This document shows, piece after piece, positions 1 through 39,615 of a stretch of DNA of 39,615 nucleotides. A model generated the notes under the pieces. That model had not been told where the DNA came from. It saw only the letters and a list, made by a program, of their open reading frames with translations, and ran no database searches. A program made the translations under genes and the position numbers. The stretch spans positions 1 to 39,615 of the IMG/VR virus record IMGVR_UViG_3300023301_000033. The stretch is one strand, 5' to 3'. This DNA comes from a virus. The first letter of the stretch is position 1, and every line of letters starts with the position of its first letter.

Positions 1-2317
1 TGATTGGAGCCTTGACTGCACTCACAATCCCTTTCCAGATACTGCTTGTAGTACTCTTAATGCTATTCCAAACCCCTTTGATAGTATCCTTTATGGTATT
101 AAAAACACTAGATACAGTTGAGCTAATGCCATCAATAATTCCACTAATTGTTCCACTAATAGCATCCCAAACAGTAGATGAAACGCTCTTAATTGTATCC
201 CAGACGGTTGTAATAACGCTCTTTATAGCATTGAATATATTGGAAATACCAGTTTTGAAGCGGTTTATTATTACAGTAACTACTGATACAATAGCATCCC
301 AAACCGTACTTGATACTGATTTAATTGTGTTCCAAACGGTTGTAATAACTGTCTTGATAACATTGAAGACTATGCTGATACCACTTTTCAGTCTGTTAAT
401 TACTGTAGTCACCAATGCAACAATAGCGTTCCAAACTGTGCTTGTAACCGTTTTAATCGTGTTCCAAATTGTCGTGATAACGGTCTTGATAATATTGAAT
501 ACTGTAGTGATAATCGTCTGCACTATGTTGATATAAGTGGTAACCACTAACACAATACCTTGCCAAATTAAACCGAAGAATGCTTTGATACCATTCCATA
601 TGGTCATGATTACATTTTTGATCGCATTGAACACTGTCATAATTATTGTTTTAAGTACCTCTAGGACTGTTGTAAATATGACCTTGATAACTGCCCACGT
701 TGCTCTGAAGAATGTAGCTAGACCATTGAAAACGGTTTCTGCTGTCTGTTTGATCCATTCCCATGAACTTGCAAGGAATGCACTCACTGAATCCCAGTTA
801 GTCCACAGGAGGACTATTGCGGCAATCAGTGCCATGATACCAATTACTACCCATGTGATAGGGTTGGCTAATAGCGTTGTATTGAACAACATCATTGCCG
901 TCTTAACTCCCATAACTATTGGTGTGAGCATCATGATTGCTCCTGTGATGATACCCAAGGCTACAGATATTGCCGCAATTGTAGCTGTCAACATAGGATT
1001 CTCAGATACCCATGTGGATACTGTTGATACAACGTTTGCAAGTTTGCTGTACAATGGTGCTAATGTCGTATTCAAATCACTCATAGCTTGTTTCATCTGA
1101 ACTGCAGGACTTGCATCCATTGCACTGACTGAATCATTGACATCCTTCTGACCTTCTGCAAGAGTTTTCGTCGCTCCTTCTGCATTGAGTAAGGCATCAG
1201 TGATATTGCTACCTTGATCTTCATACATGGTACCAAACATCTTGACACCTAATTGATTCTTGACAGTGCCATCTTTGACCCCATCCAAGGCTGAAGCAAC
1301 ATCCTGCATTGCTTGTTTACCTTTCTCTCCACCTTCGGCAATTGATGCACCCCAAGTTTGTAATTGATCAGAAGATATGTTAGTACTTTCTAATAGTTCT
1401 GCTGTGGCATCATCTACACCAGTTCCAAATTCTCCAAGGAGAATTTTACCTTCCTTGAGACCATCCATGAGATTGTCTATATTCCATGTTCCAGTCTCAA
1501 CTCCTGCTGCCATGATACCCTGAATATCTTCAGCATTATAACCAGCATCTGCTAATTGTTTACCATACTCGGCAATGGTGTCAATCTCTCCAGGAGGAAA
1601 ACCAACTTTGATTAAGCTATTGGTTAACGCCAATGCTTCTTCGTCACTGATACCAAGTTCACTAGCAATTTCATTAGTCTCTTGTATCAATTCTGAAAAG
1701 TCGACTTCACTGAATGCTGCTGAGATTGCTCCTGCACCTTCAATAATCTTCTGGTTGGACTCATCACTAGCATCAGCATTCAAGGCAAATTGTCTTCTGA
1801 CACCTTCCATGGCTCCTTCTGCATCAACCCCATAGGTTTGCACTTGCTTGATGGAACTCTTAACTGCTTTAATTGATTCTTGGGGGATATCAAAACTAAT
1901 ATCAATCTGGGTATCCAAACTAGAGACATCCATGGCTTTGCTAACAGCTCCTGCAAGTCCACCTCCTGCAGCAAGTCCACCTAATATACCACCCATGTCA
2001 ATGCCATCAATTGAATCTTGTGCATCTTCTGCTGCATCACCAACACCTTCGAGTTCTTGTTCTGCTCGGCTACCATCTATTCTTGGATCTGGTAAGGATT
2101 GTATTGCACCTTCCGCTTCACCAACTGCACCTTCAATACCAGCAAGATTTCCTTCTGCTCTACTAGTATCAACGTTGGCATCAATATCCAAATCAGGAAT
2201 CGAATTCATGGAAGATTCTATGCTAGAAAATGCATCATCAGCACTACCCTCTATATTCCTAAATACTCTGGTTGCTTCATCGATACCTCTTACCGTAATA
2301 TCTACAACATTTGCCAT
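1..2317 (-). CDS. Tail tape measure protein, TP901-like (3' end outside window)
   Basis: The frame stays open from an ATG at 2317 to the window edge, giving about 772 residues of a longer protein. AGGTGAG lies 7-12 nt upstream. The N-terminal third is acidic and Ala/Ser rich, as in TP901-type tape measure proteins. Residues about 430-510 form a hydrophobic block of probable membrane-crossing helices. From about residue 530 on there are 44-residue repeats with W-[ND]-x-I motifs (TVWDTIKSV, TIWNTIKTV). Such proteins set tail length, serve as the tail assembly scaffold and enter the cell envelope at infection. The position after the tail tube and chaperone genes is the usual one. The C-terminus cannot be judged. 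Confidence 0.93.
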   Translation of the reverse strand, partial: MANVVDITVRGIDEATRVFRNIEGSADDAFSSIESSMNSIPDLDIDANVDTSRAEGNLAGIEGAVGEAEGAIQSLPDPRIDGSRAEQELEGVGDAAEDAQDSIDGIDMGGILGGLAAGGGLAGAVSKAMDVSSLDTQIDISFDIPQESIKAVKSSIKQVQTYGVDAEGAMEGVRRQFALNADASDESNQKIIEGAGAISAAFSEVDFSELIQETNEIASELGISDEEALALTNSLIKVGFPPGEIDTIAEYGKQLADAGYNAEDIQGIMAAGVETGTWNIDNLMDGLKEGKILLGEFGTGVDDATAELLESTNISSDQLQTWGASIAEGGEKGKQAMQDVASALDGVKDGTVKNQLGVKMFGTMYEDQGSNITDALLNAEGATKTLAEGQKDVNDSVSAMDASPAVQMKQAMSDLNTTLAPLYSKLANVVSTVSTWVSENPMLTATIAAISVALGIITGAIMMLTPIVMGVKTAMMLFNTTLLANPITWVVIGIMALIAAIVLLWTNWDSVSAFLASSWEWIKQTAETVFNGLATFFRATWAVIKVIFTTVLEVLKTIIMTVFNAIKNVIMTIWNGIKAFFGLIWQGIVLVVTTYINIVQTIITTVFNIIKTVITTIWNTIKTVTSTVWNAIVALVTTVINRLKSGISIVFNVIKTVITTVWNTIKSVSSTVWDAIVSVVTVIINRFKTGISNIFNAIKSVITTVWDTIKSVSSTVWDAISGTISGIIDGISSTVSSVFNTIKDTIKGVWNSIKSTTSSIWKGIVSAVKAPI
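57..716. repeat. Tandem 132-bp repeats inside the tape measure gene
   Basis: Five in-phase copies start near 57, 189, 321, 453 and 585. Each is 132 bp, exactly 44 codons. The phase is visible from the TTCCA-type core recurring at 65, 197, 329, 461 and 593. Copies starting at 189, 321 and 453 are closest to each other; the outer ones have diverged. The array probably continues beyond base 1. Each unit encodes two W-[ND]-x-I helices. Confidence 0.85.
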
Positions 2318-2328
2318 CTTTTTCTCAC

Positions 2329-2556
2329 CTACTTCCTATTTGATTTTGTTTTCTTAGGTGAGTCCTTTTTCTGTTTCTCCAAAGCTTCTTGCTTTTCCTT
2401 TTCAATCTTGTTGTGTTGGTAGATTAATGTCTTCACCTGAAACGGTGTCATGTGGGGAATATCCAAAGGAGAAACCCCACACACTTTAACCAGAAAGTAG
2501 AAATTACTGCTCTCTGTTGCCGTCACTGGGAGTGTCTTCACCTTCATTGAACTCAT
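2329..2556 (-). CDS. Tail assembly chaperone, downstream (T-like) frame
   Basis: This frame overlaps the end of the 145-residue chaperone gene and stops just before the tape measure start, the arrangement of the G/T chaperone pair of siphophages. It is in the +1 frame relative to the upstream gene. It could be made as a C-terminal extension by ribosomal frameshifting (see 2525-2530), or from its own ATG at 2556, which has AGGAAG six bases upstream. The visible product has a hydrophobic middle (NFYFLVKVCGVSPLDIPHMT) and a very basic tail of Lys and Glu. Role: keeping the tape measure protein soluble during tail assembly. Which start is used is undecided. Confidence 0.65.
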   Translation of the reverse strand: MSSMKVKTLPVTATESSNFYFLVKVCGVSPLDIPHMTPFQVKTLIYQHNKIEKEKQEALEKQKKDSPKKTKSNRK

Positions 2557-2941
2557 CAGTATCTTCCTGATTTCCAATGCCAGTAATCTTTTTGACCTGT
2601 GCTGAGATTTCCTTAACTAGCTTAGGAGGAAATTGGTTTTCAACAACTTCTTCAGTAATACTTTCATCAGTAGTACCTAGGCAAACTGCTTTCATATCAG
2701 CTTGGTAACGTCCAAAAGTATTCTTACGTGTATCAAAATCCATCACACGTTCCATCTTACCTTTCATTCCTGGTTTACCCTTGACTGTCACACCTTCTTG
2801 CATTAAAGCTTCAATTTCACTTGCTTGCTTGTTGTTTAGAGGCTTAATTTCAATCTCAAAAGATTCCCCTTGCCATACTACCTCCATAACCTCTGTATAT
2901 TGATTGCCTTGCAGGACTCCTGCTGTTAACTTCTTAGCCAT
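2504..2941 (-). CDS. Tail assembly chaperone (G-like), 145 aa
   Basis: ATG at 2941 follows GAGAGGGTG. The 145-residue protein has a small beta-rich N-terminal half (MAKKLTAGVLQGNQYTEVME) and an acidic tail (EDTDEFNEGEDTPSDGN). Length, acidic end, position between tail tube and tape measure, and a second overlapping frame downstream are typical of siphophage tail assembly chaperones. I did not recognise a named family from sequence alone, so the call rests mainly on position and architecture. Confidence 0.75.
   Translation of the reverse strand: MAKKLTAGVLQGNQYTEVMEVVWQGESFEIEIKPLNNKQASEIEALMQEGVTVKGKPGMKGKMERVMDFDTRKNTFGRYQADMKAVCLGTTDESITEEVVENQFPPKLVKEISAQVKKITGIGNQEDTDEFNEGEDTPSDGNREQ
2525..2530 (-). 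other. Candidate +1 frameshift site CCC-AGT
   Basis: In the 0 frame the message reads ACT CCC AGT GAC near the end of the upstream chaperone gene. A +1 slip of the CCC-bound tRNA onto CCA would enter the downstream chaperone frame. Proline CCC slips of +1 are known in Listeria phage PSA. The frame relation (+1, or equivalently -2) is certain; the exact site is inferred. Confidence 0.4.
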
Positions 2942-2957
2942 ATTATTTCACCCTCTC

Positions 2958-3896
2958 TTAATAAGTCTCTTTATCATTTGTCATGCTGACTTGAATTGGT
3001 CCAGTTTTGTTCACATCATCATACAAAGCTCGTGCAGTGACTGATTGAGTAAGTCCATCTCTACCCTCTGCTGGTTGTCCAGAAGCGGTATAAACCATTC
3101 TCGGGAAGATGAAGTCTATGTTATCTCCAAAGCTTAATGTATAAACCATCTCCTCAATTACAGATGTACTTGGTCCATCAGAACCACCCCAAAATGCAAT
3201 CAATTCTTCATCAGAATCGAAGCCTAATTCCATCTCCATTTCAACTACCATGGAACCACGAAAAGCTTTGGTTGGGAATCGTGAACCAAATCCTTGGGAA
3301 CTCTCAATATCAGCACCTGTCTCAATAGACAAAGATAATGTATTGATATTTGCACTCTTGTCAGTAGCATCCTTTGTCAAACTTGCCATTGGTGCAGTGA
3401 AGAATTTACCTTCAGTGTAATCAACATCAGTTGCCAAAACATTCTTCTTGTCCTTGGCTCCTAGTGTAGTAACTGTCATCAATGCCCACTCGGACTCAAC
3501 TTCCAAACTAATACTCTCAACAACATTACCAAGGAAAACATGCTCCATGATGTCCTTACCAATCTTGGCTGAGAATGATTGCATTAATGGAGTTGTTGAT
3601 GGTGAAAATATATGAGTGAATGATGGTAATGTTCCTGTTACCTCATATCCACCTAATGCCCATTTGAAGAACCATCCTGAAACTAAATCATCCAATGGAA
3701 AAGTGATATCTCCTCCTGTGGAATATATTCCTAATCCTGCATGACGATCCAAACCACTCATACCTTCATAGATAAGTTTATCGTCTCCAGCAGGATCAAT
3801 ACTTACTGTCTCTGGGTCAATTGTCTCTGGGAATACTATTGCCTCAACCCCATATGAATCTTCCTTGCCAATTTTTAAATAACGTGTAATTGCCAT
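2958..3896 (-). CDS. Major tail tube protein
   Basis: ATG at 3896 with AGAGGAGGG upstream; 312 residues. The protein is beta-rich with many Gly, Thr and Ser, begins AITRYLKIGKEDSYG, and has recurring strand patterns (SISLEVESEWALMTVTTLGA and VYTLSFGDNIDF) as in Firmicute phage tail tube proteins. It polymerises as rings around the tape measure to form the tail tube. It lies directly after the tail terminator gene and before the chaperone genes. No tail sheath gene precedes it, which argues for a long non-contractile tail. Confidence 0.85.
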   Translation of the reverse strand: MAITRYLKIGKEDSYGVEAIVFPETIDPETVSIDPAGDDKLIYEGMSGLDRHAGLGIYSTGGDITFPLDDLVSGWFFKWALGGYEVTGTLPSFTHIFSPSTTPLMQSFSAKIGKDIMEHVFLGNVVESISLEVESEWALMTVTTLGAKDKKNVLATDVDYTEGKFFTAPMASLTKDATDKSANINTLSLSIETGADIESSQGFGSRFPTKAFRGSMVVEMEMELGFDSDEELIAFWGGSDGPSTSVIEEMVYTLSFGDNIDFIFPRMVYTASGQPAEGRDGLTQSVTARALYDDVNKTGPIQVSMTNDKETY

Positions 3897-3901
3897 ACTT
3901 A

Positions 3902-4348
3902 TTATTCCCTCCTCTGTAGCCTAAAAGCAAATTGTACTGATGACCAATATAGTTGAGTATTGTTTCCTGCTTCATATGCAGGATCAACTCTCATTGGTCT
4001 GACATCACTGACTAAACCACCTAATGTTCTATCTGCTGTAAACACATCGTATAAGGTCATTGACAATGCCTCTGCTTGCTTCAATTCCTCCTGTGGGTTA
4101 TTACCCTTAACTAGCACCACAAAGTCAAAGGTGAAGTCATGTTGTGCTGTTCTGCCACCTTTAAGTTCTGGTGCATAAGCTTCAGGAACCATCCACACTG
4201 CAGGAGACTTAAGTTTACCAATCCTTTGTCGCTCTCCATACACAACTTCTTGAATATCTGTCAAGTTCTCGTGACTCTCAATCTTGGTGATAATAGCTTC
4301 CCTAATTTCATTGAATAATTCAACTAAGGGTTTGGTATTAACGGACAT
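3902..4348 (-). CDS. Tail terminator / tail completion protein
   Basis: ATG at 4348 after CAGGAGGGG; 148 residues, stopping 5 bp before the tail tube gene. The N-terminus is an amphipathic helix (LVELFNEIREAIITKIE), followed by a proline-containing strand (KSPAVWMVPEAYAPEL) and an alpha/beta body, like the gpU/SPP1 gp17 group that caps the tail at the head-proximal end. The order connector, gp10-like, terminator, tube is standard. The family call is by position and general pattern. Confidence 0.7.
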   Translation of the reverse strand: MSVNTKPLVELFNEIREAIITKIESHENLTDIQEVVYGERQRIGKLKSPAVWMVPEAYAPELKGGRTAQHDFTFDFVVLVKGNNPQEELKQAEALSMTLYDVFTADRTLGGLVSDVRPMRVDPAYEAGNNTQLYWSSVQFAFRLQRRE

Positions 4349-4349
4349 C

Positions 4350-4763
4350 TTACAACCCCTCCTGATCTAGTGCCATTTGGACGAACTGTGGTATCCTTGA
4401 CTCTGCTGCAGCAATGGAACCTTCAATGTAATGTGTACCTTGGATACCAGGATGAAGAACTGCTTTGGCAAATATGAATCCTCCAGCAACTGAAAATCTC
4501 AACGATTTAGCTTGTCTAGGATATATCATATATGGGTCAGAACCATCATTCTGTACCAGTGCATATTTCACTTTGGTACCTATTGTGGATTCCATCTTGC
4601 CTTTACGTTGAAGAACCCATGAACCTGCAAGCCTACCATGGTCTTGAGGGGAGAACTCCATTAAGTTCCCCCACAATTCCTGTGCTGTTAAGTCATGGGT
4701 CTTTTGCAAGGCTCTCTTCACCTTTGGTATTAATTTGTCTAGGTCATCTCGATTAATTTCCAT
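4350..4763 (-). CDS. HK97 gp10-like head-tail joining protein
   Basis: ATG at 4763 with GGAGG upstream, overlapping the previous gene by 11 bp; 137 residues. A long N-terminal helix is followed by GRLAGSW and KVKYALVQNDGSDPYMIYPR, which resemble the 'grLr.Si.....YA..vefGt' core of the HK97 gp10/SPP1 gp16 group. These proteins sit in the neck and help join the finished tail to the connector. Spacing to the next gene is 1 bp, so the two are probably translationally coupled. Confidence 0.75.
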   Translation of the reverse strand: MEINRDDLDKLIPKVKRALQKTHDLTAQELWGNLMEFSPQDHGRLAGSWVLQRKGKMESTIGTKVKYALVQNDGSDPYMIYPRQAKSLRFSVAGGFIFAKAVLHPGIQGTHYIEGSIAAAESRIPQFVQMALDQEGL

Positions 4764-5202
4764 CTACAAAGTCCTCCAGTGAAGAGAATATGCTCATCCT
4801 ACCACTTGCACTACCTTGCTTGTAGCGAATAAATGGTTCCAGTTCCTTGTCAAGCTCTTTTGTAACCTCTCCTGTGTTGAGAATGTTAACTGCAAAACTA
4901 TTAATCTGCACCACTGGACTTGACCTTTGTTGTTGTGCAATGGCTACCAGATTAGCTACTGTTCTTATCAGCACATCTTGGATAGCTAAGAATTCTCCAT
5001 CCTGAATATCAACTTCTCTACCAATCCTGATGTAGATATGAGAAGCAATCTTCTCAACCCAATTCTCCAGGAGATTATTCAACGCTACTTCCTGGTCTGT
5101 AGCATTAGAAAATTCAAAATCTCCTGTCTTGATGCCAGTCATGTTTCTGATATCTCGAGCTGTCACTACTTCAGTGACTGTTTTCCCTGTGAATAAACTC
5201 AC
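4753..5202 (-). CDS. Head-tail connector (gp15/gp6-like adaptor)
   Basis: GTG at 5202 overlaps the stop of the preceding gene; AAAGGA lies 9 nt upstream. 149 residues, mostly helical, with two helices resembling head-completion adaptors (EVALNNLLENWVEKIASHIY and FLAIQDVLIRTVANLVAIAQ). Such proteins form the ring below the portal. The position, after capsid and YqbF-like genes and before the gp10-like gene, supports the call. Confidence 0.7.
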   Translation of the reverse strand: MSLFTGKTVTEVVTARDIRNMTGIKTGDFEFSNATDQEVALNNLLENWVEKIASHIYIRIGREVDIQDGEFLAIQDVLIRTVANLVAIAQQQRSSPVVQINSFAVNILNTGEVTKELDKELEPFIRYKQGSASGRMSIFSSLEDFVDGN

Positions 5203-5573
5203 TTCTTAATATCCTTTAGCTTATCCAGGAGTGTTGCACGATTCTTACCAGAAACCTCTTTTGCAATAGCCTCATCCAAATCGATCTTGCCATCTTCAAC
5301 AGCTTTCAGGACTTGCTCCATATTGAGTTCTGAGTAGTTGAGCTCTTGCTCCTCAACTACCTTCTCATCAACTTCTGCATCAACTTTGATTCCATCATCC
5401 GTATCCGCTTTGGTCTCAGGTTCAAGAACTACAACTTTGAAATCCTTTACTGCTCTTAGAGTTAGCAATTGTCGATTATTAACGGACAAGGCAACTTCCT
5501 GTTTCGGTTGAAAATTGTATCCTAATCGATTGCGTATTCTGTTTCCAACATTAGTTACCTTGACTTCATTCAT
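5199..5573 (-). CDS. YqbF-like small protein of the head module
   Basis: ATG at 5573 after GAGGGAGG; 124 residues. The N-terminal 50 residues look like a small beta domain (KVTNVGNRIRNRLGYNFQPK), the middle is acidic, and the C-terminal 35 residues form a helix-extension-helix-like unit (MEQVLKAVEDGKIDLDEAI) ending in a basic helix. This architecture and the position right after the capsid gene match YqbF of the B. subtilis skin element. Its function in the virion is not known to me; decoration or assembly is possible. Confidence 0.6.
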   Translation of the reverse strand: MNEVKVTNVGNRIRNRLGYNFQPKQEVALSVNNRQLLTLRAVKDFKVVVLEPETKADTDDGIKVDAEVDEKVVEEQELNYSELNMEQVLKAVEDGKIDLDEAIAKEVSGKNRATLLDKLKDIKK

Positions 5574-5590
5574 CAGTAATTACCTCCCTC

Positions 5591-6517
5591 TTATTGTCCT
5601 GTATATCCAGTACCTACTACAGAAGCATTCTCATCTTCAAAGTTAGCATCTACACGTAATGTAGTTACAAAATCAGTCTTACGTGCCTTTGGCATACGGT
5701 CTGGCTCAATGAAGATATCACGATACACACCATATACTAGGTTTGTTGCAGGTGCAAGGAATGCAGTACCCTCTGGCATATTCGCAGAATCTTGAATTGT
5801 GAACCCTTTGTATGCTAACTGTTGTCCAGTAGTCTGAGCAAAGTCACCTAAGCCAGTACCACGTGCTTTCAACACATTACGGTATGCATCTTCGATATCC
5901 CAGTGTACCCAAAAAGTCCACTCAGAACGATTACGCAAGAATTTCTTTGGTACTGATGCAACCATTGCATCAAACATTGCCTCAACATCTGTTGCATCAA
6001 ATGCAGGTGTGGTCGCTCCACCATCTACAAGATTAGCTGATTTCTTCAACCAACCATCAGTAAGTGCAAGGAATGCATCCCCAGAAGTTTTGTCACCATT
6101 AAGGAATAATTCTTCAAGGTCGATACCTGAACGGTCTGCAATTAGGTCAAGTAAAGTATCCTCGAACCCTGCACGCTCAATATTGTCTTCCATTGTTGAA
6201 TCAGTGATACCAGCAATCGCCATCACCTCTACAGATTCAAGAGTATTGGTATTGAATACTGGCTTGCTGTCGCTTGTTCCTGCCACACCTTCTGCTGCTG
6301 TACCTAGAATACGATCTGCGAATCCAACTCGGTCAATGTCGTGTGTGTGGCTCCTCATGTTGATTCTACGTGCTGAATCAAGCACTCGTGTAGCCTCTGA
6401 AATTGTCTGAACGAATTGCTCTTGCTTTGCAGTTGCTAATTTGCTTGAACCTAAATCAGTTGTCATTACTGATTTCAATGCACTATTAATCTTATCTAAC
6501 ATTTGTTGATTATTCAT
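5591..6517 (-). CDS. Major capsid protein
   Basis: ATG at 6517 with GGGGAG at 8 nt; 308 residues. It has the layout of an HK97-fold capsid protein of the XkdG/YqbE type: an N-terminal helix (NNQQMLDKINSALKSVM), a spine-helix region (GFEDTLLDLIADRSGIDLEE followed by LFLNGD), a peripheral domain and a C-terminal strand region (DFVTTLRVDANFEDENASVV). It follows the protease gene, which carries a probable scaffold tail. Codon use is typical of a highly expressed gene in this genome. Confidence 0.88.
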   Translation of the reverse strand: MNNQQMLDKINSALKSVMTTDLGSSKLATAKQEQFVQTISEATRVLDSARRINMRSHTHDIDRVGFADRILGTAAEGVAGTSDSKPVFNTNTLESVEVMAIAGITDSTMEDNIERAGFEDTLLDLIADRSGIDLEELFLNGDKTSGDAFLALTDGWLKKSANLVDGGATTPAFDATDVEAMFDAMVASVPKKFLRNRSEWTFWVHWDIEDAYRNVLKARGTGLGDFAQTTGQQLAYKGFTIQDSANMPEGTAFLAPATNLVYGVYRDIFIEPDRMPKARKTDFVTTLRVDANFEDENASVVGTGYTGQ

Positions 6518-6533
6518 AGTCTAATCTCCCCTT

Positions 6534-7919
6534 TTACTTCTTAATTTTGTAACCGAATGCATTCCGTGATGGCTTCTTGTCTTCATCTTCTGCTGACTTT
6601 TCTGTTCCATTGTCCTGACCAGTTAAGCGGTTTGAGAATGGCTTCTTCTTCAGGTCTTCAATCTGTTTTAATGCAGTTTCATACTTTTCTTTGTACTCAT
6701 CTTTCTCATCAGTACCTTTTGACTTTTCAGCTGACTCTTCCTCTTGCTCATCTTCACCTTTGGACTTCTCAGCTCCATCTTTCTCAGAACCATCTTCCTC
6801 CTGTGAGGATTTACCTAAGGACTTAATCACGTCATCAAGTTTAGTATTAACGGACTTAAATGACTCATCAATAAGTGCTTGAACTTCATCTTTTTCCATA
6901 TTCTTAGTGCCTCCCTTGGCTTTCGATTCTCGTTCTTTTTCACCAACGCTCAATAGGTCGTCGATGACTTCCTTAGCCTTACGTAACTTGTCCATGTTGG
7001 CATTGGAAATGACTTTTCCAGCTTTCTCAGTGGATTGACTCTTACCTTTGAAACCCATTCCCCTCATGAATTTACTCATGAATCCTTCTTCATCAGTATC
7101 TTTTGACTTGAATCCACCACCAAGCATGTTCTGAATTTCTACAACTGATTCCTGAACCATAACTTCCTTAGGTTCTTCTATAAAATCAACAGAACCCGTC
7201 TCAGATAATTCGTAGCCTACCTGATAAGTCTTACGTGTATTCTCTCTGTCATCAATGACTCTGAATACAACGGAATCCATCAATGTAGAATGGATAATTG
7301 GAAACTTGTCATATCCTGAGAACTGTTTATCTAGTTCCTGGTCAATTAGTTTCTTCCTATGTTCCAGTGAACCATTAATAGCTTTTTCTACTGTTTCATT
7401 CACGTCTGTGCTCACCCCCTTACTTTTAATAGCAAGCCATTTAGCTTTGGGTACTGCTGGCTCGTCAACCAATGACACTGCATTGACAATCCAATCATCC
7501 CCTAAGTCTGCTAAGGTGATTCGTTTGCTCTCTTGGTTCTTCTCTGCTGATTTCATAGCGGTCTTCTGTAGTGCCATGATAGAGAATCCACCAAGCTTCT
7601 TGTCCTTGACTGCTTTCCATGTAGCATCATCAGTAACTCGGGCTCCCATCATCCAGGAACCTTTTGGCACAATATTGTTATCTCCTGTGTCAATATCCAC
7701 TGGTAAAATATAACTCTCTACTAGCTTCCCTACATTATTCAAAGAATGTTGTAGGTCGATATTTCCATATTCCTCGACAAACTTGTGTGCTACTTGTTCG
7801 ATGTGCTCCGCTGATACAACATCTCCATCAGAATCTGGCTCATCAGGAATAAGAACTGGACCAAACACAATACGCTTCTCATCATTCTTATACACAATTG
7901 GTGCTGTTAACTCTGGCAT
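6534..7919 (-). CDS. XkdF-like prohead protease with scaffold-like C-terminal half
   Basis: I chose the ATG at 7919 because AAGGAG is 8 nt away; the ATG at 7925 is only 2 nt from it. Numbering from the first ATG, residues 15-170 form a protease domain with a probable catalytic His in DLQHSL (about H60) and Ser in GGFSIMAL (about S115), as in XkdF and S78-type prohead proteases. Residues from about 330 are highly charged, Lys/Glu/Ser rich and coiled-coil prone, like a fused scaffold that would be cut out on maturation. It lies directly before the capsid gene. Confidence 0.85.
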   Translation of the reverse strand: MPELTAPIVYKNDEKRIVFGPVLIPDEPDSDGDVVSAEHIEQVAHKFVEEYGNIDLQHSLNNVGKLVESYILPVDIDTGDNNIVPKGSWMMGARVTDDATWKAVKDKKLGGFSIMALQKTAMKSAEKNQESKRITLADLGDDWIVNAVSLVDEPAVPKAKWLAIKSKGVSTDVNETVEKAINGSLEHRKKLIDQELDKQFSGYDKFPIIHSTLMDSVVFRVIDDRENTRKTYQVGYELSETGSVDFIEEPKEVMVQESVVEIQNMLGGGFKSKDTDEEGFMSKFMRGMGFKGKSQSTEKAGKVISNANMDKLRKAKEVIDDLLSVGEKERESKAKGGTKNMEKDEVQALIDESFKSVNTKLDDVIKSLGKSSQEEDGSEKDGAEKSKGEDEQEEESAEKSKGTDEKDEYKEKYETALKQIEDLKKKPFSNRLTGQDNGTEKSAEDEDKKPSRNAFGYKIKK

Positions 7920-7954
7920 TTTCATTTCTCCTTTCTGCTAATATTTAATCACTT

Positions 7955-8338
7955 TTACTCGTGACGGAAATAATCAGTATAATGCGTTGATGCAGCAGAA
8001 AACACCAAGACCACTCGCATCAGACTTCTACCTCTTATTACATCAGTGAATGTTCTGTTAGATGGACTAGTACCTGAGATGTAACCTGAACGTGTACCAA
8101 TAGTTACCCAACCTGTATCTGATGACCATCGTTGTAACTTCATCCACCAATCGATTTTGGTCGCACCAGAACAATCCCACTCGTAATTTGGGCAATATCT
8201 AGCATTGTTCAATGACACTGGAATGTCTCCAATTGAACCTCCATCATTGAGGCTTGCTACATAATAGTCAACATAAGTAACATACCCAAATCCACTAATA
8301 TTATCAAACGTGCCTTTAGCGTACCAATCATCTGCCAT
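7955..8338 (-). CDS. Unknown beta-rich 127-aa protein of the head module
   Basis: ATG at 8338 with AAGGGGG upstream. The protein is rich in Tyr, Trp, Gly, Ser and Thr (GFGYVTYVDYYVASLN, WWMKLQRWSS) and has no signal peptide or membrane helix, so it looks like an all-beta domain. It sits between the minor head protein and the protease, where capsid decoration proteins or small accessory genes are sometimes found. I do not recognise a family. The 64 bp upstream hold only a 15-codon frame. Confidence 0.7.
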   Translation of the reverse strand: MADDWYAKGTFDNISGFGYVTYVDYYVASLNDGGSIGDIPVSLNNARYCPNYEWDCSGATKIDWWMKLQRWSSDTGWVTIGTRSGYISGTSPSNRTFTDVIRGRSLMRVVLVFSAASTHYTDYFRHE

Positions 8339-8403
8339 TATAGAACCCCCTTAAAATATTTTCGTGCTAACTCTGTTCCAATCGTATGAAGCTCTCACCT
8401 CCC

Positions 8404-9270
8404 TTAAGCAGACTTAGGATAATATGGTGTAGTAATAATGTGTTCACCCTTCTTAGGTATGAAAGGTCTTTCTCTGCACCTACAATTGATCCACTCACCA
8501 ATAGCTCCTGAACGCTCTCCTGGATACAAAAGACCATTTGAGAAATTCTCATCAACTCTTACTACCTGTCCATGAAGTTCAACATGGTCGTATTTGTCTT
8601 TTGGGTCTCTTCCACGTACTCTACTATCTCCAACAGTCAACCATTGCTTATACTTAACTCCATAATCAATTAGTGTCTTGTGAGAACCCTCGTTCTGTGC
8701 TGATTGGATTTCCGTTCTGGCTATCAACCTTAATCGGTAATCTCTTAAGTTGTCAAAATCTGCTCTTAGGTTTGTAGCAACTTCGTCTATACCAAGTCCA
8801 TCTTCATAACCTTTGCTTAATGTGGTAGCAAAATCTCCTTTGATTCTGGAGAATGTGTCATCAGAGAACTCGTAAACTTTCTCTTGCAGTTTATCCCTGA
8901 CATCTTCACTGAATGCCGTAAATGCAACGGTCATTCCTGCATCCAACATATCCTCGAAAGATAGTTGTCTGCCAAGGTCTAAACCTTCTACACTATCTTC
9001 GGTTATGACGTGAATCATTTCCTCAAACGGAAGATCAAATATCTGGCTGATCAGTAACTTGCGTTGTCGTTCATTACTGGGTATCTTTCCACGTTCTTGC
9101 AAGGCTTCAATGAATTTACTCTCTAATCCATCTTGTAGTTCCACTAACCTGTTGGTCAAAAGCTCCTCTGCAGCAATTAAACGTTCATCCACGGTCTTGA
9201 CTGCAGGTAACTTCCCATGCTGTGCAAGGAAGTCTACCACTTTAGCGGTCATTGCCTTAGTTTTATTCAC
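8404..9270 (-). CDS. Minor head / head morphogenesis protein (SPP1 gp7 family)
   Basis: GTG at 9270 overlaps the portal stop by 8 bp; 288 residues. The C-terminal third carries the family signature: RTEIQSAQNEGS, then KQWLTVGDSRVR, HVELHGQVV, and GEWINCRCRERP close to the end. These proteins bind the portal, few copies per procapsid, and help DNA entry or exit. The N-terminal two thirds are helical. Its place directly after the portal gene is canonical. Confidence 0.9.
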   Translation of the reverse strand: MNKTKAMTAKVVDFLAQHGKLPAVKTVDERLIAAEELLTNRLVELQDGLESKFIEALQERGKIPSNERQRKLLISQIFDLPFEEMIHVITEDSVEGLDLGRQLSFEDMLDAGMTVAFTAFSEDVRDKLQEKVYEFSDDTFSRIKGDFATTLSKGYEDGLGIDEVATNLRADFDNLRDYRLRLIARTEIQSAQNEGSHKTLIDYGVKYKQWLTVGDSRVRGRDPKDKYDHVELHGQVVRVDENFSNGLLYPGERSGAIGEWINCRCRERPFIPKKGEHIITTPYYPKSA

Positions 9271-10696
9271 CCTTCTGCACCACCTTCACAAGCTCCCTGT
9301 GTAAATCTTTAACACTGTCCAGGACTTGCTCTTGACCTCCTGTGGATATAGGCACACCATTAATGAAGTGTGTGTCCATGTTAGGGTCATCAATACGTTC
9401 ATCACCACGTTCTTCCCTTAACATATTAGGACTGTAGTACCCCATTTTAAACAACTTTTCAAGTCTGTCGATTTCTCTATCTTCATCTCTAGTATCAATC
9501 TCATTCAGAACGAATTTCCAGTCCATTATTTCTAGACCAATCTTGATGATGAAGCGGTTGATTCTACTTTCGAGAACTTCTTGCTTAGGTTTAACTACTG
9601 ACTGTTTGTAAATCTCAGTAGACTCTGCTGCAGATGATCCACCCATCTGACCTTCAACATTAACTCCTGCACGATATGGTGGAACCCCATGTGCTGAAAG
9701 AATCTCATCACGGTTGTCTTGACGGAACATTCTGAAAGATGCTTCCTTGGTATCAGTACTCAATGCTTGGAAGTTGAATTCCACAGGAGGAGAATCATAT
9801 TCACCTTCTGATGGTTTGGCTGTCAACACCAGTGTCGAATGATTTGCCTTCTTAACATCTTGTTGGAAGAACTTCTTGATATCTCGTTCAGTCTGTTCAT
9901 CTAGGTCTGCTCCTGAAACGGTCACAGCATAGGCAGGAATTGCGTGATTTTCGAAGAAGGACGTATTGTACTCTTGCCTCTCCTTGTCCCCTAGCAATGC
10001 TCCTAGTGCAGGAAGAATGTCTGGTACACCATAGTAGTCTGAGCGTGACGTGTAGTTCTTAAGGTGGAGAACTTCAGTAGCACGATTTCCTACCTCAACT
10101 GCTCCATAATCCTTAATTTCTCCACTGTCCTTGTTGACATCCTTATCCAAACCGAACTTCTTGAACCATACCTTATTCCTACCTCTTATCTGAACATATC
10201 TTTCCATATCCTGATGAGCTCTCATAGTGTGTGCTGGAATGTGTTCCAATCCTACCACTTTATCATCGCTGACATCACGGATAACTTCAAAATAACCATT
10301 ACCTGTAGCTTCATGGTCAACCATAACCATATCGCATATCTCAGTAAATGTTCTTGATGGATTACAAGTTTCTAGGAAGTCTTTAACTGATTTCCTTTCC
10401 TCCTGTGAAGGATTCTCTACACCTTCTCTTGGTACCAAATTCCATCCTAAACCAGCAATATCCCTTGCTTTGGTCTTAACTGCTCGGTAATGGAATGTGT
10501 TGATCTCTAGCAATTGTGCCAAGGCTTCAATGTTATAGATAGGCTCCACTAATCCAAGTCCACTATATGTTTGATTAAAGCTATCACTAGGTATTTGGTT
10601 ACTACCATCATCCTTCTGCTTTAGAATATAGCTGTCCATGTAGCTCTGAGATAGCACTTCTCCATCTTCCATCACATAAGCTTTTGTTGATGCCAT
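9263..10696 (-). CDS. Portal protein (PBSX family)
   Basis: The ATG at 10696 is preceded by a perfect AGGAGGTGA 5 nt away, so this start is preferred to an upstream in-frame start at 10726. 477 residues. Recognisable parts include the stem-entry region (EINTFHYRAVKTKARDIAG), the ATGNGYFEVIRD strand pair, GVPDILPALGALLGDK and the C-terminal crown helices. The portal is the 12-mer at the special vertex through which the terminase packs DNA. It overlaps the following gene and is 20 bp from the terminase. Confidence 0.92.
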   Translation of the reverse strand: MASTKAYVMEDGEVLSQSYMDSYILKQKDDGSNQIPSDSFNQTYSGLGLVEPIYNIEALAQLLEINTFHYRAVKTKARDIAGLGWNLVPREGVENPSQEERKSVKDFLETCNPSRTFTEICDMVMVDHEATGNGYFEVIRDVSDDKVVGLEHIPAHTMRAHQDMERYVQIRGRNKVWFKKFGLDKDVNKDSGEIKDYGAVEVGNRATEVLHLKNYTSRSDYYGVPDILPALGALLGDKERQEYNTSFFENHAIPAYAVTVSGADLDEQTERDIKKFFQQDVKKANHSTLVLTAKPSEGEYDSPPVEFNFQALSTDTKEASFRMFRQDNRDEILSAHGVPPYRAGVNVEGQMGGSSAAESTEIYKQSVVKPKQEVLESRINRFIIKIGLEIMDWKFVLNEIDTRDEDREIDRLEKLFKMGYYSPNMLREERGDERIDDPNMDTHFINGVPISTGGQEQVLDSVKDLHRELVKVVQKGE

Positions 10697-10715
10697 TAAA
10701 TCACCTCCTGTACGA

Positions 10716-12152
10716 TTAGTATGCACGTACCTTAACGGTTGAACGCTTCTTCCTATTCTCCATATTATTCAATGCTTGTGATGTAGTGTCCGTCTGGTCA
10801 TCGTTAGTAGCATTTGGGAAGCTTACTAGCTCCTCCACATAATCGTTCACCCATGGTGCAATGCTTGGGTCTGGTATGTATACATTACCACTCTCGAATT
10901 GAGGAGTGACCGCATACAATCGTTCAATCTTGCTCCCACTTGGATTGACTGGTATGATACCGCTGATTTGCTTTCTTAATGAAGTAATGATTGCTGCACC
11001 ATTTGCTTTCTTCTCAATGAATTTGGCTTTGGCTTCAGGATACTTAGCTGATAAATTCTTAACTGCTTTCAAAGATTCTGTAAAGTTCATTCGGTCTCTG
11101 ACTTGGTCAATTAGATACTTGTCAACTCCTGACTTACCCCAAACCTGTCCAACAACGTAACTGGAACTATCTGACTTATCAAATGCAAAATCCCACGATT
11201 GAATAACTTCATCCATCTTAGGAAGTGCTTGATAATATTGGAACCAATCTCTCTGGACAATGCTACCTCCAGATGGTGATGGATTCTGTTCATACAATGC
11301 TGACCACTCGTATGTGCCAATAGTTGATTTAATGGTATTGAGTGTATCCTTACCATACTTATCTTTCCACAATGCTTCACCCAATTCTCTTGGGTCTGTC
11401 TCATCCTTCATATCTAACCTAACTGCTGGATAGTTGAGAACATGCCATTGATCCGCTTCTGGGCTGTCCTGTGCAAGTTCTAGCAACTTACCAGCAAGGT
11501 CATCCTCATGCCATCTAGTTAGTGTAATCAACACACACGCATCTTTCTCCAGACGTGTATACAATGTTGATGTGAACCAATCAAATACCTTATCACGATA
11601 TGTCTTGGATTCTGCTTCGGCTCTGTTCTTGATAGGGTCATCAATGATTGCGTAATCAGCACCCCTGCCAGTAATACCTCCACCAATTCCTGCAGACAAA
11701 TAAGAACCTTTATATCCAACAACTTCGAATATATTTGAGTTCCTTAAGTAGTTACCAACTGATCTTACGTTGGAGCCACTTAAGTTAGTCTCAGGATACA
11801 ATTGGTTATATTCTGGTGAATCAATTATCCGTTGAACATCTCTGTTCATGCTACTTGCTAACCCTGCAGAGTAGCTTGTTGATATGATACTAGCATTAGG
11901 ATTCTTCCCTAAAATATAAGCAGGAAACCTCCTTGACACAAGCTCACTTTTGCCGTGTCGTGGAGGCATAAATACCATCAGTCGTTTGATATCCTTGCGA
12001 TACAATTTATCAAGCAACTCTGCTAGTTTCTCATGGTGCCAGTTAATGTCATAATCTGGTTTCGTATGTTTGGTGAAACCAATTAAACTTCTTTTAGCTC
12101 TCTCCTGACGAATTGCTTCCAGACTTGGAAGATGTTCCAAGGATAGACTCAA
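10716..12152 (-). CDS. terL: Terminase large subunit
   Basis: TTG at 12152 with GGGGGAG about 10 nt upstream; it overlaps the small-subunit gene by 59 bp, and there is no ATG before residue 59. 478 residues. The ATPase domain shows Walker A FMPPRHGKSE (63-69), Walker B YAIIDDP (167-172) and a coupling motif LTRWHEDDL. The RNase H-like nuclease begins with QSWDFAFD (D321). It cuts and translocates the phage genome into proheads at the portal. The family is clear; the TTG start is moderately sure. Confidence 0.93.
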   Translation of the reverse strand: MSLSLEHLPSLEAIRQERAKRSLIGFTKHTKPDYDINWHHEKLAELLDKLYRKDIKRLMVFMPPRHGKSELVSRRFPAYILGKNPNASIISTSYSAGLASSMNRDVQRIIDSPEYNQLYPETNLSGSNVRSVGNYLRNSNIFEVVGYKGSYLSAGIGGGITGRGADYAIIDDPIKNRAEAESKTYRDKVFDWFTSTLYTRLEKDACVLITLTRWHEDDLAGKLLELAQDSPEADQWHVLNYPAVRLDMKDETDPRELGEALWKDKYGKDTLNTIKSTIGTYEWSALYEQNPSPSGGSIVQRDWFQYYQALPKMDEVIQSWDFAFDKSDSSSYVVGQVWGKSGVDKYLIDQVRDRMNFTESLKAVKNLSAKYPEAKAKFIEKKANGAAIITSLRKQISGIIPVNPSGSKIERLYAVTPQFESGNVYIPDPSIAPWVNDYVEELVSFPNATNDDQTDTTSQALNNMENRKKRSTVKVRAY

Positions 12153-12585
12153 GTTGGATCAACTCCCCCTCTGATAGCTTTGTCAAATCAGTCTGATGCT
12201 TCTGGTTAGTTTCAATAGCTCCACCATCCTTACCAGTAACTTCTTGTTTGACTTTATCGTTCCTACCCCACTTGTCATTCCACCGTCTTTCCATGAAAGT
12301 CTGGATAGCTCTCCAGTCTCCAGGAAAATGTTCCTGCCACTGATCAACCATACGTTGCTCGGCATCTGCCTCAGCTTCATTGATACTATTGAAATAATCA
12401 ACATAACGATTACCACCATCACCGTCAAGTTCGTTAGCCTTACCTTTTCGGTACCAGTTCCAATGGTTTCCAGAGTCAATGTTCAACCCCTTCATAACAA
12501 CTGATGCATAGTTCCCTTTCCTTATACCTTCACACATAGCTTCCTGTACTTTTTGTGTTAACTTTGTCGGTCTTCCTTTTCCCAT
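12094..12585 (-). CDS. terS: Terminase small subunit
   Basis: ATG at 12585 follows AGAGGAGTG at a good distance; the frame also allows a GTG 9 bp upstream. 163 residues. It starts MGKGRPTKLTQKVQEAMCEG, typical of small terminases with an N-terminal HTH, and has a conserved-looking HWNWYRKGK turn and FMERRWNDKWGR before a flexible tail. It recognises the packaging site and delivers DNA to the large subunit, whose gene overlaps it. Confidence 0.9.
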   Translation of the reverse strand: MGKGRPTKLTQKVQEAMCEGIRKGNYASVVMKGLNIDSGNHWNWYRKGKANELDGDGGNRYVDYFNSINEAEADAEQRMVDQWQEHFPGDWRAIQTFMERRWNDKWGRNDKVKQEVTGKDGGAIETNQKHQTDLTKLSEGELIQLESILGTSSKSGSNSSGES

Positions 12586-12633
12586 ACCGATCACTCCTCT
12601 TTATTTAATTTTAATTATGCATGATACCTTGAA

Positions 12634-12867
12634 TTAAAGCACACTTTTATTGTCTCTATATAAATCTTCTTCAATTCTTCTTTTTCTGTGTCCTGCACTA
12701 GCATAAGCCAACATTACTGTAATCAATTCTCCTTTGAGCCTGTAGATTTCCTTACTCATATCATCATGATTTTTAAGGTGTTTCTTCCAGTCTGCTAATA
12801 ACTCATCCTTACCTAAATCCTTCATCAGCTTCTCATAATTCTTATCTTGCACTTGGTTACATCCCAT
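12634..12867 (-). CDS. Unknown 77-aa protein upstream of the terminase
   Basis: ATG at 12867 with AGGAGG. The product is highly charged and probably helical or coiled-coil (ELLADWKKHLKNHDDMSKEI). It is the first gene after the repeat region at 12.9-13.2 kb and so probably the first gene of the late transcript. No family recognised. Confidence 0.7.
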   Translation of the reverse strand: MGCNQVQDKNYEKLMKDLGKDELLADWKKHLKNHDDMSKEIYRLKGELITVMLAYASAGHRKRRIEEDLYRDNKSVL

Positions 12868-13276
12868 CAGTAATTTCCTCCTAATTTTTGTTGAGTACTT
12901 AAAGTATCCAAAGTATCTTAACTTCTTATTTGGTACTTAACTTTTTCTGGGACAGGTACTTAGCAATCCCTTGCCCTGCACCATGTTGACTCATTTTGAG
13001 TACTTAAGTACCTGGAAAAAATTTTGCTCTACTACCCTTTTAAAATTCTCTTTAATTTCTATATTTTTGTATTAGTAGTATAAAAAGTTAAGTACTTAAG
13101 TACCTAAAGTTGTTCAGCTACTGCCACTAGTGAATATTTTCAGTACTTATCTCCTAAAAAGTTAAGTACTTTTCAGTGAAAGTTAAGTACCGATCCTGAG
13201 TTAAGAACCGATTTCCCTAGATTCAGGTAAATGAGGAAACATCGTGGGAGATAAGGGAAATAAAGGTAATTTACCC
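12868..13276. repeat. Gene-free region with GTACTT/AAGTAC repeats: candidate origin or operator array
   Basis: About 400 bp between the primase gene and the late operon have no credible gene. Ten copies of GTACTT or its complement lie at 12895, 12933, 12956, 13000, 13006, 13090, 13098, 13143, 13164 and 13185. A longer unit, AAAAGTTAAGTACTT or close to it, occurs near 13083, 13156 and 13178 and inverted near 12932. Two copies are self-complementary GTACTTAAGTAC (13000-13011, 13092-13103). The stretch between is AT-rich. Position next to the primase-helicase gene and at the early/late boundary fits a replication origin with iterons, or an operator region for late transcription. Confidence 0.6.
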
Positions 13277-15469
13277 TTATTCCACCTCATATAACCGTTT
13301 TCTCTCATATACTGATACCAAACCAAAGTCTGTTCTCTTGCGTTTACCCTTCTTCCAATCCAAACGATCCAAACATTTCTTGATTCTCTCAGTCTGGAAT
13401 CTTGCTACCTTAGTTCCATCCCCACCAAGAATCTTGAACCAAATCTCTGGAATAGATATTTCATCCATATCATTCTTCATCAAATGTTGTTCTATAATAT
13501 CTTCCCAAGGATCACTACTATATTGATCCTCTTGCATTTCCAATGCCATCTTTGCCTCCTGTGCAGGAAGCTCTAATTTATATCCTGACTTCCAAAGGTA
13601 CAATGCTTCAGCCCAATATTGTTCTACAAGAACTTCCAACTTCCTTAAGTCAGGACTCTTGCCTTGTTTGTTGTTACATATTATTGGCAAGAATCTTCTG
13701 TTACCTGTGGAGTCTTTCAAGAATTCATTCTCGTTGGTCGTACCGAAGAATACACAAGTCCGTGGGTGTTCCTCTACCCTCCTACCATAAGATGATCTAA
13801 ACTTGTCGTTAGTGGTGGTTATGAAGCTTTTAATCTCTCGCTCCTCACTCTTCTTGAATGCTTCTAATTCTGCTACTTCGAATATCCAGGATTCCTGTAA
13901 CTTCTCGTAAGTATCCTTACCACCGAAGTCGCTGAGAATAGAGAACCATTTATGTTCTGTGAGAACTTCAAACATATAACTCTTACCAATCCCTTGTTCA
14001 CCAACTAGGACTGGCATATAGTCATATTTTATTCCAGGTTTGTAGATACGTGCTACTGCTGCAACCAAACTCATCTCTGCTACTTTCCTATTATAACTAT
14101 TATCCTCTGCTCCTAACCAATTAATAAAAGTACCACTCAACCGCTTGGATCCATCCCATTGCTCTGTCTCAATGAAATTCTTAATTGGATGATACATGTT
14201 ACTGAAGGCAATCGTGGTAATAGCATCTTCCAACATTGTTATGATGTTACGTATGCCAAAGTTGATTCCAATGTAATGTCTAAGGTTACTATCATCTGAA
14301 TCAGTCCATTGGGAGAATCCATCATTATCTCTCCAAGGCAAATCCCCATGAATCATTTCCATCCCACTGAATTCGTTGTAATAGAACTTATCCTCAAATG
14401 CTCCTGTGGTCAATATAATCTCAACATTATGTTCACTCTTGATCAATTGACCTTTGTCGTTATATTCCAATCCACTGAAATCCTTGGATTTAGATAATAG
14501 CTCATCAAAATCCTCTTTGGTCTTGCCAAGCTCCACGAAGAAATCTGTGATGTCTCCACCATTGATATCCATCTTCTGACCAAGGTCGATAATCTTAACT
14601 TTCCTAGCTTTCTTGATTAACTGCTTGCCAACTTTCTCAGCTCCAAGCTTTCCTGCTTCGTCATTGTCATAGCAGATATAAACATTCTTTCTTGAGAATA
14701 GATTGTTCCATCTTCCCTTCCAATTCCCTGCACCAATAGTTGCTGTCACTGCATTGTAGCCCATCTGGTTAGCAAGGATAGCATCAAACTCACCTTCACA
14801 CAGGAGAATGTCTTTTTCCTCAGAGAACAAATTCTCAATAGGAAACAATCTACCCTTGCCGTATCCTGCACCATACGAGTTAATCTTGTTAAGGGGATCA
14901 TGTCTGGAATACCCACGAATGTTAACACACCTACCATGTTCGTCGAATATAGGTATGCTTATTCTGTCCTCTGCTGGCTTGTAACCCAATCTAAATTGCT
15001 TAATGGTGGCTTCATCTAGCCCACGCATGAATTTCAAAAATTCAAGCTCCTTTGGATATTTATCCAATAGTCGCTTCTGTCGGAATTCAACTTCATCAAT
15101 ATCGATGAACTTATCATCTTGTTCAACAGAACCATCCGTGCCTCCTGTGACTGAATCAGGTCTCTCGCCTAATTTCTCTTCCAGGACTTTCTTCACCCTT
15201 AGGATATTCTTCTTACTGGATTCAATCTCATTCATCTGACAATAGAAGTCAAATTCTGTTCCACCCTTGCATGTTGGAGCCATACAATTATATTCTCCTG
15301 TGGTGATGTTCACTGACATAGATTTGCTCTTGTCACCTCTACCTTTACCATGATTAGAGAACACACATGATACTGGACATTCCCCTTCTGCGTTAGGTTC
15401 CAACTCGTCTTCAGTAAAATATTCTTGATAAAATTCCTTAGCCCAATCGCTCCTCGTTCGTATCTTCAC
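13277..15469 (-). CDS. Primase (zinc finger + Toprim) fused to VapE/VirE-like helicase
   Basis: GTG at 15469 with GAGG 9 nt upstream; 730 residues. A zinc finger uses C31, C35, probably H40, C62 and C67. The Toprim core follows, with LLCEGEFDAI (E225) and YDNDEAG (D268, D270). From about 360 on is a VirE/VapE-type P-loop domain: Walker A VGEQGIGKS (490-497), then WIFEVAELEAF, and TTNENEFLKDSTGNRRFLPI, the hallmark of that family. It would make primers and unwind DNA at the replication fork. Its start overlaps an orphan reading frame tail (15438-15521). Confidence 0.9.
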   Translation of the reverse strand: MKIRTRSDWAKEFYQEYFTEDELEPNAEGECPVSCVFSNHGKGRGDKSKSMSVNITTGEYNCMAPTCKGGTEFDFYCQMNEIESSKKNILRVKKVLEEKLGERPDSVTGGTDGSVEQDDKFIDIDEVEFRQKRLLDKYPKELEFLKFMRGLDEATIKQFRLGYKPAEDRISIPIFDEHGRCVNIRGYSRHDPLNKINSYGAGYGKGRLFPIENLFSEEKDILLCEGEFDAILANQMGYNAVTATIGAGNWKGRWNNLFSRKNVYICYDNDEAGKLGAEKVGKQLIKKARKVKIIDLGQKMDINGGDITDFFVELGKTKEDFDELLSKSKDFSGLEYNDKGQLIKSEHNVEIILTTGAFEDKFYYNEFSGMEMIHGDLPWRDNDGFSQWTDSDDSNLRHYIGINFGIRNIITMLEDAITTIAFSNMYHPIKNFIETEQWDGSKRLSGTFINWLGAEDNSYNRKVAEMSLVAAVARIYKPGIKYDYMPVLVGEQGIGKSYMFEVLTEHKWFSILSDFGGKDTYEKLQESWIFEVAELEAFKKSEEREIKSFITTTNDKFRSSYGRRVEEHPRTCVFFGTTNENEFLKDSTGNRRFLPIICNNKQGKSPDLRKLEVLVEQYWAEALYLWKSGYKLELPAQEAKMALEMQEDQYSSDPWEDIIEQHLMKNDMDEISIPEIWFKILGGDGTKVARFQTERIKKCLDRLDWKKGKRKRTDFGLVSVYERKRLYEVE

Positions 15470-15521
15470 TGCCAGTTTCCTCGCCTCCTGCTGTTGATGT
15501 GTCTGGATCTTTTATATCATA
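15438..15521 (-). pseudogene. Orphan C-terminal tail, probably of the HD-domain gene
   Basis: A 27-codon frame, YDIKDPDTST..., acidic and ending ...ERLG, has no start codon and overlaps the primase start by 32 bp, as normal neighbouring genes here do. It reads like the end of a protein. The HD gene at 17.9-18.4 kb stops abruptly after DEIKC. Joining GAG ATT AAG T from 17947-17938 to AT GAT ATA from 15520 gives one continuous frame, DEIKYDIKDPD. I infer that the segment between was inserted into the HD gene. Confidence 0.55.
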
Positions 15522-15523
15522 TT

Positions 15524-15865
15524 TTATCTAGGTTGTATATAAACCATTATTGCCCTTTTCCAGTTCATTGTTTTCATGAATTCTTCTGCCTTTCTGTTGA
15601 TGTCTTTTTCTTGTTCCTCACTTAATGGAAAATCCATATAAGAATATAAATCATTTGCTATTGCATCAGCCATTTCCTCAAAAAGTTCTGTTTCATTACT
15701 CTTCCACCATACCCTTTCATTTGCTATTGTATACTCATCTAGCTCAACTTTATATGTCTTACCAAAAGTATAATACTCTCCCGATCCGTCTTCTGGGTAT
15801 AAGAAAATAACTTCTATATCTGGATTTTCTGCCATAAGTTTAGTCAATTTGTTAATATTATTCAT
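15524..15865 (-). CDS. Unknown 113-aa acidic protein of the inserted cassette
   Basis: ATG at 15865 overlaps the stop of the 41-aa gene upstream (ATGA), so translation is probably coupled; AAGGGATAG lies 12 nt away. The protein is acidic with aromatic residues (ERVWWKSNETELFEEMADAI) and ends in a mixed helix (AEEFMKTMNWKRAIMVYIQ). No family recognised. Confidence 0.7.
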   Translation of the reverse strand: MNNINKLTKLMAENPDIEVIFLYPEDGSGEYYTFGKTYKVELDEYTIANERVWWKSNETELFEEMADAIANDLYSYMDFPLSEEQEKDINRKAEEFMKTMNWKRAIMVYIQPR

Positions 15866-15987
15866 TGGTATTTCACTATCCCTTCTTGTAGTACTTTGAC
15901 TGCTAAGTCTAAAGCTTCTCTAAGTCTTGTATAATTTTCTGGAGGATAATTAGCTTTAATAATCTTAATCGCTTCTTTGTGATCCAT
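15862..15987 (-). CDS. Small 41-aa protein
   Basis: ATG at 15987 has GAGAGGAGA nine bases upstream. The product begins MDHKEAIKIIKANYPPENYT and continues with a helix of Leu and Ala, a pattern seen in many small phage helical proteins. The stop codon overlaps the next start (ATGA). The coding quality and ribosome binding site are good despite the length. Confidence 0.65.
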   Translation of the reverse strand: MDHKEAIKIIKANYPPENYTRLREALDLAVKVLQEGIVKYQ

Positions 15988-16021
15988 TTTATAAGTCTCC
16001 TCTCAAATTAAAACTTCACTT

Positions 16022-16111
16022 TCATTGCACTATTTTTTCGAACTGCGAATTAAGTTTTTCTTTTGCCGTATTAATAAATCGGATAGCATTTTCTAAATAA
16101 ACTTCTTTCAC
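16022..16111 (-). CDS. Possible 29-aa microprotein
   Basis: GTG at 16111 lies 15 bp after the stop of the zinc-binding gene, in the same frame, with only a weak AAAAGAAG before it. The product, starting VKEVYLENAIRFINTAKEKL, is a plausible helix. Its last codons (SQFEKIVQ) coincide with one copy of the cassette's intergenic repeat, so it may instead be a decayed gene end. Confidence 0.3.
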   Translation of the reverse strand: MKEVYLENAIRFINTAKEKLNSQFEKIVQ

Positions 16112-16120
16112 TTCTTTTGA

Positions 16121-16405
16121 TTATCTAAGAGAATTTACAGTATTAATAGCGTCTTTACCACGTATCACTGATCCATCTACGAATTGTATATATGCTTCTT
16201 TTGCCGTCCCGTGTCCACAACAAGCATTAGATACTCCTCTTAATTTTCCCAAACACCCGTCGTGACCCTCTTTGGTTTGGGGAAGATTGCAATGTCCGCA
16301 ATTTCTGCTTTTATGTGTTTCAACAGTGGATTCTTTGGTGTCAGAGTATACCCACTGATTGTTTAAAAATTCGATCTTATGACCTCTTATATGATTTTTA
16401 ACCAT
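16121..16405 (-). CDS. Small Cys/His-rich probable zinc protein (94 aa)
   Basis: ATG at 16405 with AAGGGGG at 6 nt; an in-frame start at 16423 has no such site. The product has NCGHCNLPQTKEGHDGCLGK followed by NACCGHG, so six Cys and several His could bind zinc. The C-terminal part (AYIQFVDGSVIRGKDAIN) looks like a small beta unit. No family recognised. Confidence 0.7.
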   Translation of the reverse strand: MVKNHIRGHKIEFLNNQWVYSDTKESTVETHKSRNCGHCNLPQTKEGHDGCLGKLRGVSNACCGHGTAKEAYIQFVDGSVIRGKDAINTVNSLR

Positions 16406-16482
16406 TTTTATCCCCCTTCGCAACTACTCTAATTTTTCGATATGTTGCGTTATTTGGTCGTACTGTGGCACAATGACTACTC

Positions 16483-16680
16483 CTACTCTAAATAATTCGG
16501 CTTTTCTGCGTCTATGAAGATAATATTTCTTTCACCTGTCGCTCCATTATTAAGATCCAATGAAACCTCAATATTGGCTGTGTAACCTTTATCTTTGTAC
16601 ATTATGTTAATTACTGCATGGCTTGGAGCACCTTTCATCATTTCTATTAATCGTTCCTTTGTTAAAGGTGCATAGCTCAT
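16483..16680 (-). CDS. Unknown 65-aa protein
   Basis: The ATG at 16680 is 9 nt from AAGGAGG; the in-frame ATG at 16689 abuts the Shine-Dalgarno and is unlikely. The product starts MSYAPLTKERLIEMMKGAPS and has alternating strands afterwards (VINIMYKDKGYTANIEVSLD). It resembles small phage proteins of unknown role. Confidence 0.65.
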   Translation of the reverse strand: MSYAPLTKERLIEMMKGAPSHAVINIMYKDKGYTANIEVSLDLNNGATGERNIIFIDAEKPNYLE

Positions 16681-16726
16681 GTAAAACATCCTCCTTTCTT
16701 GTTGCGTTATTTTGTCGGATTGTGAA

Positions 16727-16930
16727 TTATCGTCGAAATGTTACATCTGATAATTTAACTTCTTTAAATTTTCCATTCAACTCAACTATTGCTATTGGAT
16801 ATGCAATTACTCCACCCGGACGTCCACCTTTGAGCATAGAAGGCTCTAAAACGTGTGAATATTGAAAAATTCCTACGAATTTAGCTTCTAACAACTTATT
16901 TTTTATATTGACGTAACAATCCTTATTCAA
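16727..16930 (-). CDS. Unknown 67-aa beta-rich protein
   Basis: I chose TTG at 16930 because AAGGGAG is 8 nt upstream; a GTG at 16954 is possible but has no site. The product contains KNKLLEAKFVGIFQYSHV and a Pro/Gly-rich turn (KGGRPGGVIAYPIAIVEL). The ends look like an SH3-like small barrel, but that is only an impression. Confidence 0.6.
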   Translation of the reverse strand: MNKDCYVNIKNKLLEAKFVGIFQYSHVLEPSMLKGGRPGGVIAYPIAIVELNGKFKEVKLSDVTFRR

Positions 16931-16975
16931 GTTATCCACTCCCTTTTTTATCACGCTATTTTGTCGAACTGTGTA

Positions 16976-17515
16976 TTAAACCTCATTTCCCCAAACGTCC
17001 CAACCATCCGTTTTCTGTCGTGCAAACAATTCAATTCTTGGTACGTCACCACACAATTCAACAATTTTTATTCTAGCTGAATCTGGTTTTTGTGAGTGAG
17101 ACCTAATTCTATCGTCTAAAACCTGGTGAACACTTGCCGATACTCGTTTAGGTTTACCTTTTGTAGCTAATAGGCACAATTCTGAATTTGATCTCGTCCA
17201 ATAACCTAAGCCCCAAAACCACGAATTCGCTTTTTTGTTACGTTTAACCCAATTAAAAGCACATGTTTTGTACGTAAAACCCCATTTTTCAATAAGCTCT
17301 ATGCCTTCCTTTAGATTAGGAAATGTTACCCATAAGAACAATATACAATCATCATCAGCTATGTCTTGAATAGGTAATTTTTGAATATCTTTTTTCTTCA
17401 TACAATTATAGTGGTTTTCTGCTGACTTTCCTTTGCCTTTTTTACTATACGTTTTGAATGTCCAAGGCGGATCAGCGTAAATAACCTGATATTTTTTATC
17501 TGGAAATGGTATCAA
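16976..17515 (-). CDS. MT-A70-family adenine-N6 DNA methyltransferase
   Basis: TTG at 17515 with AGAGGAGGA 7 nt away; 179 residues. The catalytic motif DPPW is in VIYADPPWTFKTYS (about 15-18), the SAM-binding side is represented by SARIKIVELCGDVPRIELFA near the end, and WFWGLGYWTRSNSELCLLAT is typical of the family. It would methylate adenine in DNA, perhaps to shield phage DNA from host restriction. No restriction nuclease lies next to it. It is part of the inserted cassette. Confidence 0.88.
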   Translation of the reverse strand: MIPFPDKKYQVIYADPPWTFKTYSKKGKGKSAENHYNCMKKKDIQKLPIQDIADDDCILFLWVTFPNLKEGIELIEKWGFTYKTCAFNWVKRNKKANSWFWGLGYWTRSNSELCLLATKGKPKRVSASVHQVLDDRIRSHSQKPDSARIKIVELCGDVPRIELFARQKTDGWDVWGNEV

Positions 17516-17615
17516 AATAATTCCTCCTCTTATAGCACTATTTGTCTCGACTACTCATTTTTTAACGACATATTTTAGTAACTCCTGAAAATTGTTAAAA
17601 TAGTTAAATTGCATA
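17516..17615 (-). other. Short gap with no convincing gene
   Basis: The gap holds one copy of the cassette repeat (about 17534-17553), the ribosome binding site of the methyltransferase, and a 19-codon frame from an ATG at about 17614 without a ribosome binding site. I see nothing else in it. Confidence 0.5.
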
Positions 17616-17931
17616 TTAATCTATAATCAATTTTTTAATGTACTGTTCCATTGTCATATCTAAATGTACATTTGTATGATCTTGTGATTCTAAATCGTTT
17701 TGTAGGTTGCTAATTAATTGTCTAAGAGTATTTTTTTTACAGTTGTAATCAATAATAAAATCCTCAGACTCTTTCGTTAATAATGAATTTTTATCTTTAT
17801 GTTTTTTTTTATTCTGCTTTTGCTGGCGTCTACAAAAATAGTAAATGCAATCTTTTTATTATCCATTTTTCATCATCCTCCTTGTTTACCTTATTGTAAA
17901 AGGATTCTATGCTATTCTTTGGTCTCCCCAT
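17616..17931 (-). pseudogene. Small gene spread over shifted frames (A9 tract)
   Basis: Three pieces add up to one gene. Frame 1 starts at ATG 17866 (AAGGAGG 10 nt upstream) and stops at 17777. The -1 frame is open to 17616 and codes for a good helical protein (KESEDFIIDYNCKKNTLRQL). They meet at nine A residues (17802-17810) that contain the in-frame heptamer A-AAA-AAC at 17807-17801, giving 83 residues. Alternatively the gene starts at ATG 17931 (MGRPKNSIESFYNKV) and enters the same frame by a +1 shift near the A5 at about 17851-17856. It is a decayed gene, a sequencing indel, or programmed slippage. Confidence 0.6.
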
Positions 17932-17932
17932 A

Positions 17933-18448
17933 TTAACACTTAATCTCATCTATGGGAATGTGAATCAATTTTCTGCTTGCAAAGTAGTCAGCTGTATGCA
18001 AGAACAACTGCAGATTAGTTTTTGGTTTGTGCTTATGCCATTTTCCCATATGCGTAAGGATCAGATCTGCCACTAACCAACGTGTGCTATCTTCCTTGGC
18101 ATCTTCTCGTGCAAACTTTGCAGCAATATCAGGGTGTTCAGTAACTGTGTGCTTACCATCCTTACCACACTTCCATGAATCATGCAGGACTGCTGCAGAT
18201 ATAGCTATGTCTAGCTCTTGCTCGGTCAACTCCCATGCCTTGCTCAATTCCAACACAAAGAATACTACTGCTCGTGTATGTCTAACCAATCCCCCTTCCC
18301 CTAGTGAATATTCTGGATGATACTTACCAGTTGTTGATGCAGGAATCTTCCAAAAGTAATCTGGTACATGTTCTAGCTTCTCTTCAGTCCATTCCCGTAA
18401 TGTATCATTAGCTATCCAACGTGTGGACTTTAGTAATTCATTCCCCAT
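17933..18448 (-). CDS. HD-domain phosphohydrolase-like protein, probably 3'-truncated
   Basis: ATG at 18448 overlaps the upstream gene by 11 bp; GGAG is 10 nt upstream. 171 residues. The HD signature is present: GLVRHTRAVVFF (first His) and AAVLHDSWKCG (HD pair), then EHPDIAAKFA and LILTHMGKWHKH, giving the metal-binding His residues. Such enzymes remove phosphates from nucleotides or cyclic nucleotides; the substrate here is unknown. The frame ends DEIKC at the edge of the inserted cassette, and its probable original tail lies 2.4 kb away at 15438-15521. The core domain is intact. Confidence 0.8.
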   Translation of the reverse strand: MGNELLKSTRWIANDTLREWTEEKLEHVPDYFWKIPASTTGKYHPEYSLGEGGLVRHTRAVVFFVLELSKAWELTEQELDIAISAAVLHDSWKCGKDGKHTVTEHPDIAAKFAREDAKEDSTRWLVADLILTHMGKWHKHKPKTNLQLFLHTADYFASRKLIHIPIDEIKC

Positions 18449-18671
18449 CCTTATCAATCTCCTCTACAAGTATTGGTGGTAAAAATTTCTCTTGTGAAAT
18501 ACTATTCTCAATGCTTTCTAAATATTCATCCTCCCCATACTGGAATGCCCATTTGTCGCCAAATATTGAAACCATCTTATATCTGGCTATCATAGAACTT
18601 TCAGCAATAATAGGTTGCACATGACCTTCAAACTTTTGTCCAAATCCGAATGTAAAATAATAGATATTCAT
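18438..18671 (-). CDS. Unknown 77-aa protein
   Basis: ATG at 18671 with AGGAGGACT, the Shine-Dalgarno being inside the last codons of the upstream gene. The product begins MNIYYFTFGFGQKFEGHVQP, contains an FGDKWAFQYGEDEY segment and ends acidic. Similar small proteins with this start are common in Firmicute phages, role unknown. Confidence 0.7.
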   Translation of the reverse strand: MNIYYFTFGFGQKFEGHVQPIIAESSMIARYKMVSIFGDKWAFQYGEDEYLESIENSISQEKFLPPILVEEIDKDGE

Positions 18672-18672
18672 A

Positions 18673-18903
18673 TTAGTCCTCCTTTATTCTGATATCAACA
18701 TGAACAACATCTTCTGTACTAACGTGAACACGATGAGTTGTTCCCTCACTGAATCTAACTGAATCCAATTCAGCGAATAGCTTAGAAAATCCATCGACTG
18801 CTTCAAATTTCTGTTCTTCAGTCATATCCTCCAATGCATCTTTCAATGGTATGTGATGGACTTTCTCCATCCCACTCTTAAATAGTATAGTTAATTCGAT
18901 CAC
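18673..18903 (-). CDS. Unknown 76-aa protein
   Basis: GTG at 18903 overlaps the stop of the upstream small zinc protein (GTGA); GAGGGGG is just upstream. The product is alternating alpha/beta with an acidic helix (KDALEDMTEEQKFEAVDGFS) and C-terminal strand HVDIRIKED. No family recognised. It ends 1 bp before the next start. Confidence 0.7.
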   Translation of the reverse strand: MIELTILFKSGMEKVHHIPLKDALEDMTEEQKFEAVDGFSKLFAELDSVRFSEGTTHRVHVSTEDVVHVDIRIKED

Positions 18904-19058
18904 AGTACAACCCCCTCATAATCTATCAATTCAAGCATACATTCTGTGGAACAATAATAGTCTTTGTCGTACAGAAGAACTTCCTCTCCTTGGTATAATC
19001 CAATCCTACATTTATTGCACCTGTGAATTATTTTCTCTCCCTGAATGTCTAGTAACAT
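18900..19058 (-). CDS. Small zinc-ribbon-like protein (52 aa)
   Basis: ATG at 19058 with AGAGGACTTGGG upstream. The product has the pairs RCNKC and YCSTEC, which could bind one zinc ion as in small treble-clef or MYM-type fingers. It overlaps the HTH gene upstream by 47 bp and the next gene by 4 bp. Composition and overlapping start/stop signals support it being real. Confidence 0.7.
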   Translation of the reverse strand: MLLDIQGEKIIHRCNKCRIGLYQGEEVLLYDKDYYCSTECMLELIDYEGVVL

Positions 19059-19200
19059 AAACCCAAGTCCTCTTCATCTTTATATCTGAGATAGTGTTTG
19101 GAGCGACATTGTATTTTTCGGCAATTTTAAGTGCTGTGCATTCTTCTTCGATAAGCTTCTTAATCTCCAACACATCATCCCTTGAAAGTTTCTTGTTCAT
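19012..19200 (-). CDS. Small HTH protein (62 aa)
   Basis: ATG at 19200 one base after the upstream stop. Residues 5-45 form a resolvase/HNH-associated type helix-turn-helix (LKIAEKYNVAPNTISDIKMK). It probably binds DNA. Similar units occur both as free phage regulators and as the C-terminal part of homing endonucleases; here it stands alone. Confidence 0.7.
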   Translation of the reverse strand: MNKKLSRDDVLEIKKLIEEECTALKIAEKYNVAPNTISDIKMKRTWVYVTRHSGRENNSQVQ

Positions 19201-19201
19201 C

Positions 19202-19627
19202 TTATATCAACTCCTTCATGTTCCTAGTCCTGGCTGTAAAAAATTGATAATATAATGCATGTCGTACTGAATCTCGACAATGGATCAACCCCTTATCATA
19301 TAGTCCTAAATGCTTAAGTTTATCATTATCGAAGAATTCTTTCTGTGCTGGCATTTGGGTAGCAATCTTCAACCCATGCTTATGTGCCAACCATTTCAAT
19401 ACTCCAATATTCTGAGACGTCAGGAACTTGTTACCTACCATAGCTTTCGCTGATGATTGTCTTAGCACGTAGTTCTCATACAGGAGGAATTCCATCCCCT
19501 CATCAATGTATCTTTCAACCCTCTCGAATAACTCCAGTGATGTATCCTGACCTTTGTCCAGTCTTTCATTACCATCCCAGTAGCTCCACCCATTGGTCTC
19601 TCCTGGATCAATAGAAATCCACTTCAT
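19202..19627 (-). CDS. RuvC-like Holliday junction resolvase
   Basis: ATG at 19627 with GGGAGG; 141 residues. It has the RNase H fold order of RuvC-like proteins: D7 in ISIDPGETNGW, E51 in FLLYENYVLR, and a C-terminal CRDSVRHALYY with D119 and H123. It would cut branched DNA from replication or recombination before packaging. It is in the replication operon, close to dnaE. Confidence 0.8.
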   Translation of the reverse strand: MKWISIDPGETNGWSYWDGNERLDKGQDTSLELFERVERYIDEGMEFLLYENYVLRQSSAKAMVGNKFLTSQNIGVLKWLAHKHGLKIATQMPAQKEFFDNDKLKHLGLYDKGLIHCRDSVRHALYYQFFTARTRNMKELI

Positions 19628-19638
19628 ATAATTCCTCC

Positions 19639-19986
19639 CTATTTCTGATCTAAGTCGTTAAATATCTCTAATTTTTCACCGTTGATTCCATAGAATAATA
19701 TTGTCTTAACTCCCAATTCTGGTATGATATTTTCCTCCAAAATATCAAATTGGCTCTTGTCGATATCATACCCCCACCCAACAGTTAGATGATCAAATCC
19801 ACCAACTTCTTCTCCTGTCTCCAACAACTCAATAGAGGGATACCCTTTCTTCATTCCAAAAGCTACGAACTTGCCTCCAATGGAATTACACAGAATTGGA
19901 CTGCCAACATCATACCCTAGCCTCTTATAGTACTTTATGGATTCTCCCATATTTTTAACCCTTATACATACGTGTGGTTTAGTCAT
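19639..19986 (-). CDS. Glyoxalase/VOC-fold protein (115 aa)
   Basis: ATG at 19986 with AAGGAGGAC. The sequence has the beta-alpha-beta-beta-beta signs of the vicinal oxygen chelate fold: HVCIRVKNMGESIKYYKRLG at the start, KGYPSIELLETG, FDHLTVGWGYDI and ILFYGINGEKLEIF at the end. H5, E53 and a C-terminal Glu could be metal ligands. It may be a lyase, an isomerase or a drug-binding protein; the substrate is unknown. It is an unusual gene for a phage replication operon. Confidence 0.75.
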   Translation of the reverse strand: MTKPHVCIRVKNMGESIKYYKRLGYDVGSPILCNSIGGKFVAFGMKKGYPSIELLETGEEVGGFDHLTVGWGYDIDKSQFDILEENIIPELGVKTILFYGINGEKLEIFNDLDQK

Positions 19987-19987
19987 T

Positions 19988-20107
19988 TTATGTGTCCTCC
20001 TTGTTGTTGGTTACTGCTTCTGCAGTGCTTCTACTGCTAACGTCTTTTAAACATTGTTCTACTGCTTGCAAGAATTCACCTCTAGCACACTTCTTACAAG
20101 CACTCAA
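19988..20107 (-). CDS. Small Cys-containing 39-aa protein
   Basis: TTG at 20107 overlaps the stop of dnaE (TTGA), so it would depend on translational coupling; no separate ribosome binding site is seen. The product begins MSACKKCARGEFLQAVEQC, a CxxC pair and a third Cys, followed by a Ser/Thr/Asn tail. It fills the gap between dnaE and the VOC gene exactly. Confidence 0.45.
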   Translation of the reverse strand: MSACKKCARGEFLQAVEQCLKDVSSRSTAEAVTNNKEDT

Positions 20108-21789
20108 TCTAACAATTTGATCTTGTTGATATACACTTTCCTATACTCTTCACTATACTTACCTGTTACAGATACAACACTACCCATTTTGACCTTGTCA
20201 ACCTCTGCTCTTATGCTAGGATCAACATATTTAAATCGATTAACCGTTGCATTTAGGGAACCAGATTCATCAGTAATCTCGAAGTGAACATACTCATTTA
20301 ATTCTGGTTGGTTAACCTCATCTTCATAATTCCTACCTTGACCTTCAACTACCTGACGTAAATCCATATCTCTCCTCTTGGTAATTCTACCTCCAACCCT
20401 GACGTAATCTCCTAATGTAGCATCCATAATTTTCTCCCTACCATACACTTTTGATAATCTGGTGGATACATCATGTATGCCAAGGTAATCAACTTCATTA
20501 TCTTCTTCATCAAACACTCTTGCAGCATCCAAAGATTGCTTGGCTTTCCCTCCAGGAATCTTTCCAGAAATTAACTTCTCAGCTGACTTTGGTCCAATTC
20601 CATGAATGGTCAAATATCCTGCTCGTATCCCATCCTTATCAATAGACCAACTTCCATCACTCTTACCGAACTTAACACCATAAACCTTGCCACCTTGTTG
20701 CATATACTCCAGGAGGATTCCTTCATTGTCTGGCTCTACAACTAAGTTTGCCCAATAGAATTCCTTTGGGTAATACATCTTCAGATACATACAGTAATAT
20801 CCTAGAAACGTATAACTGGTACTGTGTGCCACATTGAAACCGTATGCTCCAGCCTCACCGATCATATTCCATATCTTCTGACCCATATCCTTATCATCGA
20901 AGTTATCCAGGAATCTCTGGTGTATTGGTTCCAGTAATTCAATCCCCTCATTCTTGGTGATTAGTTTACGTACTGCAGTTACATCAGCCCACTCAAGGTT
21001 TCCTGCTTCTCTCAGAACCTTCATGGTTTGTTCTTGGAACAGAATCTGTCCACGACTTCTGTCAGTATGCTTGGTAACTATCGGGTGGATATATTCTCTC
21101 TGCTTCTTGATGTAAGCATCTGTTGCTCCTGATGAAAGTGGTCCAGGTCTACTCAATGCATTTATGTCAACAAGCTCTGTGAAATTCACTGGCTCCACCT
21201 GTTGAGATACACGCTTGGTAGAACCCCCTTCATACTGGAATACCCCTTGGAAGTTTTCCCCTTTGAATGCATCATAAGTTTTCTTGTCGTCCAGTGGAAT
21301 CTCATTATACATCCATTCAGGAGTCTTACCAATAACTTCCAAACATCTGCTCAGAATGGTCAATGTTGTCAGACTTAACATATCAATCTTCATCAGTCCA
21401 ATATACTCGATATCCCTCTTGTCCAACATTAATCCTGATCTTCCCACAGTGGCAAAATCTTTGAGTTTCTCACTGGCTACAACAACTCCTGCAGCATGAA
21501 CAGTTAGGTGACGAATCATCCCTTCAACATCACACAGGTATACATATTCTGGAAAGAATTGTTCCATTATCTCCTGTAGGGTTAAGCCCCCACCATTCTC
21601 TTTCAGCTTGTTCTTGGCAGTATCTATCCTTGCTTTGGGTATCTTATACACTCTTCCCATATCGTCCAGGAGGCTCTTTGGTTTGAATAACGAATATCCA
21701 GCAATGTTTGATACGTGTTCCAAACCATACTTCTCTTGTAAATACACCTTGACTTCATCACGTCTATCATCCTGAAAATCAATGTCAAT
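20104..21789 (-). CDS. dnaE: DNA polymerase III alpha subunit (DnaE), exon 2
   Basis: This is the C-terminal 561 residues of a phage DnaE. It begins with IDIDFQDDRRDEV, the second half of the catalytic motif PD-x-D-x-D, and carries the third active-site Asp in LMKIDMLSLTTL. The fingers region (AYGFNVAHSTSYTFLGY), the helix-hairpin-helix (YLTIHGIGPKSAEKLI) and a C-terminal OB fold (about the last 110 residues) follow. A nominal ATG at 21792 lies in the intron and would give a polymerase without its N-terminal half. The exon starts at 21789 after splicing of the intron at 21790-22073; spliced product 931 residues. Confidence 0.9.
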   Translation of the reverse strand: MDIDFQDDRRDEVKVYLQEKYGLEHVSNIAGYSLFKPKSLLDDMGRVYKIPKARIDTAKNKLKENGGGLTLQEIMEQFFPEYVYLCDVEGMIRHLTVHAAGVVVASEKLKDFATVGRSGLMLDKRDIEYIGLMKIDMLSLTTLTILSRCLEVIGKTPEWMYNEIPLDDKKTYDAFKGENFQGVFQYEGGSTKRVSQQVEPVNFTELVDINALSRPGPLSSGATDAYIKKQREYIHPIVTKHTDRSRGQILFQEQTMKVLREAGNLEWADVTAVRKLITKNEGIELLEPIHQRFLDNFDDKDMGQKIWNMIGEAGAYGFNVAHSTSYTFLGYYCMYLKMYYPKEFYWANLVVEPDNEGILLEYMQQGGKVYGVKFGKSDGSWSIDKDGIRAGYLTIHGIGPKSAEKLISGKIPGGKAKQSLDAARVFDEEDNEVDYLGIHDVSTRLSKVYGREKIMDATLGDYVRVGGRITKRRDMDLRQVVEGQGRNYEDEVNQPELNEYVHFEITDESGSLNATVNRFKYVDPSIRAEVDKVKMGSVVSVTGKYSEEYRKVYINKIKLLD

Positions 21790-22073
21790 CATGTCATTCC
21801 ACTATTTCTAATGGCATGGACTATATCTTCACCTGTTCTAGGTGTTCAGCACTTCGAATGGTAGCAATATCCACCCTACTCCCCAATGGGATAGTCTCTA
21901 CACCTTTCCAATGTTTCACCTCCTTAGGATTAACATTATCTTTGGCACGAGATTACCATAACTTATTTAAGTCTTAGGTTTCCTCGTTAGCAACCTTATG
22001 GTCACACCTGCTTGCAATAGCAGTTCACTAAACTTAACCTCATACATTCCTGTACAAGACGACATTATTACAT
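21790..22073 (-). ncRNA. Group I intron in dnaE (284 nt, no ORF)
   Basis: The intron separates PPD from IDIDF; removal restores CCT CCA GAT ATT GAC ATT GAT in frame. The exon ends in U and the intron in G, as required. Core pairings seen: ACGAG (21987-21983) with CUCGU (21951-21947) in the P/Q region (P4), and GACUA (21896-21892) with UAGUC (21823-21819) in R/S (P7), within AAGAUAUAGUCC. An internal guide GUCUUG (22060-22055) pairs with the exon end CAGAU with U-G at the splice site; AAUGUC next to it can pair with GACAUU of exon 2. It holds no homing endonuclease. The intron begins AUGUAA, so unspliced mRNA stops at once. Confidence 0.9.
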
Positions 22074-23183
22074 ATCTGGAGGGTCGTATCTAGAAACATC
22101 AATGAATCTCTCAAACAATAATCCATATGGTATTGGGTCAACTTCTGTTATGCCAATCAAGTAAGATACCAAACTTCCTGCAGCAGAACCACGTGCTGGA
22201 CCAACTAAGATTGATTGCTCTTTTGCCCATTGAACAAGGTCGCTAACTACAAGAAAATAATCAATATAATCCTTGTCCTTGATCAGGTTAAGTTCTCGGA
22301 ACATTCTCTCCAAGTATGGTTTTTGTTGCTCCTTAGTGATACCTCTCTTCTTCCAACCAACCCTACATTCCTCAACCAGTCTCTCATATGGATTACCCAC
22401 ATTGAACTTTAGTTGCTCTGCTTTGGGAAGATCGAATTCCTCCACTAGGTCTGCCACACGGATTGAATTGACTATTGCCTGTTCACTTGCACCCCAATCC
22501 AACATATCCTGTGCAGTTGCCATTTTAGAGCGTTTACTAGGTTTCCTGCCTCTCCCTTTACTCTTAACCGAAGTCAGGAAGTTAACGATTTCATCCTGTC
22601 CATCGAATATGAATTTGGTATCGTTGGTTGCCACCATTGGAACTTTGTTACCTCTTGACAACATCATTGCTTGACGGTTGATCATCTGATCCTTTGACAT
22701 ATCAATCTCAACACAAAGATGGTCGATATTATTCTTCATTTCCTCAAGTCGCTCTTCCGCTTCATTCATATCTCCAGAAAGGGAGCTTCCAGTGAGAACC
22801 ACTAACCCCTCCTGTAGGTTATACACCTCCCTGTACTCCACGGTTGGCACATAGTAGAAATGGTCTTCAGTGTACCCAAGGTTAGCTAGGTGCAGCAAGT
22901 TACTGTAACCTTGTGAATCCTTGGCTATAACCAACAGATTATCCTTGTTTCTGTCCTTATCTGAGTGATTTTCCACCACATTAAGCACAACTCCATAAAT
23001 AGGTTTCATCCCATGCTTTTGACAAGCTTTCTCCAACTTGGGATGACTATTAGTATGGCTCCCTTCTGCCAGACAAACTGCTTTGTGTCCAATCTCTTTG
23101 GCTCGTTCTACAATCTGATCAGGCATACCAAAACCCTGACATATACTGAATGTAGACTGAGTTCTCAAACTAACATAATCCAT
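22074..23183 (-). CDS. dnaE: DNA polymerase III alpha subunit (DnaE), exon 1
   Basis: ATG at 23183, 1 codon after the previous stop; 370 codons to the intron. Residues 1-230 are the PHP domain, but the metal-binding HxH at the start is replaced (LRTQSTFSICQG), so the PHP site is probably inactive. The palm follows: SILVGPARGSAAGSLVSYLIG, then LLFERFIDVSRYDPPD, where the catalytic motif is broken by the intron. With exon 2 it makes the main replicative polymerase of the phage. It forms a complete module with primase-helicase, resolvase and SSB in this window. Confidence 0.92.
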
Positions 23184-23372
23184 TTATTCACTCCCTTTCA
23201 TTCTGCTTATCCTCCTGATCTCATCTCTTAAATACTTGATCTCCTTAACCTCATTATCTTTCTTAATTGACACGTTCATGGCTTGCAAAATCCTACCAAG
23301 CTTACCTGTCCTGATTGAATCTTGGTTGTTCAAAGCATACTTCAAAAGCTTTCTGGCTTCATCATTTCTCAC
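23184..23372 (-). CDS. Unknown 62-aa basic protein upstream of dnaE
   Basis: GTG at 23372 with GGAGG 8 nt upstream. The product is basic and helical (EARKLLKYALNNQDSIRTGK, then LRDEIRRISRMKGSE). It is the first gene after the terminator at 23429-23460, so it probably opens the dnaE transcript. No family recognised. Confidence 0.7.
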   Translation of the reverse strand: MRNDEARKLLKYALNNQDSIRTGKLGRILQAMNVSIKKDNEVKEIKYLRDEIRRISRMKGSE

Positions 23373-23428
23373 TTCTTCAACCTCCTTCTTACTTTACTAT
23401 ACTGTAGATAAATCGGTTTAACCCCATT

Positions 23429-23460
23429 AAAAAAAAAAGAAGGCAAAAATTAATTTGCCT
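23429..23460 (-). terminator. Rho-independent terminator before the dnaE operon
   Basis: On the minus strand AGGCAAA-TTAATT-TTTGCCT is followed by TC and ten T residues (23438-23429). It directly follows the stop of the 100-aa gene. A TATAGT lies about 30 nt downstream, but I could not find a convincing -35 for it. Confidence 0.85.
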
Positions 23461-23476
23461 CCTGTAGAATATGTTA

Positions 23477-23779
23477 CTAGAACATGTAGTGATAAATCTC
23501 CTCCATCCAATATTCTAGTTGTTCGGTGTTTACTCCATCCTCAATAAATTCCTCTAATGTAGTTCTGACTTTCAGGAGACGATCCATATCTGATTTTTCC
23601 CCTACATAGAAGTTTGCACTAGCTATAATTTCGTTGTAATCTGTCTTGGATTGTGCTATATCAATATTCATGGAATCAACGTGTCCTGATAATCTCAAGA
23701 ATACTGCATGATCTGATTCTTCCTGCATCTTCATAGCTAACATTACAATCTGTGAGAGTACCTTAGTTTTCTCATTCAT
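23477..23779 (-). CDS. Unknown 100-aa acidic protein
   Basis: ATG at 23779 after GGGGGGA. The product is helical with clustered Met (IVMLAMKMQEESDHAVFLRL) and ends in an aromatic helix (LEYWMEEIYHYMF). It is the last gene before a strong terminator. The same frame is open about 25 codons further upstream (see 23824-23901). No family recognised. Confidence 0.65.
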   Translation of the reverse strand: MNEKTKVLSQIVMLAMKMQEESDHAVFLRLSGHVDSMNIDIAQSKTDYNEIIASANFYVGEKSDMDRLLKVRTTLEEFIEDGVNTEQLEYWMEEIYHYMF

Positions 23780-23823
23780 AATTATTCCCCCCTGTATTCT
23801 ATATACTTTTTCAGTTAGATTAT

Positions 23824-23901
23824 CTATCCTAGCACATATCTCATACTGCCATTCTTCATATTATTCCACAATTCAGCCATCATCTTATGCAGTGCTAACA
23901 T
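23824..23901 (-). CDS. Possible 25-aa microprotein or frameshifted gene start
   Basis: ATG at 23901 has GAGGAGG at 9 nt. The product starts MLALHKMMAELWNNMKNGSM and stops at 23824. In the -1 frame the sequence from about 23866 on reads EEWQYEICARIDNLTEKVYR and runs without a stop into the 100-aa gene. The two pieces may be one broken gene. Confidence 0.35.
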   Translation of the reverse strand: MLALHKMMAELWNNMKNGSMRYVLG

Positions 23902-23902
23902 A

Positions 23903-24061
23903 TCATATACCTCCTCTATATACTAGGGAATACGCTCCTGATATGCGATCATCGATTTCAATAGGAATGTCCATGAATTTAGTGGCTCCTATTCCAAAAA
24001 CCCTTTTGTGTTCTTTGTTCAAAGGTCTGTAGAATCCACTTTTCATCTTGATCTTAACCAC
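23903..24061 (-). CDS. Unknown 52-aa basic protein
   Basis: I prefer the GTG at 24061, with AAGGGA 7 nt upstream, to the longer frame from 24187, because the longer form would lie over the helix-hairpin-helix gene. The product has KSGFYRPLNKEHKRVFGIGA and an acidic strand (DIPIEIDDRI). No family recognised. Confidence 0.55.
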   Translation of the reverse strand: MVKIKMKSGFYRPLNKEHKRVFGIGATKFMDIPIEIDDRISGAYSLVYRGGI

Positions 24062-24065
24062 TGGA

Positions 24066-24269
24066 TTATCCCTTAAAATATTTCTCTCCAAGTTGCTCTT
24101 TAATTCTTTCAAATGTCTTTGGTCCAATGCCCTCCACCTCCTTAAGTCCATCAAATTTGTGTGCAAAGAATGATGTTGATCTAGCAATACCTTCCTTCAT
24201 ACCATCATCATAACCCTCTTTATACTTCTTCTTCAAAACTGGATTTTCATTATTATTCTTCTTTCCCAA
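24066..24269 (-). CDS. Small helix-hairpin-helix protein (67 aa)
   Basis: TTG at 24269 with AAGGAGG 8 nt away. The first half is very basic and asparagine-rich; the second has a helix-hairpin-helix motif, GLKEVEGIGPKTFERIKEQL, of the ComEA type that holds the DNA backbone. It is probably a small nonspecific DNA-binding protein. Confidence 0.75.
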   Translation of the reverse strand: MGKKNNNENPVLKKKYKEGYDDGMKEGIARSTSFFAHKFDGLKEVEGIGPKTFERIKEQLGEKYFKG

Positions 24270-24282
24270 ACCATTTACCTCC

Positions 24283-24435
24283 TTACAAAAATAACGATAC
24301 TACCAAGAATCCAATCATCCCTGCAAATAGTACGGAACCCATATGAGTTTGGATTCTCTCATCTTTCTCCCCAATGAACCCTATCAAACCTATCACAACG
24401 ATAATAATCATTAATACCTGAAATGTAATTATCAT
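24283..24435 (-). CDS. Small membrane protein with two helices (50 aa)
   Basis: ATG at 24435 overlaps the stop of the ThyX-like gene (ATGA). Residues 1-20 (ITFQVLMIIIVVIGLIGFI) and 33-50 (SVLFAGMIGFLVVSLFL) are hydrophobic and flank a short charged turn (GEKDERIQTHMG). It is likely an inner-membrane hairpin. It is far from the late genes, so a holin role is doubtful; exclusion or modulation of a host membrane protein is possible. Confidence 0.7.
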   Translation of the reverse strand: MIITFQVLMIIIVVIGLIGFIGEKDERIQTHMGSVLFAGMIGFLVVSLFL

Positions 24436-25427
24436 GGTCTATCATATGGACCAATTTTAGTAGGGTCATTCCTATCCCATCCTAGAATGTCAAGGATTTC
24501 TTGGCTCCACAGTTTGATGTAGTAGGATTTCATCTGGTCATACAATTTTAAATCAGCATCCTCTCCTGGATTGATCCTTTTATATGCCAACCACAATGGA
24601 TCAACAGGTTGTAAATCTCTACCATAATATCGATCTTGATTCTCATTATCGTATGCATGATCAACAACCTTGCCATCTCGAATCTTCACTCCAGGAGGAT
24701 TACCAAAGAAATCTCCTAGCATTGGATCAACATTCCTGATTGCTGTTATCATATCCTCAATAATAGGAGACCAAAGAGTTGTTTGAGCCATCCAATCCAT
24801 ACGCTTGTTGATTACTAGTATCAATGCACGTGTATCTGTCATCCACATAACTCGGTGAACTCTTGCCTCTGGTGCCAAACGAATTTCTTCAAGTGGAACA
24901 TTTAAATCTGCCAACTTTCGATATCCTCTGCGAATTGATTCGGCAACTTCTTCATATATGTCAACTGCTTCTTGACCACCATATGCCTCAATCGAATCGG
25001 ACATATGAATATCCATATCTCTCAGGTCTGTTGTCCGTGAAGTTTGTGTCCAGTAACTGGATAACTTGCTACGCACAATTTGTTCTCTTAGTCCCACAGA
25101 GCAATTGTGAATAGCAAAGTTGAAGGTAACTGCCTCTGCAGATGGAACATTGGCTAGTAGGTTCATCCTGGCAACTTCCTGCACCACTCTGCTTGCTGTG
25201 CCATGTTCAGGATAACAACTCACAATATATTCCTTGAGTTCATCCAAACCTTCCATACCATCATATACCGCTTGTGCCTCTGCTGAATCTACGAATTCAT
25301 TGAATCTTGAACCATGCCATAGTGAGAATAACGTACCCACTGGATTCTCAGTACTTGACATTAACTCAACCCTTGGTCTTATAAATTCTGTTCTTGAACT
25401 GCCTTTTACTCTTCCTCTGTAACTCAT
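24432..25427 (-). CDS. ThyX-like flavin-dependent thymidylate synthase homologue with altered signature
   Basis: ATG at 25427, or TTG at 25433; about 331 residues, longer than ordinary ThyX (about 220-250). It follows the ThyX plan: PRVELMSSTENP at the first strand, signature region EQIVRSKLSSYWTQTSR, then NVPLEEIRLAPEAR and MWMTDTRALILVINKR with MAQTTLW. The usual RHRxxSxNExSxR is eroded: the His is Ser, the second Arg is Lys, and the Asn-Glu is Trp-Thr. It may still make dTMP from dUMP, or it may attach another group such as hydroxymethyl. Neighbouring nucleotide genes support a role in phage thymidine chemistry. Confidence 0.75.
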   Translation of the reverse strand: MSYRGRVKGSSRTEFIRPRVELMSSTENPVGTLFSLWHGSRFNEFVDSAEAQAVYDGMEGLDELKEYIVSCYPEHGTASRVVQEVARMNLLANVPSAEAVTFNFAIHNCSVGLREQIVRSKLSSYWTQTSRTTDLRDMDIHMSDSIEAYGGQEAVDIYEEVAESIRRGYRKLADLNVPLEEIRLAPEARVHRVMWMTDTRALILVINKRMDWMAQTTLWSPIIEDMITAIRNVDPMLGDFFGNPPGVKIRDGKVVDHAYDNENQDRYYGRDLQPVDPLWLAYKRINPGEDADLKLYDQMKSYYIKLWSQEILDILGWDRNDPTKIGPYDRP

Positions 25428-25524
25428 TATCAATCACGCTCCCATTCATAAATTTTTGTAAATCTGCCAATAACATTGTTCTAGTCTCTTGGCTGTTGTT
25501 CCTGACTAAAATAACCTCCTCCAA
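25366..25524 (-). CDS. Small basic 52-aa protein overlapping thyX
   Basis: TTG at 25524 has GGAGG exactly 8 nt upstream. The product starts MEEVILVRNNSQETRTMLLA and ends very basic (RKSKRQFKNRIYKTKG). It overlaps the first 62 bp of the ThyX-like gene in another frame, which is long for this genome, so the C-terminal end may be fortuitous. It fills an otherwise empty gap. Confidence 0.5.
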   Translation of the reverse strand: MEEVILVRNNSQETRTMLLADLQKFMNGSVIDNELQRKSKRQFKNRIYKTKG

Positions 25525-25539
25525 AATAAAAACCTCCAA

Positions 25540-26049
25540 TCAATCTTCTTCCACACTATCAATAAACTCTTGTTCTTCTTCAACTGACAATATTCCTGAT
25601 GCTTTACCAATATTACCATTCTGCATTTCCCATACTAAGTTGTGATCTTCGTCTACTGTAGAAAAATCTCCATGGTACCATTTACTCAAAATTTGCTTGT
25701 ATTCATACTTGTTTTTGACTTCCATAGAACCATCCAAGGCTACCAGTAACCACTCAACACGCTCTTGTGTTAGCTCATAGAATGACCACTTCTGAGGTGC
25801 TTCTACTTTCTGGTGACTCATACCGTGAATATACTTTTGGAAGTAAGCATCATTCATTTCCTCCTGTGAGATATCATCACTGAAAGGGTTTGAACCTGTA
25901 TTCTGAGTACTTGTCTCTACGACTTCCATATCTGAGTAATCAACTTCTGGTTCTTCCTCAGTTGATCCTATATCACTGAAAACATTAAACATCCACACAC
26001 ACAATATAACCACTGCAACGGAAAATGCTAACACAATCTTTTTATTCAT
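25540..26049 (-). CDS. Membrane-anchored protein resembling DUF6241 (169 aa)
   Basis: ATG at 26049 with AGGAGGA. Residues 4-24 form one N-terminal membrane helix (VLAFSVAVVILCVWMFNVFS), then a long acidic linker, then a folded part starting near NPFSDDISQEEM with YIHGMSHQKVEAPQKWSFYE and ERVEWLLVALDG. The NPF...IHGMSHQKV...KW pattern is one I associate with DUF6241 proteins of Bacillus. The domain would face the outside of the cell. Function unknown. Confidence 0.7.
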   Translation of the reverse strand: MNKKIVLAFSVAVVILCVWMFNVFSDIGSTEEEPEVDYSDMEVVETSTQNTGSNPFSDDISQEEMNDAYFQKYIHGMSHQKVEAPQKWSFYELTQERVEWLLVALDGSMEVKNKYEYKQILSKWYHGDFSTVDEDHNLVWEMQNGNIGKASGILSVEEEQEFIDSVEED

Positions 26050-26107
26050 TCTTAATTCCTCCTAATTTGTTGTACCCTACTATAGGTACGGTATCGGTAT
26101 GTTAACC

Positions 26108-26431
26108 CTAACTTCCTATATTAATTAAATTAATTCCCTTCTCAACGAGAAAGTCCTTACCTTCAGTCTTCCTGTAATCAATCTCATATACAACCGTGTG
26201 AACTCCTGCTTCCCATAATTTATAGGCACAATCAAAACATGGAGAATGAGATAATATAATCATCTTGGTCTGTGGCAATCTCCTCAATAAAACATCCTCT
26301 GCATGAATGCAACCACACTTTCCAGTCACTCCTGTGCAACCATCCCCAAAGTTGCCATTGGTGGTAGTTAACATTACTCCATTGTTTGTTATGCCAGTTG
26401 CTGTTACCTTATAACGCTTACAAGCCTTCAC
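26108..26431 (-). CDS. dCMP/cytidine deaminase-family protein (107 aa)
   Basis: GTG at 26431 with AAGGGG 9 nt upstream. The zinc site is complete: CIHAED (H43, E45) and SHSPCFDCA (C65, C68). It is shorter than classical phage dCMP deaminases (about 150-190 residues), but keeps the core. It would convert dCMP to dUMP, the substrate of the ThyX-like enzyme encoded two genes downstream. Preceded by a terminator hairpin at 26460-26488. Confidence 0.8.
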   Translation of the reverse strand: MKACKRYKVTATGITNNGVMLTTTNGNFGDGCTGVTGKCGCIHAEDVLLRRLPQTKMIILSHSPCFDCAYKLWEAGVHTVVYEIDYRKTEGKDFLVEKGINLINIGS

Positions 26432-26459
26432 ATTCCCATCCCCTTCATAATTTATTGTA

Positions 26460-26488
26460 CAAAAATAGGTGAGGAATTAACCCCACCT
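26460..26488 (-). terminator. Rho-independent terminator
   Basis: On the minus strand AGGTGGGG-TTAATT-CCTCACCT (one G-U pair) is followed by ATTTTT. It separates the small HTH gene from the deaminase gene, though some read-through is likely as no strong promoter follows. Confidence 0.75.
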
Positions 26489-26495
26489 AAGTCCA

Positions 26496-26678
26496 TTATA
26501 TATGTCTCCATCTTAACCGTTTGACAATCTTGTAGATAGCATGTTCGCTGACTCCATGTTCAAATGCCAATTGAATCATACTCTTCTCCCCCTTGGAGAA
26601 TTGTTCTCTTATTATCAATACTTGTTCTTCTTTGAGCTTAGCCATGCCATGTTCAGAACCTCTTGCAATTCTGCCCAT
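26496..26678 (-). CDS. Small HTH protein of homing-endonuclease type (60 aa)
   Basis: ATG at 26678 with GAGGTGA. It reads GSEHGMAKLKEEQVLIIREQ, then an HTH (SMIQLAFEHGVSEHAIYKIV) and RLRWRHI. This is the pattern of the C-terminal DNA-binding part of phage HNH homing endonucleases, here without a nuclease domain. It may be a free regulator or a remnant. Confidence 0.7.
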   Translation of the reverse strand: MGRIARGSEHGMAKLKEEQVLIIREQFSKGEKSMIQLAFEHGVSEHAIYKIVKRLRWRHI

Positions 26679-26710
26679 TTACAAATCACCTCAATATCAG
26701 GATATGTTTA

Positions 26711-27457
26711 TCACCCCTGCAATTGACCTGCATCTATTCTGATTATGTTACCTGATGCAAATCCACCTTTCTCAACTATGAAATGAACCCAATCTCCTAC
26801 CTCGCTTGGCTCCATCCCTCTTCCCACTGGAATGTTAGCACTTAGCATATCCTCTGCTTTGTCACGTGTGATATTTCGTTGGTGCATAAGGTCTTTAATG
26901 GTCTTGGTATCCATTGGTGTCATAACTCTCCCTAATGCCAATCCTGTGATCAACCACTCGTCACTACCATACTTATTTAATTCTCTTGCTGTGCTTCTCA
27001 GGAACTGATTAGCTCCAGCTTTGCTTGCACCATATGCAAACGAACTTGATTTAGGAATCATTGCTGTGTCAGATGTAATTGCGATGAAAGCTTTATCATT
27101 TCCATCTTCACCGAACACATTAACGTATGCCTGCAACAGGAGGAAATTTGATGTCAAGTTGACCGCAATCGTCTTGTCAAAATCCTCCTGTGAGTAATCT
27201 GCTAATGGACCAAGAATGTTGACTCCAACACTGTTTACCAATAAGTCAAGATGGTCATCATTTTCCTTAATTATGTCCATTAGTTCCCGAACCTCATTCT
27301 TGTAAGTAATGTCCACCAATGTCTGGGTGAACTCCATATGGTCATATTGCAGGTCTGCACTGACCACCTTGTACCCTTTCCCTTCTAACTTACTGGCAAT
27401 AGCATAACCAATGTTGCCTCTTGTTCCTGCACCAACTACTAAAGCTACCTTACTCAT
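26711..27457 (-). CDS. Short-chain dehydrogenase/reductase, intact active site (248 aa)
   Basis: ATG at 27457 with AAGGAGGA. Full-length SDR: nucleotide-binding ALVVGAGTRGNIGYAIASKL (about 4-23), acidic VVSADL after the second strand, LVNSVG in place of NNAG, catalytic Ser in AITSDTA and YGASKAG with Tyr and Lys. Substrate cannot be read from the sequence. SDRs are rare in phages; a second, partly degenerate one is encoded 1 kb upstream. Neighbours suggest nucleotide, cofactor or base chemistry. Confidence 0.88.
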   Translation of the reverse strand: MSKVALVVGAGTRGNIGYAIASKLEGKGYKVVSADLQYDHMEFTQTLVDITYKNEVRELMDIIKENDDHLDLLVNSVGVNILGPLADYSQEDFDKTIAVNLTSNFLLLQAYVNVFGEDGNDKAFIAITSDTAMIPKSSSFAYGASKAGANQFLRSTARELNKYGSDEWLITGLALGRVMTPMDTKTIKDLMHQRNITRDKAEDMLSANIPVGRGMEPSEVGDWVHFIVEKGGFASGNIIRIDAGQLQG

Positions 27458-27482
27458 AAATAATTCCTCCTTATAATTTTGT

Positions 27483-27514
27483 TAAAAATAGCAGAGTGGA
27501 ATTAACCACTCTGC
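27483..27514 (-). terminator. Rho-independent terminator
   Basis: A perfect nine-pair hairpin, GCAGAGTGG-TTAATT-CCACTCTGC, is followed on the minus strand by TATTTTT. It lies between the GIY-YIG-like gene and the first SDR gene. The loop TTAATT is the same as in the terminators at 23.4 and 26.5 kb. Confidence 0.85.
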
Positions 27515-27520
27515 ATTATC

Positions 27521-27913
27521 TTATTCCTTAGCGTCGTTTCCAACCCCATCAATTTCACTCTGGTCTTCTTCTGCAACCTCAACACCATTAATATTGTCTA
27601 GGTAAGCTTTCTTTGCAGCATGCAAATCTTTGAGAGATGTCTCAATAGGAAATTCCTCAATGATTTCCATCTCAATAGCACCATGAGACTCATCAAATTC
27701 TGCTTGCAACTTCTTGTTAGAATGTCTGCCATTATTTAACTGCTTGTGGTAATCACGGAAACAAACCTCAACTTGTGAAGATACACCATAATGTTCGAAT
27801 CCTGATTGCTCGTTGAAAATACGGAAGATACCCTTAGTTTTCTTTGCCTTTGGCTTTTCCTCAACTGCTTCTTCCTGTTCTGCTACCTCTACGTTTTCAT
27901 TAACTTCTGTCAT
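27521..27913 (-). CDS. GIY-YIG-fold-like protein with acidic tails (130 aa)
   Basis: ATG at 27913 with AGGAGG, overlapping the upstream gene by 14 bp. Residues 27-90 resemble a GIY-YIG domain: KGIFRIFNEQSGFEHYGVSS, FRDYHKQLNNGRHSNKKLQA, then EMEIIEEF. GIY is GIF and YIG is HYG. The Arg after YIG seems present (CFRDY). The ends are acidic and lysine-rich. A related protein is encoded at 36.6-37.1 kb. It may be an inactive nuclease fold used for binding. Confidence 0.65.
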   Translation of the reverse strand: MTEVNENVEVAEQEEAVEEKPKAKKTKGIFRIFNEQSGFEHYGVSSQVEVCFRDYHKQLNNGRHSNKKLQAEFDESHGAIEMEIIEEFPIETSLKDLHAAKKAYLDNINGVEVAEEDQSEIDGVGNDAKE

Positions 27914-28355
27914 GATATAATTCCTCCTGAATTTTTGTAAGCATGGCTTCTAGTCTCTCAGTATGTTCTCCAAAACCCTTGATATTATCTTCATCCAAGC
28001 ATAAGATACCGTAATTGGCATATGCTATGATGTCCTGAAGTGTATCACGAACTGATTCACCATTGACCTTTGGGTCGTTCCCTTCCCAGACTAAGCTCCG
28101 TAATCTTGATTCCTTAATCATCAGCTTAATGTAGATACCAACCAATCCTGTACTCTTCCATGCTTCTCCATAATCTGATGTTTTTGCTCCTCTTGCTAAC
28201 TGAAGAACTCCTGTAAGTGTATCACGGAATTTCTCTGTGTAATAATCTCGTTCAATATTATCACTCGTGTAGCCACATGCTCCACACTGAAACTCCTCTT
28301 CAGTGCTGAAAATATACTTGTCATTATAGCAATTGGGACATCTGTTAATCACCAA
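27900..28355 (-). CDS. Zinc-finger + DUF1599-like (nucleotide-modification-associated) protein
   Basis: TTG at 28355 with AGGAGG 8 nt away. Residues 5-28 are a zinc ribbon (RCPNCYNDKY and FQCGACGYTS). The rest fits DUF1599: VGIYIKLMIKESRLRSLVW and SVRDTLQDIIAYANYGILCL. That family is named for its association with nucleotide modification genes in phages. The exact reaction is unknown. Confidence 0.75.
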   Translation of the reverse strand: MVINRCPNCYNDKYIFSTEEEFQCGACGYTSDNIERDYYTEKFRDTLTGVLQLARGAKTSDYGEAWKSTGLVGIYIKLMIKESRLRSLVWEGNDPKVNGESVRDTLQDIIAYANYGILCLDEDNIKGFGEHTERLEAMLTKIQEELYHDRS

Positions 28356-28409
28356 TCAACTAACCTCCTCTAATTATAGCACACTGTTAATCAAAAAGCA
28401 CACTTTATT
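28356..28409 (-). promoter_or_regulatory. Intergenic element with TGCTATAAT and repeated AGTGTGCT
   Basis: On the minus strand AAATAAAGTGTGC is followed after 13 nt by a second GTGTGC and TATAAT (28378-28373), an extended -10 without a clear -35. The start point would fall very near the ribosome binding site. The first part matches the start of the three elements at 36-37 kb (AATAAAGTRTGC), so this may be a shortened relative rather than a promoter. Confidence 0.4.
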
Positions 28410-29081
28410 TTATCTTTTATCGTTATTTCCTAAATAAATATTCTCACCAGATAACCACTTGCTACCAATCATACTTGCTACCTCATTACCAATTTCTGTT
28501 GGAGTTATACACCCATCATATAATTTCTCAATTTGCTCTGGTGTGAATCCTCTAGTATAAACAAGTGCTTCCTGAACCTCTTGGGTTAATGGAGTGCCTT
28601 GAACATTTGCTGGGTGAACTCCTATGACCACATATTCTCCAGGAAATGCCAAATTTAAGTCGTATGCTACACAGGATACATAATGTGCTAGTCCTGCTTT
28701 ACTCGCAGTGTACACTGCTCCATTTGTGGCGTGTTTCCTGCTCCACAAGGAACCTATGTGGAAGATAGTCTTAACTCCATCCGTGCCTTGAGTCTTCCTA
28801 ACGAACTCACTTGTTAGAGAAATTGCTGCAGATAAGTTTGTTGATACAACTTTATTGGCTCTCTCAAAAGTCCATTGATCTGGTTTAGCATTATCAGTTA
28901 TCCCAATACAGTTAACAAACACCTTCTCCTCTCCTGAGAATAATTCATAAACCTCCTGTGAGAGATCACGTACATCAATGTGTTTAGGAAAGGAGGATAC
29001 ACTATATCCTATCCCCACTAAACCTTCCATAACCCCTTCAGAAATTGATCCTGATCTTGTCTTAGTAACTTTAGCTTCCAT
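28410..29081 (-). CDS. Second short-chain dehydrogenase-like protein, cofactor loop altered (223 aa)
   Basis: ATG at 29081 with GAGGGGG; a longer open frame to 29189 lies over the upstream gene and is rejected. The SDR core is visible: VNCIGITDNA, catalytic Ser in FHIGSLWSRK, YTASKAG with Tyr and Lys, and VIGVHPANVQGTP. The N-terminus (KVTKTRSGSISEGVMEGL) lacks the usual TGxxxGxG. It may bind its cofactor poorly or use a partner such as the SDR at 26.7 kb. Confidence 0.8.
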   Translation of the reverse strand: MEAKVTKTRSGSISEGVMEGLVGIGYSVSSFPKHIDVRDLSQEVYELFSGEEKVFVNCIGITDNAKPDQWTFERANKVVSTNLSAAISLTSEFVRKTQGTDGVKTIFHIGSLWSRKHATNGAVYTASKAGLAHYVSCVAYDLNLAFPGEYVVIGVHPANVQGTPLTQEVQEALVYTRGFTPEQIEKLYDGCITPTEIGNEVASMIGSKWLSGENIYLGNNDKR

Positions 29082-30048
29082 GATTATAAACCCCCTCTGT
29101 TGGAACAACATGGTTGATAACTTCCTTGATACTACCAACTCTAGTAACTCCTGTGAATAACTTAGAATCTTGATTATAAGGTTTGTCAACCAGCAAGCAT
29201 TTTGCTCCTAATGTTGATATAGCATTAGCATTACTCGCAACATCTTCTATAAAGAAGTCAACACGGTTGTTGCCAAATTCTTTCAATAAACGCTCTTCCT
29301 TATCCTCGTCAAATATGATTGCATCATAAACCAAATCGTTCTTCTCCAACCACTCCATAGTGTCAGAGAATATGCGGTTATACTTTTGGTATGGTCTGGC
29401 TGTCAACAATACAATCTTGTATCCTTGTTCACGTAAATCTGCCAGCATTTCCTTGGCTCCATCAACAACTGGTATAAAACGTTTTTGACCAGATTGACGG
29501 TATCTATCTTTAAGCTTCATACCAAGCTCAGTACTTATACCAAATTGTTCATAAATATTGTACTTTACAATATTATCAGAATCAAAATCCGTGTTGAGTT
29601 CTTGGTTGATATATTCTAGGAATGAACGTGGATAATCAGCAAGCACTCCATCAATATCTACCCCAACGATCTTATCATCTGTATCCTTGATAACATCCAT
29701 CAATTCCTGCTTGTAACGTTGAACCACAACTGCAGATTTGCGGAAATATTCTTCATAGATATCTTCATAAGTGAAACCGTGCAGTTGAGTCAGGCTCATC
29801 CAATACTTAAGGCAATCAACCAATTCTTCCTTAGTATTGCTCTTGATCAAATCCTTCTTCTCGCTACGATGAATCTTCCAGTTGACAGTATCAAGAACCT
29901 CTCCAACTTCTCTCATTAATGCTAAGTGGTAAAAGTTATTCCACTTTTGGAACTTCTCCTTATCGTTTGCTACATTTTCCAAATCAACTAGTTTGTCGTT
30001 GAATGCTCTCTGATCTTCCCAAATCTTTTTGAAATCTAATTCCATCAT
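29071..30048 (-). CDS. Fusion: all-alpha dUTPase/NTP-pyrophosphatase-like + HAD 5'-nucleotidase
   Basis: ATG at 30048 or 30045 with GGGAGG; the stop of the upstream gene overlaps. Residues 30-112 are a dimeric-dUTPase/MazG-like helical domain: LMREVGEVLD (E47, E50) and EELVDCLKYWMSL (E75, D78), the metal-binding Glu/Asp set. Residues 125-315 are a HAD phosphatase of the deoxyribonucleotidase type: VGVDIDGVLADY (D131, D133), IVLLTARP and FIEDVASNA. Together they could take dUTP to dUMP and then remove phosphate from dUMP or dTMP. Phages that replace thymine carry such activities. Confidence 0.82.
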   Translation of the reverse strand: MMELDFKKIWEDQRAFNDKLVDLENVANDKEKFQKWNNFYHLALMREVGEVLDTVNWKIHRSEKKDLIKSNTKEELVDCLKYWMSLTQLHGFTYEDIYEEYFRKSAVVVQRYKQELMDVIKDTDDKIVGVDIDGVLADYPRSFLEYINQELNTDFDSDNIVKYNIYEQFGISTELGMKLKDRYRQSGQKRFIPVVDGAKEMLADLREQGYKIVLLTARPYQKYNRIFSDTMEWLEKNDLVYDAIIFDEDKEERLLKEFGNNRVDFFIEDVASNANAISTLGAKCLLVDKPYNQDSKLFTGVTRVGSIKEVINHVVPTEGVYNHGS

Positions 30049-30794
30049 TCAAACCTCCCAATAGTTTCGTAGTATGAGTGGTGTGCTAGGAACTTCCTAT
30101 CCCACTTCCCATATCTACCTTGCAGTAACATTCTGTTATCTGGACAGTAGAAATTAGCATCAATAATCTTTGGTATAGTGAAATCCCCACCATGAACAAC
30201 TTCTGTCCACTCATTACCAAGTATGTTGCTATATCGATACCAATCAATCTGTTCATCTATATTGTAGATTACTTGGTTGGTATTCAACCCTATTAATTTG
30301 TCGATTCCTTCTGGTCTCCCTTTCTTCACCCTTTGTTGCAACATCTTGCAATCAGCTTCAGGATACACAATGTTCAATGGAACCGTGCTGATAATGTAGT
30401 CATAATCCTCCAGGAGATAGACAACAACCTCCTGTGTGATATCTAGCAACCTAACTTTGTCTGCATGGTTGCCAATCAATATCTCCATAGCCTGTCTGAA
30501 GTCGTACCCTGTGTTGAATGCTGGTAAGTCCACAAGAGAATTGTTCTCTGGTATGCCTAGCTTGTTACTATACTGCATGTGGGGCAATTCCCCTTCCTTA
30601 ACTCCTAGCACGTAGTTATGCACTGTAACCCAATCTAGTGGCAGACCACAATTGTCATGAAGATAGTGCAACCCCTTAACTTTGGACATTGTTGGCATAT
30701 GCTTGTCATATATATCGTGATCAATCCCCAAATCTGTCAATGCTTGTGCTGATAATAATCCTGCAGCACCTGAACCTAATATAGCTACTCTCAT
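30045..30794 (-). CDS. FAD/NAD(P)-binding protein (249 aa)
   Basis: ATG at 30794 with GGAGAGGAG. The N-terminus is a dinucleotide-binding fold, VAILGSGAAGLLSAQALTDL with GxGxxG and a terminal acidic residue after the second strand (HDIYDK). A second signature is DYDYIISTVP, typical of flavin amine-oxidase-like proteins, and a conserved-looking end LLQGRYGKWDRKFLAHHSYY. The protein is short for an oxidoreductase. Substrate unknown; it stands beside nucleotide enzymes. Confidence 0.75.
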   Translation of the reverse strand: MRVAILGSGAAGLLSAQALTDLGIDHDIYDKHMPTMSKVKGLHYLHDNCGLPLDWVTVHNYVLGVKEGELPHMQYSNKLGIPENNSLVDLPAFNTGYDFRQAMEILIGNHADKVRLLDITQEVVVYLLEDYDYIISTVPLNIVYPEADCKMLQQRVKKGRPEGIDKLIGLNTNQVIYNIDEQIDWYRYSNILGNEWTEVVHGGDFTIPKIIDANFYCPDNRMLLQGRYGKWDRKFLAHHSYYETIGRFE

Positions 30795-30819
30795 ATTTTT
30801 AGCTCCTCTCCCCTGATTC

Positions 30820-30855
30820 TAAGATTAAGAAAGGGAAGGATTCTCATCCCTCCCT
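30820..30855 (-). terminator. Terminator-like hairpin after the SSB gene
   Basis: Ten pairs, AGGGAGGGAT-GAGA-ATCCTTCCCT on the minus strand (one G-U), with a GNRA tetraloop, followed by TTCTTAATCTT. It begins 9 bp after the SSB stop and would limit transcription into the FAD gene. Confidence 0.7.
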
Positions 30856-30863
30856 AATAAATA

Positions 30864-31322
30864 TTAAAATGGCAAGTCGTCATCACTAATCTCTATTGGA
30901 TTCCCCTCTTCACCTTCAGCGAATGGATCTCCACCATCATCAGTACTGCCACCTTCAAAAGGTTTAAGTCCGATGATATCCTCTCGATCCTTACCCTGAT
31001 ATTCTCTGTGATCAACGATTGCCATTGCCTTGCTACCCAACATTTCATCGAAGTCGATCTTCATAGCTCTTTTGGGAACTTCTACCCCGAATGCCTCCAA
31101 TGTCTCTTTGATCTTCCACATAGTTTGCTGCATTACTGGAAGGTTGAAGAACAATTGTCGTCCTTTGTGTTCTCCTCCAGCAATCTTCAAGATCAATACA
31201 TACATATTGTCACCCTTTTGTGTCTTCTTCAAGTCCACGTCAAACAAATGAATAGGATAATCCCCTTTTGGTAAAAGTTCAAAACCACTCTCAACATTAG
31301 TAAAATCAAAATTAGCTTCCAT
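30864..31322 (-). CDS. Single-stranded DNA-binding protein, DUF669-like
   Basis: ATG at 31322 with AGGAGG. 152 residues. The core has LPKGDYPIHLFDVDLKKTQK, MYVLILKIAGGEHKGRQLFF and an OB-like barrel, as in phage DUF669 proteins. The last residues, ISDDDLPF, are the acidic tip found in SSBs, which recruits other replication proteins. It is followed by a terminator and preceded by the Sak4-like gene. Confidence 0.82.
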   Translation of the reverse strand: MEANFDFTNVESGFELLPKGDYPIHLFDVDLKKTQKGDNMYVLILKIAGGEHKGRQLFFNLPVMQQTMWKIKETLEAFGVEVPKRAMKIDFDEMLGSKAMAIVDHREYQGKDREDIIGLKPFEGGSTDDGGDPFAEGEEGNPIEISDDDLPF

Positions 31323-31366
31323 AATAATATAGCCTCCTGTTTTTGTAGTAAAATTCTGACATGATG

Positions 31367-32161
31367 TTAATCGAACTTCTTAATTTCCTCCAAGATTTTA
31401 TCAAGATTTTCTGGTATCTCGATTGCACCATCTGTAATCTTATTAAGCATTTCAAACAAGGTAGGATTCTCCATCCCCATACCTAATTTTCCTGACCTAT
31501 CCTTGGCTTTATATTTACCTTTTGGTTGGGTAAGAATCTTACGTAAAGTCTTGTCATCTTTTCCTCCTGCAGTGAACATATAACCAACTACATCAACATA
31601 ACCCATAACGCTGTTGCAAAGTTTTGGCATGAGTTCAGGTAGAATCTTGACACTACCATCATTCTCATCCTTGTCTTCTCCAGCAAGACAAGTGAACACC
31701 ACGTTCATTGGTAGGTCTCTGAATGTGCGAACTAGCTTTCTCATTCGATTCGTGTTCTTACCATAATCCTGCAGCATTGGAGTATCTTTATCAAACTTGG
31801 CATCACGCTTGGGATCAACTAATACCTCATCCATACTCATAGTTTGGATTTCTGTCAAGGAATCTAAGATGACAGTTTCTCTATCGTGCTTCCCACTCTT
31901 GAGATACCAGAATATGTCTTGCAGGTCTTTGATACTCTCAGGTTTGACAACTTTGATATCCAAATCCTTGTGGAAACTCTTGAACTTATTCAGCGACATT
32001 GTTCCACCTTCGCAGTTGATGATAAGTGGCTTTGGAGACAATGCTGCTGCAGTTGTCTTCCCTATCCCTGCATCACTATACAGGAGGATATTTGATGTCT
32101 CTTTGACATCTTCAATACCTGTCATCTTGCTTTTTAGTTTTTCTAAAGTCTTCTCATCCAA
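31367..32161 (-). CDS. Sak4-like single-strand annealing ATPase
   Basis: TTG at 32161 with AAGGAGG 8 nt away; 264 residues. Walker A is SDAGIGKTT (29-37), Walker B ETVILDS (95-101), and DLPMNVVFTCLAGEDKD follows, in the order of phage AAA/RecA-core Sak4 proteins. It would anneal strands with the SSB whose gene follows, for phage recombination. Clear family. Confidence 0.87.
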   Translation of the reverse strand: MDEKTLEKLKSKMTGIEDVKETSNILLYSDAGIGKTTAAALSPKPLIINCEGGTMSLNKFKSFHKDLDIKVVKPESIKDLQDIFWYLKSGKHDRETVILDSLTEIQTMSMDEVLVDPKRDAKFDKDTPMLQDYGKNTNRMRKLVRTFRDLPMNVVFTCLAGEDKDENDGSVKILPELMPKLCNSVMGYVDVVGYMFTAGGKDDKTLRKILTQPKGKYKAKDRSGKLGMGMENPTLFEMLNKITDGAIEIPENLDKILEEIKKFD

Positions 32162-32174
32162 ATCGTTCTCCTCC

Positions 32175-32486
32175 TTATTGTTTCACTTGCTTTGTGGTGA
32201 TTTCTCTGGGAACATACTCCTTCTTGATTACATCAAAAATTAATATATTGGTATTACTGAACTTCTCATATATTATCAAAGTTGCGATAACATTGAGTAT
32301 GGTATTACCACTCAGCAACAACCAATCCTCTTCTTCAAAGCTTGACATCTTACCCTTGAATTCCTCGAATAATCTTTCAACATTGAAGATATTAACTCTG
32401 CCATAAGTTAGTGGAATAAGCTCATCCCCAAACTTCCTAGCTCCTTCAAAATCATGACCAGAAGAATTAACAATCCACACCTTCAT
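32175..32486 (-). CDS. Unknown 103-aa alpha/beta protein
   Basis: ATG at 32486 with GGGGAGGTGA. It begins MKVWIVNSSGHDFEGARKFG, has a strand-rich middle (WLLLSGNTILNVIATLIIYE and TNILIFDVIKKEY) like a small Rossmann unit. Genes of this type are common next to phage recombination genes; function unknown. Confidence 0.7.
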   Translation of the reverse strand: MKVWIVNSSGHDFEGARKFGDELIPLTYGRVNIFNVERLFEEFKGKMSSFEEEDWLLLSGNTILNVIATLIIYEKFSNTNILIFDVIKKEYVPREITTKQVKQ

Positions 32487-32543
32487 AAAATCACCTCCCC
32501 AATTCCTACACTTAACTATATCGTATAGGAGTTGTTGTCAACC

Positions 32544-33503
32544 CTACTTTTTATTAAAATTATGTTCCTTATAAAATTCTGTATCCATTCCCTTTTGCTC
32601 CATGATAAGAAGCTCCCTGAACGGATCATTATTATAGTATCCTCCTGTGTTAGGATATATAATCCCCTTGCGAATATCCTGACATATAGCATAAAGCTCC
32701 TTGCCAATCAAATCAATCTCGTAGTTAGTTCTGTACACCTTATGCCTCTTGAAGAATTGTTTATCTGCTTCCTGGATGATTCCAAGTATATCCTGATAAT
32801 CATTTGGGTCAAGACCATTGTCCTCAATAGCTTGCATGTAAACCTCATAGGTTGTATCAATATTCTTAGCCTTGGACAATCCCCCATTCTTGAGAACCTT
32901 TGGTACGGTTGGTGTTTTGGTCTTTATAAGATTAAAAATAATTCCTGAAATTGCGAACCCATCTAATAGTTCACGTAATGCCCATAGATAGTAGTTTGCT
33001 TGTTCGTCCATCACTAGACCATCTTCATATTTATCGAGGTCTATGCCTGTGAATTTGTGGTCTACTAGCCACATTTCCCCTGTCTCGTCCAAGACAACCA
33101 GATCAAGTATCCCTCGCAGGAAACTCCTTGATGGAGAATTTTTAAATGTTGGAATATTAACCCTGAATTTCTCCTCAACCGCTTGGATTCTCCATTCACC
33201 TTCTTGGTCATAATGATCAATGTAACGTTTGACCATATCCTCGGATTGTTCTCTAACCTCCACGAATTCATCCATCTCTTCTTGGAACATATCCTTGGTA
33301 ACTTCCAACCAATATTCTTCACTAGCTTTGATCCAATCTTCCCCCTTATAATATTGCTCCAGAAGGTGATGACCATACTTGCCAACTTCGACTTTATGGA
33401 TACGTTGGATTGCTTCCAATTTCTCAACGTATTTGTAGTACCACTTTTTCCTGCACTGCTTCCAAGTCTTGATCTGTGAATAACTTAAATCTAATGTTCC
33501 CAT
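32544..33503 (-). CDS. PD-(D/E)XK nuclease of the Cas4/RecB type
   Basis: ATG at 33503 with GAGAGGAGA, preferred to the longer frame start at 33566. 319 residues. It begins LDLSYSQIKTWKQCRKKWYY, typical of RecB-like phage nucleases, and the catalytic core is RGILDLVVLDETGEMWLVDH followed by KF: Asp, Asp and Lys in the right order. It processes DNA ends for recombination. The leader upstream is strongly structured (33510-33575). Confidence 0.85.
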   Translation of the reverse strand: MGTLDLSYSQIKTWKQCRKKWYYKYVEKLEAIQRIHKVEVGKYGHHLLEQYYKGEDWIKASEEYWLEVTKDMFQEEMDEFVEVREQSEDMVKRYIDHYDQEGEWRIQAVEEKFRVNIPTFKNSPSRSFLRGILDLVVLDETGEMWLVDHKFTGIDLDKYEDGLVMDEQANYYLWALRELLDGFAISGIIFNLIKTKTPTVPKVLKNGGLSKAKNIDTTYEVYMQAIEDNGLDPNDYQDILGIIQEADKQFFKRHKVYRTNYEIDLIGKELYAICQDIRKGIIYPNTGGYYNNDPFRELLIMEQKGMDTEFYKEHNFNKK

Positions 33504-33593
33504 TATTAATCTCCTCTCATATTTTAGTTGGTAGATAAGGTTATCAGAAACCATAGTTCTTGACAACCAACTACCAAATGTGTTACTTTATTG
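33504..33593 (-). promoter_or_regulatory. Structured mRNA leader
   Basis: On the minus strand UAGUUGGU pairs with ACCAACUA and, alternatively, UUGGUAG with CUACCAA, 40-50 nt apart. The leader starts after a stop codon with AATAAAG and ends ACUAAAAUAUGAGAGGAG, like other leaders in this genome. No gene in it. Confidence 0.4.
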
Positions 33594-33914
33594 TCATTCC
33601 AAACCAAACACCTTTCTCATCAGCATGATACTTTCCTCACATTCTCCTCCTTGCTTTTTGTATCCAGCAAATGCTCCTGGCATAAATATTGACTCGTAGA
33701 ATCCATTAACATGCTTTGGTGCAGTGGTCACAACATAAAAATCGTTACCCTCTTGCCAACCATCCATAAGTGCCTTTTGGGTATCCACAATATCTTGCTT
33801 GAATTCCTCTTCAAATAGGAAGTGATTAACAATGGCATAACTCCTACCATAATATTTGCCTGACCTCTTGTAGAAGGTTACATCAATCAACTGCTTGTTT
33901 GGTTTATCTGTCAA
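33594..33914 (-). CDS. Unknown 106-aa protein
   Basis: TTG at 33914 with GGGAGGTG 9 nt away. It has a beta-rich start (VTFYKRSGKYYGRSYAIVNH), a helix and a second strand set (FYVVTTAPKHVNGFYESIFM). No family recognised. It lies between the SNF2 helicase and the nuclease genes. Confidence 0.7.
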   Translation of the reverse strand: MTDKPNKQLIDVTFYKRSGKYYGRSYAIVNHFLFEEEFKQDIVDTQKALMDGWQEGNDFYVVTTAPKHVNGFYESIFMPGAFAGYKKQGGECEESIMLMRKVFGLE

Positions 33915-33987
33915 TTATTTCACCTCCCTTCGTCGCTTCCATCCCCTTCATTGTTAGTATATTGGATTGAGGCGAACCCCAACCCTA

Positions 33988-35619
33988 CTACTTTTTAAAT
34001 AATTCTCTCATCATTGCAGGAGTTATTTGATTGTTGATAATCTCATCAAATGTCTTGGACTTCTGCTCCAACATCAATTCAATTCGTTCCTCTATAGTAT
34101 CTTTGGCGACGAGGTTGATTATGCTAACAGAATTCTTTTGACCCATCCTGTGCAATCTGTCCTCTGCTTGCTGGTTGATTGCTGGTGTCCAATGTCTGTC
34201 AATGAATATTGCAATATCTGAAGATGTCCATGTTAATCCCAATCCTGCTGCCTCTATTGTCGCTAACATAATTCTAGTGTCATCATCCTCTTGGAAGCTT
34301 CTCGTTGCCTCACGACGATTCTCCTGTGATACAGTGCCTGTTATTGCAACCCATTTGATTCCTTCTTCATCCAACCGCTTCGCAAACAATTCTATACCTT
34401 TCCTGAACTGGCTGAATACGGCAATCTTGTGTCCACCCTTGTTCTCCTTGATTATGTCCATCAGGACATCGAACTTAGCACTCTGTGTTATGTCATGGGA
34501 CAATAATTGTGGGCTAATAGCAATCTGTCTCAGTCTAGTAATCTGAGCAATTGCTACAGGTGCAGCAACAACATCTTCTTCCGATAATTGGACCAATGCA
34601 TCTTTCTCCATCTGATTGTATAATGTCCTCTGGTTACCACTTAGTTCAACCAATTGTCTCTGGTGGACTTTGTCTGGCAACTCCTTCAACACTTCTTTCT
34701 TGTTGCGTCTAATCATCACAGGAGCAATGTCTTGTCTCAGCTTATCTTGTTGCTCCTTAGTTCCTGCTAGGATATCTTTGCCAAACCCATTATAATATAT
34801 TTGGCAATATTTCTCAACGAATCTCCAATAACTGGAAAACTTCTTTGGGTACAAGTTGTTAAGTAAGCTCCACAATTCATCAGCTCTGTTCAGCATTGGT
34901 GTACCTGTTAATAGGAAAACATATTCACTTTTGAGCTTCTTGGCACATTGGGTTTGCTTTGCTTTCCTGTTCTTGAGTTTGTGAGCTTCATCGAATACGA
35001 TTGCTCCCCAATTCTTTTCCTGAAGTTCAGGGTGTAATCTCAGTGCTTCATAGTTCATTATCAGGTATTTGCCAGTAAACTCGTTTATGATTTTATCACG
35101 CTTGGCTTTAGTTCCACTTACTATGGAAAATTTTGAGTCTGTCCACATTGCGATCTCATCAGACCAATTCCATTTCAATGAGTTTGGGCATACAACTAAT
35201 ATTTGCTCCACTCCAGTTTCCTCACATGCTGTTATCGCTTGTAGGGTTTTACCTGTACCCATATCGTCTGCCAATATTGCACGTTTGGTTTTGTGAAGGA
35301 AGTTTGCTCCCACTCGCTGATAGTTTCTCAACTTGTCAGCGAATGGTACGGTGAGATCTATATCCTCCAAATTTTTCAATTCAACACGCTTTAGATGATT
35401 GCTTTCTGCTTTGGTCATATAGTTCCTAACCTCTGGTGAAACATTCAAGGAATTGCCAAATTCATACATTAACTCGACAACTATTGCTCGCTCCATTGGA
35501 TACTCCCAGACCTTCATCTTAGAATTCCACTTGCATCCTGATATAGACTTGGCTTTTTCCTTCTGCTTGAATTCGCATTTCAGTGCCAACTTGTTATCAT
35601 TAACCAACAAGACTGCCAT
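33988..35619 (-). CDS. SNF2-family DNA helicase/translocase
   Basis: ATG at 35619 with AGGAG, overlapping the sigma gene end by 20 bp. 543 residues. Motif I AILADDMGTGKTLQAI (about 115-130), Ia VCPNSLKWNW, II VFDEAHKLKN (210-213), III LLTGTPMLN, and in the C-terminal lobe AVFSQFRKG and QQAEDRLHRMGQ (motif VI). The first 80 residues resemble the small N-terminal unit of phage SNF2 proteins. It would move along DNA at forks or recombination intermediates. Confidence 0.92.
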   Translation of the reverse strand: MAVLLVNDNKLALKCEFKQKEKAKSISGCKWNSKMKVWEYPMERAIVVELMYEFGNSLNVSPEVRNYMTKAESNHLKRVELKNLEDIDLTVPFADKLRNYQRVGANFLHKTKRAILADDMGTGKTLQAITACEETGVEQILVVCPNSLKWNWSDEIAMWTDSKFSIVSGTKAKRDKIINEFTGKYLIMNYEALRLHPELQEKNWGAIVFDEAHKLKNRKAKQTQCAKKLKSEYVFLLTGTPMLNRADELWSLLNNLYPKKFSSYWRFVEKYCQIYYNGFGKDILAGTKEQQDKLRQDIAPVMIRRNKKEVLKELPDKVHQRQLVELSGNQRTLYNQMEKDALVQLSEEDVVAAPVAIAQITRLRQIAISPQLLSHDITQSAKFDVLMDIIKENKGGHKIAVFSQFRKGIELFAKRLDEEGIKWVAITGTVSQENRREATRSFQEDDDTRIMLATIEAAGLGLTWTSSDIAIFIDRHWTPAINQQAEDRLHRMGQKNSVSIINLVAKDTIEERIELMLEQKSKTFDEIINNQITPAMMRELFKK

Positions 35620-36085
35620 TATTGATCACGCTCCTAACTTTCTCCTTAGCTCTCACATAAATACGACTAATCTGGGATTGACTCAACCCAATGGCATCTG
35701 AAATTTCCTTCTGATTATATCCATCCATGGTCATACAAACGATCTTGAATTCATTATCATCCAAATAGACTCTTACGCTATCCATTGTCTCATCGTACCC
35801 TGTTTCATAATAGGTAATATCGAGTTTCAACTCATCTGTACTCTCAGTTGTGTGCTTGAATTTTCTCATCTCCTGAAGAACCTCGTTGGAAATTACTCGG
35901 AAAGCAAAGGTGCTGAATTTGACACCCTTGCTATCATCAAACCCTTTTGCTGCTTTGTACAATCCAATAAGTGCCATCTGCTTGATGTCCTCAAAATCCA
36001 CCATTGTCTTCGGTATGAATCTGTGTGCCACTTTGTAAGCTAGTTTCTCATTATCATTTACTAATTTCTCCACGTTGTTTTGCAT
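35600..36085 (-). CDS. Phage RNA polymerase sigma factor (sigma-70 family)
   Basis: The ATG at 36085 is used, with GAGGAGAGG upstream. 161 residues. Region 2: AYKVAHRFIPKTMVDFEDIK, then ALIGLYKAAKGFDDSKGVKF and STFAFRVISNEVLQEMRK. Region 4: NQKEISDAIGLSQSQISRIY followed by VRAKEKV. Region 3 is absent, as in short phage and SigK/SigF-like factors. It could direct host RNA polymerase to late promoters. Its leader contains one of the three structured elements (36103-36150), so it may be under RNA-level control. Confidence 0.88.
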   Translation of the reverse strand: MQNNVEKLVNDNEKLAYKVAHRFIPKTMVDFEDIKQMALIGLYKAAKGFDDSKGVKFSTFAFRVISNEVLQEMRKFKHTTESTDELKLDITYYETGYDETMDSVRVYLDDNEFKIVCMTMDGYNQKEISDAIGLSQSQISRIYVRAKEKVRSVINNGSLVG

Positions 36086-36102
36086 TTTGCATTTCCTCTC
36101 CT

Positions 36103-36150
36103 CGAACCGATAAATCTAGTATGCATCATCGTCATCGGTTTCGCACATAT
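36103..36150 (-). ncRNA. Structured intergenic element, copy 1 (before the sigma gene)
   Basis: On the minus strand AUAUGUGC-GAAACCGAU-9 nt-GCAUACUA-spacer-AUCGGUUCG. CGAAACCGAU can pair with AUCGGUUCG with one bulged A, and UGUGC with GCAUA, in the interleaved order of an H-type pseudoknot. The last strand abuts the GAGGAGAGG site of the sigma gene. Confidence 0.5.
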
Positions 36151-36154
36151 TATT

Positions 36155-36466
36155 TTAGTATCTAGTTGGCAATCTGAAGTCGAAGTTGAATCCCTTTTCT
36201 GGTTCTTCCAATAGCTCTGTGATAGCCACCCATAATGTACTTTTGCGAATCACGATTTGGAAGAAATCATCACCATTTTGGAACAAATTAATCATGCTTG
36301 AATCCTGACAGTTGATCCAATATCGATCACGATTCTTGTACAGATAATATAGAACATTCTGCAAATGATTCTTCTCCATATCTCTCAGTTCAATGCCATT
36401 GCCGTAACTGTCCATCCAGCTATCTCTGTTCAAAACTGTCTCTGTGCTCATTTTCTTCATCATCAT
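36155..36466 (-). CDS. Unknown 103-aa protein downstream of a hammerhead
   Basis: ATG at 36466 with AGGAGGAGA 7-8 nt away, followed by more Met codons. The product has DSWMDSYGNGIELRDMEKNH, an aromatic middle (VLYYLYKNRDRYWINCQ) and ends FNFDFRLPTRY. No family recognised. Its mRNA would start at, or be cut at, the hammerhead ribozyme 65 nt upstream. Confidence 0.7.
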   Translation of the reverse strand: MMMKKMSTETVLNRDSWMDSYGNGIELRDMEKNHLQNVLYYLYKNRDRYWINCQDSSMINLFQNGDDFFQIVIRKSTLWVAITELLEEPEKGFNFDFRLPTRY

Positions 36467-36484
36467 TAAAATCTCCTCCTGTAG

Positions 36485-36600
36485 GATAATACTAGGTCTG
36501 TCTCATCAGACTGGCTAGACCATCAACCAGTAACCACTTGCTTCCCCAATTCTCTGCCTACATATCTGGCAAGTGGTTTCGACTGATTTTCATTATTATC
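36485..36600 (-). ncRNA. Hammerhead ribozyme, type II
   Basis: All core parts are in place. GAA (36580-36578) is followed by stem III ACCACUUGC/GCAAGUGGU (36577-36569 with 36541-36533), one unpaired U (36532), stem I ACUGG/CCAGU (36531-36527 with 36514-36510), then CUGAUGA (36509-36503) and stem II beginning GAC/GUC with the expected G-C pair. After an A-A mismatch come GA/UC, and GAUAAUA (36600-36594) pairs with UAUUAUC (36491-36485) as an outer helix. Self-cleavage is expected between 36532 and 36531. The first strand contains the stop codon of the upstream gene. Confidence 0.88.
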
Positions 36601-37111
36601 GTCCGTTCTTAACGTTATATACAGTTGACTTGCTTACACTGAACTCCTCAGCAATATCTTTGATTGAAACATTCTGGCTGATTCTTTCAAGAATCTTAGC
36701 ATTACGTTCTTCAATAGTCATCTCAGTAGCTTTAGGTTCTTCCACTTTTACCGTTGATTCAACCGCTTCTGGAGTCATTGGATACTGTTCTTGTGGGTTA
36801 ATTACCTGTGCTGAATTATCGTAATCTTCAACCATGCCAAGTTCCTTGTAATTCTTCTTAAGTTCCTTCAATCTTGACTTATCGTCACATTTGATAAGGA
36901 CAGTGTAATCAAACAACTCGATAGCATCTTCAATATCCATTCCCTCAAAAACTAAATCGTTGGCATGAGACTGAATTGCCTTTGGTGCTTTGTTCTTCTT
37001 GATCCAACCCATGTAATCTCTGAATGCAATTTCAATCTGTGTTGAAGCTCCAACGTAAATTTCCTCTCCCTGTACCTCTACTGCGAATACTCCACTTGTG
37101 TTCTTTTCCAT
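36596..37111 (-). CDS. GIY-YIG-like domain fused to a C-terminal HTH (171 aa)
   Basis: ATG at 37111; AAGGAG is 9 nt away, while the ATG at 37120 abuts it. Residues 4-50 match the protein at 27.5 kb: TSGVFAVEVQGEEIYVGAST, then QIEIAFRDYMGWIKKNKAPK. GIY is GVF and YIG is YVG. A linker with a Glu/Pro-rich part leads to an HTH at about 135-170 (IKDIAEEFSVSKSTVYNVKN). It may be a DNA-binding regulator that kept a nuclease fold; whether it cuts is unclear. Confidence 0.7.
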   Translation of the reverse strand: MEKNTSGVFAVEVQGEEIYVGASTQIEIAFRDYMGWIKKNKAPKAIQSHANDLVFEGMDIEDAIELFDYTVLIKCDDKSRLKELKKNYKELGMVEDYDNSAQVINPQEQYPMTPEAVESTVKVEEPKATEMTIEERNAKILERISQNVSIKDIAEEFSVSKSTVYNVKNGR

Positions 37112-37199
37112 AATAAACATCTCCTTATAATTTAGTAGTTTTGTGGTTCTCTCGAACCGATAATCTAAGTATGCTTGATCCTTATCAGCTTCGCACACT
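37112..37199 (-). ncRNA. Structured intergenic element, copy 2, and tetraloop hairpin
   Basis: Element at 37153-37204: AAGUGUGC pairs with GCAUACUU (one G-U) and CGAAGCUGAU with AUCGGUUCG (two wobbles, one bulge), interleaved. Overlapping its end, GGUUC-GAGA-GAACC forms a perfect hairpin that would compete with the second helix. ACUAAAUUAUAAGGAGAUG follows, containing the ribosome binding site. Confidence 0.5.
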
Positions 37200-37292
37200 T
37201 TATTTTGAATTGTTTGAAATTAAATCTCCTTCATCCATTCCCATGAATACAACTTCCAAAACAACCATGACTGCTCTCCCAATATTAATCAT
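37200..37292 (-). CDS. Small 30-aa protein
   Basis: ATG at 37292 with GAGAGGAGG 8 nt away. The product, starting MINIGRAVMVVLEVVFMGMD, is hydrophobic in its first 18 residues and may insert in the membrane. Its stop codon is the start of element copy 2. The excellent ribosome binding site argues that it is translated. Confidence 0.5.
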   Translation of the reverse strand: MINIGRAVMVVLEVVFMGMDEGDLISNNSK

Positions 37293-37307
37293 CTTGCCAC
37301 CTCCTCT

Positions 37308-37356
37308 CCAATAAACTAAGTATGCAACAACGGTATCGGTTTCGCATACTTTATTT
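37308..37356 (-). ncRNA. Structured intergenic element, copy 3
   Basis: AAGUAUGC pairs perfectly with GCAUACUU, and CCGAU within GAAACCGAU with AUUGG (37312-37308), which runs into the GGAGAGGAGG site of the 30-aa gene. The nine bases between the conserved blocks differ from copies 1 and 2. Confidence 0.5.
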
Positions 37357-37365
37357 GTAATTTGT

Positions 37366-37477
37366 TGAAACTATTTTAAAATTCATTCCTACCAGTCTTT
37401 CCATTGTTGGTTATGTTGAATTCCTGGGAGTTTAAATGCACTTCCACGATCACTGGTAGGTTAACTAGCATCTAGGA
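37366..37477 (-). other. Gap with a long 9-bp inverted repeat and a weak 31-codon frame
   Basis: CCTACCAGT (37388-37396) and ACTGGTAGG (37452-37460) are perfectly complementary. On the minus strand an ATG at 37471 opens a 31-codon frame without a ribosome binding site, ending at 37376. A second frame without a start reads like a protein end (PGIQHNQQWKDW). This could be a folded RNA or remains of a gene. It is not a tRNA. Confidence 0.35.
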
Positions 37478-37999
37478 TCAAAAATTCTTTGACATAATCC
37501 CTGACTTCGGTATCCATCCCTGATATGTTATAGAAGTGATCATATCTCTGATCTTCTCAATATCTTTCTCCTCCTGTGGGATATGGTAATGCTTGCCACA
37601 TTCTGGACCAATGCCATACAGCACACTAACTGGATGAGTCAAGTCTCTGCCACAGTGCCTGCAAATGGATGTTGGAGTTGCTATCGCTCTACCATCCACC
37701 TTGTATGCCTTCTCTGTCTCTCCAATTATGGCAACTTCCAATTCCCTTGGAGTCTCCATCTTAACAGCTAACCACTTTTGTAGATATATGGTTCCACGCT
37801 TCTGTTGGTTGGGTTGTAACTTTCTCCACTTGGTTTTGTAGATGTTACCAAGATCAATTCTCAGGGTATCCTTATATTCTGGTTTAATAAGGAAGATTCC
37901 TGCAAGCCAATTACCAACGTCTTCCAATTTCTGGAGGTTGTCAGCCTTGGCAACATCTTGCTCAAACTTATTATAAATTTCCAATTCCGTCATATTCAT
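37478..37999 (-). CDS. DUF6011-like zinc-binding protein (173 aa)
   Basis: ATG at 37999 overlaps the upstream stop (ATGA). The first 100 residues are helical. Residues 113-139 contain CRHCGRDLTHPVSVLYGIGP followed by ECGKHY, the CxxCxRxL...GxGPxC signature I associate with DUF6011, a probable zinc-binding unit in phage proteins. Function unknown. Confidence 0.75.
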   Translation of the reverse strand: MNMTELEIYNKFEQDVAKADNLQKLEDVGNWLAGIFLIKPEYKDTLRIDLGNIYKTKWRKLQPNQQKRGTIYLQKWLAVKMETPRELEVAIIGETEKAYKVDGRAIATPTSICRHCGRDLTHPVSVLYGIGPECGKHYHIPQEEKDIEKIRDMITSITYQGWIPKSGIMSKNF

Positions 38000-38235
38000 T
38001 TTGACACCACCAACATCTTGACCACTCCCACTCTTCTCAGTTCGTGAATAAATTCTTCTGCATTGCTATATTCAATCTTGGAACCATCCCACACCTCACA
38101 ACGCTTGGCAACTTCTGACATATAATCCTCCTTTGATGAAGGTCGCACCCACACATCTAACTTCATGGCAGATACGATATCCTCGTAACTGTTAGCTTCA
38201 AATGATGCATTATCTTCCAATATAACTTTAATCAT
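37996..38235 (-). CDS. Unknown 79-aa protein
   Basis: ATG at 38235 with AAGGAGGTC. The product has alternating strands and helices (MIKVILEDNASFEANSYEDI, then EVWDGSKIEYSNAEEFIHEL) and ends VVKMLVVSK. No family recognised. Its leader contains a possible hammerhead ribozyme. Confidence 0.7.
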   Translation of the reverse strand: MIKVILEDNASFEANSYEDIVSAMKLDVWVRPSSKEDYMSEVAKRCEVWDGSKIEYSNAEEFIHELRRVGVVKMLVVSK

Positions 38236-38256
38236 AATATTGACCTCCTTATTATT

Positions 38257-38334
38257 TTAGCCTATATCATCAGTGATGGTAGGCTATCTCCACCAAACTA
38301 CCCTTTTGGGTAGTTTCAACTATTATGAAGCTAA
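38257..38334 (-). ncRNA. Candidate second hammerhead ribozyme, weaker stem II
   Basis: GAA (38317-38315), stem III ACUACCC-AAAA-GGGUAGU (38314-38297), single U (38296), stem I UGGUGG/CCAUCA (38295-38290 with 38279-38274, one G-U), CUGAUGA (38273-38267). These follow each other with the exact hammerhead spacing. Stem II is poor: the first pair would be U-U; an outer UUAGC/GCUAA helix (38334-38330, 38261-38257) may close it. Cleavage would be between 38296 and 38295. Alternatively the AGCCUA/UAGGCU hairpin forms. Confidence 0.55.
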
Positions 38335-39132
38335 CTTGTTGATTCTCTTGCCGATGAACTTAACTGCTTTCTGTTGTAGTTCATCTGCTCCCATCCATCC
38401 GTACCCACGAATAACCTTCTTGAAGTTGAAGTAATCATCAGCTCCTGGTTTCAATTGGATTGTGCTGTTAATGGAGCGTTCAACCATCATCTGTGTGATT
38501 ACTATCCAAGCTTGCAACTTGTCAAAATTCGTTGTTCCTTGGTGTTGTCTGAACTCAATTGTTCCGTGTCGTCTGAAGCTCTGGCAGTTCAGTTTCACAT
38601 AACGATCGCCGTATATTCTGTCAATAATCTCATCCACTGAAGTTGCTGCCTTGAGTCTTTCCAAGTTCGTGCTTGGGCTCTTGCACATGTTGTTGTTGCT
38701 TCCACGTCTGCTTGGTGACAACATGCTGTCAATCGTATCTTCATATCTGCTGTACATTCCATATATATTCTTGAAAGTCTTCAATGTAAAGTCAGTAGCG
38801 TCATGGTGGACATGAATCCCACAAGAATGATCAATCTTGGCTCCAACCTGATCCAATGCATCAGTAACTTTCTTGAGTTCAGCTAATCCCTGTTTGCCTT
38901 TAAGGATAGGAGATACAATCTCAAGTCCTTCGTGTGCAACACTTGCATCATAAACTAGCTTCCAATATCTTCTAGTTGTGTGACTGTATCCTTCCCAGTT
39001 TACTTGTATGCCATTGCTTGCAAGTGCTGCAAGAACCTTGTCAACTGCTCTTGCTCGTGATCCCTCTTTAAGGAAAAACTCAATCTCAACACCAAATGTT
39101 CTGTTCTCGCTAAATCCTTCATTCTTCTTCAT
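38323..39132 (-). CDS. Amidoligase-family enzyme
   Basis: ATG at 39132 (or TTG at 39138) after AAGGAG. About 269 residues. It matches the putative amidoligase family: TFGVEIEFFLKEGSR at the start, GLEIVSPILKGKQGLAELKK, CGIHVHHDATDFTLKTFKNI, and TIEFRQHQGTTNFDKLQAW. These enzymes are COOH-NH2 ligases related to glutamine synthetase. The substrate, perhaps a peptide, a host protein or cell-wall material, is not evident. It is one of the first early genes after the main promoter. Confidence 0.82.
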   Translation of the reverse strand: MKKNEGFSENRTFGVEIEFFLKEGSRARAVDKVLAALASNGIQVNWEGYSHTTRRYWKLVYDASVAHEGLEIVSPILKGKQGLAELKKVTDALDQVGAKIDHSCGIHVHHDATDFTLKTFKNIYGMYSRYEDTIDSMLSPSRRGSNNNMCKSPSTNLERLKAATSVDEIIDRIYGDRYVKLNCQSFRRHGTIEFRQHQGTTNFDKLQAWIVITQMMVERSINSTIQLKPGADDYFNFKKVIRGYGWMGADELQQKAVKFIGKRINKLAS

Positions 39133-39138
39133 AACCAA

Positions 39139-39181
39139 TCATCTCCTTATAATTTAGTAGGAGGGCGAACCCTCCACAGTG
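39139..39181 (-). promoter_or_regulatory. UUCG-tetraloop hairpin leader of the amidoligase gene
   Basis: GGAGGG-UUCG-CCCUCC on the minus strand is followed directly by UACUAAAUUAUAAGGAGAUG, the same end as the leader of the GIY-YIG/HTH gene at 37.1 kb. There is no run of U, so it is not a terminator. It may stabilise the mRNA or position the ribosome. Confidence 0.6.
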
Positions 39182-39346
39182 TTAGTAAACGAACTTAAAG
39201 TCATTATAGTCGATGTCGTCAAAGCCTTGTTCTGTGATAAATTTTTGTTCATCGAATTCGATTTGTTCTAGTGCTTCTTGGACGGTTAAACTTTTGTTCG
39301 TTGTGATTTCCCCTACCAAGATTTCTTCATAAAATAATTTAGCCAT
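39182..39346 (-). CDS. Small acidic 54-aa early protein
   Basis: ATG at 39346 with AGGAGG 7 nt away. The product is acidic (MAKLFYEEILVGEITTNKSL, later FDDIDYNDFKFVY). It is the first gene after the strong early promoter at 39388-39416. Small acidic early proteins of phages often inhibit host enzymes, but nothing specific can be read here. Confidence 0.75.
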   Translation of the reverse strand: MAKLFYEEILVGEITTNKSLTVQEALEQIEFDEQKFITEQGFDDIDYNDFKFVY

Positions 39347-39387
39347 TTTAATTCCTCCTGTTTTGTTTGTTTCTTAACTACAACCTT

Positions 39388-39416
39388 AGTATATCATGTG
39401 ATATACAATTAGTCAA
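39388..39416 (-). promoter_or_regulatory. Strong sigma-A promoter
   Basis: On the minus strand TTGACT (39416-39411), 17-bp spacer, TATACT (39393-39388). Transcription would start near 39381 and run into the 54-aa, amidoligase and following early genes. Confidence 0.85.
39389..39406. promoter_or_regulatory. Palindromic operator in the early promoter
   Basis: GTATATCACATGATATAC has perfect 8-bp arms around a 2-bp centre and covers part of the spacer and most of the -10. A protein bound here would block RNA polymerase. The ribbon-helix-helix protein encoded just upstream is the obvious candidate. Confidence 0.8.
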
Positions 39417-39421
39417 CCTTT

Positions 39422-39562
39422 TTATTCGTTTTCTTCAATATATTTTTTAATCCATTGTCGCAACAATTCCGCGCGATTGACCGCGTTTTTTTCAGTCGCC
39501 AGATTTAGGGATTCTAAATCTTCTTTTGGTAATCTAACTACAAATGAACTATCGTTTGTCAC
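39422..39562 (-). CDS. Ribbon-helix-helix transcriptional regulator (46 aa)
   Basis: GTG at 39562 with GGAGG 10 nt upstream. SFVVRLPKEDLESLNLATEK is the ribbon and first helix, NRAELLRQWIKKYIEENE the second helix, the CopG/Arc pattern. Such dimers bind palindromes. The gene ends 6 bp before the early promoter with its operator, so it is the likely repressor of the early operon. Its own promoter must lie at or beyond the window edge. Confidence 0.8.
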   Translation of the reverse strand: MTNDSSFVVRLPKEDLESLNLATEKNAVNRAELLRQWIKKYIEENE

Positions 39563-39615
39563 GTTGATCAATCCTCCATACTACGTTTATTTATCAAACA
39601 TCCACATGACCTAGT

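Follow-up and report, generated by a model that had tools for sequence, protein, structure and literature searches.

A pseudoknotted type II hammerhead ribozyme between co-directional phage genes, predicted to cut an early polycistronic RNA

The 39,615-nucleotide stretch of viral DNA that we analysed (the window) contains on its minus strand a complete type II hammerhead motif, located between two co-directional genes and ahead of an SD sequence (Table 1). We consider it probable that this element (the target) is a pseudoknot-stabilised hammerhead ribozyme (HHR) of the kind widespread in tailed phages, and that it cuts an early polycistronic RNA between cistrons.

On the minus strand the target runs in the order GUC-GAA-A...U-U/A...-CUGAUGA-GAC (slash, predicted cut), which comprises all of the conserved hammerhead nucleotides in type II order: CUGANGA ... 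GAA is accompanied by A15.1-U16.1 and an H17, stems I and III are closed by loops, and stem II is open and carries G10.1-C11.1. Loop I and the 3′ tail form a pseudoknot of 5 bp (GGUCU/AGACC), as in the majority of type II hammerheads. Stem I (5 bp, with U.G as a sixth pair) belongs to a hairpin whose 22-nt layout is identical to that of the class surveyed below, and H17 is U in both hammerheads of the window, in contrast to the C found mostly in the class. A sequence-only reading of this DNA had correctly described the core, the nine pairs of stem III, the five pairs of stem I, their coordinates and the cut between 36532 and 36531, all as read on the minus strand. Its G-C first pair of stem II also stands, but that stem extends over three pairs (GUC/GAC) rather than one. 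The pseudoknot between loop I and the 3′ tail, a typical part of type II hammerheads, had been overlooked.

Table 1. Coordinates of the two hammerheads, the surrounding genes and a promoter-like site (positions in the window).
Feature	Position	Strand	Basis
Target type II HHR, stem II 5′ strand to pseudoknot end	36495..36583	-	RF02276, model R1, descriptor
Target stem II GUC/GAC, 3 bp	36583-36581/36502-36500	-	sequence
Target GAA	36580-36578	-	sequence
Target stem III hairpin ACCACUUGC/GCAAGUGGU, 9 bp, long apical region	36533..36577, strands 36577-36569/36541-36533	-	sequence; pairing probability about 1
Target predicted cleavage site, between U17 (36532) and A1.1 (36531)	36531..36532	-	hammerhead geometry
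Target stem I hairpin ACUGG/CCAGU, loop I with GGUCU	36510..36531, strands 36531-36527/36514-36510	-	sequence
Target core CUGAUGA	36503..36509	-	sequence
Target 3′ tail AGACC, pairs with loop I GGUCU (36521-36517)	36495..36499	-	sequence; class covariation
Second type II HHR	38258..38320	-	model R1 match 38322-38255; sequence
Second HHR GAA	38317-38315	-	
Second HHR stem III, 7 bp	38314-38308/38303-38297	-	
Second HHR predicted cleavage site	between 38296 and 38295	-	
Second HHR stem I, 6 bp	38295-38290/38279-38274	-	
Second HHR core CUGAUGA, intact	38273-38267	-	
Second HHR pseudoknot UAGCCU/AGGCUA, six pairs	38286-38281 with 38263-38258	-	
Promoter-like TTGACT-17-TATACT, TG before -10; candidate early promoter upstream of amidoligase gene	39388..39416	-	consensus match
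Amidoligase gene, 271 aa, stop UAA 38325-38323	38323..39138	-	gene frame, Pfam
79-aa gene, first in block between HHRs	37996..38235	-	open frame
173-aa gene (DUF6011), second in block	37478..37999	-	open frame, Pfam
Upstream gene, up to 200 aa, C-terminal HTH, stop codon 36598-36596	36596..37198	-	Pfam
Downstream 103-aa gene, phrog_22814 (unknown function), SD AGGAGG about 36480-36475	36155..36466	-	
RNA polymerase sigma factor gene, 161 aa	35600..36085	-	Pfam Sigma70_r2/r4

The Rfam type II model (RF02276, Hammerhead_II) aligned to the whole site with a score of 36.0 bits (E 2.4e-6 with 123 nt searched), 1 bit below its gathering cut-off of 37 bits. This family search, which the sequence-only reading had proposed as a check, gave that score at the scale of 123 nt; the target was not listed in an Rfam scan of the whole window, in a 221-nt scan or when RF02276 was run on the record. 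Because the 123-nt scan yields 36.0 bits, we suspect the speed filters, which together with the long stem III apex probably account for the loss of the target from the larger scans; a standard Rfam scan can miss such ribozymes. Our own covariance model (R1), built from 45 other phage hammerheads with the window excluded from training, gave the target 48.6 bits (E 1.3e-11), and the intact core and the two model scores (36.0 and 48.6 bits) strongly support the identity that had been read from the letters. A chance match might be suspected, given that the hammerhead motif is short and that the target goes unreported under the default filters and cut-off of Rfam, but we assign it next to no probability. 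When a type II descriptor with four-pair stems was applied to 6395 dinucleotide shuffles of the window, it made 162 loose matches (0.025 per window), and none of the 6395 shuffled windows had a match as good as the target. The E value from the independent model R1 and the presence of the pseudoknot, which had been left out of the search, likewise speak against chance, which at the level of sequence is excluded. No type I or type III hammerhead was found in the window.

Our survey of related hammerheads was seeded by scanning viral contigs for GTCGAAAC...GTH...CTGATGAGAC, which supplied at least 120 stretches, to which a few other loci were added. Built from this one sequence pattern, with near-identical contigs dropped only where the ribozyme was identical, the set held at least 175 full descriptor matches in at least 115 sources, compared with one match in one shuffle of the entire set, and about 170 distinct hammerheads from viral contigs were among the matches listed. 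All four helices covaried in an alignment of 45 hammerheads (201 cells with double-sided changes versus 52 in shuffles), and double changes occurred in five of the six pseudoknot pairs. Pseudoknots with four or more pairs were present in 117 of 175 hammerheads among the matches listed, as opposed to about 41 when the tails were redealt. Contigs contained up to at least 13 hammerheads, often clustered (the 13 matches are those in the whole record behind L010). At one locus (L040, 8123-11322, plus strand) hammerheads alternate with single genes, each stop abutting the next hammerhead, and another type II array occupies 3616-6704 on the plus strand of L096.

As judged from sequence, the evidence for the target is its membership in this covarying class, not conservation at its locus. 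Our searches turned up no phage that is closely related to this one and has a hammerhead at the same site: phage records contained no match to the locus by blastn or to the 200-aa gene by tblastn, and nothing was confirmed when viral contigs were scanned with the 103-aa and sigma proteins or when an alignment of the 103-aa family was used to scan genome contigs. Lactobacillus and Staphylococcus phages carry relatives of the 103-aa gene (aligned identity 40-45%) with no hammerhead nearby, so gene and ribozyme do not form a fixed pair. The relative nearest by helicase (L004, 59% identity) has no hammerhead match in its 18-kb fragment, whose end falls immediately upstream of the sigma gene, and another helicase relative (L126, 26%) has two hammerheads, elsewhere.

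A second type II hammerhead, absent from the sequence-only reading, lies 1.8 kb upstream of the target. Model R1 scored it at 57.6 bits (E 3.6e-14), above the target, while Rfam run on this region alone returned no match at E 1. Its stem II is weak and nearly absent, with GUU/UAU giving a U-A and a G.U pair and leaving U.U at 10.1-11.1. With its filters off, model R1 found no further hammerhead with a good score in the window. The two hammerheads, on the same strand, flank co-directional genes, and with the second one found they bracket a block of three (79, 173 and up to 200 aa).

The earlier placement of the 103-aa gene downstream, followed by the sigma factor gene, was confirmed, but a GIY-YIG identity for the upstream gene was not borne out, as Pfam at E 0.01 finds only the C-terminal HTH. 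The sole convincing minus-strand promoter-like site within 35900-39615 is that at 39416-39388, a consensus match and as such weak evidence in a region whose shuffled versions contain more matches of this sort; at the target site itself the minus strand showed neither a convincing promoter nor a convincing terminator. Intercistronic cutting of an early polycistronic RNA is the most likely function of the target, with cleavage being predicted. Transcribed leftward as part of such an RNA, the target would fold after 36495 had been passed and would then cut itself between 36532 and 36531. The upstream message, with the HTH gene last, would end in the stem III hairpin and a 2′,3′-cyclic phosphate, and the downstream message (the 103-aa gene, the sigma factor gene and onward) would start with a 5′-OH and carry the stem I hairpin directly ahead of its ribosome-binding site. 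If both hammerheads cut, a three-gene RNA segment (38295-36532) would be released; since both lie in gaps between genes, the long early transcript is probably cut into shorter pieces. Adjacent cistrons would thereby be uncoupled, permitting independent decay and translation. We infer cleavage, the chemistry of the ends and an effect on mRNA fate that would include end protection and uncoupled translation, and the intercistronic position is consistent with such separate fates.

Hammerhead cleavage leaves 5′-OH and 2′,3′-cyclic phosphate ends, which are compatible with RtcB. Such ends would suit joining, and a pair of hammerheads in direct orientation brackets three genes, so one could imagine that the 1.76-kb RNA excised by both has its ends joined to give a circular mRNA, either by reversal of the ribozyme reaction or by a ligase of the RtcB type. 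We regard this as highly improbable: spliced or circular products were sought by Perreault et al. and none was found (PMC3088659), and most phage hammerhead arrays are better explained by intercistronic cutting between single genes.

Phage hammerhead arrays that flank genes are already known (Perreault et al., 2011; PMC3088659), and the target belongs among them. Cleavage has been observed for some hammerheads from prophage arrays, both in vitro and in E. coli, and intercistronic cutting was proposed for these arrays (PMC3088659); De la Pena and co-workers describe the role of prokaryotic hammerheads as an open question (PMC6155905). The target shares with the type II hammerheads of RF02276 (PMC3088659) the open stem II, the core, the pseudoknot between loop I and the 3′ tail, a location between (pro)phage genes and tandem occurrence, and differs from them in its long stem III apex, its U at H17 and its score 1 bit under the cut-off; the second hammerhead differs in being almost without stem II. 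In the phage tandems of Clostridium scindens, Azorhizobium caulinodans and Agrobacterium tumefaciens (PMC3088659), hammerheads likewise flank single genes or short blocks within a polycistronic RNA, although the phages and genes are other ones and the activity shown for those tandems is predicted here. The HHphage of haloviruses HF1 and HF2 (PMC3088659) also lies immediately ahead of an early gene within a polycistronic phage transcript, but it has a variant core and a transcript 5′ end mapped near its cleavage site. To these systems can be added the early operon of the window, in which two hammerheads lie next to a sigma factor gene. That the target might be a relic, or a slow and non-functional hammerhead without appreciable cutting in the cell, is suggested by the U at its cleavage site, by the U.U mismatch at 10.1-11.1 of the second hammerhead and by the inactivity of some consensus hammerheads (4 of 18 tested; PMC3088659). 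We find this doubtful, because drift would have broken the core nucleotides, three stems and pseudoknot that are all intact in the target, and because both copies in the one operon retain the class layout.

Phage hammerheads in the surveyed set usually adjoin the stop codon of the preceding gene. With genes called mechanically as open frames, 107 of the 170 distinct hammerheads among the matches listed had, ending nearby, an upstream frame that spanned 100 codons or more, and in 74 of these 107 (L005-L124, among the matches listed) the stop codon fell within -2 to +6 nt of stem II, which was true of 35 of 1140 random positions (3%) and 6 of 191 TCGAAA decoys. Among these listed matches the commonest arrangement was a UAG whose G is common to stem II, and a start codon with an SD followed at a median of 21 nt past the pseudoknot tail. 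In the window, the second hammerhead begins 2 nt past the amidoligase UAA and an in-frame UAG overlaps its stem II, whereas the target is spaced more loosely than the class, with the upstream stop 12 nt before stem II and the start 28 nt on. One reading of this measured regularity is a stop-docked class, in which a ribosome terminating upstream would cover stem II and the GAA strand, such that termination would time cleavage and monocistronic release. Cleavage timed in this manner, as opposed to constitutive cleavage, is a conjecture that we think unlikely to hold; the second hammerhead, with its UAA and then UAG, would exemplify it. Genome compaction is a simpler reading of the same regularity. 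The positional rule of stop codon, ribozyme and SD makes both the separation of mRNAs and a possible link to translation termination directly testable.

The seven-pair outer helix of the sequence-only reading (36600-36594/36491-36485) is present, and seven pairs are reached in 138 of 5000 shuffled versions of the upstream flank. The class as a whole has no excess of such helices; we rejected the outer helix as a class feature, and the translational control that had been proposed to act through it and the stop codon is unsupported.

Another helix, AAUCAGU/ACUGGUU (36588-36525, minus strand), would mask stem I, and nearest-neighbour folding without the pseudoknot gave the competing fold -31.5 kcal/mol versus -27.0 kcal/mol for the nested hammerhead. 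Only about 7% of the class, among the matches listed, has a competing fold of this kind, and regulation of the target is possible on this modelling. In a switching hammerhead, the AAUCAGU flank would block the 5′ strand of stem I until it was freed by a terminating ribosome or by a ligand of the stem III apex. The competing fold's advantage of 4.5 kcal/mol when the pseudoknot is left out, uncommon in the class, points in this direction, as do the long stem III apex and the stop codon 12 nt upstream, where a terminating ribosome, by the size of its footprint, could cover part of the flank. However, the energy model omits the pseudoknot and the tertiary core, stem I would win in a growing chain once its 3′ strand exists, the class shows no surplus of the outer helix, and we know of no ligand or conserved apex for the target's stem III. 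A switch therefore seems improbable to us; were it real, cleavage would report translation of the upstream gene.

Two further observations concern other parts of the window. The stretch 27698-27847 (minus strand) is weakly similar to residues 31-78 of the 200-aa protein (36% over ~48 aa, E 0.001). A group I intron (RF00028, 57.8 bits; 21798-22065, minus strand) lies between ORFs 22068-23183 and 20104-21792, each of which matches part of a DnaE-type DNA polymerase III alpha.
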